DNA of 64,000 nt, taken from NCBI GenBank assembly GCA_945948915.1, contig CAMFCQ010000004.1, positions 1-64,000 of the forward strand, in the 5' to 3' direction. Both the position numbers and the translations under genes were made by a program. Source of the DNA: an uncultured Clostridia bacterium (GTDB lineage: Bacteria; Bacillota; Clostridia; Christensenellales; Aristaeellaceae). The notes under the pieces are model-generated. The model did no database searches and was not told the origin of the DNA. It was given only the letters and a program-made list of their open reading frames with translations. Below, one piece after another: positions 1-64,000 of this stretch (the first letter of the stretch is position 1; every line of letters begins with the position of its first letter).

Positions 1-36
1 TCGTCCCTTTTGCGGACGAGGCTTTTTTCTTTTGAA
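1..36 (+). terminator. 3' terminator hairpin, probably the end of a truncated T-box leader upstream of pheS
   Basis: TCGTCC-CTTTTGC-GGACGA followed by GGCTTTTTTC, immediately upstream of pheS; same layout as the T-box terminator before metG. The upstream part lies outside the window. Confidence 0.6.
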
Positions 37-57
37 TGAAGGAGGGCTAAATTCAAC

Positions 58-1092
58 ATGGATATGCAAGAACAACTGCGAAGAATCCAGGAAGACGCAC
101 AGGCGCAGCTGGCGCAGATCAGCGAAAAAGCGGGTCTTGACGCGCTGAAGCTCAAGCTGCTGGGCAAGAAGGGCGAGCTGACGCTGCTTCGTCGCTCGAT
201 GGGCCAGCTCCCGGCAGAGGATCGCCCCAAGGCCGGCCAGATGATCAACGATGTGGTTGCTGCGCTGACCGAGAAGATGGACGCGCTGGACGCCCGGCTC
301 AAGCAGCGCGAGCAGGAAAAGAAGCTCGCCCGCGAGGCGATTGACGTGACGGAACCGCGCAAGCACAGGCCCATCGGCATGCAGCACCCGATCTCGCTGG
401 TGCAGGATCAGATGCTCAGCGTGTTCACCAGCATGGGCTTTGATGTCGTGGAAGGCCCGGAGGTTGAGTTCGATCTGTACAACTTCGAGCTGATGAACAT
501 CCCGAAGAACCACCCGGCACGCGATGCGCAGGATACGTTCTATATCGAAGACAACGTCGTGCTGCGCACGCATACCTCTCCGGTTCAGGCGCGCACGATG
601 CTCACCCGCAAGCCGCCGATCCGCATTGTCTGTCCGGGCCGCGTGTACCGCGCGGACGAGGTGGACGCGACGCATTCCCCGGTGTTCCACCAGATGGAGG
701 GTCTGGTCGTCGGCGAGGACGTCACGATGGCCGATCTGAAGGGCACGCTGGACGCGTTCGCGCAGAAGCTCTTCGGCGAGGACATGACCACGCGCTTCCG
801 TCCTTCGTTCTTCCCGTTCACGGAGCCTTCCGCCGAGGTGGACCTCACCTGCGTAAACTGCCACGGCAAGGGCTGCCGCATCTGCAAGGGTACCGGCTGG
901 ATCGAGGTGCTCGGCGCGGGCATGGTCAATCCGAAGGTGCTGGAGATGTGCGGTATTGACAGCAAGAAGTACAGCGGCTTCGCGTTCGGCGTGGGCCTGG
1001 AGCGCATCGCCATGCTGCGCTACGGCATCACGGACATGCGTGCCCTGTTCGAAGGCGACGTGCGTTTCCTGTCCCAGTTCCGCGATGATTAA
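58..1092 (+). CDS. pheS: Phenylalanine--tRNA ligase alpha subunit
   Basis: Full-length ORF; class II aaRS motifs (HPARDAQDTFY, LLRTHTSPVQ-like, GFAFGVGLERIAMLRYGI); followed by pheT. Confidence 0.97.
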   Translation: MDMQEQLRRIQEDAQAQLAQISEKAGLDALKLKLLGKKGELTLLRRSMGQLPAEDRPKAGQMINDVVAALTEKMDALDARLKQREQEKKLAREAIDVTEPRKHRPIGMQHPISLVQDQMLSVFTSMGFDVVEGPEVEFDLYNFELMNIPKNHPARDAQDTFYIEDNVVLRTHTSPVQARTMLTRKPPIRIVCPGRVYRADEVDATHSPVFHQMEGLVVGEDVTMADLKGTLDAFAQKLFGEDMTTRFRPSFFPFTEPSAEVDLTCVNCHGKGCRICKGTGWIEVLGAGMVNPKVLEMCGIDSKKYSGFAFGVGLERIAMLRYGITDMRALFEGDVRFLSQFRDD

Positions 1093-1110
1093 GGGTGGAG
1101 GAAGAATACA

Positions 1111-3504
1111 ATGAAAGTACCGATGCAATGGCTGAAGCAGTATACCGACGTGCCGGTCTCTGCGCAGGCTTTCCAGGATGCGATGATCAATCACGGCACG
1201 GGCGTCGAGGGCCTGGAGGATCAAAATGAGGACGTGCAGAACGTCGTCGTGGGCAAGATCCTGTCCGTGCGCAAGCACGAAAACTCCGACCACATGGTCA
1301 TCTGCTCCATTGATGTGGGCGAGGCGGAGCCGCTGCAGATCGTCACCGGCGCGCCGAATGTGAACGAGGGCGATCTGGTGCCGGTGGCCAAGGTGGGTGC
1401 CGTGCTGCCGGGCGGCATCAAGATCAAGAAGGGCAAGCTGCGCGGCGTGGATTCCTACGGCATGTGCTGCTCCGGACCGGAACTGAACGTGCCGGAATAC
1501 CTGTATCCCTCCGTGGGCGACAAGGGCCTGCTGATCTTCCATGAGGATTACGCGCCGGGCACCGACGTGCGCTCCATCCTGGGCGTGGACGACACGATCG
1601 TCGATTTCGAGATCCTGGCGAACCGCCCGGACTGTCTGAGCGTCTGGGGTGTGGCCCGCGAGGCAGCCGCAACGCTGGGCACCACGTTCAACAAGCCGGA
1701 GATCAAGGTGGACACCGTCCCCGGCAGGATGAGCGACTTCGTGAAGATCGAGGTCAGGGACACCGACCTGTGCCCGCGCTACTGCGCCCGCGTGGTCAAG
1801 AACATCAAGATCGGCCCGTCTCCGATGTGGATGCGCAAGGCCCTGAATGCGGCCGGCGTGCGCGCCATCAACAATATCGTGGACATCACCAACTATGTGA
1901 TGCTGGAGACCGGTCATCCGATGCACGCCTTCGACCTGGCAAAGGTCAAGGAGCAGCACGTGATCGTGCGCCGCGCGTATGAGGGCGAGAAGATCGTCAC
2001 GCTGGACGGCAAGGAGCGCGATCTGACCACCGATATGCTGATGATCGCGGATCAGACCAACGCGACCGGTATTGCCGGCGTCATGGGCGGCGAGGAATCC
2101 GAGATCACCGAGGAGACCACGACGGTCATGTTCGAGATTGCTGCGTTTGACCGCAGCAACATCCGCCTGACCACCCGCGCGCTGGGCATGCGCACCGAGG
2201 CCTCCGGCCGCTTTGAGCGCGGCGTCTGCGCGGCGACCTGCCGCGAGGCGGCGGACCGCGCCTGCCAGCTGGTGAACATGCTGGGCTGCGGCGAGGTCAT
2301 CGACGATGTGTATGACTGCTATCCGAATCCGAAGCCGCAGACCGTGGTGGAGGCCTCCGTGGCGCGCATCAACAGGCGCATCGGCATGGAGATCCCGGGT
2401 GAGGTGATGGCAAAAATCCTGAAGAGCCTGCACATGGACGTGACGCTTGACGGTGACAAGCTGACGGTCGTGGCGCCGGAGTACCGTGAGGACATCGAGG
2501 TAGAAGAGGATCTGTCCGAGGAAGTGCTGCGCATCTACGGCTATGAGCACATCCAGTCCACGCTGCTGCGCGGCGAGACCGCGCCGGGCACCCGCAATGC
2601 GCACATGCTGCTCTCCGACAAGGTCAGCCGCATCCTGGTGGGCATGGGCCTGTACGAGATCCGCAATTTCTCCTTCATCAGCCCGAAGCTGATTGACAAG
2701 CTGAACCTGGCCACGGATGATCCGCGCCGCACGATGCTGCAGCTGACCAACCCGCTGGGCGAGGATACCAGCGTCATGCGTTCCACGCTGGTGCCGTCCA
2801 TGCTGGGCACGGTGTCCCTCAATCAGAGCCGCAACAACGACACCGCGATGCTTTATGAGATCTCTCCTGTCTTTGACATGACGAGCTACAAGCCGGGCGA
2901 GCTGCCGCACGAGCAGCCGACGCTGTGCATCGGCGCGTACGGCCCGGACGTCGATTTCTATCTCGTCCGCGATATCGTGCTGGATCTGCTGGAGCGCTTC
3001 GGTGTTAACTGCGACATCGTGCCGGGCGCGGAGCCGTATCATCATCCGGGCCGCGCAGCGAAGCTGATGACCGGCGGCAAGTGTCTGGCCAATGTTGCCG
3101 AGGTGCATCCGCAGGTGATGGCTGCGTTTGACATCACCAAGCGCACGGTGATCGCCGAGGTCAACCTGGAGCTGCTGGGCGAGCTGCGCACGCCGATGGG
3201 CCATGTGCGCGCGTTGCCGAAGTTCCCGGCTGTGACCCGTGATATCGCGCTGGTCATGGATGAGGCGACGACTGTGGGCAGCATCCTGACGAGCATCCGC
3301 AAGGCGGGCGGCGCGCTGCTGGAGAACGCGGAGATGTTTGACATCTACCGCGGCGCACAACTGGGCGAGGGCAAGAAGTCTGTCGCGTTCTCTCTGGCGT
3401 TCCGCAACGCCGAGCGCACGCTTTCTGACGACGACGTGAATCCGCTGATGAAGAAGATTCTCACCAGCTGCGAGGAGAACAACGGCGCCGTGCTGCGTCT
3501 GTAA
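1111..3504 (+). CDS. pheT: Phenylalanine--tRNA ligase beta subunit
   Basis: 797 aa with N-terminal tRNA-binding domain, B3/B4, B5 and C-terminal FDX-ACB regions; adjacent to pheS; RBS ggtggagg. Confidence 0.97.
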   Translation: MKVPMQWLKQYTDVPVSAQAFQDAMINHGTGVEGLEDQNEDVQNVVVGKILSVRKHENSDHMVICSIDVGEAEPLQIVTGAPNVNEGDLVPVAKVGAVLPGGIKIKKGKLRGVDSYGMCCSGPELNVPEYLYPSVGDKGLLIFHEDYAPGTDVRSILGVDDTIVDFEILANRPDCLSVWGVAREAAATLGTTFNKPEIKVDTVPGRMSDFVKIEVRDTDLCPRYCARVVKNIKIGPSPMWMRKALNAAGVRAINNIVDITNYVMLETGHPMHAFDLAKVKEQHVIVRRAYEGEKIVTLDGKERDLTTDMLMIADQTNATGIAGVMGGEESEITEETTTVMFEIAAFDRSNIRLTTRALGMRTEASGRFERGVCAATCREAADRACQLVNMLGCGEVIDDVYDCYPNPKPQTVVEASVARINRRIGMEIPGEVMAKILKSLHMDVTLDGDKLTVVAPEYREDIEVEEDLSEEVLRIYGYEHIQSTLLRGETAPGTRNAHMLLSDKVSRILVGMGLYEIRNFSFISPKLIDKLNLATDDPRRTMLQLTNPLGEDTSVMRSTLVPSMLGTVSLNQSRNNDTAMLYEISPVFDMTSYKPGELPHEQPTLCIGAYGPDVDFYLVRDIVLDLLERFGVNCDIVPGAEPYHHPGRAAKLMTGGKCLANVAEVHPQVMAAFDITKRTVIAEVNLELLGELRTPMGHVRALPKFPAVTRDIALVMDEATTVGSILTSIRKAGGALLENAEMFDIYRGAQLGEGKKSVAFSLAFRNAERTLSDDDVNPLMKKILTSCEENNGAVLRL

Positions 3505-3526
3505 TCAAAATGCGAAAAAGGGGCGA

Positions 3527-4399
3527 TTGGTTATGTTGGATGAGCGGATTTCCGCAAAGACAAAGCGTTTCGCGGTGCTTGGAGAGTCGCTTGGGCATAC
3601 CTGGTCGCCCCAGATTCACAATTCTCTATTTGCTGTGGCGGGGATCGATGCGGTTTATCTGCCCATCACCGTACCCAGGGACAAGCTGCCTTCCGCTGTA
3701 GACGTGCTGCGCAGCTGCTTTGCCGGTTTTAATGTCACCATCCCGTACAAGGAGCAGATCATTCCGCTGCTGGACGAGGTGGACGATGCGGTTCGCGCAT
3801 GCGGCGCGGTCAACACGGTGGAGAACCGCGGCGGTCGCCTGATCGGCCACATCACGGACGGACTGGGCATGCTGCGAGCCATTGAAGAGGGCGGCGTGAA
3901 TACGCGGGATATCGATGTGCTGATACTGGGCGGAGGCGGCGCAGCGCGCGTGGCGGGCTATGAGTTCCTGACGCGTGGGTGCCGCGTGACATTTGCGGTA
4001 CGCAGCGTTGAAAAGGGCCAGGCGCTTGCCCGGTCGCTGGCGGACACGCAGCGCGATGGCATGACGCGCCTGAACGTGTACCCGCTCGACGGCGTTCCCG
4101 GCGCTTATGATCTGCTGGTGAACTGTACGCCGGTTGGCATGTATCCCAATGTTTGCGAGCGCCAGGTCGACATCGAGGTCATCGCGCGGTGTCGGGCGGT
4201 CTTCGATGCGGTATATAATCCGCGCGTCACCGAGCTGCTCGATGTCGCCGGCACACTGCATATTCCGTGCATTGAAGGCCTGGGCATGCTGTTTTATCAG
4301 GCCGTGGAAGCGGAGCGGTTCTGGTTTGGCTCAGAAGACTTCTTGCCTGAGCGCGTGCAGCAGCAGATCTATCTGGAGCTCCTGGCGCAGATGGCGTAA
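3527..4399 (+). CDS. aroE: Shikimate dehydrogenase
   Basis: FAVLGESLGHTWSPQIHNSLF, GFNVTIPYKE, LGGGGAARVAGYEF, NCTPVGMYP motifs. Confidence 0.93.
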   Translation: MVMLDERISAKTKRFAVLGESLGHTWSPQIHNSLFAVAGIDAVYLPITVPRDKLPSAVDVLRSCFAGFNVTIPYKEQIIPLLDEVDDAVRACGAVNTVENRGGRLIGHITDGLGMLRAIEEGGVNTRDIDVLILGGGGAARVAGYEFLTRGCRVTFAVRSVEKGQALARSLADTQRDGMTRLNVYPLDGVPGAYDLLVNCTPVGMYPNVCERQVDIEVIARCRAVFDAVYNPRVTELLDVAGTLHIPCIEGLGMLFYQAVEAERFWFGSEDFLPERVQQQIYLELLAQMA

Positions 4400-4437
4400 C
4401 GCACCGCGCACACAACGATACAAGAGGGGAGTCAATC

Positions 4438-5160
4438 ATGAGGAAATGGCCCGTGATCGGGATTTCTGCCTCGCGCAGCGAGGAACAGCGTCGGCTGTCT
4501 TTGTCTGAAACCTATTTGAATGCGGTCAACCGCGCGGGCGGAATGCCGTTGGTGTTTCCCTCGTCCATCACGGACGAGGACGCCATCGACGAGATGCTCG
4601 ATCTTGTTGACGGCGTGCTGCTGTCCGGCGGCATCGATGTTCACCCGCGCAACTTTGGCGAGGAGATTATGCCCGGATGCGGCGCGATCGATGAGACGCG
4701 CGACGCGTTTGAACTGACGCTGACGCGCAGGGCGATTGAGCGCGGCATGCCGGTACTCGGCATCTGCCGCGGCATTCAGGTGCTGGCCATCGCGCTGGGC
4801 GGCACCATTTTTCAGGACATTGAAAGCCAGCTGGGGATTTCTAACTCGGAGCATCGGCATGAGCCGATAGAGGATTACAAGCATGCGGTGCGCTTCAAGG
4901 AGGGCAGCCTGTTTGAGCGCATCACCGGCACGACGCTGATGCTGACCAACAGCATGCATCACCAGTCGGTCAAGGATGCGGGAGACAAGCTCATCATCGA
5001 GGGCATCACGATGGACGGCATCATCGAGGCGGTCAGCATGGCAGGCAACGAGGCGGTGCTTGGCGTGCAGTTTCATCCGGAATGCCTGGAGAGCTTCAGC
5101 GATCCTGCCGCAAGGATATTTACCTATTTTGTCGGAAAAGCGGCAGAATACAAGGCATAA
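4438..5160 (+). CDS. Gamma-glutamyl-gamma-aminobutyrate hydrolase family protein (class I glutamine amidotransferase, peptidase C26)
   Basis: LLSGGIDVHPRNFGE, VLGICRGIQVLAIALGG, VQFHPE motifs typical of PuuD-like enzymes. Confidence 0.92.
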   Translation: MRKWPVIGISASRSEEQRRLSLSETYLNAVNRAGGMPLVFPSSITDEDAIDEMLDLVDGVLLSGGIDVHPRNFGEEIMPGCGAIDETRDAFELTLTRRAIERGMPVLGICRGIQVLAIALGGTIFQDIESQLGISNSEHRHEPIEDYKHAVRFKEGSLFERITGTTLMLTNSMHHQSVKDAGDKLIIEGITMDGIIEAVSMAGNEAVLGVQFHPECLESFSDPAARIFTYFVGKAAEYKA

Positions 5161-5171
5161 TCAGGAAGCAT

Positions 5172-5203
5172 GCGTCTGCTCCGCAAGGGGCAGGCGCTTT
5201 TGC
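5172..5203 (+). terminator. Rho-independent terminator
   Basis: GCGTCTGCTCC-GCAA-GGGGCAGGCGC followed by TTTTG. Confidence 0.6.
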
Positions 5204-5260
5204 ATGTCCGGCAGGGAAAACAGGCAAAATGCGCCGCATTTTCGTATTGTTTCCCTGAGG

Positions 5261-5289
5261 TTGAACTGCCACAAGGTTTTTGTTATAAT
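5261..5289 (+). promoter_or_regulatory. Sigma-A promoter for the SpoIID/LytB gene
   Basis: TTGAAC - 17 nt - TATAAT. Confidence 0.75.
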
Positions 5290-5325
5290 GGACACAGAAT
5301 TTCAAGGACAGGAGGCCGCAGACTG

Positions 5326-7071
5326 ATGAAGCGACCGATTCGACATATGGTGATATGGATGCTGCTCGCCGTGCTGCTGGTTTCGTTCCCGGGCGTTCAG
5401 GCGGATGCGCAGATCGAGCCGACCGTTCGCGTGTGGCTGAGACGGCTGAAGGCGGAAGATTCTCTGCGCATTGCCGTGCAGGGCAGCTATATGCTGGCGG
5501 ACGGCAGCATGACGTTCTCGGACGGCGCTCAGATGACGGTGGTGCTGCGCGGCAATCAGCTGGTGCTGCACACAGGTCAGATGGCCGTCGTCATGGGACC
5601 GGAGATGAAGCTGGTTCGCTGCGGGGACGAAGCGTCCAGCGCACTGCGCCTCAATGACAGCGACGGGCTGTACGAGGGCGATCTGGCACTGGACATTCGC
5701 GATGGTGTGATTCGTCCGATTCTGCACATCTACATCGAAGACTACCTCCTGGGCGTCGTTCCGTATGAGATGGGGGATTCCTTTCCGCTGGAGGCACTCA
5801 AGGCGCAGGCCATCGCGGCGCGCACCTATGCGCTGCAAAGAAGCGGCAGTTCAGGCGATTACGACGTGGAGGACACGACAAACGATCAGGCCTATAAAGG
5901 CAGGTCATCGTCCCATCCGCTGTCCGAGCAGGCGGTTCGCGAGACGGAGGGACTCTGCGGCACCTACAAGGGCAAGCTCGCGGACTGCTATTATTCTGCC
6001 AGCAACGGCGGCCAGACGGAGCTGGGTCAGCACGTCTGGCCCACGGACGACCAGGACGCGTACGGCTACATGGATATGCGGGACGACCCGTACGATCTGG
6101 AAAACGACGCAAGCGTCGTCAAGCGGTTCACACTGAAGAAGAAGCCAGGAGAAAGCGGCGTGGGTACGGCGCTGCACAGTGCGCTGGTTGCGGCGATGGA
6201 GGAGCAGCTTGCCGCACTGGGGGTGGAGGCGGACGACAGCCTGATTCGCTTTGATGAAATTGTGCGTGTGGAGACAGCAGCGCCGAAGTTTGACGAGCCG
6301 TCCAGGCTGATGACGCAGCTTCGGTTTGAAGTGAAGATATCCGTGCGGGAGTACACGTTCCGTGATGATTCTGCGAAGGATACAGCAATGCAGGCGCTTT
6401 ATGCGGCCGAGCCTGACGCCGACGCGACGCCGAGTCCGACGCCTGCACCGACGGCGACACCCGCGTATTCGCCGTACAGGAAGATCAAGGACACGCTGAC
6501 GGTGACGCTTCCGATTTTCACAGACGCGGAAAAGGCGATGGGGCTGAGCATCAACGTCTATCAGAACGAACTGATTACGGTCTATGATATCGGCTCGGCG
6601 TTCATGTTTGAGTCGCGGCGGTTTGGTCATGGCGTGGGTATGTCCCAGCGCGGCGCGCAGCAGATGGCCGCCCAATACGGCATGACCTGCCAGCAGATTC
6701 TCGCGTTCTACTATCCCGGGCTGACCGTGATGAAGGCGAATGTGCAGAGAAACCCGCTTCCGACGGTGGACGCGCAGATGATGGCGACGCCTGCGCCGAC
6801 GCCCAGTCCTACGCCCAGACCGACGCTGATGCCGGTAACCGCTGACAAGCTGCCCAAGGGCGCGTATGTGGCGGTGGTCAGCAACATCAGCGAGGACTCG
6901 TCCCTGAACCTGCGCCAGTCACCCAGCCTGTCCTCCGATGTCCTGCGCAGGCTGTACAAGGATCAGAAGCTGATCGTCCTCAAGACGAGCAAGGACGGCT
7001 GGTCGCATGTTAAAACAGATGTTGTGGAGGGATATGTTCGCAGCGAATACCTCCAGACGGCGGAAGAGTGA
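5326..7071 (+). CDS. SpoIID/LytB domain protein with Pro/Thr linkers and C-terminal SH3-like domain
   Basis: Signal/TM N-terminus, IYIEDYLLGVVPYEMGDSFPLEALKAQAIAARTYAL, FGHGVGMSQRGAQQMA; C-terminal SH3b (LNLRQSPSLSSDVLRRLYKDQKL). ATG with aggaggccgcagactg upstream. Confidence 0.9.
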   Translation: MKRPIRHMVIWMLLAVLLVSFPGVQADAQIEPTVRVWLRRLKAEDSLRIAVQGSYMLADGSMTFSDGAQMTVVLRGNQLVLHTGQMAVVMGPEMKLVRCGDEASSALRLNDSDGLYEGDLALDIRDGVIRPILHIYIEDYLLGVVPYEMGDSFPLEALKAQAIAARTYALQRSGSSGDYDVEDTTNDQAYKGRSSSHPLSEQAVRETEGLCGTYKGKLADCYYSASNGGQTELGQHVWPTDDQDAYGYMDMRDDPYDLENDASVVKRFTLKKKPGESGVGTALHSALVAAMEEQLAALGVEADDSLIRFDEIVRVETAAPKFDEPSRLMTQLRFEVKISVREYTFRDDSAKDTAMQALYAAEPDADATPSPTPAPTATPAYSPYRKIKDTLTVTLPIFTDAEKAMGLSINVYQNELITVYDIGSAFMFESRRFGHGVGMSQRGAQQMAAQYGMTCQQILAFYYPGLTVMKANVQRNPLPTVDAQMMATPAPTPSPTPRPTLMPVTADKLPKGAYVAVVSNISEDSSLNLRQSPSLSSDVLRRLYKDQKLIVLKTSKDGWSHVKTDVVEGYVRSEYLQTAEE

Positions 7072-7183
7072 CAAAGACTGACAGGATGCTGTCAGATTGC
7101 AGCAGGAATGGCCGGACGAACGGCACGTTTTAGGTAAATTATTCACAAATTGCTTTTTATTCCTAAAAACAATGGGGAAAGAC

Positions 7184-7212
7184 TTGAAAACCATCCAGAT
7201 TTTGAGTACAAT
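7184..7212 (+). promoter_or_regulatory. Sigma-A promoter for gap
   Basis: TTGAAA - 17 nt - TACAAT. Confidence 0.7.
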
Positions 7213-7271
7213 ATAGTAGGGAATGACCCATGACTATACTATTGGCAAACAGAATTAGGAGGAGATTTCCA

Positions 7272-8324
7272 ATGGTTAAGGTTGCGATTAATGGTTTCGG
7301 TCGTATCGGCCGTCTGGCTTTCCGTCAGATGTTTGACGCTGAGGGCTATGAGGTTGTTGCGATCAACGATCTGACCAGCCCGAAGATGCTGGCTCACCTG
7401 CTCAAGTATGATACCGCTCAGGGTCCGTACGTCCACAAGGATACCGTTTCCTACAAGGAGCCGGTGTTCGAAGAGGATGGCAAGACCGTGAAGGTTCCGG
7501 GCTCCATCACCGTGTGCGGCAAGGAGATCACCATCTATGCGAAGCCGAAGGCGAACGAGCTGCCGTGGGGCGAGCTGGATGTTGACGTTGTGCTCGAGTG
7601 CACCGGCTTCTATACCAGCAAGGCCAAGGCCCAGGCTCACCTCGATGCCGGCGCCAAGAAGGTCGTCATCTCCGCTCCGGCCGGCAACGACCTGCCGACC
7701 ATCGTGTTCTCCGTCAACGAGAACAAGCTGACCGCTGAGGACAAGATCATCTCCGCGGCTTCCTGCACCACCAACTGCCTGGCCCCGATGGCGAAGGCTC
7801 TGAACGACAAGTATCCGATCCAGTCCGGCATCATGACCACCGTGCATGCGTACACCGGCGATCAGATGATCCTCGACGGCCCGCATCGCAAGGGCGATCT
7901 GCGCCGTGCCCGCGCTGGCGCGCAGAACATCGTTCCGAACAGCACCGGCGCTGCGAAGGCGATCGGCCTGGTTATCCCGGAGCTCAACGGCAAGCTGATC
8001 GGCTCTGCTCAGCGCGTTCCGGTCCCGACCGGCTCCACCACCATCCTCGTGGCGGTTGTCAAGGGCAAGGATGTCACCGTTGATTCCATCAACGAGGCGA
8101 TGAAGGCTAAGGCCTCTGCGTCCTTCGGCTACAACACCGATGCGATCGTCTCTTCTGACGTCATCGGCATGACCTATGGCTCTCTGTTCGACGCGACCCA
8201 GACCATGGTCACCAAGATCGACGACGAGACCGCGCAGGTTCAGGTTGTGTCCTGGTACGACAACGAGAACAGCTACACCTCTCAGATGGTCCGCACCATC
8301 AAGTACTTCGCGGAGCTCGGCTAA
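7272..8324 (+). CDS. gap: Glyceraldehyde-3-phosphate dehydrogenase, type I
   Basis: [51 protein letters not shown] aggagga. Confidence 0.98.
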
Positions 8325-8394
8325 TTCATCGGCTTTGCGAGGTCAGGCGCTGTGCTGATCCTTGCGTACACTGAAAATGTCGTTTGACTTTTCG

Positions 8395-8440
8395 CCTTCT
8401 TTCTTCCTAAAAGGGAGAAAGAAGGTTTTTTTGTTTGCCC
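8395..8440 (+). terminator. Rho-independent terminator of gap
   Basis: CCTTCTTTCTTCC-TAAAA-GGGAGAAAGAAGG followed by TTTTTTTG. Confidence 0.85.
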
Positions 8441-8485
8441 TGAAAGGTGTAAAGCAGTTTTTCGCTAGGCATTTGGGGCAGAATA

Positions 8486-8494
8486 TGCTATAAT
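8486..8494 (+). promoter_or_regulatory. Extended -10 promoter for the glycosyltransferase gene
   Basis: TGC-TATAAT with only a weak -35. Confidence 0.55.
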
Positions 8495-8547
8495 GAATTG
8501 CTATGTCAACTGAATTTGCAAATGCCGTTTTACAGGAGTGTATCAAG

Positions 8548-9522
8548 ATGAAAGATCAAGTGGCCGTGCTGATCCCCTGCTACAATGAGAGCAAGACGAT
8601 AGAAAAGGTTGTCAGGGATTTCCGTCGTGCGCTGCCCAGCGCTGCAATCTATGTATACGACAACAACTCATCTGATGGAACGGCGGAGATTGCGGCGCAG
8701 GCCGGCGCAATTGTGCGCAGGGAGCGCATGCAGGGCAAAGGCAACGTGATCCGCCGCATGTTCCGCGAAATCGATGCGGACTGCTATGTGATGGTGGACG
8801 GCGACGACACCTATCCGGCGGAGAATGCGCCGGAGCTGGTCCGCATGGTGCTTGAGGAGCAGGCGGACATGGTGGTTGGAGACCGCTTGTCCAGCACATA
8901 TTTCACGGAGAATAAGCGTCCGTTCCACAATGTCGGCAACAGCCTGGTTCGTGCGAGCATCAATATGCTCTTCAGAAGCGAAATCAAGGACATCATGACC
9001 GGGTACCGCGCCTTCAGCTATGCCTTTGTCAAGACGTACCCGGTGCTCTCCAGAGGGTTTGAGATTGAGACAGACATGAGCATCCATGCGATCAACCGCA
9101 ATATGCTGGTGCGCAACGTCATCATCGACTACCGTGATCGTCCGGACGGCAGCGTATCCAAGCTGAACACGTACTCTGACGGCGCGAAGGTGCTTCTGAC
9201 GATTGCGCGCCTGTTCAAGAATTATCGCCCGTTTGCATTCTTCAGCGCCATCGCTCTTGTGCTGTCGCTGCTCTCTGCGGGCTTTATGATCCCGGTGATG
9301 TCCGAGTTTTTTGCGACCGGTCTGGTGCCGCGTTTCCCGACGCTGATTGTCTGTACAGTGACGCTGCTGGCAGCACTGCTGTTGTTTATCTCGGGCCTGA
9401 TTCTCTCGACGCTGCAGGAAAAGGACAAGCGCGATTTTGAATTCCAGCTTCAGCTGGTCAGCGATCAGTACCGCAGGCTTTGCGAGCAGGAAGCCGGGCA
9501 GCCGATGTCTTCCGCTTCTTAA
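8548..9522 (+). CDS. Family 2 glycosyltransferase (dolichol-phosphate mannosyltransferase-like) with C-terminal TM helices
   Basis: VAVLIPCYNESKTIEKVVRDF, VYDNNSSDGTAEIA, VMVDGDDTYPAE; two C-terminal hydrophobic segments; RBS aggag upstream of ATG 8548. Confidence 0.9.
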   Translation: MKDQVAVLIPCYNESKTIEKVVRDFRRALPSAAIYVYDNNSSDGTAEIAAQAGAIVRRERMQGKGNVIRRMFREIDADCYVMVDGDDTYPAENAPELVRMVLEEQADMVVGDRLSSTYFTENKRPFHNVGNSLVRASINMLFRSEIKDIMTGYRAFSYAFVKTYPVLSRGFEIETDMSIHAINRNMLVRNVIIDYRDRPDGSVSKLNTYSDGAKVLLTIARLFKNYRPFAFFSAIALVLSLLSAGFMIPVMSEFFATGLVPRFPTLIVCTVTLLAALLLFISGLILSTLQEKDKRDFEFQLQLVSDQYRRLCEQEAGQPMSSAS

Positions 9523-9541
9523 AGGAAAAAGGGGAGGGCAG

Positions 9542-10552
9542 ATGGAAATCTGCCCTCTGCTTATGGAGATGGCATGGATGATGGATGAACGGACACTGCG
9601 CGCATGGGCGCAGGAGCTGGGCTTTGCAAAGGCAGCACTTTGTCCGGCGGAGAGTTTTGAGCGGGCACATCAGCTTGTCTGTGAGCAGATGCCGCTTGCG
9701 GAGAGAAAGCAGCTCCGGTTTTATCCCGGAGAGGATGATGCAAGAATCCGAAGCCTGGCAGTTCTGCTCTGGCCTTATCTGCCTGCCGCGATGACGCAGG
9801 GAGAGACGCTGTTTGTGGACAGCTATTATCCGGCGTCCAACGCGGCGTATCATGCGGCCAGGAGGCTGGAAGAGCGGCTGACTGCGGAGGGCTGCTTTGC
9901 CAGAGCAAACGTCTCTTATCCGGCCAAGGAGGCGGCCGTCCGCGCGGGGCTGGGGCGAATTGGCCGCAATTCGCTGCTGATCACGCCGGAATTCGGCACG
10001 CGCGTGGTCATCATTTTGATGGCAACAGACTTGAAAGCCAGCACAATGGAGACGGAGCGATGCAGAACGAACGAAGGGTGCATCGGCTGCGGGCGTTGCG
10101 CCGCAGCCTGCCCGTCAGGTGCGATCGATGCGCATGGCATGACCCACCCCGAGCGGTGCCTGCGCAATTTCATGATGGAGGGCAATGTGACGCCAGAGCC
10201 GCTGCGGCGAAAGATCGGCATGAGGCTGCTGGGGTGCGACATCTGTCAGCGTGTGTGCCCGATGCAGCCGGATATGCCGCAGGATGAAGCATCCGGCTTC
10301 AGCTTGGCGCAATTGGTGACAGACGATGCGGCGGCTTTCTCGGAGACGGTTTCGCGCCTGGGCGCGCTGATCGGGCGCAATGCCGCCAGGCCGCAGCGCG
10401 TGCGCGCGCAGGCATCGCTGCTTGCCGGCAACAGCGGCAGCGCGGCTTATCTGCCGGTTCTGCGCGAGTGGGCGCAGTCTCCTTTTGAGGCGGTGCGCGT
10501 GCACGCGCTCTGGGCGATGGAGCAGATCAAATTGGCAGGCGGCGGGGCTTGA
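9542..10552 (+). CDS. queG: Epoxyqueuosine reductase QueG-like
   Basis: NEGCIGCGRCAAACPSGAI and LLGCDICQRVCPMQPD double [4Fe-4S] motifs, C-terminal HEAT-like repeat; RBS ggggaggg. Confidence 0.85.
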   Translation: MEICPLLMEMAWMMDERTLRAWAQELGFAKAALCPAESFERAHQLVCEQMPLAERKQLRFYPGEDDARIRSLAVLLWPYLPAAMTQGETLFVDSYYPASNAAYHAARRLEERLTAEGCFARANVSYPAKEAAVRAGLGRIGRNSLLITPEFGTRVVIILMATDLKASTMETERCRTNEGCIGCGRCAAACPSGAIDAHGMTHPERCLRNFMMEGNVTPEPLRRKIGMRLLGCDICQRVCPMQPDMPQDEASGFSLAQLVTDDAAAFSETVSRLGALIGRNAARPQRVRAQASLLAGNSGSAAYLPVLREWAQSPFEAVRVHALWAMEQIKLAGGGA

Positions 10553-10607
10553 CCATAACGTGAAAACAGGATAAAATGTAGTGGATTTATCGTAGGGAGG
10601 AACTGCT

Positions 10608-12449
10608 TTGCTGAAGGAAAAAATCGACGGATTGCTGGACCGGGTGCAGAAGCCGGCCAGGTACATGGGCGGCGAAATGAACGCTGTGCTCAAGGATCCG
10701 AACAGCGTAGCGATCCGCTACGCGTTTGCGTTCCCGGACGTGTACGAGGTGGGCATGTCCCATCTGGGCTCCCGCATCCTGTATGATATCATCAATAAGC
10801 GGGAGGACGCGCTCTGCGAGCGTGTCTTTACGCCGTGGGTGGATATGGCGGACCTGATGCGCGAGGAGAACGTCCCGCTGTTCTCTCTGGAAACGCGCTC
10901 GCCGATCCGTAGCTTTGACATGCTGGGCATCACGCTGCAGTATGAGATGAGCTATACCAACATACTGGAGATTCTCGACCTGTCCGGCATTCCGCTGCAC
11001 AGCGAGGATCGCACCTGGGATGACCCGATCGTCATCGCCGGCGGCCCGTGCGCGTTCAATCCCGAACCGCTGCATCGCTTTATCGACGCATTCTCTATCG
11101 GCGACGGCGAAATCAGCACGCTGGAGACCATCGACGTGGTCAAGGCGTGCAAGGCAGAGGGCGTGTCCCGTCAGGAATGCCTTCGCAGGCTCTCCAGGCT
11201 CCGCGGCGTCTACGTGCCCAGCCTCTACGAGGCGTCCTACAACGAGGACGGTACGCTGAAGGCCTTTGAGCCGACGGAAGAAGGCGTGCCGCGCACGGTC
11301 GTCAAGAACATGATTGCCGACCTTGACAAGGCCGAATACCCTGAGAGCGTCATCGTGCCGTTCATGGAGATCGTTCACGACCGCATCAACATCGAGGTGC
11401 TGCGCGGCTGCACGCGCGGCTGCCGCTTCTGCCAGGCAGGTATGATCTACCGCCCGGTGCGCGAGCGCAGCATGGAGCGCATTCTCGATTTGGCCAAGAA
11501 GCTGGTCGATGAAACGGGCTACGAGGAGATCACGCTGTCCTCCCTCTCCACGGGCGATTACACCTGTCTGCCGCAGCTGGCGCACGAGCTGATGGAGCGT
11601 TTTGCTGAAAAGCGTGTGGCGCTCTCGCTGCCGAGCCTGCGTCTGGACAGCAACCTCAAGCAGACGCTCGAGGAGACTCAGAAGGTGCGCAAGTCCAGCC
11701 TGACCTACGCGATGGAGGCCGGTACGCAGCGCCTGCGCGACGTCATCAACAAGGGCATCACGGAGGAGAACCTGATCTCGTCCGTCAGCGACGCGTTCGC
11801 AGGCGGATGGAGCAGCGTCAAGCTGTACTTCATGTTCGGTCTGCCGACGGAGACCTTTGAGGATCTGGACGGCATCGCAGATCTGGCCAATAAGGTTGTG
11901 CGCAAGTACTTTGAGACGCCAAAGCACATCCGCGCCAAGGGCTTGCGCGTCAACTGCAGCGCCTCCTGCTTTGTGCCCAAGCCGTTCACACCATTCCAGT
12001 GGGAGCCGCAGGACACGATCGAGCAGTTCGAGGAGAAGCAGAAGCATCTGTGCCATATCATGCACATCAAGGGCGTTGAGTTCAACTGGCACGAGCCGCA
12101 GGTTTCCTTCCTGGAGGCGGTGTTTGCCCGCGGCGACCGCCGCACGGCCGATGCGCTGGAAGCGGCCTGGAGATTGGGCTGTCGGTTTGACGGCTGGACG
12201 GATCAGTTCAAGTTTGACAAGTGGATGGAAGCCTTTGAGCAGACGGGCGTGAATCCCGAGTTCTACGCCAACCGCCGCCGTGAGAAGGACGAGCTGTTGC
12301 CCTGGGCGTTTATCGACGCGGGCGTGACGCAGCAGTACCTCTGGCGCGAACACGAGCGCGCCCTGCAGGCGCAGACGACGCCGGACTGCCGAAAGGGCTG
12401 CCAGGGCTGCGGACTCAAGCGATTTGAAGGAGCGTGTGAAGGACGATGA
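10608..12449 (+). CDS. TIGR03960-like B12-binding/radical SAM protein
   Basis: TTG start with RBS gggagga; CTRGCRFCQAGMIYRPVRERS radical SAM motif; Cys-rich C-terminus; followed by a DUF2344 partner. Confidence 0.88.
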   Translation: MLKEKIDGLLDRVQKPARYMGGEMNAVLKDPNSVAIRYAFAFPDVYEVGMSHLGSRILYDIINKREDALCERVFTPWVDMADLMREENVPLFSLETRSPIRSFDMLGITLQYEMSYTNILEILDLSGIPLHSEDRTWDDPIVIAGGPCAFNPEPLHRFIDAFSIGDGEISTLETIDVVKACKAEGVSRQECLRRLSRLRGVYVPSLYEASYNEDGTLKAFEPTEEGVPRTVVKNMIADLDKAEYPESVIVPFMEIVHDRINIEVLRGCTRGCRFCQAGMIYRPVRERSMERILDLAKKLVDETGYEEITLSSLSTGDYTCLPQLAHELMERFAEKRVALSLPSLRLDSNLKQTLEETQKVRKSSLTYAMEAGTQRLRDVINKGITEENLISSVSDAFAGGWSSVKLYFMFGLPTETFEDLDGIADLANKVVRKYFETPKHIRAKGLRVNCSASCFVPKPFTPFQWEPQDTIEQFEEKQKHLCHIMHIKGVEFNWHEPQVSFLEAVFARGDRRTADALEAAWRLGCRFDGWTDQFKFDKWMEAFEQTGVNPEFYANRRREKDELLPWAFIDAGVTQQYLWREHERALQAQTTPDCRKGCQGCGLKRFEGACEGR

Positions 12450-13129
12450 GAATGCTGCTGCAGTTTCAAAAGGGGGACATCGTCCGTCATCTGGGCCTGC
12501 TTGACCTTCAGCGCACCATGCAGCGCGCGCTGCGCAGGAGCAATCTGCCGGTTGCTTATTCCAAGGGCTTCAACCCGCACATGGTAATGTCCTTCGCATC
12601 GGCGCTGTCCTCCGGCATTGCGGGCGACGCGGAGCTGCTGGACGTATCCCTGTGCGGCGAGACGACGGAGGAGGAATGCCTGGCAGCGATGAACCGCGTG
12701 CTGCCGCCGGCCCTGCAGGCCTCCCGTGTGCGCCTGGTGGACGACCGCTTTCCGAAGGTCAGCGCGTCGCTGCGCACGGCGAGATACCGCATCACGCTGC
12801 GCGGCGGCGAGACGAAGAGAATCGTCGATGACGTGCCTGCATTCCTCGCTCAGGAGGAAATCATGGCGCTGCGCAAGACCAAGAAGAACGAGACGATGGT
12901 CAATATCCGTCCGATGATCCACGAGCTCACGGCGCAGGCGGGTGAGCAGGAGGATACGGCCGTGCTGACTGCGCGCGTTTCGTTTGTCGAGCAGGCGACG
13001 CTCAAGCCGGATCTGCTGATGGATGCGCTCTGCACGCATGCGCAGGCCGGGCTGCCCCGCTGTGAGATCCGCAGAACGCAGCTGTTGGGCGATGTGGGCG
13101 GTCAGCCCGTTGCGCTGATCGACATGTGA
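12446..13129 (+). CDS. TIGR03936/DUF2344 radical-SAM-associated protein
   Basis: Starts within the end of the radical SAM gene; LLQFQKGDIVRHLGLLDLQRTMQRALRRSNLPVAYSKGFNPHMVMSFASAL. Confidence 0.88.
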   Translation: MRMLLQFQKGDIVRHLGLLDLQRTMQRALRRSNLPVAYSKGFNPHMVMSFASALSSGIAGDAELLDVSLCGETTEEECLAAMNRVLPPALQASRVRLVDDRFPKVSASLRTARYRITLRGGETKRIVDDVPAFLAQEEIMALRKTKKNETMVNIRPMIHELTAQAGEQEDTAVLTARVSFVEQATLKPDLLMDALCTHAQAGLPRCEIRRTQLLGDVGGQPVALIDM

Positions 13130-13130
13130 T

Positions 13131-14558
13131 ATGGTCAGAGAATTGATCATTGACGACGCGCCGGGATATCTGCGCGCGGCAGTCGTCGAAGATGGAAAGC
13201 TCAGCGAAATCCACGGAGAGAAGACAGGCAGTGCCGGAGAGACCGAAAGCGTGTTTTGCGGCCGGGTGCAGGCGATCAAGCCATCGCTCAAGGCGGCATT
13301 TGTGGACATCGGCACAGAGCTCAACGCCTTTCTCCCGCTCACGGATGACATGACGCTGCGCTGCGGCGATAGGGTGATCGTGCAGGGACAGGCCAAGCAA
13401 GCAACGGAGACAAAGGGCCTGCGCGTGACGACGAAGATCAACCTGGCGGGAAAATGGCTTGTGCTGGTTCCGGGGCAAAGCGGCGTGCACATTTCCAAGA
13501 AGGTGAAGGATCCGGCCCTGAGGGCGGCTCTTATGGACATCGCGCAGGGAATCTGCCCGGCAGGCTGCGGTCTGATCGTCCGAACGGCATCGGAGGGCGT
13601 CACGCAGCAGCTGCTTGTGGAAGAAGCGCGTTCGCTGCACGAGACCTGGCAGGAGATCAAGAGAAAAGCGGCGTGCATGACAAAGCCGGGGCTTCTGCAT
13701 GGCAGGCTGCCGCTGCACATGCGCCTGATCCGTGATCTGCGGGAGCTCTCCAAGGTGGTCATCAGCAGCCAGGAGAGCTATGATGCGCTGATTACCGCGC
13801 AGCAGGAGCAGCAGATTGATAAGCAGACGAGGATTGAGCTGTTCCGCGAGGATCGCCAGCTCATCTTTGACGCCTATAGCATAGAAACGCAGATCGACAA
13901 GGCGCTTCGCAGGCGCGTCTGGCTGCCGTGCGGCGGTTATCTGATCTTTGATTTCTGCGAGGCGATGACGGTCATTGATGTCAACTCCGGCAAGATGATC
14001 CTGGGGCGCGATCTTGAGGAGACTGCGCTGCGTGTCAATCTGGAGGCTGCGGAGGAAATTGCCCGGCAGCTCAGGCTGCGCGACGTTGGCGGCATTGTGC
14101 TGGTGGACTTCATCGACATGCGCGGGGAGGAACAACGGCAGGCGCTGCTTTCACGCATGAAGGAGGCGCTCCTTTCGGATCGTGCGCAGACAAAGATAGA
14201 AGGCATCACGCGTCTGGGCCTGATGGAAATGACGCGAAAGCGCACGCATACGCAGCTGCACAAGGCGCTGCGCGCAGGCTGCAGCTACTGCTCAGGCGAC
14301 GGGGAGGTGCTCTCCGGCGAGGAGGTAGCGCGCCGAGCGGTGCGGCAGATACGCAGGATGATGCTTGCCGGGCAGCGCGGTCCGTTTGTCATCAGGTGTT
14401 CGCCGTCTGCTGCACAGGCGCTGGAGTCGATGCCGAGTTTGGCGCCGGACGTGCAGATTTATGCGCAGGCCTCGCCCGGCAGGCATGCAGAGAGATTTGA
14501 AATCGAGCAAATCGGCACAGGCATTCCGATTCCCCGGGAAGCCCGGCCGCTTAAATGA
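13131..14558 (+). CDS. Ribonuclease E/G family protein
   Basis: S1-like N-terminus (VFCGRVQAIKPSLKAAFVDIG), AMTVIDVNSGK, GGIVLVDFIDM, RLGLMEMTRKR. Confidence 0.93.
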   Translation: MVRELIIDDAPGYLRAAVVEDGKLSEIHGEKTGSAGETESVFCGRVQAIKPSLKAAFVDIGTELNAFLPLTDDMTLRCGDRVIVQGQAKQATETKGLRVTTKINLAGKWLVLVPGQSGVHISKKVKDPALRAALMDIAQGICPAGCGLIVRTASEGVTQQLLVEEARSLHETWQEIKRKAACMTKPGLLHGRLPLHMRLIRDLRELSKVVISSQESYDALITAQQEQQIDKQTRIELFREDRQLIFDAYSIETQIDKALRRRVWLPCGGYLIFDFCEAMTVIDVNSGKMILGRDLEETALRVNLEAAEEIARQLRLRDVGGIVLVDFIDMRGEEQRQALLSRMKEALLSDRAQTKIEGITRLGLMEMTRKRTHTQLHKALRAGCSYCSGDGEVLSGEEVARRAVRQIRRMMLAGQRGPFVIRCSPSAAQALESMPSLAPDVQIYAQASPGRHAERFEIEQIGTGIPIPREARPLK

Positions 14559-14568
14559 GGGTTGATTG

Positions 14569-15978
14569 ATGAAAAGACTGGAAGCCATCGAGCTGCCCGC
14601 AGAGGAGATCGCGCATCAGAAAGCGCTGATGCGCGAGTTTGCGGCGATTGAGCATCGCCCGCATACCTACTGTGTGGTCACCTACGGATGCCAGATGAAC
14701 GCGCACGACAGCGAGAAGCTGGCCGGCATGCTGCAGGAAATGGGCATGACGGAAGCCGAGAGCCGAGAGACGGCAGATTTCGTGATCTTCAACACCTGCT
14801 GTGTGCGCGACAACGCTCAGCGCCGTGCGCTGGGTAATGTCACCTGGCTCAAAGAACTCAAGAAGACGAAACCGGAGATGATGGTCGCCGTCTGCGGCTG
14901 TATGATGCAGCAGAAGGGCATGGGCGAGCAGATTCTCAGGCAATATCCGTTTGTGGACGTGGCGTTCGGCACGCATAATTTGTATCGCTTTGCGCAGCTG
15001 ATGCTGCAAGCGGTGAAGAATCGCCGCCGCGTAGTCGAGGTCATTCAGGAGGACGAAGGCAGCATCCCAGAGGATCTGCCGGTTCGCCGCAGCAGCCCGT
15101 ATCACGCGTACATCACGATCATGTACGGCTGCAACAACTTCTGCTCCTACTGTATCGTGCCGTATGTGCGCGGCAGAGAGCGCTCCCGTGCGTCTGCGAG
15201 GATCATCGAGGAGGCACGTCAGCTCAAGGAAGACGGCGTCAAGGAGATCATGCTGCTGGGCCAGAACGTCAATTCCTACGGCCTTGATGTGGAAGGCGAA
15301 CTGAGCTTTGCGCAGCTACTCGAAAGACTGGATGAAATCGGTATCGAGCGCATCCGCTTCATGACCTCCCATCCCAAGGATATCTCCGACGAGTTGATCG
15401 ACGTGATCGCGAAGTCCAAACACATCTGCCATGCGCTGCACCTGCCCGTGCAGCACGGCAGCAGCCGCGTGCTTGCGTCCATGAACCGCAGGTACACGCG
15501 GGAGAAGTATCTTGCCCGCGTCGCTGCCATCCGCGAAAAGATCCCGGACATGAGCCTGACGACCGATCTGATCGTTGGCTATCCGGGCGAGACGGAGGAG
15601 GAATTTGAGGAAACCTGCTCGCTGGTCAACGAAGTGGGCTACGACAGCGCCTTCACGTTCATCTATTCTCCGCGCATCGGCACCCGCGCTGCGGACATGC
15701 CGGATCAGATTCCCGAGGATGTTTCCTCGCGCAGAATCCAAAAGCTTATCGCCATCCAGAAGGAGAACACCCGCAGAAACTATGCCGCCTACATCGGCCA
15801 GGTGCACAGCGTGCTGGTCGAGGAGGCGTCCAAGCGGGATGAAAACCAGATGGCCGGCAAGAATGAGTACAACATCACCGTCAATTTCCCGGGCAACAAC
15901 GACCTGATCGGCAGGATTGTCCGGGTGAAGATCACCTCCGCGGGCGAAAGCACGCTGCGCGGCGAAATGATCGATTGA
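14569..15978 (+). CDS. miaB: tRNA-2-methylthio-N6-dimethylallyladenosine synthase
   Basis: TYGCQMNAHDSEKLAGML, YGCNNFCSYCIVPYVRGRERSR, C-terminal TRAM domain. Confidence 0.95.
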   Translation: MKRLEAIELPAEEIAHQKALMREFAAIEHRPHTYCVVTYGCQMNAHDSEKLAGMLQEMGMTEAESRETADFVIFNTCCVRDNAQRRALGNVTWLKELKKTKPEMMVAVCGCMMQQKGMGEQILRQYPFVDVAFGTHNLYRFAQLMLQAVKNRRRVVEVIQEDEGSIPEDLPVRRSSPYHAYITIMYGCNNFCSYCIVPYVRGRERSRASARIIEEARQLKEDGVKEIMLLGQNVNSYGLDVEGELSFAQLLERLDEIGIERIRFMTSHPKDISDELIDVIAKSKHICHALHLPVQHGSSRVLASMNRRYTREKYLARVAAIREKIPDMSLTTDLIVGYPGETEEEFEETCSLVNEVGYDSAFTFIYSPRIGTRAADMPDQIPEDVSSRRIQKLIAIQKENTRRNYAAYIGQVHSVLVEEASKRDENQMAGKNEYNITVNFPGNNDLIGRIVRVKITSAGESTLRGEMID

Positions 15979-16026
15979 AATGCAACTGCTGACACTGCAA
16001 CAAGAACGAAACAGGAGGAGTTTTCA

Positions 16027-16422
16027 ATGAGCAAGGTTACCGATTGCGCCCGCGCGCTGGGCGAGGCGATTGTCGCTTCTGAGGAGTACAAGAACATGCA
16101 GGTTACCGAGAGCGCTGCGATGAGCGATCCGGCCGTGGCTGACCTGATGGCCCGTTACATGGAGGTCAAGAACACGCTGGGCGAGGTCATGTGCCAGCCC
16201 GACGCCGACGCCAACCTGATTTCCCAGTATGGTCAGGAGATGGACGAGATTCAGCAGCAGCTGACCGCGATGCCGGCTGTTGATGCGATGACCACAGCCC
16301 GTCAGAAGTTCTCCGAGATGATGAACCAGGTGAACAGCGTGCTGGAGTACATCATCACCGGCGAGCTGCCGCAGCAAGGCGGCTGCTCCGGCAACTGCAG
16401 CGGCTGCTCCGGCTGCCACTGA
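16027..16422 (+). CDS. YlbF/YmcA (RicA/RicF-like) family protein with Cys-rich C-terminal tail
   Basis: Helical YlbF-family sequence; lies between miaB and mutS like B. subtilis ymcA; C-terminal CSGNCSGCSGCH. Confidence 0.8.
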   Translation: MSKVTDCARALGEAIVASEEYKNMQVTESAAMSDPAVADLMARYMEVKNTLGEVMCQPDADANLISQYGQEMDEIQQQLTAMPAVDAMTTARQKFSEMMNQVNSVLEYIITGELPQQGGCSGNCSGCSGCH

Positions 16423-16456
16423 GCGGTTTTCCATTTTCCTACACGGAGGCTGAAAC

Positions 16457-19054
16457 ATGGCGAAGATGACCCCCATGATGCGCCAGTATCTGGACATGAA
16501 GGACAAGTACCCGGGTATGATTCTGTTCTTCCGGCTTGGCGACTTCTACGAGATGTTCTTTGAGGACGCCAAGCTCGTTTCCCGGGAGCTAGAGCTGACG
16601 CTGACGGGGAAAAGCTGCGGACTGGATGAGCGCGCGCCGATGTGCGGTGTGCCGTTTCACAGTGCAGAGACGTATATCAACCGCCTGATCGAGAAGGGCT
16701 ATAAGGTCGCCATCTGCGAACAGATGGAGGACCCTGCGACGACCAAGGGTCTGGTCAAGCGGGACGTCATCCGTGTGGTGACGCCAGGAACGGTCATTGA
16801 GCAGTCCATGCTCGAGGACCGCCGCAACAGCTACCTGCTGTCCGTCTGCATGGACGGCAGCAAGGCAGGACTGGCCTTTGCCGACGTTTCGACGGGCGAA
16901 TTCAGCGTCTATGAGATCGACAAGGCAAGCGTTCGCCTGCAGGACGAGCTGGCGCGCATTACGCCCAAGGAGATCATCGCCAACAGTGAACTGCCGGCCG
17001 GGGCTACGTCCCTGCTTTACAGCATCGAAAACAGCGTGAATTTCCAATTTGTCAAGGCCAGGAACGCGCTGATGGAGCATTTCAAGGTGCAGTCTCTGGA
17101 AGCGCTTGGCCTGGACGGGCTGAAGCTGGGCGTTCGTGCGGCGGGCGCGCTGATGAAGTACCTGCAGGAGACGCAGAAGAATGCGCTGGAGCACATTACC
17201 AGCATCTCCCAGTACCATGACAAGCGGTTCATGATGCTCGACCACACGGCGCGGCGCAACCTGGAGCTGACGGAAACCATGCGCTCGCGGTCTAAGCAGG
17301 GGACGCTGCTCGGCGTACTGGATTACACCTGCACGGCGATGGGCGGCCGCATGCTGCGCAGCTTTATCGAGCAGCCGCTGGCGGTAAAAGAGGACATCGA
17401 CCGCAGACTTGATGCGGTGGAGATGCTGCAAAGATCGGACATGACCGCCGATTTGCTTCGCGAGGAGCTGACGCAGGTCTATGACGTGGAGCGCCTGCTC
17501 AGCCGCATTTCCTATCGGAGCATCAACGCCAAGGATTGTCTGGCGCTGCGCGACTCGCTGTCGCATGTGCCGGCGATCCATGAAGCGGTCAGGAGTCTGG
17601 ATCCCACGGGCATGCTCGGCGAGCTGCTTGACCAGCTGACGCCGCTTGACGATGTGGTGGATCTGCTTACCAGGGCGATCAATCCGGACGCGCCGATGCT
17701 CATGAGCGATGGTCACTTCATTCGCGACGGCTACAATGCTGAGCTGGACAAGCTGCGCGAGGCCTCTGCGCACGGCAAGCAGTGGATTGCTGACCTGGAG
17801 GCGAAGGAACGCGAGCTGACCAAGATCAAAAACCTGAAGATTCAGTACAACAAGGTCTTCGGCTACTACATCGAGGTCACCAAGTCGAATTACGATCAGG
17901 TGCCGTACCGCTATACCCGCAAGCAGACGCTGGCCAACTGCGAGCGCTACATGACCCCTGAGCTGCACGAGATTGAGGAGACCGTTCTGGGCGCGCAGGA
18001 GAAATCTGTTCGTCTGGAGCAGGGGCTCTTTATCGAGATTCGTGACTTCCTGTCCGCGCAGATTCCGCGCATTCAGCGGACAGCCGTGGGCCTCAAGACG
18101 CTTGACGCGCTGCTGTCCCTGGCGATTGCTGCCGTCCGCAACCATTACGTCCGCCCGGAAATCACGACGGATGGCGTGATTGACATTGAAAACGGCCGTC
18201 ATCCGGTCGTGGAAGCGGGTATGCATGGCGACGAGCTGTTTGTGCCCAACAGCACGCTGATGGATGAAAACGACAACCGCATGCTGATTGTCACCGGCCC
18301 GAACATGGCCGGCAAGAGCACCTACATGCGGCAGGTGGCGCTCATCACGCTGATGGCGCACATGGGCAGCTTTGTCCCGGCGGACAGCGCAAGAATCGGC
18401 ATTGTTGACCGCATCTTTACGCGTGTGGGCGCGTCGGATGATCTGGCAAGCGGACAATCGACGTTCATGGTGGAAATGAACGAGATGGCGCACATTCTGC
18501 GCAGCGCGACGGCGCACTCGCTCATCATTCTCGATGAAATTGGACGCGGCACGAGCACGTTTGACGGCCTGAGCATCGCCTGGGCTGTGGTCGAGTATCT
18601 GGTGGATCAACAAAAAATCGGCGCGAAGACGCTCTTTGCCACGCATTATCACGAGCTCAGCGAGCTGGAGGGCCGTCTGCCCGGCGTGGTCAACTACCGC
18701 ATCAGCGTCAAGGAGCACGGCGAGGATGTCATCTTCCTGCGCAAGATCGAGCGCGGCGGCGCGGACAAGAGCTTCGGCATCCACGTGGCGCATCTGGCCG
18801 GACTGCCCAGGCCCGTCATCATGCGCGCGCACGAGATTCTGGCACGCCTTGAAACCAACGACGTGAACCAGACGAGCATTGGACAGAACATTCTGGGCGA
18901 TGAACTGGAGAAGAAGCCCAAGCAGGTCAATCTCTTTGAAGCGCCCGCCATGGATCTGGTGGAAGAAATCAGGGCGCTTGACGTCATGGCGATGACGCCG
19001 ATTGAGGCGCTCAACACGCTCTTTACGCTGCGCGAAAAGGCGCGACGCGCATGA
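16457..19054 (+). CDS. mutS: DNA mismatch repair protein MutS
   Basis: FFRLGDFYEMFFEDA, VTGPNMAGKSTYMRQ, ILDEIGRGTSTFDG. Confidence 0.98.
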   Translation: MAKMTPMMRQYLDMKDKYPGMILFFRLGDFYEMFFEDAKLVSRELELTLTGKSCGLDERAPMCGVPFHSAETYINRLIEKGYKVAICEQMEDPATTKGLVKRDVIRVVTPGTVIEQSMLEDRRNSYLLSVCMDGSKAGLAFADVSTGEFSVYEIDKASVRLQDELARITPKEIIANSELPAGATSLLYSIENSVNFQFVKARNALMEHFKVQSLEALGLDGLKLGVRAAGALMKYLQETQKNALEHITSISQYHDKRFMMLDHTARRNLELTETMRSRSKQGTLLGVLDYTCTAMGGRMLRSFIEQPLAVKEDIDRRLDAVEMLQRSDMTADLLREELTQVYDVERLLSRISYRSINAKDCLALRDSLSHVPAIHEAVRSLDPTGMLGELLDQLTPLDDVVDLLTRAINPDAPMLMSDGHFIRDGYNAELDKLREASAHGKQWIADLEAKERELTKIKNLKIQYNKVFGYYIEVTKSNYDQVPYRYTRKQTLANCERYMTPELHEIEETVLGAQEKSVRLEQGLFIEIRDFLSAQIPRIQRTAVGLKTLDALLSLAIAAVRNHYVRPEITTDGVIDIENGRHPVVEAGMHGDELFVPNSTLMDENDNRMLIVTGPNMAGKSTYMRQVALITLMAHMGSFVPADSARIGIVDRIFTRVGASDDLASGQSTFMVEMNEMAHILRSATAHSLIILDEIGRGTSTFDGLSIAWAVVEYLVDQQKIGAKTLFATHYHELSELEGRLPGVVNYRISVKEHGEDVIFLRKIERGGADKSFGIHVAHLAGLPRPVIMRAHEILARLETNDVNQTSIGQNILGDELEKKPKQVNLFEAPAMDLVEEIRALDVMAMTPIEALNTLFTLREKARRA

Positions 19055-19086
19055 ATAAACCAATAAACGGGAAAGGAGATGCCACA

Positions 19087-21204
19087 GTGGAAGACAGACC
19101 GATTATTCGCCTGAACGAGGAGATCATCGGCAAGATCGCAGCCGGCGAGGTTGTCGAGAGCCCGGCTTCCGCGATCAAGGAGCTGGTGGAAAACAGCCTT
19201 GACGCGGGCGCGACATGCGTGACGGTGGAAATCCGCGACGGCGGCATTTCCTATCTGCGTGTGACCGACAATGGTCGGGGCATTCCCAGCCGCGACGTCC
19301 GTCTGGCGTTTGAGCGCCATGCGACGAGCAAAATCCGCAAATCCGAGGATTTGTTTGATTTGCACACGCTTGGCTTCCGGGGTGAGGCGCTGGCATCGAT
19401 TGCTGCGGTCAGCAAGCTGGTGCTCACGACGCGCCACGCGGGTGAGGAAACCGGCACGCGCGCCGTCAACGAGGGCGGCGTGATCAGGAGCATCGGCGAA
19501 GCGGCCAGCCCGCAGGGCACGACGATTGTCGCGCGGGAGCTGTTTTACAATACGCCGGTGCGGCTCAAGTTTCTCAAAAAGCCGGTGACAGAAGCAGCGC
19601 GCGTGGCGGAGGTCATCGCGCGCATGATTCTGGCGCACCCGGAGATTTCCTTCAGGCTCATCCATAACGGCAAGCAGGTCTACACCAGCTCCGGCAACGG
19701 GGATCTGCGCAGCGCAGTCTTCTGCCTGTACGGGCGCGAGACAGCCAATGCCATGACGCCGGTTCACTCGGAGGGCGCCGTATCGGTGACGGGCCTGGTT
19801 GGCGTGGGCCCGCAGGCGCGCGCCAACCGCACAAGGCAGACGTTTATCGTCAATGGCCGCACTATCCGCAGCGCGCTGCTGACGCAGGCGCTTGAGGACG
19901 GCTGCCGCGAGCGCGTGACGGTCGGACACTATCCCATCTGCGTGCTGAACGTGCAGATGCCGGTTGGCATGGTGGATGTCAACGTACACCCCAACAAGCT
20001 GGAGGTTCGCTTCAGCGACGAGAACCTGATGTATCAGGCTGTCAAAGGGGCGATCGTGGACAGCTTCACCGTCTCTCCGCTGGAGAGCGCGCCGAGAATG
20101 ACGCTGGTCAGCGAGCCGGAGCGAGCTGTGACGGGCACGGTGCGCGTCATCGATACGGAGACTGAGGGCGGCATCGAGCAGGCGAAGCGGGAGAGCCGCA
20201 CAGAAGACCCAAATGCCGCAGATTCCAAAAAGCCTGAGGTCAAGGTTCACGTGATCAGCGTTACGCCGGAAAAAAAGATTCCGGAGTCCGTAGAATACAG
20301 CGCTGTTGAGAAGTCGGCTTCGCGTCCGACACCGAACCAGCAGGCGGCGTTTTCTTCCTTTGTGACGCAGTACTTCGGCGGCGCGGCGCAGCGCACGAGC
20401 ACACTGCATGAATCGGTCATCACAGGCCGGACAGAGGAGATTTCGGTCAGACAGCCTGTACAGTCCGATGCGGTGCAAAGCCAATCTGCCGACCCGGCAC
20501 CGCAGCAGAGCGCGCCGAAGCCGGAGCCTTTGCCCGAGATGAAGACGCGTATTCCGGAGGAAAAGACGGAGCCTGTGCAGGAGAATCTGCTGCCGGATCC
20601 GCCGCAGCAGGATCTTGGCCCGGCGCTTGAAGGATACAGCATGGTGGGCGTTGCATTTGACACCTACATCATCCTGCAGAACGACAAACAGCTGCTTTTG
20701 ATCGATCAGCACGCGGCCCATGAGCGCATTCTGTATGAGAAGCTGATGCGCGAGATCGACGCGGGCGTCGGCTCACAGATGCTGATGGTAGCCCAGGTGG
20801 TCCAGGTGACGCCGCAGGACGCGGCCAAGATTGAAACCTATGCGGAGGAAATCAAGGCAGCAGGCTTTGAGATTGAGCCGTTCGGCGACAACGCGTATCA
20901 GATTCGCGCGGTGCCCAATGTGCTGGGCATGCCGCAGAGCCGGAGTGCTTTTCTGGAGATGGTCGATCACCTGGGCGAGCTTCGCGTGCTCTCCACGCAG
21001 CAGAAGCGCCGCGACGCAATTCTGCAGATGGCCTGCAAAAAGGCGATCAAGGGCGGAGATAAGCTCACGATGGACGAGATTCGTCCGCTGCTCGCGGATA
21101 TGCTCGCCAGCAGCGCGCCGCCGACCTGCCCGCACGGCAGGCCTCTGGTTGTCGCGCTGAGCAGGAGCGAGATTGAAAAGCGCTTCAGGCGCATCAACAA
21201 CTGA
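19087..21204 (+). CDS. mutL: DNA mismatch repair protein MutL
   Basis: IAAGEVVESPASAIKELVENSLDAGAT, GFRGEALASI; GTG start with AAAGGAGAT upstream (an in-frame ATG at 19051 overlaps mutS). Confidence 0.96.
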   Translation: MEDRPIIRLNEEIIGKIAAGEVVESPASAIKELVENSLDAGATCVTVEIRDGGISYLRVTDNGRGIPSRDVRLAFERHATSKIRKSEDLFDLHTLGFRGEALASIAAVSKLVLTTRHAGEETGTRAVNEGGVIRSIGEAASPQGTTIVARELFYNTPVRLKFLKKPVTEAARVAEVIARMILAHPEISFRLIHNGKQVYTSSGNGDLRSAVFCLYGRETANAMTPVHSEGAVSVTGLVGVGPQARANRTRQTFIVNGRTIRSALLTQALEDGCRERVTVGHYPICVLNVQMPVGMVDVNVHPNKLEVRFSDENLMYQAVKGAIVDSFTVSPLESAPRMTLVSEPERAVTGTVRVIDTETEGGIEQAKRESRTEDPNAADSKKPEVKVHVISVTPEKKIPESVEYSAVEKSASRPTPNQQAAFSSFVTQYFGGAAQRTSTLHESVITGRTEEISVRQPVQSDAVQSQSADPAPQQSAPKPEPLPEMKTRIPEEKTEPVQENLLPDPPQQDLGPALEGYSMVGVAFDTYIILQNDKQLLLIDQHAAHERILYEKLMREIDAGVGSQMLMVAQVVQVTPQDAAKIETYAEEIKAAGFEIEPFGDNAYQIRAVPNVLGMPQSRSAFLEMVDHLGELRVLSTQQKRRDAILQMACKKAIKGGDKLTMDEIRPLLADMLASSAPPTCPHGRPLVVALSRSEIEKRFRRINN

Positions 21205-21222
21205 TTGAGTGGGAGGTACAGG

Positions 21223-22173
21223 GTGAAACCGGTTGTACTGGCGCTCGTTGGTCCCACGGGATCGGGCAAGACCAAGACGGCAATCCGTATCTGTCAGGCG
21301 CTTGACGCGGAAATCGTCTCCATGGATTCCATGCAGGTGTACCGGGGCATGGACATCGGCACTGCGAAGCCCACGAAGGAAGAACAATCCGCTGCGCTGC
21401 ATCATATGATCGACGTCGTGGAGCCGGATCAGATGTTCACGGTTTCGATGTACAGGGAGATGGCCTGCAAGGCGATTGACGATATCGTGGCGCGGGGAAA
21501 GGTGCCGCTGATGGTCGGCGGAACAGGTCTGTATCTTCAGGCGATCAGCTATGAGATGAGCTTGGGCGAAAACGGAGCGAACAATGCGCTGCGCGAATCG
21601 CTTCAGCGAATCGCCGGAGAAAAGGACGGACCGCAGCGGCTGCATGAGCGGCTTGCGCAGGTTGATCCGGCCAGCGCTGAAAAGCTGCATCCCAACGATA
21701 TACGCCGCGTGATCCGCGCGCTGGAGATCTACGAGACCTCGGGCAGGGCGAAGAGCGAGCAGGCGGATAAGCAGCACAAGGAAGGGCCGTATCATGTGCT
21801 GGTGTATGGGCTTTCGCTTCCGCGGGAGCAGATGTACGACAGAATCAACGCGCGCGTGGATGAGATGGTTAAAAGCGGTCTGATCGAAGAGGTCAAGGGG
21901 CTGCTTGAGCACGGCATTGAGCCAAAGCCGGAAGGCGGCGCGATGCAGGCGATCGGCTACAAGGAGATTGTCAGCGCGCTGCGCGGAGAAATGACGATGG
22001 AACGGGCGATTGACCTGATCAAGCAGGGATCGCGCCGATACGCCAAACGCCAATGGACGTGGTTTAGGCACGATCCGAGGACAAAGTGGTTTGATTGGAC
22101 GGCATACGAAAGTGAGTCCGCGCTGATTGACGATCTGCTTTGTCAGATCCGCGAGGATATTCGAAATCCATAG
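21223..22173 (+). CDS. miaA: tRNA dimethylallyltransferase
   Basis: VVLALVGPTGSGKTKTA, DSMQVYRGMDIGTAKPT, GGTGLYLQA; GTG start behind gggagg. Confidence 0.95.
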   Translation: MKPVVLALVGPTGSGKTKTAIRICQALDAEIVSMDSMQVYRGMDIGTAKPTKEEQSAALHHMIDVVEPDQMFTVSMYREMACKAIDDIVARGKVPLMVGGTGLYLQAISYEMSLGENGANNALRESLQRIAGEKDGPQRLHERLAQVDPASAEKLHPNDIRRVIRALEIYETSGRAKSEQADKQHKEGPYHVLVYGLSLPREQMYDRINARVDEMVKSGLIEEVKGLLEHGIEPKPEGGAMQAIGYKEIVSALRGEMTMERAIDLIKQGSRRYAKRQWTWFRHDPRTKWFDWTAYESESALIDDLLCQIREDIRNP

Positions 22174-22178
22174 AACAG

Positions 22179-22216
22179 ACCGGCGGTTTGCGCAATGTGG
22201 CAAACCGTCGGTTTTG
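22179..22216 (+). terminator. Rho-independent terminator of miaA
   Basis: ACCGGCGGTTTGC-GCAATGTG-GCAAACCGTCGGT followed by TTT. Confidence 0.7.
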
Positions 22217-22231
22217 CCTTGTCGGCACTGA

Positions 22232-22259
22232 ACATCTGTTTGTCAGGCGACATAGAATG
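22232..22259 (+). promoter_or_regulatory. Possible sigma-K-type promoter for the Cys-rich gene
   Basis: AC - 17 nt - CATAGAATG, compared with the B. subtilis sigma-K consensus AC-N16/17-CATANNNTA. Confidence 0.4.
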
Positions 22260-22300
22260 AACCGGACTCATGAATGATGAGGAAGGAAAGGAGGCTCAGC

Positions 22301-22864
22301 ATGCAGCATGGTTCGCTTCACGCAGGCTGCGGCTTTCGTCGGCAGCAGCCGGATGGGCACGGCTGCCGTAAGCCGTGCTGCGGATATATTCTCGAGGAGA
22401 TACACAGCCATCAGCAGGAGCGCTGCTGCTTTCGAGGTATGTTGGAAATCTGCGGGCTGCCGGCCCGTCTTGTTCTGCCGTTGACGCTGTGCAGTGTCGA
22501 TGTGGTGTGCATTTCCCCGCAATGCGCAGGGGACTGCCGTACATTTTGCTTAACGCTGCGCTGCGAAGTCGCTGACTGCCGTGGGTGCCGCGCGAATGGT
22601 GAAGCCTTTATGAGCGTCGCGCCTGGGCATGTGCCCGACTGCTGCGATGGAAACCTGCATCTGGGCGCGGAGATTGACGTGCAGGAGGCGCGATTCTGCG
22701 CGCCGTCAGGCTTTGCGGTGTGCGCAGATGTCTGTTTGACGATGGTGATCACCGGCGCCGGACGGATGCTCAGACAACAGCCCTGCGCGCCCAAATGCCT
22801 GTTCCCGCCGCTGTATCCTGCGCCTGCCTGTGCCGGAAGAGGAAAAAATACGGATTATTTCTGA
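22301..22864 (+). CDS. Cysteine-rich hypothetical protein (23 Cys in ~187 aa), candidate spore coat/exosporium component
   Basis: ATG preceded by AAAGGAGG at ideal spacing; CC doublets and repeated C-x(2-4)-C; no recognised domain. Confidence 0.6.
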   Translation: MQHGSLHAGCGFRRQQPDGHGCRKPCCGYILEEIHSHQQERCCFRGMLEICGLPARLVLPLTLCSVDVVCISPQCAGDCRTFCLTLRCEVADCRGCRANGEAFMSVAPGHVPDCCDGNLHLGAEIDVQEARFCAPSGFAVCADVCLTMVITGAGRMLRQQPCAPKCLFPPLYPAPACAGRGKNTDYF

Positions 22865-22892
22865 ATTCGGCGCTCGAAAATTCGCAAAAAGC

Positions 22893-22921
22893 TTGAAGAA
22901 AGGCAGAAAATAGGGTAGAAT
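22893..22921 (+). promoter_or_regulatory. Sigma-A promoter for xpt
   Basis: TTGAAG - 17 nt - TAGAAT. Confidence 0.6.
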
Positions 22922-22963
22922 ATAGATCAATTTATTCTCAAGAGGAAAGGGTCAGAAACAGCT

Positions 22964-23536
22964 ATGCAAAAGTTGAAGGATGCGATCCTTGAAAAGGGAA
23001 AAGCAATCAATCAGGATGTTCTGCTTGTCGATTCCTTTTTGAATCATCAGGTTGACGTGAAGCTGATGCAGCAGGTCGGCGAAGCGTTTGCGGAATACTT
23101 TAAGGACCGCGGCATTTCTCGCGTCATCACCATCGAAAGCTCCGGTATTGCGCCTGCATCGTTCACGGCGCTCGCCATGGGGCTTCCGCTTGTGATTATG
23201 AAAAAGCAGACCTCCAGGATTATGACGGGCGATATCCTGCAGACCACGGTTCGTTCCTTCACCAAGGGCACCAGCTATGAGCTGACGATCAAGCGCGAAT
23301 TCCTCGTTCCCGGTGAGAAGGTGCTTCTGATCGATGACTTCCTGGCCAGCGGCGAGGCGGCGTTTGGCATGCTGCGTCTGGCGAAGGAAGCGAACATCGA
23401 GGTGGCAGGCATCGGCATCGTCATCGAAAAGGCGTTTCAGGCGGGACATCAGCGCCTGATCGAAGAGGGCATCGACGTGTATTCGCTTGCCCGCGTCAAG
23501 TCCATGTCTGAGAATCACATTGAATTCGTCGATTGA
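22964..23536 (+). CDS. xpt: Xanthine phosphoribosyltransferase
   Basis: MQKLKDAILEKGKAINQDVLLVDSFLNHQVD, VLLIDDFLASGEA. Confidence 0.95.
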   Translation: MQKLKDAILEKGKAINQDVLLVDSFLNHQVDVKLMQQVGEAFAEYFKDRGISRVITIESSGIAPASFTALAMGLPLVIMKKQTSRIMTGDILQTTVRSFTKGTSYELTIKREFLVPGEKVLLIDDFLASGEAAFGMLRLAKEANIEVAGIGIVIEKAFQAGHQRLIEEGIDVYSLARVKSMSENHIEFVD

Positions 23537-23558
23537 TGTCAACAACCTGCACATATTC

Positions 23559-23591
23559 TGCGGTCGGCTTGAAACGCCGGCCGCACTTTTG
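23559..23591 (+). terminator. Rho-independent terminator of xpt
   Basis: TGCGGTCGGC-TTGAAAC-GCCGGCCGCA followed by CTTTTGT. Confidence 0.7.
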
Positions 23592-23723
23592 TCATTCGGA
23601 CGATTCCTCTATCCGTCGGCTTTGGATTCTCGTCGCTTTGACCAAATCTTTGTGAACGGGTGCAAAAACCAAGAGAATGTGATATAATAAAACCAAATGA
23701 AGAAAATTCCGGGGGAATGATTT

Positions 23724-24302
23724 GTGAATACGCAGAAGTGCCCGCTGATTCTGGCTTCCGGTTCGCCGCGGAGAAAAGAAATTCTTGACACCATGGGGCT
23801 TTCCTACTGTGTGGATGTGTCCGATGCGGACGAATCGTTTGTGGGGATGCCGGAAGCTATGGTGCTGGAGCTTTCCCGGCGCAAGGCGCAGGCGGTCGCA
23901 CCGAGGCACAGCGAGGCGCTCATTCTCGCCGCAGATACGCTCGTCTATGGCGACGAGGTGCTGGGCAAGCCGCACGATGCCGAAGAGGCCAGGCACATGC
24001 TGGCTGAGCTTTCCGGCAGATGGCACAGCGTATATACCGGCGTGACGATGATGGATACGCGCAGCGGCAGAACGATCAGCCGGGCAGACGTCACGCGTGT
24101 GCATTTTATCGAGATGACGCAGAATGATATCGATGCGTATGTGGCGACCGGCGAACCGCTTGACAAGGCCGGCGCGTACGCCATTCAGGGCCGCGGCGGT
24201 ATGTTTATCGACAGAATCGAAGGCTCGTATTCCAACGTCGTCGGTCTGCCCATGACGCTCGTGCGCAGCATGCTGCTCGAGCTTGATGAAGCGGCAGAGT
24301 AA
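23724..24302 (+). CDS. maf: Maf-like nucleoside triphosphate pyrophosphatase
   Basis: PLILASGSPRRKEIL, LILAADTLVYGDEVLGKP; GTG start; TATAAT at 23683. Confidence 0.94.
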   Translation: MNTQKCPLILASGSPRRKEILDTMGLSYCVDVSDADESFVGMPEAMVLELSRRKAQAVAPRHSEALILAADTLVYGDEVLGKPHDAEEARHMLAELSGRWHSVYTGVTMMDTRSGRTISRADVTRVHFIEMTQNDIDAYVATGEPLDKAGAYAIQGRGGMFIDRIEGSYSNVVGLPMTLVRSMLLELDEAAE

Positions 24303-24339
24303 GCGCAGATTGGATCATCAGTGATTTCAGGAGAACAGC

Positions 24340-25368
24340 ATGGCATTGTTTCAGCTTGTGACGCCGGATATCGCGGTGGATATCGGCACCAACAACACGC
24401 GGGTGTATGTCAAGGACAAGGGTATCGTGGTCAACGAGCCGTCCGTGGTCATCGTCCGCGGGGATAATTCAAAGAACATCATTGCCGTCGGCGACAGCGC
24501 GGAGGAATTGATCGGCCGCTCCGCCGGCAATGTTCGCATCGTGCATCCGCTGCGCGACGGCGTCATCGTCGATTATGAGATGGCGCAGGTCATGCTTCAC
24601 TATTTTGTGAGCAAGGCCATCGGCAACAGGCACTTCATGCGCCCGCGCATGGTGGTGACGATGCCCGGCGAGGTCAGCAAGGTGGAGCGCCGCGCGGTCA
24701 TCAACGCGATGGAGCGCATCGGCGCCCGGCAGATCTTTGTCGTGGAACAGGCGTTTGCCGCCGCGCTGGGCACCGGATTGCCGGTTTATGATCCGCAGGG
24801 CAGCTTTGTCGTGGACATCGGCGGCGGCACAACGGAGGTCGCGCTGGTGTCCATGGGCGGTATCGTTCTGTCCCATTCCGTCCGTGTAGCAGGCAACAAG
24901 ATTGACGATGCGATATCCGGCTATCTCAAAAAGCAGCACGCCATTCTGGTAACTGATCGCGTGGCCGAGCAGCTCAAGCTCGATCTGGCCGACGTCAGGA
25001 CAATCGAAAGCCCGGAGCACATCGCCGTGGTTCGCGGGCGCGACATTGCCACCGGCATGCCGCTGACGGTCGATGTCAACATGGCCAAGGTGAGCGAAGC
25101 GATTCGTGAGCCGCTCAAGGAGATCGTTGCGGCGATCAAGTGGGTGCTGGGGCGCATCCCGCCGGAATTTGCCGCGGATATCCTGCAGAACGGCATTTTT
25201 CTGACCGGCGGTTCCGCAGCGCTGCCCAACCTCGATTCCATGATTGCGTCGGAGTTTGGCGTTCCGGTTTCCGTGGCCAGGGACGCAGGCGAGTGCACGA
25301 CGCTCGGCGCTGGATATATGACGGATCACTTTGATATGCTCGGCGGCGCCGGAAAAGACAACGGTTGA
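24340..25368 (+). CDS. mreB: Rod shape-determining protein MreB
   Basis: DIAVDIGTNNTRVYVKDKGIVVNEPS, VVDIGGGTTEVALVSMGG, LTGGSAALPNLD. Confidence 0.97.
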   Translation: MALFQLVTPDIAVDIGTNNTRVYVKDKGIVVNEPSVVIVRGDNSKNIIAVGDSAEELIGRSAGNVRIVHPLRDGVIVDYEMAQVMLHYFVSKAIGNRHFMRPRMVVTMPGEVSKVERRAVINAMERIGARQIFVVEQAFAAALGTGLPVYDPQGSFVVDIGGGTTEVALVSMGGIVLSHSVRVAGNKIDDAISGYLKKQHAILVTDRVAEQLKLDLADVRTIESPEHIAVVRGRDIATGMPLTVDVNMAKVSEAIREPLKEIVAAIKWVLGRIPPEFAADILQNGIFLTGGSAALPNLDSMIASEFGVPVSVARDAGECTTLGAGYMTDHFDMLGGAGKDNG

Positions 25369-25390
25369 CTGCCTGAAGGAATGACAATCG

Positions 25391-26530
25391 ATGAAAAAGA
25401 AACATCCCTTTCTCTATATGGTTCTGCGCAGAGCCATTGTTCTGATTCTGCTTCTTTTGATGATCCTGACCGCATATCATCAGTCCTCCGGTCAGCTGGT
25501 TTCCCCGGAGGGATTGTTTGCCGGCATCATTACGCCGGTTCAGAGCGCTGTTTCCAAGGTGGAGCAGGTGTTTTCGGCATATCTGTATCGCGTGAAGCTG
25601 CGAAGCAACATCGAATATGAGTACAATCAGCTGAAGGCGCAGAATGATGAGCTGATCCTGAGAAGCCTTCTGTATGAGGAGCTGGAAGAGGAAAACGCTC
25701 AGCTGCGCGCGCTGCTGGGTGAATACGAGGAGCGCGCCGCCATGAATCCTGTTCTGGCCCGCGTGATTGCCAGCGAATCGGGCAATTATTTCTCCACCTT
25801 CACCATCAACAAGGGAAGGAAGGACGGCATCGACGGACAGATGGCAGTCATCACCTCGGAGGGCCTGGTCGGCTATGTCTACGAGGTGTTTGACTCCACA
25901 TCCAAGGTCATTACGATCATCGACGATCAGGCCAGCCTGGCGGCGCTGATTGAGAGCAGCCGCGACCAGGGCGCCATCAAGGGTACGCTCGGCAGCACCG
26001 GCGAGCCGCTCTGCCGCATGTATTACCTGTCTGCGGACAGCGTGCCGCGTCCCGGCGACCGGGTGATCACCTCCGGCGTCGGCGTGTCCTTCCCGAAGGG
26101 TCTGCTCATCGGCTATGTGCGCGAGAGCACGCGCGCCATTGAGGACAACAAGCATTACATCGTCGTTGAACCGGCGGCTGACTTTGAGCACATCGAGAAC
26201 GTGCTCGTGCTGCGCTACTATGCAGACGTGGAAGAGATGCCGGAGAACTACGACAACACGGAAATCATCATCGCGCCGGTGGCAACAGCAAGACCGCAGG
26301 CGGTAGTCGAGGAGGAAAAGCTTCTCGCGTCCACGCCGGTTCCGCTGCCGGATGCGCCGGGCAGGGTAACGCCCACGCCTGCTCCTGAAGTCGTTGACTT
26401 TGTCATCGATGAAGAGGCCATGGGCGATCTGGCGGATCAGTTTGTCGAGGCGACGCCCTCTCCGACACCTGCCCCGCTCATCGACGAGGACGAGATGTTT
26501 GATGACGATGAGTTCCCGGAGGACTGGTAA
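25391..26530 (+). CDS. mreC: Rod shape-determining protein MreC with acidic, Pro-rich C-terminal extension
   Basis: N-terminal TM, coiled coil, MreC beta domain (VITSGVGVSFPKGLLIGYV); position after mreB; long TPxP/acidic tail. Confidence 0.94.
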   Translation: MKKKHPFLYMVLRRAIVLILLLLMILTAYHQSSGQLVSPEGLFAGIITPVQSAVSKVEQVFSAYLYRVKLRSNIEYEYNQLKAQNDELILRSLLYEELEEENAQLRALLGEYEERAAMNPVLARVIASESGNYFSTFTINKGRKDGIDGQMAVITSEGLVGYVYEVFDSTSKVITIIDDQASLAALIESSRDQGAIKGTLGSTGEPLCRMYYLSADSVPRPGDRVITSGVGVSFPKGLLIGYVRESTRAIEDNKHYIVVEPAADFEHIENVLVLRYYADVEEMPENYDNTEIIIAPVATARPQAVVEEEKLLASTPVPLPDAPGRVTPTPAPEVVDFVIDEEAMGDLADQFVEATPSPTPAPLIDEDEMFDDDEFPEDW

Positions 26531-26545
26531 CGAAAGGCGAGGTGA

Positions 26546-27106
26546 ATGACGTTGTCAAGGATCCTCAAGCTATGCTTGATGGCGATCCTGGCCTGTGTGT
26601 GCCAGACGAATCTCTCACAGTACATCCGTATCGCAGGCGTTGCGCCGGACATGCTGATCGTCATTCTGGTGCTGATCACGTCTTATACGGGCGCGTACGG
26701 CGGTTTCTGCACGGGCTCGCTGACGGCGATGCTCTATGACGCGAGCGTCGGCTACGTTCTGGCGATCAATCTGGTGGCCTATACATTTATCGGATGGGCC
26801 GCGCCGATGATGCGCGGCTTTCTGGATACGAAGCTGAGGAAGCTGAAACACAAAAGCATTCTGGTCATGATGCTCATCTGCTTCTTTCTGACGCTGATGC
26901 GCGAGGTGCTCTATATCGGCTATCTGTTCCTGATCGGTTCCGAGCAGAGCATGATGACGCTGGTGCGCGCGCTGCTGTGCAGCGGATACAGTGCGCTGAT
27001 GATCCTGCCGGGTTCCTTCGTGACCGCAAAAATCATGCGCTGGCATTTGCCGAACAGACACAGAAGCACGGATCTGAATGAAGAATCTGACGTTACAGAA
27101 TCTTAA
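26546..27106 (+). CDS. mreD: Rod shape-determining protein MreD
   Basis: Polytopic membrane protein in mreBCD context. Confidence 0.85.
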   Translation: MTLSRILKLCLMAILACVCQTNLSQYIRIAGVAPDMLIVILVLITSYTGAYGGFCTGSLTAMLYDASVGYVLAINLVAYTFIGWAAPMMRGFLDTKLRKLKHKSILVMMLICFFLTLMREVLYIGYLFLIGSEQSMMTLVRALLCSGYSALMILPGSFVTAKIMRWHLPNRHRSTDLNEESDVTES

Positions 27107-27136
27107 GGCAAGAGGTTATCGGAGGTTTCGTTTTTC

Positions 27137-29677
27137 GTGAATACATATCTGAATCGCTATCGGTTTGTTGCGCTGGTGGTTGCGCTGCTCTTTGGCGTGC
27201 TCATCGCGCAGCTGTTCAATCTTCAGGTTGTCGGGTATGAGGACAACCTGGAGAAAGCCGAGAGCAAGAAGACAAAGGTCATCACGAGCCAGGGCTCGCG
27301 CGGCACCATCATGGATGTCAATTCCATGACGCTGGCCTACGATAAGCAGATCTACAACGTTCAGTTTTATCGCGATCCGAACTTTGTCTCCACTTCGACG
27401 GATGAGACGGGCAAAACCCTTTCTTCCAACCAGGTGTACACGAATTCGATCATCGACGTGATCGAGATCGTGGAGCGAAACGGCGGCAAGATGAACACCT
27501 CGTGCTCGCTCAAGCAGGACGAGATGACGGGCATGTGGGTCTTTACCTGGAACAACAACGACTATACCGCCTCCCAGCAGGCTGCCCGTGAGAGCATGTG
27601 GCGCAGCAATTTCTATGTGCAGAACGTCGAGCAGCAGAAGCTCTTTGAAACGCTGTGCAAGAAGTACAGGATCCCGGACAGCATGACGACGGAGCAGAAG
27701 ATTCAGGTGCTCGGCGTCTGGGAAACCATGCAGAACAATGCGTTTCTCTCGCAGCCGATCACCATTGCTTCCAACGTCAGCTGGGAGACGGTCATCGAGA
27801 TCGAAGCAAAGGCACTGACACTGGAAGGCATTACCGTCTCCGTCAGCAGCCAGCGCGTGTATCCGAACGGCACAATGGCCTGTCACGTCATCGGCTACAT
27901 CGGCAAAATTCAGAATTACGACACGTATTACGCCAATTACAAGGATAAGGGCTATGCGCTGTCGGATTTGATTGGTCTGGACGGCGTGGAAAAGACCATG
28001 GAGGAATGGCTGACGGCCTGCACAACGCAGCGCGTCGGCAAGCGCGTGGTGGAAATTGACCGTTATGGCGCGATCAGCCGGACGCTTTCCACGACGGAGG
28101 CGACCGACGGCAACAACATCAAGCTGACGATCGATTCCAACCTGCAGCGCGTGGCGGAGGAAGCGCTGGAAAACAACATCAACTACATCCGCGATGCGCA
28201 GGAGGTGCTCCTCAAGAGCGACTCCTGGCTGGATGAGAACAAGAAAGAGCTTCAGGGAACGACGCGTGACTTTGACTCCAATCCGATCTCTCTGGCGGAA
28301 AAGGGCGCGGTCGTTGTGGTCGATATGGAAGGGCGCGTACTGGCGCTGGCCAGCTATCCGCCATATGACCCCAATGCGTTCATCGTGGGCGGCGAAGCGG
28401 CCGCGAACATCCTGCTGGATTCCCGCAATCCACTGGTTAACTACGCCATTGGCTCCCGCGATACGCCGGGCTCCATTTTCAAGCTGGTGACGGCGACAGC
28501 CGGCCTGATCAACGGACAGCTGTCGATGACGGAGATGATCAGCGACGAAGGCAAGTTCAAGGTGTATGACAAGAGCAATCCGCCGCAGTGCTGGGTCAAC
28601 CAGAAGCGCTTGTATCTGCACGCCGATCAGACCGTCAGGGAGGCCATCACGCACTCGTGCAACTATTTCTTCTACACGGTCGGTTCCAGACTCTATGAGA
28701 ATACGGACGACCAGCTCTACAAAACAGCCGCGCTCTATGGCCTGACGACCAAGACGGGCATCGACCTGCCGGGCGAGCTGCAGGGCTATGTGGCCAGCCA
28801 GACAACGCTCTACGACAAGAACAAGGCAATCAGCGCGGCGGAGCAGGCTACCTGGCGGCCATCGATCGTGTTCAATCAGATCAAGCAGCACCTGATCGGT
28901 GTCGGCGAAGACTACAACATGACCTTCGAGGAAGAGAAGCTCAACAAGTGCGTTAAGCGCCTGATGGACATGGCGGTGGACTACAACCAGAGTGACTGGC
29001 TGCCCGAGATCCGTACGATCCTGATGGAGGAGCTGGACATGCCGCGCGAGATGGTCTACCTGCAGATCGTCGCCGGCGATACCTACATCAAGCTGAACGA
29101 AATCAAATGGGGCGGTTCGGAGGCGATCATGGCCGCGGTCGGCCAGTCGATCACCTCCGTCACGCCGGTTGCGCTGGCGCGCTACGTCGCAGCTGTTGCC
29201 AACGGCGGCTATGTCTACGACCTGCGCCTGATCGATTCGATCATTTCGCCGGACGGAGAAGTGCTCAGCCAGAGCACGCCGATCCTCGCCTCCCAAATCG
29301 AGGGAGACAATGTGGAGGAGTATCTAGCCTATATCCGCGAGGGCATGGCCGGCGTTGCGGAAGGCGACGGCACGGCAACGAGATTCTTCAGCTCCAGCGA
29401 ATACGCAGAAGTTCAGAAGTACATTGCCGCGAAAACAGGTACGGCTGAAAAAACCACGATCGACCTGGAAAACAACGCGTGGATGGTGGCCTTTGCGCCG
29501 TATGATCCCGACGATCCGGATATCGAACCGGAGATCGCCATCTGCGTGTATATCCCGCATGGATACAGCGGTTCCATGTGCTCGCTGACCGTGCGCGATA
29601 TCGTCAATTATCACCTTGAACACAGGCTGCTGGACAACGAGGACTTTATGGCGCCCTCCAACTCGCTGGCATACTGA
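27137..29677 (+). CDS. mrdA: Penicillin-binding protein 2 (class B transpeptidase)
   Basis: Active-site PGSIFK, SCN and KTG motifs; PBP dimerisation domain; GTG start; between mreD and rodA. Confidence 0.94.
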   Translation: MNTYLNRYRFVALVVALLFGVLIAQLFNLQVVGYEDNLEKAESKKTKVITSQGSRGTIMDVNSMTLAYDKQIYNVQFYRDPNFVSTSTDETGKTLSSNQVYTNSIIDVIEIVERNGGKMNTSCSLKQDEMTGMWVFTWNNNDYTASQQAARESMWRSNFYVQNVEQQKLFETLCKKYRIPDSMTTEQKIQVLGVWETMQNNAFLSQPITIASNVSWETVIEIEAKALTLEGITVSVSSQRVYPNGTMACHVIGYIGKIQNYDTYYANYKDKGYALSDLIGLDGVEKTMEEWLTACTTQRVGKRVVEIDRYGAISRTLSTTEATDGNNIKLTIDSNLQRVAEEALENNINYIRDAQEVLLKSDSWLDENKKELQGTTRDFDSNPISLAEKGAVVVVDMEGRVLALASYPPYDPNAFIVGGEAAANILLDSRNPLVNYAIGSRDTPGSIFKLVTATAGLINGQLSMTEMISDEGKFKVYDKSNPPQCWVNQKRLYLHADQTVREAITHSCNYFFYTVGSRLYENTDDQLYKTAALYGLTTKTGIDLPGELQGYVASQTTLYDKNKAISAAEQATWRPSIVFNQIKQHLIGVGEDYNMTFEEEKLNKCVKRLMDMAVDYNQSDWLPEIRTILMEELDMPREMVYLQIVAGDTYIKLNEIKWGGSEAIMAAVGQSITSVTPVALARYVAAVANGGYVYDLRLIDSIISPDGEVLSQSTPILASQIEGDNVEEYLAYIREGMAGVAEGDGTATRFFSSSEYAEVQKYIAAKTGTAEKTTIDLENNAWMVAFAPYDPDDPDIEPEIAICVYIPHGYSGSMCSLTVRDIVNYHLEHRLLDNEDFMAPSNSLAY

Positions 29678-29701
29678 CAATCTCAAACGGAGAGGATTAC
29701 G

Positions 29702-30418
29702 ATGGGAAAGATTTGGGCTGTGTGTTCCGGCAGCGGCGGCGTGGGCAAATCGATGATCGCGCTGTCGCTTGCAGCAGGCGCAGCCAAAGCGGGAAGGAAG
29801 GTCATTCTGCTGGATACCTCCGGCGCAGCTCGATGCTGCGACCTCATTTTAAGGCTTGAAAGCATCGTGACGCTGGACATGCTGGACGTGCTCCGCAATC
29901 AGGTGAGCATGGAATCTGCGCTGTATGCGGTTCCACAGTATCCGGGCCTGCATCTGGCCTGCGCTTCGCTCTATGACGATGTCGCCGTTTCGGAGCTGTC
30001 CGGCATGACGCTGTCGCTGAACGCGCTATGCGACGTCCTGGTGGTCGATCTGCCGACAGGCCAGGCAAGTCTGGGACGAGGCGTGATGCGCGCGGGGGAT
30101 GAACGGCTGCTGGTCACCCGCCCGGACGACGCATCCATTCGCGCTGCAGAGAGGATGATGATGTGCTGCACTGGCGAGCCTGCTGCGCTCAGCCTGGTGA
30201 TCAATCGCGCCAGCGCAGAGCGCGTCAGGAAGAAGACGCAGTATGCGCAGAGCACGGTCGAGAATCTGCTGGACCGCGCAGCGCTTGCCTGCATTCCTGA
30301 GGACCCGAGCATACCGGCGGGTGAGATGCGCGGCAGGGCTGCGATTGAATGCGACGGTCCGGCGTGGACAGCGCTGAGCGGCATGGTGAAGACGCTGCTG
30401 GCCGGCGCATCAACATAA
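29702..30418 (+). CDS. MinD/ParA-like P-loop ATPase (divergent)
   Basis: KIWAVCSGSGGVGKSMIALSLAAGAAKAGRKVILLD, VLVVDLPTG; located between PBP2 and rodA where clostridial minCDE often lies. Confidence 0.8.
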   Translation: MGKIWAVCSGSGGVGKSMIALSLAAGAAKAGRKVILLDTSGAARCCDLILRLESIVTLDMLDVLRNQVSMESALYAVPQYPGLHLACASLYDDVAVSELSGMTLSLNALCDVLVVDLPTGQASLGRGVMRAGDERLLVTRPDDASIRAAERMMMCCTGEPAALSLVINRASAERVRKKTQYAQSTVENLLDRAALACIPEDPSIPAGEMRGRAAIECDGPAWTALSGMVKTLLAGAST

Positions 30419-30430
30419 CGAGGAGATATC

Positions 30431-31597
30431 ATGCGCAATTCGGACAACAACCGGCTTTCCAAGCCGCATTTTGACTGGCCGCTTCTGGTCGCCAGCTATC
30501 TGCTGGCGCTCTACGGCGTGCTGGCGATCACCATCGCCAATTATAACCCCAACCTTGGCGCGGACCGCTCCCTGCAGGAACTGGTCATGGACGCCAACAA
30601 CGGCCGCCTTCAGCTGATGTGGGTGGTTGTCAGCATGGTGGTTGTGGCGATGATGATGACGATTAAGTATGACATCATCGGCCGCCTGTGGCCGGTTATC
30701 TATTTCGTCGATGTGCTTCTGCTTGGCCTGGTTCTGACAACCTCCAAGATCAACGGCGTTGCGGGCTGGTTCCAGTTTCTGGACCGCACGTTTCAGCCTT
30801 CTGAGCTGGCCAAGCTGGCGCTGATCATCACGCTGTCCAAGGCACTGACGCGCTATCCGGACAGGCCGATTCCCAACTTTCGGTACTTCGTCTATATCTG
30901 CCTGCATTTCGGCATTCCAGCGCTTTTGATTCTTCTGCAGCCGGACATCGGTACGCTGATGGTCTTCTGCGTCATCTTCATTGCGCTGCTGTTCCTGTCC
31001 GGCTTTGAGCTGCGCTGGATGTTTCTGCTGGGCGGCCTTGCGATTGCGGCAGTCACCCCGGTCGTCTTCTATCTGGCATCGACCAACAACTTCCGCTGGC
31101 TGCGCCTGGTGGCGTTCATCAATCCGGAATCCGATCCCACGGGCAGCAGTTATCAGATCATCAATTCAAAGGTGACCGTTGGCTCCGGCGGACTGTATGG
31201 CAAGGGCGCCTGGGCAGAGGGCACGCTGACGCATTTGAACTATGTGCCTGAAAACCATACAGACTTTATCTTCTCCGTCGTCGGCGAGACGCTCGGCTTT
31301 GTCGGATCGCTCATCCTGCTGGGGCTGTATGCCTTCGTGATTTATCGCATGCTGCTGCTGGCATATCATACGAAGGATCGCTTTGGCCAGCTGATTATCA
31401 TCGGCGTGATGGCCATGCTGCTCTTCCATGTGTTTGAAAACATCGGCATGTGCATCGGCGTCATGCCCATCACCGGCATTCCGCTGCCGTTCATCAGCTA
31501 TGGAGGAACCAACCTGGTCGTGAACATGGCGGGCATCGGTCTGGTGCTGAACGTGACGGCCTACAAGAGCTCGATCAATCTGCACGAAAACCAGTGA
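30431..31597 (+). CDS. rodA: Rod shape-determining protein RodA (SEDS family)
   Basis: FQPSELAKLALIITLSKAL, LQPDIGTLMVF, PENHTDFIFSVVGETLGFVGS, TGIPLPFISYGGTNLVVNM. Confidence 0.95.
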   Translation: MRNSDNNRLSKPHFDWPLLVASYLLALYGVLAITIANYNPNLGADRSLQELVMDANNGRLQLMWVVVSMVVVAMMMTIKYDIIGRLWPVIYFVDVLLLGLVLTTSKINGVAGWFQFLDRTFQPSELAKLALIITLSKALTRYPDRPIPNFRYFVYICLHFGIPALLILLQPDIGTLMVFCVIFIALLFLSGFELRWMFLLGGLAIAAVTPVVFYLASTNNFRWLRLVAFINPESDPTGSSYQIINSKVTVGSGGLYGKGAWAEGTLTHLNYVPENHTDFIFSVVGETLGFVGSLILLGLYAFVIYRMLLLAYHTKDRFGQLIIIGVMAMLLFHVFENIGMCIGVMPITGIPLPFISYGGTNLVVNMAGIGLVLNVTAYKSSINLHENQ

Positions 31598-31669
31598 TCG
31601 TGACTTACGGTTCTTCTGCTAACCTCTTGCGCATAGGCTTGTGCAGACAAGCAAAGGGGAGGAAGCAGC

Positions 31670-32305
31670 ATGAATCAGCCGACAAACAAGGTTGTTGTTG
31701 CGCAGATGAAATCCCGTGAGCCCGGGACTTGGACGCCTGTCAGGAAGAAAAAGAAAACAAACAAACGGCTGCTGAGAAACACGTCGATCTTTGCAGCCGC
31801 TTTCTTATGCCTGGGGACAGGCGCCGTGTTTGCACAGCGCCATCCGGACAAGGTGCAGTCCGTCATGAGCCATGTAACAGCCGGATTTGAATATGATGAC
31901 ACGCTCGGCAGGCTGCAATTTGTCAGCAATCTTCTGCCTGAGAGCGCCATGGTGTTCTTGTCAGGCGGAGAGGAAATGCAGCAGCTCACCGTGCCGACCA
32001 GCGCAAAGATTTCCCATGACTGGACGCAGGAGGAGCCGTGGCTCGAATATGCCTGCATCGGTGATGTACGTGCCTGTCAGGATGGGGAGATCATGACGAT
32101 CGTGAAGAACCGTCAGGATGAGTACACCGTCCGCGTGCTGCACAAGGATGGCTATGAATCCATTTACAGCGGCTTAAGCGCCGTTCATCTCAAGGAGCAG
32201 GATACGGTTTCTTCCGGACAGCAGATCGGCACGGCGACGGGATTTGCCGCGTTTGAGCTGAGAAAGGATGGTCTGTCCGTTCTGCCCGTGTTTGCGGGCA
32301 TCTAG
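31670..32305 (+). CDS. SpoIVFA-like membrane protein with degenerate LytM/M23 domain
   Basis: N-terminal TM plus C-terminal LytM-like region without Zn ligands; immediately upstream of an M50 protease. Confidence 0.7.
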   Translation: MNQPTNKVVVAQMKSREPGTWTPVRKKKKTNKRLLRNTSIFAAAFLCLGTGAVFAQRHPDKVQSVMSHVTAGFEYDDTLGRLQFVSNLLPESAMVFLSGGEEMQQLTVPTSAKISHDWTQEEPWLEYACIGDVRACQDGEIMTIVKNRQDEYTVRVLHKDGYESIYSGLSAVHLKEQDTVSSGQQIGTATGFAAFELRKDGLSVLPVFAGI

Positions 32306-32306
32306 C

Positions 32307-33188
32307 GTGAAAATCCGCATTCATCCTGCCTTTGTGCTGTACCTGCTGAGCATGGCCGCGTTTTCATCCTGGCAGATGACGCTGTGCGCAGCGTGCGCGC
32401 TGCTTGTGCATGAGACAGGGCATTATGCGGTCAGCAGGCTGCTTGGCGAGAGAATTGACAGGGTGGAGCTGACGCCATTTGGCGGCGTGATGACCTATTC
32501 GCCGTCAAGCAGCCCGAGCAAAGGGATCCGGGGCATCTGCGTGGCGGCAGCCGGGCCGGCGGCGAACTGGCTGGCCCTGCTGGCTGCAGCTTCAGCACAT
32601 GGACAGCAGCTGCTGGGCGATACGGGGGCACAGGCGTTTGCCATGGCGAATCTTGCCATGATGTGCCTCAATCTGCTGCCGGTGCTGCCTCTGGACGGCG
32701 GACGCATCGTGTTCAGCATCGGATACTATCTCTTCCCGGCAGCGCGCCTCATCTCGCTGCTGACCGCGTGCGGCATGCTGACAGGGCTGGCTCTTGTACT
32801 GCTGGCGATCTACGGCTTCATCATCCTGGAGACACTGAACTGTTCGCTGCTGATGATCGGAGGATATCTGATGCTCTTTGCCGGACGCAGCAGGGCAGAG
32901 GTGTTGGCGCAGAACCTGTATGCCGTCGTGCAGGAACGGCTGGAAAGCACTGAGGAAATCCGCACGCTTCGGGTGTACTGTGTACCGCAGGACATCCGCG
33001 TGCAGGCCCTGCTGGAGCCGATGGAGCGTACACCCTGTGCGGCATTTGTCTTCAAGAATGCGCAGGGCGTCCATGTCGTCTCAGAAAAGGACGTCTGCCG
33101 GTTTCTGCTGGAGACGCCGTCGCTTACGCTTTCGCAGGCGCTTGCCAGGAAGCGCAGGGCCGGCGAAGAAGCGCAGAAAAAAACTTGA
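32307..33188 (+). CDS. Site-2 protease family (M50) SpoIVFB-like
   Basis: LLVHETGHYAVSRLLGE (HExxH) and NLLPVLPLDGGRI motifs; GTG start next to the SpoIVFA-like gene. Confidence 0.88.
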   Translation: MKIRIHPAFVLYLLSMAAFSSWQMTLCAACALLVHETGHYAVSRLLGERIDRVELTPFGGVMTYSPSSSPSKGIRGICVAAAGPAANWLALLAAASAHGQQLLGDTGAQAFAMANLAMMCLNLLPVLPLDGGRIVFSIGYYLFPAARLISLLTACGMLTGLALVLLAIYGFIILETLNCSLLMIGGYLMLFAGRSRAEVLAQNLYAVVQERLESTEEIRTLRVYCVPQDIRVQALLEPMERTPCAAFVFKNAQGVHVVSEKDVCRFLLETPSLTLSQALARKRRAGEEAQKKT

Positions 33189-33205
33189 ATCGGCGCGCTT
33201 TCTCC

Positions 33206-33234
33206 TTGAAACATCGCCTGAGGTGATATACAAT
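33206..33234 (+). promoter_or_regulatory. Sigma-A promoter for the DEAD-box helicase gene
   Basis: TTGAAA - 17 nt - TACAAT. Confidence 0.7.
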
Positions 33235-33268
33235 AGAAAGGTAAAAAACAGACAGTGAGGATACAGTT

Positions 33269-34462
33269 GTGAGCGATACACAGCCAATACAAAAGAATCA
33301 TCCGCTCGTGCAGTTGGGCATCAGCGATGAAGTGGTCAGGGCCTTTGACTGGATGGGCTTTACCAATCTGACCAGCATTCAGGAGAAGTGCATTCCGCTG
33401 ATGATGGACGGACACGACATCATCGCGATTGCACCGACCGGCACCGGCAAGACGCTGGGCTTCGGCATTCCGATGCTGGAATACGTCAACCTCGACGATC
33501 CCAGCGTGCAGGAGGTCGTGCTGGCGCCGACACGCGAGCTCGCTCAGCAGATTGCCGACGAGCTGACAAACCTTGCGCATTATATCAAGGGTGCGAAAAT
33601 TGCCGTGATCTACGGAGGCCAGCCGTTTGGCAAGCAGATGAACGCGCTTTCCCGCAAGCCGCAGATTCTGGTCGCAACGCCGGGCCGTCTGCTTGACCAT
33701 ATGGAGCGCGGCAACATCCGCCTTGGCGCCGTGCACACGATGGTGCTCGATGAGGCGGACGAGATGCTCAAGATGGGCTTCATTCAGGACGTGGAGAAGG
33801 TCATCGAGAGCGCCGATCCAAACCGTCAGCTTGTGATGTTCAGCGCGACGACCAATCAGGACGTGCTGACGGTCTCCTGGAAATACCAGCACGATCCCAT
33901 TGAGATCGTCGTGCAGGCCGAAGCCGAGAACAAGCCGGACATCACGCAGTATGTCATCGAATCCGATCAGAAGCAGAAGTATGAGCATCTGCTCTACCTG
34001 CTGGATTCCGATCAGTACAAGCGCATGATGATCTTCTGCAATACGAAGGACATGACCGCGCGCCTGTGCGAACGCCTCAAGAAGGCCGGGTACAGCGCAG
34101 AATGCCTGCACGGCGATGTGCGTCAGTCCCAGCGCGACAAGGTGATGGCCGGTTTCCGAAAGGGCCAGTTTGAAATCCTGGTCGCAACCGACGTGGCTGC
34201 CCGCGGCATCGACGTGGATGACGTGGAGGCGGTGTTCAATTACGATCTGCCGGACAAGCAGGAGTATTATGTGCACCGCATCGGCCGCACGGGCCGCGCC
34301 AAGCGTGCCGGCGTGAGCTTCTCGTTTGTCAGCTTCAGGGACAGCATCCGCATGGACGAAATCCGCAAGTATACGCGTGTGGAGCCGATCCAGCTGATCT
34401 TCGACGAATTCGGAACGCTGTGCTATAAGGAGAGCGGCGATCCGTTCCTTGAGAATTTCTGA
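33269..34462 (+). CDS. DEAD/DEAH-box RNA helicase
   Basis: APTGTGKTLGF, PTRELAQQ, DEAD, SAT, ATDVAARGIDV, HRIGRTGRAKR motifs; GTG start. Confidence 0.95.
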   Translation: MSDTQPIQKNHPLVQLGISDEVVRAFDWMGFTNLTSIQEKCIPLMMDGHDIIAIAPTGTGKTLGFGIPMLEYVNLDDPSVQEVVLAPTRELAQQIADELTNLAHYIKGAKIAVIYGGQPFGKQMNALSRKPQILVATPGRLLDHMERGNIRLGAVHTMVLDEADEMLKMGFIQDVEKVIESADPNRQLVMFSATTNQDVLTVSWKYQHDPIEIVVQAEAENKPDITQYVIESDQKQKYEHLLYLLDSDQYKRMMIFCNTKDMTARLCERLKKAGYSAECLHGDVRQSQRDKVMAGFRKGQFEILVATDVAARGIDVDDVEAVFNYDLPDKQEYYVHRIGRTGRAKRAGVSFSFVSFRDSIRMDEIRKYTRVEPIQLIFDEFGTLCYKESGDPFLENF

Positions 34463-34674
34463 GCATCATTCAGCCTGAAACCGCTGATGCCGCTTTGTGC
34501 GAGCAGCGGGATCAGGCTGCTTTCATCGAGCGGCTCGCCTGAAACCAGCTTCATGTGCGACAAGTCCGCTGTGCAGCTCAGGCGTTTTACCTGGGGCAGG
34601 TTTTCAAGGATGCCCCTGGCTCTTTCCAGGGTATCCGTTTGGCCAAAAAGCGTGAGAAGCGTGCAGAAAGTCAA
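34423..34674 (-). CDS. Small hypothetical protein (83 aa), possibly ferredoxin-like/HMA-like fold without CxxC
   Basis: TTG start preceded by GGGAGGA at 6-nt spacing; convergent with the helicase gene, 40-bp 3' overlap. Confidence 0.55.
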   Translation of the reverse strand: MTFCTLLTLFGQTDTLERARGILENLPQVKRLSCTADLSHMKLVSGEPLDESSLIPLLAQSGISGFRLNDAQKFSRNGSPLSL

Positions 34675-34714
34675 GCAGATTCCTCCCTAAACGAAGAAAT
34701 TCAACGAAAAAGGA

Positions 34715-34743
34715 TTGCGAATCAGTTTCTTTTATGTTATGCT
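34715..34743 (+). promoter_or_regulatory. Sigma-A promoter for the DUF1292 gene
   Basis: TTGCGA - 17 nt - TATGCT. Confidence 0.5.
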
Positions 34744-34798
34744 ATGAGCAGATACAAAGAAACATTTGTATCGTTTGACGAAAGCGAGGATATTAGTC

Positions 34799-35095
34799 AT
34801 GGATGATATGGAAATGATGGAGAACGACAACATCATCGTGCTCACTGATGAAGACGGTGTGGACGTTGAGTTCGAGTTCTGCGCTTCTGTTGAGTATGAA
34901 GGCAACGAGTATGTCGTCCTGCTTCCGACCGAGGATGACGACGGCGAAGTTGTGATTCTGCAGGTCATGGAAGATGAGAATGCGGATGAGGATGACGAGG
35001 CGACCTATGTCGGCGTTGACGACGAGGACGTCCTGCAGGCCGTGTTCGAGATCTTCAAGGAGCAGGCCGGCGACGAGTTCGACTTCGAGGAGTAA
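34799..35095 (+). CDS. DUF1292 family acidic protein
   Basis: NDNIIVLTDEDGVDVEFEFCASVEYEGNEYVVLLP; strongly acidic. Confidence 0.85.
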   Translation: MDDMEMMENDNIIVLTDEDGVDVEFEFCASVEYEGNEYVVLLPTEDDDGEVVILQVMEDENADEDDEATYVGVDDEDVLQAVFEIFKEQAGDEFDFEE

Positions 35096-35111
35096 TAAAG
35101 CAATCAAAAAC

Positions 35112-35156
35112 GCTCCGTTTGTCAGGCAGCGATGCTGCGGCAGGCGGAGCATTTTT
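35112..35156 (+). terminator. Rho-independent terminator
   Basis: GCTCCGTTTGTC ... GGCAGGCGGAGC followed by ATTTTTG. Confidence 0.65.
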
Positions 35157-35160
35157 GTAT

Positions 35161-35718
35161 TTAGTGAATGAATTTCAGGCGCGGCTTGATCTTGTTGACA
35201 TAGAGAAAGACCATCGGGAACAGCAGGCGGTCATAAAGGAGCAGACAAGCGTTGAGCGTGAGAATGAAGACGATCAAAAGCACCGTGCCCATCTGAGTAA
35301 ACTCCTCGATGATGGCTGTCATGTTCATCAGCAGGCCGAGCATAACATACATCAGAACGATGGCGCCGTTGAACACGAGCAGCTTGCAGGGCAGGTGCAG
35401 ACGTCTGTTTTTGATGCGGTCGATCTCCCACTTCAGAATAGGGTAGTATCCCAGGAATACGTAAAAGAAGGCGGCTTCCTTGTCAAAGCCCAGCATCAGC
35501 ACAATCAGCGATACGGCAGCATAGGCCGTCCAGGCGGCTTTCTTGCCGTATTCCAGCAGAATGGGCAGCAGCAGGATGGCGGCAGCCATCGGCGCGCAAT
35601 AGGTGGCGATCGGGATGAGGCCGCCGGTGAGCATCAAAGCGACGGATAAGGCGACCATGAGGCCGCAGAACGCGATCTTGCCGCTTTGCCGGCGGCTGCG
35701 GCTTCGATTGTTGGCCAT
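35161..35718 (-). CDS. Polytopic membrane protein, ECF transporter S-component-like
   Basis: Multiple hydrophobic helices; begins MANNRSRSRRQSGKIAFCGLMVALSVALMLTGGLIPI; own sigma-A promoter. Confidence 0.65.
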   Translation of the reverse strand: MANNRSRSRRQSGKIAFCGLMVALSVALMLTGGLIPIATYCAPMAAAILLLPILLEYGKKAAWTAYAAVSLIVLMLGFDKEAAFFYVFLGYYPILKWEIDRIKNRRLHLPCKLLVFNGAIVLMYVMLGLLMNMTAIIEEFTQMGTVLLIVFILTLNACLLLYDRLLFPMVFLYVNKIKPRLKFIH

Positions 35719-35750
35719 GACAATTCTCTCCCCAAACAAGCGTTTGTTCT

Positions 35751-35779
35751 ATTATAGCACAGGTGTGTCTGACAGACAA
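35751..35779 (-). promoter_or_regulatory. Sigma-A promoter for the ECF-S-like gene
   Basis: Minus strand TTGTCT - 17 nt - TATAAT; TGTCTGACAGACA palindrome overlaps the -35. Confidence 0.7.
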
Positions 35780-35809
35780 TTGACCAGGCCAAAGTGCGCA
35801 GGCGCATAG

Positions 35810-35844
35810 AACAAAACAAAAGCAGCGGCAAACCGCTGCTTTGA
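35810..35844 (-). terminator. Terminator of thiT
   Basis: Minus strand AAAGCAGCGG-TTTG-CCGCTGCTTTTGTTTTG. Confidence 0.7.
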
Positions 35845-35856
35845 TGTGAAATATGC

Positions 35857-36483
35857 TTACTTGCTCAGCGAGAGCTGACGGGCCAGACGACGGATCTGTG
35901 GGATCATTGCGATGACCAGACAGATGATCGTCTCCGGGATGAGGTAGGTGCCGTTGTACACCGCAGAGTAGATCAGCACGTTCTGCTCGCCTGCGCCTTC
36001 GCCCCAGTAGAACACACCGGTCAGGAACGCGCACAGGAAACGCATGAAGGTGCCCAGCAGAATGCCGGCGGCCAGGCCCCACTTGTCCGGCAGCTTGCGC
36101 GCGATGCCCGCAAAGCCCAGCATCGCGAACGCGAGCGGGTAATCCAGCATGAACTGGATCGGATGGACGAACCAGCCGCCCTGCACAAACTGTAGCAGAC
36201 CGTAAGCAAAGCCGACAGCCATGCCCGGGCCCACACCGTAAGCATAGGCGAACATGAAGATGGGGAGCATGGAGGCGAGCGTCACGCTGCCGCCCTGCGG
36301 CATCTCATAGAGCTTGACATAGGAGAGGATGAATGCGAGCGCAATGCAAAGGGACGCATTGGCCATCATGCGCGTGGACCACTTCTTCTGATCGCGCGTC
36401 ATGATGTAGAGCACAATGCCCAGAATGACGAGACCGGCGAGAATGGCCCAGGTTGTGAGGCTGATTTCTGCAAATTCGAGCAT
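35857..36483 (-). CDS. thiT: Energy-coupled thiamine transporter ThiT
   Basis: ECF-S fold; YAYGVGPGMAVGFAYGLLQFVQGGWFVHPIQFMLDYPLAFAMLGFAGI; downstream of a TPP riboswitch. Confidence 0.9.
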   Translation of the reverse strand: MLEFAEISLTTWAILAGLVILGIVLYIMTRDQKKWSTRMMANASLCIALAFILSYVKLYEMPQGGSVTLASMLPIFMFAYAYGVGPGMAVGFAYGLLQFVQGGWFVHPIQFMLDYPLAFAMLGFAGIARKLPDKWGLAAGILLGTFMRFLCAFLTGVFYWGEGAGEQNVLIYSAVYNGTYLIPETIICLVIAMIPQIRRLARQLSLSK

Positions 36484-36529
36484 GGGAAATACCCCTTTCG
36501 TAAATGTCAATTCGCAGGCCGCCTTCTCA

Positions 36530-36563
36530 AGAAAAAGCCGCAGCTTTCGGAAAAGCTGCGGCC
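36530..36563 (-). terminator. Intrinsic terminator in the expression platform of the TPP riboswitch
   Basis: Minus strand GCCGCAGCTTTTCCGAAAGCTGCGGCTTTTTC. Confidence 0.8.
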
Positions 36564-36580
36564 TTGTCAAGCAAGATACG

Positions 36581-36667
36581 TCGCTTCCCTACGGTAGGAT
36601 TACCTACTCAGGTTCAAAGGGACTGGCCAAATGGCCATCTCAGCAGTCACGCGCCCCCAGCGGTCAT
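36581..36667 (-). ncRNA. TPP riboswitch (THI element)
   Basis: Minus strand GGGGGCGCGTGACTGCTGAGATGGCC...CCCTTTGAACCTGAGTAGGTAATCCTACCGTAGGGAAGC: conserved CUGAGA and CCCUUUGAACCUGA..UAG.UAAU.CUA.CG.AGGGAA core. Confidence 0.95.
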
Positions 36668-36718
36668 TGAATTGTGAACACATTATAGACGCGCCGTCGC
36701 GCTTTGTCAATCGAAATT

Positions 36719-37687
36719 TTAGAATCCGCCGTTGCCCATCAGCAGCGCCATGACGCCCTTCTGCGCATGCAGGCGGTTCTCCGCTTCATCGAAGATCACG
36801 CTGTGCGGGCCGTCGATGACCTCGGCGGTCACTTCTTCGCCGCGGTGTGCCGGCAGGCAGTGCAGGAAGATGCAGTCCTTCCTGGCCACGGCGAGGCAGT
36901 CTGTGTTGATCTGATAGCCGGCAAACGCCTTCTGGCGCACGGCAGTCTCGCCCTCTTGGCCCATGCTGGCCCAAACGTCGGTGTAGAGCACATCCGCATC
37001 CTTGCAGGCTTCCAGCGGATCGGTGCAGACAGTGACCTTGCTGCCGTGCTTTTCGGCATTGGCGACGGACCAGGCGGTGTAGACCGGGTTCGGCTTGTAG
37101 CCGTCAGGGCTGGCGATCGCAACATCGATGCCGAGCTTGGAGCAGCCGATCATCAGGGAATGGGCCATGTTGTTGCCGTCGCCGACGAACGCGAGCTTGA
37201 GGCCCTTGAGCGTGCCCTTCTTCTCGTAGATGGTCATCAGGTCGGCCAGCACCTGGCAGGGGTGGAATTCATCCGTCAGACCGTTGATGATCGGAATGCT
37301 GCCGTACTTGGCCAGCGCTTCCAGATCGCTCTGCTTGAACGTGCGGATCATGATGCCGTCAACCATGCGGGAGAGCACCTGTGCGGTATCGCTGATGGGC
37401 TCGCCGCGGCCCAGCTGAATATCCGCTGTGGAGAGGAACAGCGCACTGCCGCCCAGCTGCGAGGTACCGACCTCAAAGGAGACTCGCGTGCGGGTGGAGG
37501 ACTTGGCGAAGATCATCGCCAGCGTCTTGCCGGAGAGACATCTCTGCTTCTGGCCGCTCTTCTGCATGGCCTTGAGCTTGAGCGCATGGGAAAGACACTG
37601 ATAGATTTCATCCTCGCTCCAGTCCTGCAGGGTCAGAAGATGCTTCTGCGTGAAAGGCGTTTTCGCCTGATAGTTCAGCAAATCCAT
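36719..37687 (-). CDS. argF: Ornithine carbamoyltransferase
   Basis: FAKSSTRTRVSFEVGTSQLGG, FHPCQVLADLMTI, FLHCLPAHRGEEV. Confidence 0.95.
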   Translation of the reverse strand: MDLLNYQAKTPFTQKHLLTLQDWSEDEIYQCLSHALKLKAMQKSGQKQRCLSGKTLAMIFAKSSTRTRVSFEVGTSQLGGSALFLSTADIQLGRGEPISDTAQVLSRMVDGIMIRTFKQSDLEALAKYGSIPIINGLTDEFHPCQVLADLMTIYEKKGTLKGLKLAFVGDGNNMAHSLMIGCSKLGIDVAIASPDGYKPNPVYTAWSVANAEKHGSKVTVCTDPLEACKDADVLYTDVWASMGQEGETAVRQKAFAGYQINTDCLAVARKDCIFLHCLPAHRGEEVTAEVIDGPHSVIFDEAENRLHAQKGVMALLMGNGGF

Positions 37688-37724
37688 AGGAATAAACCTC
37701 CTCAAGTGAATCAAGTGCGCATAA

Positions 37725-37753
37725 TTATACAACACAATTTTATAATATGCAAG
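37725..37753 (-). promoter_or_regulatory. Sigma-A promoter for argF
   Basis: Minus strand TTGCAT - 17 nt - TATAAT. Confidence 0.7.
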
Positions 37754-37831
37754 CCTCTCGTCAGATTTCATGAGAGAACTTTTTGTTTCTGCCGCTATTT
37801 TATGAAAATGCAGGATTCAAACGAAAAGACC

Positions 37832-37860
37832 TTGAAAAGCAGACGTTTTCAGGATAAAAT
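37832..37860 (+). promoter_or_regulatory. Sigma-A promoter for aroK
   Basis: TTGAAA - 17 nt - TAAAAT. Confidence 0.65.
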
Positions 37861-37894
37861 AAACAGGGATTTTTTGTAGAGAGAAGGATAGGCA

Positions 37895-38416
37895 TTGGGC
37901 AATATCGTTTTGATCGGCATGCCGGGCTGCGGTAAGAGCACTGCGGGCGTTCTGCTGGCCAAGGCGCTGGGCATGGCGTTTGTGGATACGGACGTAGTGT
38001 TTCAGGCCAAGGAGGGCAGAAAGCTTCAAAGGATCATCGAGGAGATCGGAATCGACGCATTTCTGGCACGCGAGGAGGAAGCGATTCTCGGCCTTCGCTG
38101 CGATAAAACGGTGATTGCCACCGGCGGCAGCGTGGTCTACGGTCAACGCGCGATGAAGCATCTGCACGAGTGTGGCGTGGTGGTCTATATCCGTCTACCG
38201 TATGAGGAGATCAAGCGCAGGCTGTCCAACCTGGCTACGCGCGGCGTGACGCTGCGGGAAGGCCAGACGCTTTCCGATCTGTATGACGAGCGCATTCCGC
38301 TGTACGAAAAGGAAGCGGATATCGTGATTGATGCTTCCGGTCTTGAAATCGAGCAAACGGTGGAAGCGATTGTCCGGCACGTGGAGACGATGAACGGAGC
38401 GGTGTATGGCATCTGA
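37895..38416 (+). CDS. aroK: Shikimate kinase
   Basis: NIVLIGMPGCGKSTAGVLLAKALGMAFVDTD, VIATGGSVVY; TTG start. Confidence 0.92.
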   Translation: MGNIVLIGMPGCGKSTAGVLLAKALGMAFVDTDVVFQAKEGRKLQRIIEEIGIDAFLAREEEAILGLRCDKTVIATGGSVVYGQRAMKHLHECGVVVYIRLPYEEIKRRLSNLATRGVTLREGQTLSDLYDERIPLYEKEADIVIDASGLEIEQTVEAIVRHVETMNGAVYGI

Positions 38417-38915
38417 GATCTGGGACCTGTATGACGGAAACGGACAGAAGACCGGCCGCACGATGGTGCGAGGCGAGGAAGTACCCGCAGGGCTCTACCA
38501 TTTGGGCGTACACATCTGGCCGATGAACAGCCAGGGGGAGTTTCTCATCCAGAAGCGCTCGCTGACTGTGCAGTGGAAGCCTGGGATTTGGGCGGTAACC
38601 GGAGGCTCGGCCATGGCCGGCGAAGATGCCTGGACAGCGGCTCGGCGCGAGCTTCGCGAGGAGCTTGGCTATGACGCGCGGGAGGATGAGCTCTCGCGTA
38701 TTGCTTGTCTGCGCAGGACGAATTCCTTCTGCAATGTCTTTGTGCTTAGAACCGACCGGGCTGCGGAGGATTTTGTGCTTCAGAAGGAAGAGGTCTGCGC
38801 GGTGCGCTGGTGCGATGCAGATCGTCTGATGCGCATGGTTGCGGATAATGGATTCTACAATTATGGCGACGCCTATTTCAGGATGCTGCTTCAGTACCAG
38901 CGGGCGCATCGGTGA
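38406..38915 (+). CDS. NUDIX hydrolase
   Basis: GSAMAGEDAWTAARRELREELG Nudix box. Confidence 0.9.
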   Translation: MASEIWDLYDGNGQKTGRTMVRGEEVPAGLYHLGVHIWPMNSQGEFLIQKRSLTVQWKPGIWAVTGGSAMAGEDAWTAARRELREELGYDAREDELSRIACLRRTNSFCNVFVLRTDRAAEDFVLQKEEVCAVRWCDADRLMRMVADNGFYNYGDAYFRMLLQYQRAHR

Positions 38916-38951
38916 AGCAGCCTGAGAGAGGATATAGAGGATTAAAGCGTT

Positions 38952-39947
38952 ATGAAGAAACTGTATTTTTCCACGTTTGTTCAGGGCCTTGAAAAGCCTG
39001 TTGAGGCCATGCTTCGCAAGGAAGGCGGCGTTGCAGTGGAGCGCATGGTGCCAGGTGCGGCGCTGTACCGCAGCGTCAGGGAGCCGGCGATGCCGTTTGT
39101 GCATCAGACGTTCAGCGTGCTCTTTCAAATGAAGCCGGTTGCAAACGCCGACGATGCCGTGAAGCGTCTGCTGTCTTCCGGCGGCTGGCTGGATCGATTC
39201 CCGTATGAGGAGACGCAGGGCAAGCGCTTCCGCATTGTGACGGCGATGGGCGACAAGCTCGTCTCGGCGAACATGCGCTATGTGGACATGCTCGAAAAGG
39301 TCATCTGCGAGAACACCGGCATGCGTACCTATCGCGAACGCCCGGATGTGGAGCTTTGGGTGCTCTGCCGTCCGGAGGCGTCGTATTTCCTTTGGCGGCT
39401 GGGCAAGCAATCGGCAACCCGTCAGGAAGGACAGCTGCGCACAGATGTCTGCGCTGTGGTTTCCTTCCTCTCCAGCTGCGGCGCAAAGAACGCGGCTGTG
39501 CTTGGATGTACCAATGTATCCCTGCCCGCGGCGCTCAAGAACGGCGGCGCGCGTGCGCTGACGTGCGTATGCCCGGATCGTGCCAGTGCAAAAATGATCG
39601 AAGGGAAGCTGCGGGGCGTTCGCGTGTGCGAGGGCTCCAGCGGTTATACCGATCTGGCGGACGGCAGCCAGCAGGCCGTCGTGCTGCATCTGCCGGTCAA
39701 GGCGGAAAAGACGGCGCGGCTTGAATCGGATCTGCGCAATGTGATGTTCGAAGCCCGTCGCATCCTTAGCGATGACGGGCGGCTGATCGTCGTTGCATCG
39801 CTTGCGCATGCGGAAAGCACGCTGCGCAAGACGCAGGGCGTGCGCATGCTGGCCCGTTATGACCTGACGCTCAGCGGGCAGAAGAGCGCCATCTGGGTGA
39901 TGACGGCAAAACCCACGGACATTGAAGAAGGCCTGATCGAGCAATGA
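38952..39947 (+). CDS. THUMP-domain protein with degenerate methyltransferase domain
   Basis: THUMP-like FRIVTAMGDKLVSAN...RPDVELWVLCRPEASYFLWRLG; Rossmann-like C-terminus lacking DPFCGSGT and D/NPPY motifs. Confidence 0.6.
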   Translation: MKKLYFSTFVQGLEKPVEAMLRKEGGVAVERMVPGAALYRSVREPAMPFVHQTFSVLFQMKPVANADDAVKRLLSSGGWLDRFPYEETQGKRFRIVTAMGDKLVSANMRYVDMLEKVICENTGMRTYRERPDVELWVLCRPEASYFLWRLGKQSATRQEGQLRTDVCAVVSFLSSCGAKNAAVLGCTNVSLPAALKNGGARALTCVCPDRASAKMIEGKLRGVRVCEGSSGYTDLADGSQQAVVLHLPVKAEKTARLESDLRNVMFEARRILSDDGRLIVVASLAHAESTLRKTQGVRMLARYDLTLSGQKSAIWVMTAKPTDIEEGLIEQ

Positions 39948-41173
39948 GCGCGAAGAAAAAGAGAAAAAAGAAAAAGAAGGGCGCTTCGCTCGTCAGCCGC
40001 GTGCTGATTCTGATGCTTGTGCTGGTGCTGCTGGCCGTTGCCATCTGGCAGATCAGTGGGCTTGTCGGCGGCAATGCGACGACAGCCATCGCGCGCAGCG
40101 GCGTGCTGGGCGACGAGTATCAGGGAACGGTGGTCATTGCGCGCAACGAGACGCTCTATGAGACGGAAAACAAATCGAGCATCGATTTCGTAGCCAGCGA
40201 GGGCAGCAGAGTTTCTCGTTCGGAGGTCATCTGCAGGGTGTATTCATCCGGCTATAACCAGACGGAAATCAACCGATTACAGACGTATCGCGAGGAAATC
40301 CAGAATTACCACGTGAACCAGGTGCTTAGCACCTACGTCGATGCGGCGCTGGATGCGGACAACAACGAGATTTCCTCGCTGGCGCAGCAGGTTCGAACGC
40401 TCGTGCAGGGCAGGGGCGTAGGCAGTCTGGGCAATCTGGAGACGCAGCTGCAAAGCGCATTGGCAGCGCGCAAGAATTATCTGCGCCAGAAATACCCGGA
40501 CGATCAGACGCTGTCTGAGCTGTACAAGGTGGAAAATGACCAGCTCAAGAAGATCGAAAGCTGGACGACAACCCACACGGCCAACGAAGACTGCATTGTC
40601 AGCTTTTACACGGATGGCTATGAAAACATGGTCAACGCCAATACATACGACAAGCTGACGCCGAGCGAGGTTCGCTCCGTGATCCGCGGTGTTGCGCCGC
40701 AGGGCGCTACGGCGGCGGAACGCGGCAGCGATTCGATCTTCAGAACGGTCATCGAAGACGAATGGTACGCGCTGTTCCTGTGCACGGACAGGGATTGGAA
40801 CCCGGTCGTCGGTGAGGCGTATCAGATGCAGCTGACCGGCTTTGACAACTATGTGCTCTCTGCGCAGGTGGAGTCCTTCACGCGCATTGGCAGTGACCTG
40901 CTGCTGCGCATGCGCGTGCGCACGAGTGTGGAACCTGTGCTCAATATCCGCACCTGCGGCGCAACGGTGGGCGACTTCATCTCCGGTGTATACGTGCCCA
41001 TCAACGCGCTGTACACGCTGGACAACATGATTGGCGTGGTGGTGCTGGAAGGCGGCATGCAGACGTTTGTTCCTGTCACAGTGATCACGTATCCGGATGA
41101 CAAGACGGCCTTTGTCCGTCCGACGCTCACCGGTTCGCCGCTGGAAGAGGGAAAGACCGTTATGCTCTTTTAA
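39944..41173 (+). CDS. HlyD-like membrane-anchored protein
   Basis: Lys-rich N-terminus, single TM, biotinyl/lipoyl-like beta region and coiled-coil; ATGA overlap with upstream gene. Confidence 0.7.
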   Translation: MSAKKKRKKKKKGASLVSRVLILMLVLVLLAVAIWQISGLVGGNATTAIARSGVLGDEYQGTVVIARNETLYETENKSSIDFVASEGSRVSRSEVICRVYSSGYNQTEINRLQTYREEIQNYHVNQVLSTYVDAALDADNNEISSLAQQVRTLVQGRGVGSLGNLETQLQSALAARKNYLRQKYPDDQTLSELYKVENDQLKKIESWTTTHTANEDCIVSFYTDGYENMVNANTYDKLTPSEVRSVIRGVAPQGATAAERGSDSIFRTVIEDEWYALFLCTDRDWNPVVGEAYQMQLTGFDNYVLSAQVESFTRIGSDLLLRMRVRTSVEPVLNIRTCGATVGDFISGVYVPINALYTLDNMIGVVVLEGGMQTFVPVTVITYPDDKTAFVRPTLTGSPLEEGKTVMLF

Positions 41174-41185
41174 GCAGAGGAAGAA

Positions 41186-41929
41186 ATGATGGAACAGGAA
41201 GTGCTTTTGCGGGTTGCGAAAATCCGCGCGGAGCTTGAATCGGCCGCGCTGGAACGCTGGGGCCGCGCTCCGCAGATCATTGCGGTGAGCAAAACCGTTG
41301 AGGCAGCGAAGGTTAATGCCGTGCGCGAGGCAGGCATTACGCGCCTGGGCGAAAACCGCGTGCAGGAAATCATGGAAAAGCTGCCGTATCTCGACGCATC
41401 TTTTCAAATTGATCTCATCGGACGGTTGCAAAACAACAAGGTTAAATATATAATAGATAAAGTCGGCATGATTCAGTCTCTTGACCGAATAAGCCTTGCG
41501 CAGGAAATCGACCGGAGGGCGCAGCAGCATGGTCTGCGCATGCCGGTGCTCATTCAGGTGAATATCGGCGACGAGCCGCAGAAGGGCGGCGTTCCTGTGT
41601 CAGAGACGCTGACCTTCGCGAGAACGGCTGCCGCGCTGCCGGGTCTTGAAATTCGGGGCCTGATGGCAGTCATGCCAAACCTTGATGATGAAGAAGCGCT
41701 GCGCCCGTATTTTACGCGGATGCGCAGCCTGTTTGATGCACTGCAAGAAGAGAATATCGCCGGTACACGAATTGAGGAGCTGTCCATGGGCATGTCCGGC
41801 GATTACCTGCTGGCGGCGCAGGAGGGTGCGACGCACGTTCGGATTGGCTCTGCGATCTTTGGCTCACGCGCATATGCAGCGCCCGCAGGCCAGGCAGAGG
41901 TTACGCTCAAGGGGGATACGCATTCATGA
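41186..41929 (+). CDS. YggS family pyridoxal phosphate enzyme
   Basis: IIAVSKTVEAAKVNAVREAGITRLGENRVQE, DLIGRLQNNKVKYI, LSMGMSGDY. Confidence 0.95.
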   Translation: MMEQEVLLRVAKIRAELESAALERWGRAPQIIAVSKTVEAAKVNAVREAGITRLGENRVQEIMEKLPYLDASFQIDLIGRLQNNKVKYIIDKVGMIQSLDRISLAQEIDRRAQQHGLRMPVLIQVNIGDEPQKGGVPVSETLTFARTAAALPGLEIRGLMAVMPNLDDEEALRPYFTRMRSLFDALQEENIAGTRIEELSMGMSGDYLLAAQEGATHVRIGSAIFGSRAYAAPAGQAEVTLKGDTHS

Positions 41930-42522
41930 ATTTTTTGAGCTCGCTTTCCAGAAAGCTCGGTTTTACGGGCGGAGACGAGGACGAACGCGACGAGGAGCTC
42001 GAAGAAAACGAGCTGGATGATGAGGCGGAAGAAGACGAGGAAGAGGAGAACGCCGGATTCTCATTCCGGTTTCCCTTTGGCAGCGCAATGCGCAACAGAC
42101 AGCAGTCTGTGCGCGATGACGAGGATGACGAAGAAGAACCTGCTCCGCAGCCCCGCAGAACGGAGCCGCAGAGCCGTGCTTCTTCTTCCCGCCGCGGCAA
42201 CGTGATTCACGATGCGCGCATGGATCCCCGGGCAGCGCAGGAGCCGCAGTATACCCACTGCGAGCGCATCGTCAACGTTCGCCAGATTGAGGAAAGCCGA
42301 GAGATCATCAAGCATCTGCTGCGCGGCGAGAGTATTTTGCTCAACCTCGAGAATATCGATCCCAAGGACTGCGGCCGCGTGGTGGATCTGCTCAGCGGTG
42401 CGGCCTTTGCCCTTCAGGGCAGGATGATCAAGGTGGCGCATCTGTCCTATCTGCTTGCGCCGGAAAATGTGGAGATCATCGAAGAGGATATTTACGCTGC
42501 CAACCGCGCACGATACAGGTGA
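41926..42522 (+). CDS. sepF: Cell division protein SepF
   Basis: Acidic N-terminus; IIKHLLRGESILLNLENIDPKDCGRVVDLLSGAAFALQGRMIKVAHLSYLLAPENVEI. Confidence 0.95.
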   Translation: MNFLSSLSRKLGFTGGDEDERDEELEENELDDEAEEDEEEENAGFSFRFPFGSAMRNRQQSVRDDEDDEEEPAPQPRRTEPQSRASSSRRGNVIHDARMDPRAAQEPQYTHCERIVNVRQIEESREIIKHLLRGESILLNLENIDPKDCGRVVDLLSGAAFALQGRMIKVAHLSYLLAPENVEIIEEDIYAANRARYR

Positions 42523-42535
42523 TCGATCCAAAGCC

Positions 42536-43273
42536 ATGGAAGAGATACAAAAAGCGTTGGAGAACGCTGCAAAGCTTGCGGGCGAAAAGGATCTGATCCG
42601 GTTTACGCGGTTCCTTGATCCGGCGGAAGCTGCGCTGGCTGAGCGTCTGGCCAGGCAATATGGCGCAAAGCTTTCCGTCTGGGGCGGATATGACCAGGCG
42701 GAACGCGCAGTGGGCTGCTTCAGCCCGGCGAATGAGGAGATCGACAGGGCTCAATTCCCGGTCGTATGCCTGCACAGCCGGTATTCCGCCAAGTTCTGTT
42801 CGGTTTCCCATCGCGATCTTCTGGGAGCATTTATGGCTTTGGGCTTGACAAGATCATGCGCAGGCGATATGATCATTTCAGGAGCAGATATTTATCTGTT
42901 TGCCCATGAGCAGACGGCAGATTTTATTGTACAGTCGATGACAAGCGCAGGTAAAGCTCCGCTTGAGTTTCAAAGGCTTGCCGAGACACCTGAAATGCCT
43001 GAGCCTGAAGGAACGCGGTTTTCGGCCGTTGTCAGTTCGCTCAGGCTTGACGGTGTGCTCGCCGCGGCGTACAGGCTTTCGCGCAGCGATGCCGCGGAGT
43101 GCATTCGAGCCGGTTTGGTGAAGGTAAATCACCTTCCGTGCGATCGGGTGGATGTGCAGCTCAAGGAGGGCACGCTGCTCTCCATGCGCGGCAAGGGGCG
43201 CGTGCGTCTTCTGTCTGTCGACGGAATGACGAGGAAACAACGTATCGGAATCACATTTTTCCGGTACGAATAA
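42536..43273 (+). CDS. YlmH-like S4-domain RNA-binding protein
   Basis: Order sepF-ylmH-divIVA; C-terminal S4 (LSRSDAAECIRAGLVKVNHLPCDRVDVQLKEGTLLSMRGKGRVRL). Confidence 0.92.
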   Translation: MEEIQKALENAAKLAGEKDLIRFTRFLDPAEAALAERLARQYGAKLSVWGGYDQAERAVGCFSPANEEIDRAQFPVVCLHSRYSAKFCSVSHRDLLGAFMALGLTRSCAGDMIISGADIYLFAHEQTADFIVQSMTSAGKAPLEFQRLAETPEMPEPEGTRFSAVVSSLRLDGVLAAAYRLSRSDAAECIRAGLVKVNHLPCDRVDVQLKEGTLLSMRGKGRVRLLSVDGMTRKQRIGITFFRYE

Positions 43274-43308
43274 TGATATGAACATTTGCTTTGAAAGGAG
43301 CTCTTCTC

Positions 43309-43836
43309 ATGGCTATCACGCTGGATACAATCGTCAACAAGGTGTTCAAGGTCGTCAAGAATGGTTACGACAACAACGAGGTCGAGTCTTTCCTCGATGA
43401 AATTCTCGAGGAAATGGAGAACCGTGAGGCTGAAACCGAAAAGCTGAAGGAGCAGGTTGCTGCCCTGAATCGCGAGCTTGAGCAGGCGAAGGCTGAACTT
43501 GCCGCCCGTCCGACGGAAGTTCAGGCCGCTCCGGTGCAGGCTGCGCCGGTACAGGCTGCCACGGCCCGCCACAGCGAGAGCTTCGAGCTTGTGCTCTCTA
43601 AGGCGCAGGGCGTGTACGACGAGATTGTTGCTGCTGCTGACGCCCGTGCAGCGGAAATCGTGGACAAAGCCAATCAGGAAGCGGCGGATATCCGCAGCAA
43701 CGCAGAGAGCCAGATTACCGATCTGACGGACAAGCTGACCGCGCTGCGCAAGCAGACTGCCGATTACTATGCTTCCCTCAAGAAGGTTGTGGATGCACAG
43801 AACGCCTCCATGGACCAGATCAAGAAGCTGCTGTAA
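43309..43836 (+). CDS. divIVA: DivIVA domain protein
   Basis: MAITLDTIVNKVFKVVKNGYDNNEVESFLDEILEEME and coiled coil. Confidence 0.93.
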   Translation: MAITLDTIVNKVFKVVKNGYDNNEVESFLDEILEEMENREAETEKLKEQVAALNRELEQAKAELAARPTEVQAAPVQAAPVQAATARHSESFELVLSKAQGVYDEIVAAADARAAEIVDKANQEAADIRSNAESQITDLTDKLTALRKQTADYYASLKKVVDAQNASMDQIKKLL

Positions 43837-43847
43837 GCGTAGACTTG

Positions 43848-43871
43848 GGCAGGGCACAGCCCTGCCTTTTA
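43848..43871 (+). terminator. Rho-independent terminator of divIVA
   Basis: GGCAGGGC-ACA-GCCCTGCC-TTTTA. Confidence 0.8.
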
Positions 43872-43993
43872 TTTATTTTCCGTTGATGCGCTTTTTTGAA
43901 TGCGCACCGGCGTTTGCTGCACATCAGCGCGTATGGTGGTCAGCAGGATATTTTTGCCGTTTCTCAAGCATGCTAGGCTTGGGAGGAATGCAG

Positions 43994-44284
43994 ATGAATC
44001 CTTTTGATCTTGATTTTATCCTGCGCAGGCTGGAGCATTTGACGCAGCGCCTTGAGCTGATGCACCTGGAAGCTTACCTCCGCTATGTGCACGACTGGCG
44101 AAAGCGGCTGTTTTTTGATTTTCTGAGCGGTATCGCGCGCGGCGTGGGCTTTTCGCTCGGCTTCTCCGTGCTGGGCGCGCTGCTGCTGTATATACTGAGA
44201 AACATTGCACTGAGCAATCTTCCGGTGATTGGCAAGTTCCTGGCAGAGCTGGTGCAGATCGTGGAGAACAATCTGGGATCATGA
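43994..44284 (+). CDS. DUF5665-like small membrane protein
   Basis: FDFLSGIARGVGFSLGFSVLGALLLYILRNIALSNLPVIGKFLAELVQIV; RBS gggagga. Confidence 0.75.
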   Translation: MNPFDLDFILRRLEHLTQRLELMHLEAYLRYVHDWRKRLFFDFLSGIARGVGFSLGFSVLGALLLYILRNIALSNLPVIGKFLAELVQIVENNLGS

Positions 44285-44760
44285 TCAAAAAGATAATGTA
44301 TATCGGTGTGCCGGTTGCTGCGGCGGACCAGTTGATCAAAGCGTATATCCGGTGCAAGCCTCAGGGAAAAACGCTGTTTGAAATTCCAGGCATCGCTGCC
44401 ATTACGCCAAGTTTCAACACGGGCGCAGCGTTCAGTCTGCTGTCCGGGCAAACTGCTTTTCTGGCAGTGCTTTCGGCCGTGCTGCTGCTTGTGCTGTGCG
44501 TCTACGTAAACAGAGCGCTCCATCTGTCGCGCGCAGCACAGACGTCGCTGTGCTTCTTGATCGGCGGCGGTGTCGGCAACCTGATCGATCGGATCGTCTA
44601 TGGCGGCGTGACGGACTATATTCGTCTGCTGCCGATTGATTTTCCAATTTTCAATCTGGCCGATATCGCGGTCACGGGTTCCGTCGCAGCGCTGCTCATG
44701 CTGTTGTTTACGGGAATGCTGGAAAAAACTACGGGAGAAGAACATGGATCAAATCATTGA
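44281..44760 (+). CDS. lspA: Lipoprotein signal peptidase
   Basis: AADQLIKAYI, NTGAAFS, GNLIDRIVYGGVTDYI, FNLADIA motifs. Confidence 0.94.
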   Translation: MIKKIMYIGVPVAAADQLIKAYIRCKPQGKTLFEIPGIAAITPSFNTGAAFSLLSGQTAFLAVLSAVLLLVLCVYVNRALHLSRAAQTSLCFLIGGGVGNLIDRIVYGGVTDYIRLLPIDFPIFNLADIAVTGSVAALLMLLFTGMLEKTTGEEHGSNH

Positions 44761-45655
44761 ATTGTCGGTTGAACAGGCGGACGACGGTACGCGCATTGAC
44801 GCGTATCTGCGCGCGCATACAGAGTTGTCGCGCTCACGCGTATCCGCGCTGATGCTCGAAGGGTCTGTGACCGTCAACGGCGAGGTTCAGATCAAGCCCT
44901 CCTTCAAGGTGACGACGGGGCAGTGCATTGCGCTTGCTGTGCCGCAGGTGCGCCCCGTGGACATCGTCCCGCAGGACATTCCGCTGGATATCTTGTACCA
45001 GGATGCGGACGTGGTCATCGTCAACAAACCGTGCGGCATGGTGGTGCATCCGGCAGCCGGAAACGAGGATAGGACGCTGGTCAACGCGCTGCTGTATCAT
45101 GTGCGCGATCTGTCCGGCATCGGAGGTGAGATGCGCCCCGGCATCGTGCATCGCCTGGACAAGGATACATCCGGCTTGATTCTGATTGCGAAAAACGACA
45201 GAGCGCACGCTGCGCTCAGCGAACAGTTTAAAGAGCGTTCGATGGAGAAGCACTATCGCGCGGTGGCATTTGGTCATTTTCCGGAAGAGTCCGGGCTGAT
45301 TGACGCACCGATTGCGCGCCACCCGGTTGACCGCAAGAAGATGGCGGTTGTACCTGACGGCAAGCCTTCCCAGACGGAATGGAAGACTCTGGAGCAGCTT
45401 AAGAGCACAACCTATCTGGACGTGCATCTGCTTACCGGCAGAACGCACCAGATCCGCGTACACATGCATTCCATCGGCCATCCGCTCCTGGGCGACAGGA
45501 TTTATGCGCCGAACCTCAAGACAAGCGTGCATATTCCGCGCCTGATGCTCCACGCATACAGCCTGGCCTTCACACATCCGACAACAGGCGAGCGCATGAC
45601 GCTGTGCGCACCGCTGCCTGAAAAGTTTGAGGCGACGCTGGAAAAGCTGAGATAA
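44744..45655 (+). CDS. RluA/RluD family pseudouridine synthase
   Basis: S4 domain; GIVHRLDKDTSGLILIAKN; LLTGRTHQIRVHMHSIGHPLLGD. Confidence 0.95.
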   Translation: MDQIIELSVEQADDGTRIDAYLRAHTELSRSRVSALMLEGSVTVNGEVQIKPSFKVTTGQCIALAVPQVRPVDIVPQDIPLDILYQDADVVIVNKPCGMVVHPAAGNEDRTLVNALLYHVRDLSGIGGEMRPGIVHRLDKDTSGLILIAKNDRAHAALSEQFKERSMEKHYRAVAFGHFPEESGLIDAPIARHPVDRKKMAVVPDGKPSQTEWKTLEQLKSTTYLDVHLLTGRTHQIRVHMHSIGHPLLGDRIYAPNLKTSVHIPRLMLHAYSLAFTHPTTGERMTLCAPLPEKFEATLEKLR

Positions 45656-45657
45656 CT

Positions 45658-45698
45658 GCAAAAAGCAAACGCCTGCTGATTCGGGCGTTTGCTTTTTC
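45658..45698. terminator. Bidirectional terminator between convergent rluD-like gene and dapA
   Basis: AAAAGCAAACGCC-TGCTGATTC-GGGCGTTTGCTTTTT. Confidence 0.85.
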
Positions 45699-45723
45699 AA
45701 TGATTCAGGAGCGTATCGATCCC

Positions 45724-46629
45724 TTATTCGTATTTGATCAGGCCACAGTCAACCAGGATGCGCTGCAGACGGCTTCTTTCAGGTTCCTCCATCGGCACAA
45801 GCGGAAGGCGAACCGCATCGTGAATGAGCCCCATCATCGCGAGCGCTGCTTTGACGGGAATAGGATTGACCTGCGAAAACAACGCGCGCATCAGGGGCAG
45901 CAGTGCCTGCTGCGCATCATTCGCCTCATCAAAACAGCCGTTTTCGCAGGCAAAGGTGATGAGCCGCGTCTGCAGGGGGAGAACGTTGCTGCAAACGCTG
46001 ATCACCCCGCATGCGCCCAGGGCCATCAGCGGCACAATCAGGTCATCATTGCCGCTGTATATGGGCAAATCTCCATGTGTACACGAAAGGAAATCAGCAG
46101 CAAGCGACAGGTCTCCGCTGGCCTCCTTCAAACCTGCGACGTGGGGATGGACGGCCAGCTGCGCGAGGGTGTCCGGCTTGATGCTCATTCCTGTTCGGCT
46201 GGGCACATTGTAAAGGATCATCGGCAGATCGCAGCTGTCCAGAATGGCGCTGTAATGACGAATGAGGCCAGCCTGCGTCGTCTTGTTGTAATAGGGCGTG
46301 ACGCTGAGCTGGCCCTGCGCACCGAGTTTTCTGGCCTGTCTGGCGTATTCGATCGCGCGGCGGGTATCGTTGGAGCCGGTGCCGATCAAAACCGGGATGC
46401 GCCCGTCAACCGTCTCAAGGCCGATGGTGATGACGTGTTCCCGCTCATCCATGCTGAGCGTGCAGGGCTCGCCTGTGGTGCCCAGAAACACCAGCGCGTC
46501 GATGCCTGCGTCCAGCTGCAGAAGAATCAGTCGTCTGAGTGCATCGGTATCCAGGGAACCGTCCGGCAGGAACGGGGTGACGAGCGCGGTCGCGCATCCT
46601 GTAAAGATGGGGGATGAATTTGAAAACAC
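45724..46629 (-). CDS. dapA: 4-hydroxy-tetrahydrodipicolinate synthase
   Basis: GCATALVTPFLPDGSLD, GTTGEPCTL, LYNVPSRTG, GLKEASGDL; GTG start behind GAGGAGG. Confidence 0.94.
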   Translation of the reverse strand: MFSNSSPIFTGCATALVTPFLPDGSLDTDALRRLILLQLDAGIDALVFLGTTGEPCTLSMDEREHVITIGLETVDGRIPVLIGTGSNDTRRAIEYARQARKLGAQGQLSVTPYYNKTTQAGLIRHYSAILDSCDLPMILYNVPSRTGMSIKPDTLAQLAVHPHVAGLKEASGDLSLAADFLSCTHGDLPIYSGNDDLIVPLMALGACGVISVCSNVLPLQTRLITFACENGCFDEANDAQQALLPLMRALFSQVNPIPVKAALAMMGLIHDAVRLPLVPMEEPERSRLQRILVDCGLIKYE

Positions 46630-46822
46630 GAAGCATTCCTCCTCGGTCGTCAGCATACATAACAGCCTGCAGGCATGACAGATATAGGTCCGTCAGCTTC
46701 GATGGGTGACCTAAAGCGTGGCATCAAAACCGGCATGGCACCGGTACATTCCCAAAAAGGTGTGTATTTGCTGCTTTGTGCTCGAGGGCGGATCCAAGCG
46801 GAAAGATTGATACTGTTTTCAA

Positions 46823-46990
46823 ATAGAAACAGCCAAGTGCTAAGCCCCGTCAGGTAACGCTTCGCTCCCTGACTGCTTTGACCGAATGGCTTCGCCACGT
46901 GGGGATACGTTGGGCTGCCGCCCAAACCTGCCTGAGGGATTTCATCCCTCAGACTCCCTTCTTCGCTTCGCATTTATTGCTCGTTTCTAT
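46823..46990. repeat. MITE-like palindromic element
   Basis: ATAGAAAC ... GTTTCTAT ends enclosing GTCAGG..CCTGAC, TGGCTTCGCCA, TTGGGCTGCCGCCCAA and TGAGGGATTTCATCCCTCA hairpins. Confidence 0.45.
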
Positions 46991-47011
46991 CAGAAAAGAG
47001 TATGACATAAC

Positions 47012-47063
47012 AAAAACCGCCGCAGGAGGAAACAGATGTCTCAAGTGTTTCCGTCATGCGGCA
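47012..47063 (-). terminator. Terminator of asd
   Basis: Minus strand CCGCATGACGGAAACACTTGAGACATCTGTTTCCTCCTGCGGCGGTTTTTG. Confidence 0.75.
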
Positions 47064-47090
47064 GGCAATATGTGCTTAAAAGCGTGGGAA

Positions 47091-48176
47091 TTACTTCTTG
47101 GGGATGTAGCCCTGCGCGCAGAGCTGCTCGGCAATCAGCACAGCGCCGCCGGCAGCGCCGCGCAGCGTGTTGTGGGACAGGCCGACAAAGCGCCAGTCAA
47201 ACAGCGAATCGCCGCGCAGGCGGCCCATCGAAACGCCCATGCCATGCTCGAAGTCGCGGTCAAGCTTCGTCTGCGGACGGTTATTCTCCTCGCAGTACTG
47301 GATGAACGGATGTGGGGCGCTGGGCAGATTCAGCTTCTGCGGCATGCCTTCGAAGGTGCGCCAGCGCTCGATGATCTCTTCCTTGGTTGCCGGCTTTTCA
47401 AAGCTCGCCCAGCAGGCAGCCATGTGGCCGTCGGCCACGGCGACGCGGATGCAGTGCGCACTGATGATCGGGGCCTTTGCCGGAACGATCACGCCGCCTT
47501 CGACCTTGCCCCAGATCTTGAGCGGCTCCTGCTCGCTCTTTTCTTCTTCGCCGCCGATGTACGGAATGACGTTGTCGATCATCTCCGGCCAGCGCGCAAA
47601 CGTCTTGCCCGCGCCCGAGATCGCCTGATAGGTGGAGACGACGACACGGGTGGGCTTGAGATCCCTGAGCGCGGTCAGCGCCGGAACGTAGGACTGAATG
47701 GAGCAGTTCGGCTTGACAGTGACAAAGCCCGTCTTCGTGCCCAGACGCCTGCGCTGATACTCAATGACATCCGCATGCTCGGGATTCAGTTCCGGGATGA
47801 TCATCGGAACATCCGGCGTGCCGCGGTGCGCAGAATTGTTGGAGACGACCGGCGTCTCGGTCTTCGCGTAAGCGTCCTCCAGCGCACGGATTTCGTCCTT
47901 CTTCATATCCACGGCACAGAAGACGAAGTCAACCTGACCGGTTACGAGCTCGACGTCGGCGGCATCGAGCACGGTCATGTTCTTGATATGATCAGGAATC
48001 GGCCAGCTGAATGCCCAGCGGCCCGAAACGGCTTCCTCGTAGGTCTTTCCCGCGCTGCGCGCAGAAGCGGCAACCGCCGCGATTTCAAACCAGGGATGAT
48101 CTGCAAGCAGGGTAATAAAGCGCTGACCCACCATGCCGGTTGCGCCAACGATTGCTACGCGCCATTTACGATCCAT
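47091..48176 (-). CDS. asd: Aspartate-semialdehyde dehydrogenase, archaeal/fungal-type
   Basis: WRVAIVGATGMVGQRFITLL, KPNCSIQSYVPAL, STYQAISGAG, SAHCIRVAVADGH. Confidence 0.93.
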   Translation of the reverse strand: MDRKWRVAIVGATGMVGQRFITLLADHPWFEIAAVAASARSAGKTYEEAVSGRWAFSWPIPDHIKNMTVLDAADVELVTGQVDFVFCAVDMKKDEIRALEDAYAKTETPVVSNNSAHRGTPDVPMIIPELNPEHADVIEYQRRRLGTKTGFVTVKPNCSIQSYVPALTALRDLKPTRVVVSTYQAISGAGKTFARWPEMIDNVIPYIGGEEEKSEQEPLKIWGKVEGGVIVPAKAPIISAHCIRVAVADGHMAACWASFEKPATKEEIIERWRTFEGMPQKLNLPSAPHPFIQYCEENNRPQTKLDRDFEHGMGVSMGRLRGDSLFDWRFVGLSHNTLRGAAGGAVLIAEQLCAQGYIPKK

Positions 48177-48201
48177 GTAAATCCATCCTTTCAAAGGCCT
48201 G

Positions 48202-48217
48202 CTTTATCATGATAAAG
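48202..48217. promoter_or_regulatory. Perfect 16-bp palindrome in the asd leader, candidate operator
   Basis: CTTTATCATGATAAAG, between the asd -10 and start codon. Confidence 0.45.
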
Positions 48218-48234
48218 TGGGCGATAATGCGTCC

Positions 48235-48263
48235 ATCATAGCATTTGGTGTGTGAAATGTCAA
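48235..48263 (-). promoter_or_regulatory. Sigma-A promoter for asd
   Basis: Minus strand TTGACA - 17 nt - TATGAT with TGC extension. Confidence 0.8.
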
Positions 48264-48321
48264 GGGCATTGACCTGTATGATAAAAAATACGCCCCTGCC
48301 TGATGAAATGTGCACCCCGAC

Positions 48322-48350
48322 TTTTCAATTTCGCGCATGTGTGGTAAAAT
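48322..48350 (+). promoter_or_regulatory. Sigma-A promoter for the M20 peptidase gene
   Basis: TTTTCA - 17 nt - TAAAAT with TGG extension. Confidence 0.5.
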
Positions 48351-48416
48351 AAGAAGCAATTGAGCCGCGAAGGATGAGGTCTTGCGAGGCGACATCAGTG
48401 AAATGGAGCAAACTGT

Positions 48417-49571
48417 ATGGACATGAAACAGCTTGACATCGAGGCGGGAGGCTATCTCGACCAGCTGCGCACCCACAGGCGCGCGCTGCACCGGATTCCC
48501 GAAATCGGCGAGGCGGAATACAAGACGCAGGCGTATCTCATTGAGCATCTGAGGCTTCTTTTACCGGATGACCTGCGCGTGTTTGCCGATACGGGTGTGC
48601 GCGCTGTATTCAAGGGCAATGGACAAGGGCGCGTTGTGGCATTTCGATCGGACATCGACGCGCTGCCGGTGCGCGAGCAGACGGGGTGCAGCTACGCTTC
48701 CGGGCATGAGGGCGTGATGCACGCCTGCGGTCACGATGGACACATGGCCAATCTGCTCACCTTTGCGCAGTGGCTGTGCGATCACCGCAGTCAGCTGATT
48801 GATGATGTTGTGCTTCTGTTTCAGCCTGCGGAGGAGACGATCGGCGGCGCAAAGCGCATGATCGATGAAGGAGCGCTGGAGAATCCGCATGTCGACGTGA
48901 TCTACGGCATGCACATGATGCCCGATATCCCGAAGGGCAGGATTGCCTCCTGCGCAGGGCCGATCATGGCGCAGACCTGCGAAATGGATTTTGTCATCCA
49001 CGGTCAAAGCGCACACGGTGCGACACCACACCTGGGCGCGGACGCGATCACGGCGATGGGCCATCTGCTCACGCTTTTCCAGACGACCGTCGCGCGCAGC
49101 GTGGATCCCTGCCAGCAGGCGCTCATTACCATCGGCAAGGTTCGCGCAGGCGAGCAGCGCAATATCCTCGCAGACCGGGCGGAGCTGCAGGGCATCGTCA
49201 GAACGTTCTCCAATAGAGTCTATGACGGACTGGAAGCGCGCATACGTGATGATCTGAAGGGCATCGAGGCGGCGTTCGGCGTCAAGACGGAATTCATCAA
49301 ACGCGTGTTCTACCCATGTGTGGAGAACGATGAAAAGGAGTTTGAACACGTCAAAGCGCTGCTGGGAGATCGATTCCTTCAGGCCAAGCCCCGTATGACG
49401 GCGGAGGACTTTTCGTATTATCAGTTGAGCGTGCCGGGTGTGTTCGTCTTCTGCGGGTGCATGGATGACACGCATACCGCGCCGCTGCATGCTTCAACGT
49501 TTGACTTTGACGAGGAATCGCTGCTTCCTGGCCTGGCGCTGTTTGCCAGCCTGGTCAGCATCGCGTCGTAA
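48417..49571 (+). CDS. M20 family amidohydrolase
   Basis: LHRIPEIGEAEYKT, MHACGHDGHMANLL, FQPAEETIGGAKRMI, GMHMMPDIPKG. Confidence 0.92.
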   Translation: MDMKQLDIEAGGYLDQLRTHRRALHRIPEIGEAEYKTQAYLIEHLRLLLPDDLRVFADTGVRAVFKGNGQGRVVAFRSDIDALPVREQTGCSYASGHEGVMHACGHDGHMANLLTFAQWLCDHRSQLIDDVVLLFQPAEETIGGAKRMIDEGALENPHVDVIYGMHMMPDIPKGRIASCAGPIMAQTCEMDFVIHGQSAHGATPHLGADAITAMGHLLTLFQTTVARSVDPCQQALITIGKVRAGEQRNILADRAELQGIVRTFSNRVYDGLEARIRDDLKGIEAAFGVKTEFIKRVFYPCVENDEKEFEHVKALLGDRFLQAKPRMTAEDFSYYQLSVPGVFVFCGCMDDTHTAPLHASTFDFDEESLLPGLALFASLVSIAS

Positions 49572-49587
49572 TAGAGGAGGAATACAA

Positions 49588-50550
49588 ATGGGCTTCTTTG
49601 ACAGGTACTACTACGGCAAGGCGGGCAAGCGTGATTACAGCGAAATGGACATGCCCAAGAACCGCGTCTCTCTGTTCTTCCTTGTGTTTAAGGATCATTT
49701 CTTTGATCTGATCAAGGTCAATATCCTGCAGCTCGTGTTCTGGCTGCCGTTCCTGATCTGGACGTATATCAACATGATGGCGATCCAGTCCATCGACACG
49801 CAGACTCTGCTTGAGGCGGAGAATGGAATGCAGCAGTTCATGGGCATGGTGAGCGGCTATGTGATCATGTGGCTCATCGGCCTGATTCCGTGCACGCTGA
49901 TTACTGGTCCGTCGTCTGCCGGTGCGGCATATGTCATGCGCAACTGGGCGCGTGACCAGCATGCGTTCCTGTTTTCGGATTACAAGGACGCGTTCAAGAG
50001 CAACTGGAAGCAGGCGCTGCCGGTTTCCATCATCACTGCGCTTGTGCCGGTACTGGCGTATACGGCGGTCAGGTATTACGGCGCGCTGGCATCCAGCAAT
50101 GTTATGATGCTGCTCCCGTTGGTGCTGGTGCTCTCTGCCACGCTGATGTGGACGCTGATGCTGCCGCTGCTCTATCCGATGATGATCGGCTATGAGCTCA
50201 AGTTCTCCGCGCTGTTGAAGAACGCGTTCCTCATGGCGGCTGCGCGTCTGCCGCAGATGGTGCTGGCGCGCCTGATCACGTTTCTTCCGATTGCGGCGCT
50301 GTTCGTTGGGTTCTACACCGGTAATGGCGTTGTGATTCTGGTGGTTTCGCTGTATTATATGCTGTTTGGCTTTGCGTTCTCCCGTCTGGTTTACGCGTCC
50401 GTGGCCAACAGCGTGTTTGACAAGTTCCTGAATCCTCACATTGAAGGCGCACAGGTGGGCATGGGCCTGCGTCCGCACACGGATGACGATGAGCTGCTGG
50501 ATGACGAAGAAGATGAAGAGGATGAAGACGAGGATAACGGCGAAGACTGA
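49588..50550 (+). CDS. Polytopic membrane protein with acidic C-terminus (DUF624/YesL-like)
   Basis: MGFFDRYYYGKAGKRDYSEMDMPKNR; several TM segments; C-terminal DDDELLDDEEDEEDEDEDNGED; RBS gaggagg. Confidence 0.65.
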   Translation: MGFFDRYYYGKAGKRDYSEMDMPKNRVSLFFLVFKDHFFDLIKVNILQLVFWLPFLIWTYINMMAIQSIDTQTLLEAENGMQQFMGMVSGYVIMWLIGLIPCTLITGPSSAGAAYVMRNWARDQHAFLFSDYKDAFKSNWKQALPVSIITALVPVLAYTAVRYYGALASSNVMMLLPLVLVLSATLMWTLMLPLLYPMMIGYELKFSALLKNAFLMAAARLPQMVLARLITFLPIAALFVGFYTGNGVVILVVSLYYMLFGFAFSRLVYASVANSVFDKFLNPHIEGAQVGMGLRPHTDDDELLDDEEDEEDEDEDNGED

Positions 50551-50607
50551 TCCGCAGGCGGCATGAAAGCCTGACATCCCGGGGAAAATGCTCCCGGGGG
50601 TGAGGCA

Positions 50608-50793
50608 ATGTCTGTACGATACAGAAAACCAACCAGCCGGGAGCGCAGAAAATACCGTGCGGCTGAGGCTGCGGGACTGCTTGATCGGGTGATGGAGGTT
50701 GGCTGGGCCGGCCTGTCCGCCAAGGAAAGCGGGCGGATCGGCGGGATTCTTGCGCATATGGATCAGGAGAAAACGACGGACAATGTACGATGA
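50608..50793 (+). CDS. Small acid-soluble spore protein-like (alpha/beta-type, divergent)
   Basis: 61 aa; GLLDRVMEVGWAGLSAKESGRIGGILAHM matches the C-terminal half of alpha/beta SASPs (xLTxxExGRIGG); RBS upstream. Confidence 0.6.
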   Translation: MSVRYRKPTSRERRKYRAAEAAGLLDRVMEVGWAGLSAKESGRIGGILAHMDQEKTTDNVR

Positions 50794-51547
50794 TTTTGCA
50801 GGCGTATACGATACGCTGATGGACGATTTCGACTACGACGCCTGGAGCGAGTACTATCTTTCGCTCATCCGGGACGCGCTGGGCGGGCTGCCTGTGCGCA
50901 TGGCAGAATGCGCCTGCGGAACGGGCAGCCTGACGGTTCGCTTTGCCCGGAAAGGTCTGAGCGTTGTCGGCATTGATCTCTCCGCCTCGATGCTCAGACG
51001 CGCGGAGGAAAAGGCGCGCACCTGGGGCGTAGAAGCCGCGTTTGTTCGTCAGGACATGCGGCGGCTCGCGCTGCCGCGCCGCGTTGGAGCGGTGCTTGCA
51101 ACCTGCGATGGCGTCAACTACCTGACCACACCGCAGGATGTCATGACGTTTTTCGGCGCCGCATATGCACAGCTGCTGCCGGGCGGCGTGCTGTGCTTTG
51201 ACTGCTCCAGCCGACATAAGCTGGAAGACGAGATGGGCGATGCATTCTTTGGCGAGGAACGGGATGGACTGACGACCCTCTGGCAGAACACGCTCAACCG
51301 TGAGAACCACATTCTGACGATGGATGTAACCTTCTTTGTGCGTGAGGCTGACGGGCGCTACCGGCGTTTCCGGGAACAGCACCGCCAGCGCGCGCACAGC
51401 CAGAAGGAGATCCTCGCATGGCTTGCCGAGGCAGGCTTTGAGGAGATCCGCGCATACGGAGAGATGCGCCGGGATGCGCCGGAGGAAAAGGATACACGAA
51501 TTCACTATATAGCGCGCAAGCCCCAGCAGCATGGATTTGAGCTGTAA
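50783..51547 (+). CDS. Class I SAM-dependent methyltransferase
   Basis: DDFAGVYDTLMDDFDYDAWSEYY, AECACGTGSLTVRFARKG, VVGIDLSASML. Confidence 0.9.
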   Translation: MYDDFAGVYDTLMDDFDYDAWSEYYLSLIRDALGGLPVRMAECACGTGSLTVRFARKGLSVVGIDLSASMLRRAEEKARTWGVEAAFVRQDMRRLALPRRVGAVLATCDGVNYLTTPQDVMTFFGAAYAQLLPGGVLCFDCSSRHKLEDEMGDAFFGEERDGLTTLWQNTLNRENHILTMDVTFFVREADGRYRRFREQHRQRAHSQKEILAWLAEAGFEEIRAYGEMRRDAPEEKDTRIHYIARKPQQHGFEL

Positions 51548-51573
51548 GCAAACGCGCAGCAGGAGGAAAGAAC

Positions 51574-52473
51574 ATGGAGCAGAAAAAATCCAGGCTGCTT
51601 CGCATGACGCTCAAAGGCGGCGAGGCGCGTGTATTTTTGTGCGATACAACGGAGATGGCGCAGCAGGCGCGCGATATGCACAACGCAAGCAATACCTGTA
51701 CAGCGGCCATGGGCCGCATGCTGGCGGCGGTGTCCATCATGGGCGCCGGTCTCAAGAGCGAAGGCGACAGGATCACGGCGACGATCAACGGCGGCGGTCC
51801 TGCCGGTCCGATCTGCGGCGTTGCAGGCCCGGACGGCGTGGTCAAGGTTACCATCGAGAATCCGCAGGTGGAGCTTCCGCTCAAGCCGAACGGAAAGCTG
51901 GATGTCGGCGGCGCACTGGGCAAGGACGGCCAGCTGACGATCATGCGCTCGTTCAGCTATGGTGAGCCGTACGTCGGTCGTGTCCAGCTGGTTTCCGGCG
52001 AAATTGCCGAAGACTTTGCGATGTACTATCTGGAATCCGAGCAGACGCCGTCTCTCTGTGCGCTGGGCACGCTTGTGGGTGAGACGGTGCTATCTGCCGG
52101 CGGTATTCTGATTCAGGCGATGCCTGGCTGCTCGGATGCGCTGCTTAACGCCTTGGAGGTTCGGGCAGAGCTCTTTGGATCCATCTCTCAGCTGCTGCAG
52201 GAGATGACGCTGGAGGAGCTGGCCTATGCCTGTTTCCGCGATCTGGAGCCTGAGGTTCTTGAGGAAATCCCGCTTGAGCTCAGGTGCGACTGTTCGCGCG
52301 AGTATATCGAACGCGTGCTGCTGTCCATGGGTGAAAAGGAGATCCGCGATCTCATCCGCACACAGAACGGCTGCGAGGTCTCCTGTCATTTCTGCCGCAG
52401 CCACTATGCGTTTACCGGTGAAGAGCTTGAGAGGCTGCTTCAGAAGGCCAGAAACGACGAGGAAGACGTGTAA
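51574..52473 (+). CDS. hslO: Redox-regulated chaperone Hsp33
   Basis: YLESEQTPSLCALG; C-terminal CDCSREYIERVL...CEVSCHFCRSHYAF zinc/redox switch. Confidence 0.95.
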   Translation: MEQKKSRLLRMTLKGGEARVFLCDTTEMAQQARDMHNASNTCTAAMGRMLAAVSIMGAGLKSEGDRITATINGGGPAGPICGVAGPDGVVKVTIENPQVELPLKPNGKLDVGGALGKDGQLTIMRSFSYGEPYVGRVQLVSGEIAEDFAMYYLESEQTPSLCALGTLVGETVLSAGGILIQAMPGCSDALLNALEVRAELFGSISQLLQEMTLEELAYACFRDLEPEVLEEIPLELRCDCSREYIERVLLSMGEKEIRDLIRTQNGCEVSCHFCRSHYAFTGEELERLLQKARNDEEDV

Positions 52474-52505
52474 CCTCGATAACAGAAATGAACAGGAGGT
52501 TGGCC

Positions 52506-54176
52506 GTGAGCAACGTAATCACGATCAGCCGCACGCGCGATTATCTGGTCAGCCGTGCCGAAAAGCATCGGCGTGCAGGGCGGTATGACGAGGCGATGGC
52601 GCTCCTTGGGAAAGCCAGGAATCAATTCGGCATTCAGGAAGACATTGAGATAGAAGCAGCCCGCGTGTATACGGAAATGGGCTGCGAGGAAGAAGCTGCT
52701 CGAGCCTATCTGCGCGTGGTTCGTCTGGATGGCCCACACAAGGCAGCTGCGCTGTTTGATCTGTCACTGGCCAGCGCACAGAGGGGTGATTTCAGCCGAT
52801 CAGCATCGTATTACGAGCACTTTCTCGCCTGCAAAACACGGGCGGATATTCCTGATGAGATGGCCGCTGAGCTCGGCCGACAGCTGCTCGAGGAGCTCGA
52901 TCAGCCGTCCATGCGCAGCCGAAGAGCCCGGGCGCGGATGCTGGAGCAAAGAGCTGCCGCGCGATTGCAGGAAGGAAAGACTGCTGCTGCACAGCATTTG
53001 ATGGAGCACTCCCTGCGACTGCGCGAAACGGCACGGGGATATACCATGCTGGCCTGCTGCTTGTTGATGCGCATGAAGCTGCCTGAGGCAGTGAATGCAG
53101 CAAATCGCGCGCATCAGATGTCGCCCGGCAGAGTGCAGACGCTCTGTGTGCTCTCCGACGCCTATGCGGCGATGGGCGAGACGGAGTTTTCGCGCCGGGC
53201 GATGATTCTGGCTGCCATACGGGCCAGAGAACCGGACGATCTGTTCTCGGTGGCCATGGAGAGCGCGAAGCACGGTGATGACGAGCTGACGCTGCGCATG
53301 ACGAAAAAGCTACTCGCCCGTGAGCCTTATCACACGCATGGCATGAAGCTGCGCGCTTGTGCGCTGGTCAATCTGGGCCGGATGAAGGAGGCGAGCCGAC
53401 TGTTCGGCCGTCTGTGTGGGCTGCTCCCGGAGGATACGGTCTGCGAGTTTTTCTACAAGCTGTCGCGTGACAGCAGGACGCACACAGAGCGTTTTTTGCT
53501 GGGCATCGACGTGACGCATGAGGAGGGCGTAAGTCGTGCATCAGAGCTTATATCCATGCTCTATGTCTCACCGGATGCGATCTGTTCAGAACAGGAGACC
53601 CTCCATAGAGTTTGCAGGCTGTGCGATTGGGCATTCCATTCGCCGATGGCCGGCTCGCATACCAAGACGGTTGCGCTGATTCTGCTGACTGCAATGTCCG
53701 CAGACGAAGCGCGTCAGGTGCTGCTGGATGCGCTGACCGATCCGCTGCTTGCAGACGCTTTCAAGCTGAACGCACTTCAGGTGCTGACGGCCAAGGAGGG
53801 CTTCAAGCCATACTGCGTCGATATCGGCGGCAGATTGGTTCACCTGGCTGCAGGCGGCGTCAGCACGCAGCCGGCTCAAAGCAGCAAAGCCAATTCACAG
53901 ATTGTCCAGCGCGCCTCCGATGCGCTTTCCGGTGCTTATCCGGACGCGCCGCAGGCGATTCTGACCATGTTCCTTCGATATCTTAAAACCTATCCGCAGC
54001 CAAAGGGACGAGAGAAAGATGCGTGTGCCGCCGCGCTTGAACTGATGTATCATCGTCAGGCCGGCCGGCATGTCGATGAACAAAAGTTTGCAGAAAGAAA
54101 CGGCATTACAGCGAGGCTTCTGCACAGGATATTGCGTCGCTTTGAGCGATGCATGCAGGCGAAACCAGAGGAATAA
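52506..54176 (+). CDS. TPR-repeat hypothetical protein with C-terminal HTH-like region
   Basis: GTG start behind aggaggt; multiple TPR-like helical repeats; no catalytic motif. Confidence 0.6.
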   Translation: MSNVITISRTRDYLVSRAEKHRRAGRYDEAMALLGKARNQFGIQEDIEIEAARVYTEMGCEEEAARAYLRVVRLDGPHKAAALFDLSLASAQRGDFSRSASYYEHFLACKTRADIPDEMAAELGRQLLEELDQPSMRSRRARARMLEQRAAARLQEGKTAAAQHLMEHSLRLRETARGYTMLACCLLMRMKLPEAVNAANRAHQMSPGRVQTLCVLSDAYAAMGETEFSRRAMILAAIRAREPDDLFSVAMESAKHGDDELTLRMTKKLLAREPYHTHGMKLRACALVNLGRMKEASRLFGRLCGLLPEDTVCEFFYKLSRDSRTHTERFLLGIDVTHEEGVSRASELISMLYVSPDAICSEQETLHRVCRLCDWAFHSPMAGSHTKTVALILLTAMSADEARQVLLDALTDPLLADAFKLNALQVLTAKEGFKPYCVDIGGRLVHLAAGGVSTQPAQSSKANSQIVQRASDALSGAYPDAPQAILTMFLRYLKTYPQPKGREKDACAAALELMYHRQAGRHVDEQKFAERNGITARLLHRILRRFERCMQAKPEE

Positions 54177-54211
54177 TACTTCAAAACATGAAGCAAGCGA
54201 GGGAGATTCAC

Positions 54212-55039
54212 ATGAAGTGCATCGATTTTGACAAGCAATTTGAGCGCTATACGCGCGAGTGGATGACGAAAAATGCGGAGAAGTACAACAACGACATGGA
54301 TGCCATTGAAGCCATGATGCCTGAAATCTACATGGAATTCATGAGCAAACCGGCGTCGTGGCTGGACGGCATGTCCCCGGAAGCGTATTTCGAGCAGTTT
54401 GACGACGCAGGCATGCTGATTGACTGGATGTGCGCCTACTATGAGCAGGAAGTACCGGTGCCCGATCTGCTGCTGGAGCGCATTACGGCGCTGGGCAGCG
54501 ATGCGGAAGAGAAGCTTCTTGCCTTGCCCTTTGGCGACAATGTTCCGCACGAAGCCGCGCTGACGGCCATTTCCCTGCTGCGCGAGCTGGAAAGCAGCGC
54601 GCCGATGCAGGCGTATATCGACTTTATCAGTACGCTCGAAGAGCCGGATGAAAAGGGCGACATGTGCGCGGAGTCCCTGCTGTCCATGGGATACGCGGTG
54701 GTCGAGCCGATCCTGGCAGTGCTTGATCATGCCCGGCAGACGGCACGCGATATCTTTGCGGATATCCTGAGCAACTTTCCGGGCGATGACCGCATTTTTA
54801 TGCTGCTCATAGAACGCTTTGAGCACTGCGAGGATCGCCATGCGCTGTTCGCGTCCTATCTGGCCAAGTTTGGCGACGCCCGTGCGCTGCCGGTTCTGCT
54901 TGCAGCAGCGCTTGACGACAACACCAACTATCTTGATTATGTCGAGATTGTCAGTGCAATCGATGCGCTGGGCGGGGAAAGGCCGCCGGAGCGCAGCTTT
55001 GACGGCGATCCGTATTACGAGTCTCTTAAGCGGATCTAA
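54212..55039 (+). CDS. Helical-repeat (HEAT-like) hypothetical protein
   Basis: RBS gcgaggga, ATG; alpha-helical repeat pattern; acidic. Confidence 0.6.
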   Translation: MKCIDFDKQFERYTREWMTKNAEKYNNDMDAIEAMMPEIYMEFMSKPASWLDGMSPEAYFEQFDDAGMLIDWMCAYYEQEVPVPDLLLERITALGSDAEEKLLALPFGDNVPHEAALTAISLLRELESSAPMQAYIDFISTLEEPDEKGDMCAESLLSMGYAVVEPILAVLDHARQTARDIFADILSNFPGDDRIFMLLIERFEHCEDRHALFASYLAKFGDARALPVLLAAALDDNTNYLDYVEIVSAIDALGGERPPERSFDGDPYYESLKRI

Positions 55040-55200
55040 TACTAATTCTTGTTAAAATAGCCTAATCCGCACACCATCTTTCCGCTCTGACTTTGCCTTG
55101 TTCCGTTCAACGTACCGTGAGTAACGCCTCACTTCACTCGGCTTCGTCAGAGCGAAAAATCTGATGCACTCTATTAGGCATTTTAACTGCGAATTAGTAT
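55039..55200. repeat. MITE-like nested palindromic element
   Basis: Terminal inverted repeats TACTAATTC(..)GTTAAAATAGCCTAAT / ATTAGGCATTTTAAC(..)GAATTAGTA, inner CGCTCTGAC/GTCAGAGCG and GTGAG/CTCAC; ends compatible with TA duplication. Confidence 0.7.
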
Positions 55201-55257
55201 AAGCTGTTCTGCGCATAGGAAAGATGCATTTTTGAGCTACAAGGAGGAAATGCCTTC

Positions 55258-57198
55258 GTGATTTGTCCAAACTGCGGTCGGGAGCTGCCCGATACCGTTC
55301 GTGTTTGTCCGGGCTGCTCGGCCGTGCAGCGGGTGTTCAGGCGCAGACATGCTGACGCTGATCTGCCGGAACCGGGCGAACCCGTGCGCGTTTCGCGGCG
55401 GGTTGCCCCGAATACAGATGAGGTCAAACACAAAAGAGATCAAGCAGGAGGCCGCGTCTCCACGCCAAAGCGAAAGGCCCCTTCGGACAAAAGACCGGAC
55501 AGCGCCAGCCGCGTGCCTGTGGGGCTGAATAAGCAGGCAGCCCGGACACAGGTACGCTATGTGCGCCGGGCGCCGAATCGCATTCGGCGAAAAGTGGATG
55601 CCCGCCCTGCACTGCTGGATCCGCCGATCTATCGGAAATCGCACAAACGGCTGATGCGCGTGGTATTTGTCATCCTGCTCCTCACGCTGTTTATCGGTTC
55701 TGCGGGCGGTTACATGCTCTTTCGCACGGAGGATGGCCAGCGCCTGATGGCGACATGGGGCTGGTCGGTGGCCAATACGGACGCCTATGTGACCCTGGGC
55801 AGAGAACTGCTGGATCAAGCGTATTTCACACGGGCACTGGAGATGCTGAATGTCGCTGTTGAACGCGAGCCGGATAATGTCGATGCGCTGGTACTGATGG
55901 GGCAGGCCTATACGGAATTGGGCCAAACGGACGAGGCCATCGCCATCTACGAATCGCTGATTCAGGAGATCGCACCGGCGCACCCAAGCGCCTATCGGAA
56001 CCTGATCAAGATTTATCAGCAGCAGGGATACAACGCAGAAGCGCTGGCACTGATGAAAACCGCGGCGGAAAATGCCAATACCACGCAGGAATTCACGGTG
56101 ATGCTGCGCGAGTACACGCCGACGGCACCGACGCTCTCCCATCCGGAGGGGCGATACAACGAAGAGATCGATGTGACCATTTCCATTCCGGATGGGCAGA
56201 CTGTTTACTATTCCACCGACGGCACCGATCCGTCTGAATCCGGTCTGGTCTATACAGATGGCATGCAGATTCACATCCCTGAAGGCAAGATGACCATTAA
56301 GGCCATCGGCTTCACGGAAAACGGAACCCCCAGCGAACAGATTACGGCGGATTATACCGTTATTATTCCGACGCCTGCTGCGCCGAAGGCCAACTATGCC
56401 TCCGGCGTGTACAAGAAGGCCCCCAAGGTCACGCTGCGCCCAGGCTCCGAGGACAAGAAGGAGAACGAGAAGATCGTCGCGATCTATTACACGCTCGACG
56501 GCCGTCAGGCGACGACGGATTCCACGCTGTACACTGAGCCGATTCAGCTTCCGATCGGCGATTCACGGCTGCGCGCCATTGCCGTAGCAAGCAATGGAAA
56601 GATCAGTTATGAGATGAACGTTACCTACAAGGTGGAGGGCAACCTCAAGAACATGTTCAACTCGAACGATACGTTCAAGAACATGGAACTCTATAAGACC
56701 GGGTACAAGACGTTTACCAAGACCTGGGGCACACCGGAGAGCTACGAGGTGCTGCCGATGGAGGAATGGTACGGCCCGGACATGGAGAGCTATGAAGCTG
56801 TGTACAGCTGGGGTACAGCGAGGTTCTGCATCAAGACGACAGGCGGCAGCCCTGTGCTGTACGCGCTGGATACGACAAACAGCAAGATGACCGCGCCGCG
56901 CACGACCCGCGTGGGCATGAATGCCGACGAAGTGCTGGCAAAGTTCCGGGATCTTGGACAGGCTGCGCTGGACGAGGACGGGAACCGTTTGCTGTATAAT
57001 TACAACTCGGCCAACACGCAGTTCGGTACGTACCGAAAGGAAGCGAGCGGTCTTTACGCCATCCATTATTACTATCCGATCGGCGACGACAAGGAGATCT
57101 TTGTGGAGCTGTCGTATTACCTTGATGAGAATGGGGCAGTGGCGCGCGTTGTGTGGCAGCGCTATCTCTCTGAAATCACGGCAAATGCCGGAGGCTGA
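55258..57198 (+). CDS. Membrane protein with zinc ribbon, TPR and chitobiase-like beta repeats
   Basis: GTG start; CPNCGRELPDTVRVCPGC; TM at ~aa 130-155; TPR region; YYSTDGTDPSESG and YYTLDGRQATTDSTLYTEPI repeats. Confidence 0.8.
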   Translation: MICPNCGRELPDTVRVCPGCSAVQRVFRRRHADADLPEPGEPVRVSRRVAPNTDEVKHKRDQAGGRVSTPKRKAPSDKRPDSASRVPVGLNKQAARTQVRYVRRAPNRIRRKVDARPALLDPPIYRKSHKRLMRVVFVILLLTLFIGSAGGYMLFRTEDGQRLMATWGWSVANTDAYVTLGRELLDQAYFTRALEMLNVAVEREPDNVDALVLMGQAYTELGQTDEAIAIYESLIQEIAPAHPSAYRNLIKIYQQQGYNAEALALMKTAAENANTTQEFTVMLREYTPTAPTLSHPEGRYNEEIDVTISIPDGQTVYYSTDGTDPSESGLVYTDGMQIHIPEGKMTIKAIGFTENGTPSEQITADYTVIIPTPAAPKANYASGVYKKAPKVTLRPGSEDKKENEKIVAIYYTLDGRQATTDSTLYTEPIQLPIGDSRLRAIAVASNGKISYEMNVTYKVEGNLKNMFNSNDTFKNMELYKTGYKTFTKTWGTPESYEVLPMEEWYGPDMESYEAVYSWGTARFCIKTTGGSPVLYALDTTNSKMTAPRTTRVGMNADEVLAKFRDLGQAALDEDGNRLLYNYNSANTQFGTYRKEASGLYAIHYYYPIGDDKEIFVELSYYLDENGAVARVVWQRYLSEITANAGG

Positions 57199-57208
57199 GT
57201 GGTTGTGC

Positions 57209-57237
57209 TTGACAAAACTGCAAGAAAACCCTATAAT
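57209..57237 (+). promoter_or_regulatory. Consensus sigma-A promoter for the T-box/metG transcript
   Basis: TTGACA - 17 nt - TATAAT. Confidence 0.9.
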
Positions 57238-57244
57238 GGTTAGG

Positions 57245-57480
57245 AATATTGACTGCGATGAAGAAGAGAGCAGATGAAGAACGCGCCTAAAGAGAGCCGG
57301 GCAAGGTGAAAGCCGGCGGCAGCGGGACATCTGGTATGGCTTTGGAGCATCCGCGATGAATCAAGCGCGGCGGGCGTTCCCGTTACAGAGCATGGAGGCG
57401 GACGGCCATGAGGCTGATCCGTGAATCAGGGTGGTACCACGATAATTTCGTCCCTCGCTATGCAGCGGGGGACGTTTTTT
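57245..57480 (+). ncRNA. T-box leader (methionine specific) with terminator
   Basis: AGAGAG motifs in stem I, putative specifier ATG in TGGTATGGCTTTGGAGC, T-box AGGGTGGTACCACG, terminator CGTCCCTCGCTATGCAGCGGGGGACGTTTTTT. Confidence 0.93.
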
Positions 57481-57494
57481 AAGGAGAGGGAAAC

Positions 57495-59489
57495 ATGAGC
57501 GAAAAACCAAAGTTCTACATTACGACGCCGATCTATTATCCCAGTGATAATCTGCATATCGGCCACAGCTACTGCTCGACAGCTGCTGATACCATGGCAC
57601 GCTTCAAGAAGCAGACCGGCTATGACGTCTTCTTCCTGACCGGCACAGACGAGCACGGCCAAAAGATCGAGCGCAAGGCTGCCGAAGCAGGCGTGACCCC
57701 GCAGGCCTATGTTGACAAGATCGTCGCGGGCATCAAGGACCTATGGAAGCTGATGGATGTGGAATACGACGATTTCATCCGTACTACGGATGAGCGTCAC
57801 GTCAAGTCCGTGCAGAAGATCTTCAGGAAGCTGCACGACCAGGGCGACATCTACAAGAGTGAATACGAGGGCCTGTACTGCACGCCCTGCGAATCCTTCT
57901 GGACGGAGCTGCAGCTCAAGGATGGCTGCTGCCCGGACTGCGGCCGCCCGGTGGAGAAGACCCGTGAAGAGAGCTATTTCTTCCGCCTTTCCAAGTATCA
58001 GGATTGGATGATCAACTACATCAAGGAGCATCCGGACTTTATTCAGCCGGCCTCCCGCGCGACGGAGATGCTCAACAACTTCCTGATTCCTGGTCTGCAG
58101 GATCTGTGTGTTTCCCGCACGACGATCAAGTGGGGCATCCCGGTTGACTTTGATCCGAAGCACACCGTGTATGTGTGGATCGACGCGCTGACCAACTACA
58201 TCAACGCGCTGGGTTACGGTTCCGACGACGACAGCCTCTACCAGAAGTACTGGCCGGCGGACATCCATCTGGTCGGCAAGGAGATCGTCCGCTTCCACAC
58301 CATCATCTGGCCGATCATGCTCCATGCGCTGGGACTCCCGCTGCCCAAGCAGGTCTTTGGTCATGGCTGGCTGGTTATGGGTGGCGGCAAGATGAGCAAG
58401 TCCAAGGGCAACGTCGTCGATCCGGTGAAGCTGTGTGAGCGCTATTCCTCCGACGCGGTGCGCTACTTCCTCATGCGCGAGATGCCGTTCGGCTCCGACG
58501 GTGAGTTCTCCAACGAGGCGCTCATCCGCCGCATCAATTCCGACCTGGCCAATGACCTGGGCAACCTCGTCAGCCGCAGCGTCGCCATGAACGAGAAATA
58601 CTTCGGCGGCTTGGTTCAGGCGCCGGCGGAATACAACGAGCTGGATCAGAAGCTGATCGACCTGGCGACCGGTCTCTGGGAGAAGGTCGAGAAGAGCATG
58701 AACGCGCTGCAGTTCTCCGGCGCGCTTGTGGAGATCTGGAAGCTGATTGGCGAGTGCAACAAGTACATCGATCTGACGATGCCCTGGGTGCTGGCCAAGA
58801 ACGAAGCGGATCGTCCGCGTCTTGGCACGGTGCTGTATGTGCTGCTTGAGTGCGCACGCATCGTTGCCGTGCTCATCGCGCCGACCATGCCGCGTACCCC
58901 GGAGCGCATCTTTGCGCAGATTGGCGTGACGGATGCGGAGCAGAAGACTTGGGAATCCACGAAGACCTTTGGCGGCCTGAAGCCGGGCAGCCTGGTCAAG
59001 AAGGGCGAAGCACTGTTCCCGCGCATTGACATGGCCAAGGAGCTGGAGCTGCTTGAAGCGGAGCGCCTGGCTGCAGTCGCTGAAGCGGAAAAGAAGGCTG
59101 CCGGTAAGGAAGAGCTGCCCGCGCCGAAGGATGAGGAAAAGACCGTCTTCACCCAGAAGGATCTGTGCCAGTTTGACGACTTTGAGAAGATTCAGCTCGT
59201 CGTGGCCAAGGTGCTCAAGTGCGAAAAGGTGCCCAAGGCCGACAAGCTGCTCATGTCCACCCTCAAGGTAGGCGATACCGAGCGCGTCGTCGTTTCCGGC
59301 ATTGCGAAGTTCTACACGCCTGAAGAGATGGTCGGCAAAAAGGTTGTCCTGCTCGCGAACCTCGCACCGCGCAAGATCCGCGGTGTGGAATCCCACGGCA
59401 TGCTGCTGTGCGCTGCCAATGCTGACGAGAGCAAGCTCAGCCTGCTGACGGTCGATTCCGACATCGAGGACGGCTGCGAGATCGGCTGA
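57495..59489 (+). CDS. metG: Methionine--tRNA ligase with C-terminal tRNA-binding domain
   Basis: YITTPIYYPSDNLHIGHSY, KMSKSKGNVVDP, C-terminal EMAP/Trbp111 domain. Confidence 0.97.
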   Translation: MSEKPKFYITTPIYYPSDNLHIGHSYCSTAADTMARFKKQTGYDVFFLTGTDEHGQKIERKAAEAGVTPQAYVDKIVAGIKDLWKLMDVEYDDFIRTTDERHVKSVQKIFRKLHDQGDIYKSEYEGLYCTPCESFWTELQLKDGCCPDCGRPVEKTREESYFFRLSKYQDWMINYIKEHPDFIQPASRATEMLNNFLIPGLQDLCVSRTTIKWGIPVDFDPKHTVYVWIDALTNYINALGYGSDDDSLYQKYWPADIHLVGKEIVRFHTIIWPIMLHALGLPLPKQVFGHGWLVMGGGKMSKSKGNVVDPVKLCERYSSDAVRYFLMREMPFGSDGEFSNEALIRRINSDLANDLGNLVSRSVAMNEKYFGGLVQAPAEYNELDQKLIDLATGLWEKVEKSMNALQFSGALVEIWKLIGECNKYIDLTMPWVLAKNEADRPRLGTVLYVLLECARIVAVLIAPTMPRTPERIFAQIGVTDAEQKTWESTKTFGGLKPGSLVKKGEALFPRIDMAKELELLEAERLAAVAEAEKKAAGKEELPAPKDEEKTVFTQKDLCQFDDFEKIQLVVAKVLKCEKVPKADKLLMSTLKVGDTERVVVSGIAKFYTPEEMVGKKVVLLANLAPRKIRGVESHGMLLCAANADESKLSLLTVDSDIEDGCEIG

Positions 59490-59490
59490 G

Positions 59491-60297
59491 ATGAGCAAGC
59501 AGGTACTGGCGGAATACCCGCCGCTGATCGGTTTGTTTGATACGCACTCGCATCCCAACGACAACCGGTTTGATGCGGATCGCGAAGAAGTATTTGCCCG
59601 CATGCGGCAGACGGAGATGATCTCCGTCTGCGTCGGCGCGGACATGGCATCAAGCGCAGAATCCGTCGAGCTGGCCAGGCGCGAGCCGATGTACTACGCG
59701 TCCGTAGGTGTGCATCCGCACGATGCAAAGGACTTTACAGACGCAGACATTCCGGTGCTCACGCGTTGGCTGACGACGGAGGAGAAGGTTGTTGCACTTG
59801 GTGAGATCGGCCTGGATTACTACTACGATCTCTCGCCAAGAGATGTGCAGAAGGACGTATTTGCCCGTCAGCTTGATCTGGCCTATGAACTTGACAAGCC
59901 TGTGATCCTGCACATCCGTGACGCTCACGGCGATGTGATCGATATCCTGCGCGCGCATAGGAATCGCCTGCCCAAGTGCGTGGTGCACTGCTGCTCGGCC
60001 AGCTGGGAGAGTGCGAAGGTCTACATGAACATGGACTGCATGATCTCCTTTGCCGGGCCGGTGACGCTCAAGCGCTCTGTGCATCTGCACGAGGTCGCAG
60101 TGAACATGCCGCTTGACCGTATGATGATCGAAACGGACAGCCCGTATCTTGCGCCGGAGCCCGTCAGGGGCCGACGCAATGATCCCTGCAACGTTGCCCA
60201 TGTCTGTCGGTTTATCGCCAATCTGCGCGGCATGGACGCCCAGGAGCTGTGTGATGTGACACGCGAGAATGGCAAGCGTTTCTACCGCATCAAATAA
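59491..60297 (+). CDS. TatD family deoxyribonuclease
   Basis: LFDTHSHPNDNRFD, SVGVHPHDAKD, ALGEIGLDYYYDLS, METDSPYLAPEPVRG-like motif. Confidence 0.94.
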   Translation: MSKQVLAEYPPLIGLFDTHSHPNDNRFDADREEVFARMRQTEMISVCVGADMASSAESVELARREPMYYASVGVHPHDAKDFTDADIPVLTRWLTTEEKVVALGEIGLDYYYDLSPRDVQKDVFARQLDLAYELDKPVILHIRDAHGDVIDILRAHRNRLPKCVVHCCSASWESAKVYMNMDCMISFAGPVTLKRSVHLHEVAVNMPLDRMMIETDSPYLAPEPVRGRRNDPCNVAHVCRFIANLRGMDAQELCDVTRENGKRFYRIK

Positions 60298-60304
60298 GCA
60301 ACAT

Positions 60305-60342
60305 AAAACGGAGATCGTCCTGCTGAAGACGATCTCCGTTTT
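60305..60342 (+). terminator. Rho-independent terminator
   Basis: AAAACGGAGATCGTC-CTGCTGAA-GACGATCTCCGTTTT. Confidence 0.85.
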
Positions 60343-60434
60343 GCTATGCAGATGCTCCGTGAGGCTCCGGTTTCGGGCGCATCACAGCGGAATGCAGAAT
60401 GCTTTGTCGGTGATACCGACGGCAGCCTGCCGGT

Positions 60435-60992
60435 TTAACCCAGCAGATGCTCCATCAGGATCTTGAAGCCCATCAGGATCAGCACAAGACCGCCGAAGAA
60501 TTCAGCACTGCTCTTGTACTTGCTGCCGAAGATGCTGCCGACCTTCACGCCGATGACGCAGCAGACGAACGTCGTCAGGGCGATAAACGAAACAGCCGGG
60601 ACAATGCTGACCTGCAGGAATGCGAAGCTGATGCCGATGACCAGCGCGTCAATGCTCGTTGCAATGGCCAACGGAACCATTGCTTTAGCGGAAAAGTCGT
60701 CATCTACGGACTCCTCGTCGCCATCCCTGGATTCGTGAATCATATTGAAGCCGATGATGGCCAGCAAAACAAAGGCAATGTACGGCGCGATGGCCGTTAC
60801 CAGCGATTCAAACTGCGAACCGAGGAGATAGCCAATCAGCGGCATGCCGCCCTGGAATAGGCCAAAGTACAGGCCACAGATCAGCATGTGCTTTCCCGTG
60901 CAGCGGCGAACGGACAGACCCTTGCAGATGGAGACGGCGAATGCATCCATTGACAGGCCCAAAGCGATGACGAACAATTCCCAAAGACCCAT
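60435..60992 (-). CDS. mntP: Manganese efflux pump MntP
   Basis: GLSMDAFAVSICKGLS and SIDALVIGISFAFL repeats; downstream of a yybP-ykoY motif. Confidence 0.93.
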   Translation of the reverse strand: MGLWELFVIALGLSMDAFAVSICKGLSVRRCTGKHMLICGLYFGLFQGGMPLIGYLLGSQFESLVTAIAPYIAFVLLAIIGFNMIHESRDGDEESVDDDFSAKAMVPLAIATSIDALVIGISFAFLQVSIVPAVSFIALTTFVCCVIGVKVGSIFGSKYKSSAEFFGGLVLILMGFKILMEHLLG

Positions 60993-61030
60993 TGAAGAAA
61001 TCCTCCCTTGAATGATAGGCGGCAGAATAG

Positions 61031-61176
61031 AAAACGAGACCTAATCTGCCCCATAAAACGGTAGCGCAGATTAGTCTCGTCATTTCATATAAAGCCAGGG
61101 GAAAGCCCCAGTATGTTGGCCCTATCACGAAAGAAAACGACGCCGTTTCCTTCGCTGACTACTCCCTAATTTGAAC
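61031..61176 (-). ncRNA. yybP-ykoY manganese riboswitch
   Basis: Minus strand TTAGGGAGTAGTCAGCG ... GGGCCAACATACTGGGG ... ATGACGAGACTAATC; overlapping terminator ACGAGACTAATCTGCGC...GGGCAGATTAGGTCTCGTTTTC; precedes mntP. Confidence 0.85.
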
Positions 61177-61276
61177 AATCTGAGTATAAGGGACGAAGGA
61201 TAAGTTTGTCAATGATAACTCAATTCTGTTCAGAAAAAAGCATCCCGCCCGCAGAGCACGGACGGGATGGGGGAGA

Positions 61277-62263
61277 TCAGCGCTCTTCGCGGAAATACGC
61301 CAGGCCAAGGCTGGCAGGCGGCTGATCCTCGCGCTTTTTGCGCAGGGACGTGATGATCAGAACGGCGATGGTGACGAGGTAGGGCACCATCTGAATGAGG
61401 TCAGTGATGTAGCCCGGCACGCTGAAACCAATCAGCGTCGGCAGGAACTGATACAGCCAGTAGAGCATGCCAAAGAGGTAGGAGCCCCAGATGGCGTTGA
61501 GCGGCTTCCAGGTCGTGAAGATCACCAGCGCGACGGCCAGCCAGCCCAGCGCCTCGATCTGTCCCGTGGTCGCCCAGATGCCCTGGTTGTAATCCAGCAC
61601 ATAGTACAGTCCTCCGAGGCCGGAAATGCCCGCGCCCAGGCAGGTCGCCAGGTACTTGTAGCGCGTGACGCTGATGCCTGCGGCGTCAGCCGTCGCCGGG
61701 TTTTCACCAATTGCGCGTAGGTTGAGGCCGGTGCGCGTATGGCTCAGAACATGGTGCAGGATGATTGCCAGAACGATGGCTGCATACACCATAAAGCCGT
61801 ATCCAAAGACCGTCTGGCCGATCACGCCCATCCCGGAGAGTACCGGAATCTTCGTCTGGAAGGTCTTGTAGACCAGACTCTGCGTCGCCGTACGGCCATC
61901 CAGAATGAACACGCCGAAGAAATTGGCTACGCCCATGCCGAATGTCGTGAGCGCAAGGCCGGTGACGTTCTGATTAGCGCGCAGGCTGATGGTCAGGAAG
62001 CTGTAAATCAAGCCGCCGAACATCGCGGCGACAAACGCGCAGAAGAGCGCGAGCACCACACAGAAGACCATGTTCGGTTCAGCAACGCTGTTTTCATACA
62101 GATACGCGCTGGCAAAGCCCGCAAAGCCGCCCAGGTACATGATGCCCGGAACGCCCAGGTTCAGGTTGCCGGACTTCTCGGTGATAATTTCGCCCAGCGC
62201 GCCGTACATGATGATCGTGCCGAAGGGGATCGCGCGAAGGATCCATGCGATTAACGTATCCAT
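61277..62263 (-). CDS. ABC transporter permease (BmpA/nucleoside-type)
   Basis: Polytopic; GEIITEKSGNLNLGVPGIMYLGGFAGFASAY, GENPATADAAGISVTRYKYLA. Confidence 0.9.
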   Translation of the reverse strand: MDTLIAWILRAIPFGTIIMYGALGEIITEKSGNLNLGVPGIMYLGGFAGFASAYLYENSVAEPNMVFCVVLALFCAFVAAMFGGLIYSFLTISLRANQNVTGLALTTFGMGVANFFGVFILDGRTATQSLVYKTFQTKIPVLSGMGVIGQTVFGYGFMVYAAIVLAIILHHVLSHTRTGLNLRAIGENPATADAAGISVTRYKYLATCLGAGISGLGGLYYVLDYNQGIWATTGQIEALGWLAVALVIFTTWKPLNAIWGSYLFGMLYWLYQFLPTLIGFSVPGYITDLIQMVPYLVTIAVLIITSLRKKREDQPPASLGLAYFREER

Positions 62264-63369
62264 CAGGCCACCTCCTTGTTGATCGTCTCATGCCTGCCGG
62301 TGCGGAAAATCGGCTTGTAGTTGATGAAGAATTCGCTGCCCAGGATAAAGAAGAGGATGATGCCGGCGATGATGTCGGAGGCAAAGTCGTTCAGGTTATA
62401 CGCAGAAGCGATTTCGCCCGCGCCCTTCTCCAGGAAGATGAGCAGGAAGGAAATGAGCGCCATGTAGAACGTGTTGAACTTGGCCAGCCAGGCGACGATG
62501 ATGGCCGTGAAGCCGTTGCCGCCTGCGGTTGTGGTGGAAATCGTCTGGTCGCGGCCGCCGACGATCAAAAAGCCCGTCAGGCCGCACAGTGCGCCGGAGA
62601 GGATCATCGTGCGGATGATGACCTTGCCCACGTTGATACCGGCGTAGCGGGCGGTATTCTCGCTCTCGCCGACGACGGCAATCTCATAGCCCTGCTTGGA
62701 ATAGCGCAGATAGCAGTACATGAGCACGACCAGCAGCACCGTGATCATGAGGTTGATGTTATAGCGCTGGCCAAACAGCTGCGGGAACCAACCTGCTTTG
62801 GTCTTCATGTTCAGCTTGCCCAGGCCGGACGCCTGACCGCGCCAGATATTGACGCAGCAGGCAACAAGCTGAATGGCGACGTAATTCATCATCAGGGTGA
62901 ACAGCGTCTCGTTCGTACCCAGCCGCGCCTTGAACCAGCCGGGGATAAAGCCCCACAGCGCGCCGGCAAACACGGCGGCCACGAGCATGGCTGCGTAGAG
63001 GATAGCGTTGGGCACCTTGCCGCCATAGAAAACCATGACAGCCGCTGTCGCCAGCGCGCCCATGAGCACCTGACCCTCCGCACCGATGTTCCAGAAACGC
63101 ATCTTGAACGCAGGCGCCAGCGCGATGCCGATCAGCAGCAGGGAAGCGAGATCGCGCATCGCCCAGGAAAAGCGCATCGGAGTAGAGAACGTGCCCTGGA
63201 ACATCGTCGTGTAAACGGCAAGCGGATCAAGGCCGGTGACGAAATAGATAAACAGCGCATCGACAATCAGCGCCAGCAGCACAGCGGCCAGACGCACGAG
63301 CAGCTTGAGCTTGAACGGGGATTCGCCGCGCTTGACAATGCGCATAAGCGGTTCATGGCTGACAGTCAT
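62263..63369 (-). CDS. ABC transporter permease (BmpA/nucleoside-type)
   Basis: FWNIGAEGQVLMGALATA, NETLFTLMMNYVAIQLV; paired with the downstream permease. Confidence 0.9.
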   Translation of the reverse strand: MTVSHEPLMRIVKRGESPFKLKLLVRLAAVLLALIVDALFIYFVTGLDPLAVYTTMFQGTFSTPMRFSWAMRDLASLLLIGIALAPAFKMRFWNIGAEGQVLMGALATAAVMVFYGGKVPNAILYAAMLVAAVFAGALWGFIPGWFKARLGTNETLFTLMMNYVAIQLVACCVNIWRGQASGLGKLNMKTKAGWFPQLFGQRYNINLMITVLLVVLMYCYLRYSKQGYEIAVVGESENTARYAGINVGKVIIRTMILSGALCGLTGFLIVGGRDQTISTTTAGGNGFTAIIVAWLAKFNTFYMALISFLLIFLEKGAGEIASAYNLNDFASDIIAGIILFFILGSEFFINYKPIFRTGRHETINKEVA

Positions 63370-64000
63370 CAGGCGACGCCTCCTTCCTGATCTTCCTTCA
63401 GACGGGTCATCAACAGGCCAATCTCTTCCTTGGTGGCTTTGCGTCCGTCGACAATGCCGTTGCACTTGCCGCCGCACAGCACCAGAATCCTGTCGCACAG
63501 GTCAATGAGCACGTCCAGATCCTCGCCGACGTAGATGATGGACACGCCCTTCTGCTTCTGTTCGTTGAGCAGATGGTAGATGGTATAGCTGGTGTTGATG
63601 TCCAGGCCGCGCACGGCGTAGGCCGTCATCAGCACGGACGGGGCAGCGGCAATCTCACGACCGACGAGCACCTTCTGCACGTTGCCGCCAGACAGGCGGG
63701 AAACCGGCGTGTTGATCGACGGCGTGACCACGCCGAGCTCATCCTTGATCGATTCGGCGAGATGACGGGGACGGCTTCGGTCTGCGATAAAGGAGCTGCC
63801 TTCGGTATAGCTCTTGAGCATCATGTTATCCACCATGCCCATGGAGCCGACCAAACCCATGCCCAGACGATCCTCAGGGACAAAGGAGAGGTGAATGCCC
63901 AGCTCACGGATGCTCTTGGGCGTCTTGCCGATGAGCTGTTCAGCGGTGGAGTCGCGGTCATCGTCCGGATAGTAGACGATGCTGGAATCCTTGTCCGGGT
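63369..64000 (-). CDS. Sugar/nucleoside-type ABC transporter ATP-binding protein (5' part outside the window)
   Basis: SFVPEDRLGMGLV, RLSGGNVQKVLVGREIA signature; reading frame continues to the right edge. Confidence 0.9.
   Translation of the reverse strand, partial: PDKDSSIVYYPDDDRDSTAEQLIGKTPKSIRELGIHLSFVPEDRLGMGLVGSMGMVDNMMLKSYTEGSSFIADRSRPRHLAESIKDELGVVTPSINTPVSRLSGGNVQKVLVGREIAAAPSVLMTAYAVRGLDINTSYTIYHLLNEQKQKGVSIIYVGEDLDVLIDLCDRILVLCGGKCNGIVDGRKATKEEIGLLMTRLKEDQEGGVA

Follow-up and report, generated by a model that had tools for sequence, protein, structure and literature searches.

The analysis of a 64,000-nucleotide stretch of DNA (the window) from an uncultured gut Clostridia bacterium of the genus Candidatus Ventricola indicated that the single gene between miaA and xpt most probably encodes a sigma-K-dependent, disulfide-crosslinking structural protein of the spore coat or exosporium. 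The original prediction had proposed a component of these layers. This hypothesis was supported by the homologues of the gene, by its conserved promoter, by a link to the VYDSC and BMQ_0737 proteins and by the presence of a SigK gene in the same genome. The features of the region are listed in Table 1.

Table 1. Features of the cysteine-rich gene and its surroundings in the window
Feature	Position	Strand	Evidence
miaA (tRNA dimethylallyltransferase), upstream neighbour	21205..22173	+	Pfam IPPT, E 4e-91; neighbour kept in relatives
Inverted repeat ACCGGCGGTTTGC / GCAAACCGTCGGT, then TTTGCCTT, 3' of miaA	about 22179..22212	+	Read from sequence
Sigma-K-type -35 element AC	22232..22233	+	AC 16 or 17 bases before the CATA box on which 20 homologous upstream regions were aligned, in 19 of them
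Sigma-K-type -10 element CATAGAATG	22251..22259	+	17 bases after AC; box kept in homologues
Small inverted repeat CTCATGAATGATGAG in the 5' leader	22268..22282	+	Read from sequence
Shine-Dalgarno sequence AAAGGAGG	22287..22294	+	Sequence; ATG 6 bases further on
CDS, 187-aa cysteine-rich protein (23 Cys)	22301..22864	+	ORF reading, homologues, dN/dS
Six-stranded beta core, residues 29-153	22385..22759	+	AlphaFold2; region aligned to VYDSC family
C-terminal motif CLFPPLYPAP, residues 166-175	22796..22825	+	Alignments; family consensus C-P-x-LPLYPPP
Sigma-A-like promoter of xpt, TTGAAG-17-TAGAAT	22893..22921	+	Scan
xpt (xanthine phosphoribosyltransferase), downstream neighbour	22964..23536	+	Pfam Pribosyltran; synteny

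The cysteine-rich protein and its homologues

The length of the product, its 23 cysteines (12.3% of all residues) and the CC doublets among them were as originally predicted, and so was the ideal spacing of the ribosome binding site. Elements of the AAAGGAGG type were present for most of the homologues within the genus when the upstream regions were compared. The protein had been described as devoid of any recognisable domain, and this was borne out by searches of Pfam, NCBIfam and the PDB sequences with the window protein and 10 to 17 homologues. The only match was that of one family member to TIGR04117, which with an E value of 8.8 is at chance level. None of the spore families was matched directly by the window protein.

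Homologues in genus members were found with the window protein alone as a single query. With profile searches, 11 of the 29 genus genomes proved to carry an intact homologue, as did 59 of the 200 family genomes (14 of 50 genera). The relatives keep cysteine positions and reading frames without frameshift, as the original prediction required. When 18 family sequences were aligned, P170, Y172, P173 and P175 of the C-terminal motif were invariant. C166 was conserved to at least 90% and was the only cysteine to reach this value; few cysteines are invariant in the family, and the pairing partners are therefore not fixed.

A search of genome contigs with four consensus-like homologues gave five matches, including one in Candidatus Ventricola gallistercoris, whose genus is placed in Clostridia by NCBI; the same search with the window protein alone gave none. 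A plasmid search yielded matches neither to the window family nor to the VYDSC family described below. Weak single-query matches (E above about 1e-3) were dropped, as they contained stops or lay in unrelated frames. The exception was G143, which was confirmed as a homologue by a full-length alignment and a later profile score.

The promoter region

The sigma-K-like promoter of the original prediction, consisting of AC and CATAGAATG separated by 17 bases, was located upstream of the gene. It had been called close to the sigma-K consensus, which is correct for the AC spacing and for CATA, but CATAGAATG ends with G and the Bacillus sequence CATAnnnTA with A. A final G in the -10 box is the rule in this lineage. 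The combination AC-N17-CATANNATG occurred once in the 64 kb of the window, where 0.26 sites are expected by chance, so the single site is not significant alone.

Among about 26 homologues inspected, 20 were preceded by a box of the type CATA(G/A)(G/A)ATG, some of them in other genera; these 20 regions were chosen because a CATA..[AC]T[GA] box stood no more than 110 bases from the start, and CATA is thus fixed by choice. After alignment, 19 of the 20 regions carried AC at 16-17 nt 5' of the box, whereas 20,000 shuffles averaged 2.7 and never exceeded 11; the regions are related and not independent, yet they come from several genera with 20-40% protein identity. The sigma-E element ATA was found in none of them. 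In C. difficile, AC versus ATA at -35 distinguishes sigma-K from sigma-E (PMC3789822). Conservation of the box, a point that the original prediction had left to comparison with relatives, therefore extends to the AC at -35, and the regions follow the sigma-K pattern (AC, 16-17 bp, CATAnnnTA-like) with G usually replacing A as the last base. About five homologues, e.g. those of G158, G125, G064 and G024, have no clean CATA box; G158 and G125 have AATAGGATG instead.

The statement that the gene has this promoter instead of a sigma-A promoter held only in part. A scan of the window detected a sigma-A-like site, TGAACA-18-TAGAAT (9/12 matches), at 22229-22258, which overlaps the sigma-K site. If this site were the promoter, the gene would be a vegetative one with another function, for example in the envelope or in redox reactions, and its resemblance to a sigma-K gene would be due to chance. 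Such a reading is improbable, as the spacing from AC to CATA is kept in the aligned homologues while the sigma-A -35 element is not: matches to TTGACA averaged 2.75 in the 20 regions versus 2.36 by chance. A signal peptide at the N-terminus, looked for by eye, was not noticed, which also speaks against a vegetative gene of this kind. The relatives favour sigma-K, and transcription of the cysteine-rich gene from a conserved sigma-K promoter is supported by these comparisons of upstream regions.

The stricter pattern AC-N17-CATANRATG was found at 10 sites genome-wide, compared to 3 for the reversed control. Few of these sites lie 5' of obvious spore genes, one of them preceding the gene of an NlpC/PG-binding protein, and the strict pattern alone therefore defines no regulon. 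By reading of the sequence, many homologues have a hairpin at the position of the small inverted repeat CTCATGAATGATGAG in the leader. In genus g14 (L055, L056, L088, L091, L093 and L099) a CATAGGATG box is followed directly by a strong hairpin, e.g. GACCTGACGGTTGCTATGACCGTCAGGTC, which stands 5' of the Shine-Dalgarno sequence; the genus of the window has shorter hairpins.

SigK, SigG and SpoIIP are encoded in the source genome. SigK scored 284 bits against TIGR02846, just below the cut-off, and exceeded the cut-off of PRK05803, while the scores with SigE models were far lower. The SigK ORF (L135; G000:C16:13316-13954) ends with SRSYVSRRR and a stop codon about 13 residues before the end of the model, and no continuation was visible in the other frames. 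The short end may stem from the assembly, from a truncation or from an insertion there.

Relationship to the VYDSC and BMQ_0737 proteins

A profile of 18 members of the window family (A3) matched, outside the family, proteins that start with MSFYSYKN, contain VCIQVNKVYDSC and end with LPLFPP. Of 391 genomes sampled from the class, 83 contained this VYDSC family, which has no Pfam match itself. Comparison of the window family with the VYDSC profile by hhalign gave an E value of 9e-9, and larger sets gave a probability of 96 and an E value of 3e-9. With all cysteines masked the E value was 2e-10, while reversed or column-shuffled controls gave at least 0.14; the similarity is therefore not due to the cysteine content.

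In the AlphaFold2 prediction, made with six sequences as input, the beta core had a pLDDT above 90 in most blocks and lower values in two loops, and the cysteine- and proline-rich ends flanking it were disordered. A fold search of the PDB gave no significant match, and neither did the PDB sequence searches. Profile homology over the beta core and the C-terminal LPL(Y/F)P places the window family in the VYDSC superfamily. The two families align over the core and the C-terminal C-x-LPL(Y/F)P, and AC and CATAnnnTG boxes likewise precede the VYDSC genes. However, the N-terminal MSFYS and the VCIQVxKVYDSC motif were absent from all window-type members, which identifies these as a divergent branch. 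They are also shorter, mostly richer in cysteine and fast evolving, and among the genomes sampled they were found only in their own family-level clade. The VYDSC copy of the source genome (G000:C55:857-1552) adjoins sigG and spoIIP.

Five VYDSC proteins matched the NCBIfam model NF052457 ('BMQ_0737 family morphogenetic spore coat protein') from profile position 1 over most of its length with E values of 1.5e-4 to 3e-3; at 18-22 bits these matches are well below the curated cut-off of 71. Other VYDSC proteins, including the copy of the source genome, did not match NF052457, and the window family gave no match at E 10 and thus none at 71 bits. BMQ_0737 belongs to the outermost layers of the Bacillus megaterium spore (PMC4656864). 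It resembles the window family in the proposed location in outer spore layers and in the sub-threshold, near full-length link via VYDSC; it differs in that a direct match is lacking and every linking match lies under the curated cut-off. As judged from the profiles, a VYDSC/BMQ_0737-like superfamily exists in which the window family forms a divergent branch enriched in cysteine. In the class-wide search VYDSC-like stretches were also seen inside ORFs of about 1000 aa (e.g. in G884, G715 and G919), and larger spore proteins may thus contain the VYDSC domain as a module.

The cysteines could also serve a purpose other than crosslinking. A sigma-K-regulated, spore-associated protein with 23 cysteines, some histidines and a small beta domain might bind a cofactor or a metal such as zinc or copper, and act as a mother-cell or coat enzyme or as a metal store. 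This is improbable, since no fixed CxxC/HxxH constellation exists across the homologues and the cysteines drift while other motif positions stay. In addition, members of the VYDSC superfamily have as few as 6 cysteines, so the high cysteine content looks like an addition and not like a site.

Selection and gene order

The dN/dS ratio relative to the nearest relative was about 0.27 for the window gene, 0.12 for miaA and 0.04 for xpt. By this measure the gene is under purifying selection, yet quick to change. A spurious ORF in GC-rich DNA of TGC-rich composition, for which the missing database domain and the raised cysteine counts of two other frames (14 and 13) could be cited, has a negligible probability and is already refuted by the comparative data, namely this ratio, the intact ORF in relatives whose proteins are as little as about 20-40% identical, the conservation of motif and promoter in them, and the absence of in-frame stops (0 versus 2-5 in other frames).

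In relatives the gene order is mutL-miaA-X-xpt-maf-mreBC, where X is the cysteine-rich gene. Most of the genus members that were examined have it between miaA and xpt, in some cases with an additional gene inserted. By eye, a butyrate-kinase-like ORF was seen between miaA and the cysteine-rich gene in G071 (L036 6430-7554) and two GNAT-like ORFs in G032 (L035 8096-9076). In the genus members G201, G204, G206, G116 and G217 miaA is followed by xpt without the cysteine-rich gene, which is therefore dispensable or replaced there. In other genera the homologue as a rule does not adjoin sporulation genes. In G046 (L063 9676-11997) the homologue is followed by the gene of a 774-aa protein whose start, by eye only, appeared SpoIIE-like.

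The likely start of miaA is the GTG at 21223. The original prediction placed a miaA terminator upstream of the cysteine-rich gene; the inverted repeat 3' of miaA is visible and is a plausible terminator, but it was not called by the scan for terminators. In L002, L003, L045 and L048 the gap between miaA and the gene contains a repeat of this type, made up of AGACCGatGGTTT and its complement, which looks like a terminator motif common to the genus. The predicted sigma-A promoter of xpt was recovered by the scan.

Comparison with known spore proteins and proposed function

CotY, CotZ and ExsY are cysteine-rich, self-assembling outer-layer proteins of the Bacillus crust and exosporium, and they resemble the window protein in their cysteine richness. 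In scans with 11 or with 18 members of the window family, the CotZ-type models of Pfam and NCBIfam stayed unmatched at E 10. CdeC and CdeM of Clostridioides difficile, exosporium morphogenetic proteins with 9% and 8.7% cysteine, are likewise cysteine-rich and without a recognised domain (PMC6101409). The CdeC motifs KKNKRR, HHH (3xHis), NPC repeats, CCRQGKGK and CNECC (PMC6101409) do not occur in the 187 residues of the window protein. CsxA of Clostridium sporogenes/botulinum, a protein of 33 kDa with 25 cysteines, self-assembles into an exosporium lattice whose complete disassembly requires boiling in 2 M DTT (PMC7333573). The window protein is of a similar cysteine-rich class, it is likewise a probable sporulation product, and a disulfide lattice like that of CsxA is proposed for it. 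The likeness to CdeC, CdeM, CotY and CotZ raised in the original prediction applies to composition and probable mode of action and not to sequence kinship. By analogy, the window protein probably works like CsxA, CotY/ExsY and CdeC.

We infer that the protein is located at the spore surface, where it assembles and is crosslinked. Late in sporulation, mother-cell RNA polymerase with sigma-K would transcribe the single gene from AC-N17-CATAGAATG. The product is predicted to have a beta-sandwich-like core of the VYDSC/BMQ_0737-like superfamily, disordered cysteine- and proline-rich tails and the terminal C-P-x-LPLYPPP. Core-to-core packing would assemble the protein on the forespore surface, where the C-terminal motif may serve for docking. 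Disulfides between molecules, formed by cysteines of tails and core, would then create an insoluble layer that is sensitive to reductants, as described for CsxA, CotY/ExsY and CdeC. Points against this reading are the missing direct match to a spore family, the low NF052457 scores of the linking proteins, the neighbours and gaps of the locus in relatives, the overlapping sigma-A-like site, the homologues with no clean CATA box and the small number of invariant cysteines.

A wider and distinctly more speculative proposal is that the VYDSC/BMQ_0737-like beta domain is a general clostridial coat or exosporium lattice protein, possibly including CsxA, and that the window family represents a hyper-cysteine copy specific to its clade, which in uncultured gut Clostridia adds an outermost layer that is hardened by disulfides and evolves separately; we consider this possible but doubtful.

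In Clostridia, the proteins of coat and exosporium show little conservation and most of them lack annotation, and the promoter can guide to coat genes better than the fast-changing proteins. The VYDSC family is without a Pfam entry, yet it occurs in about a fifth of the sampled genomes. By promoter, profile and fold prediction, a protein without database match is now tied to this Clostridia-wide family, and the tie makes the spore shell of uncultured gut bacteria accessible to testing.
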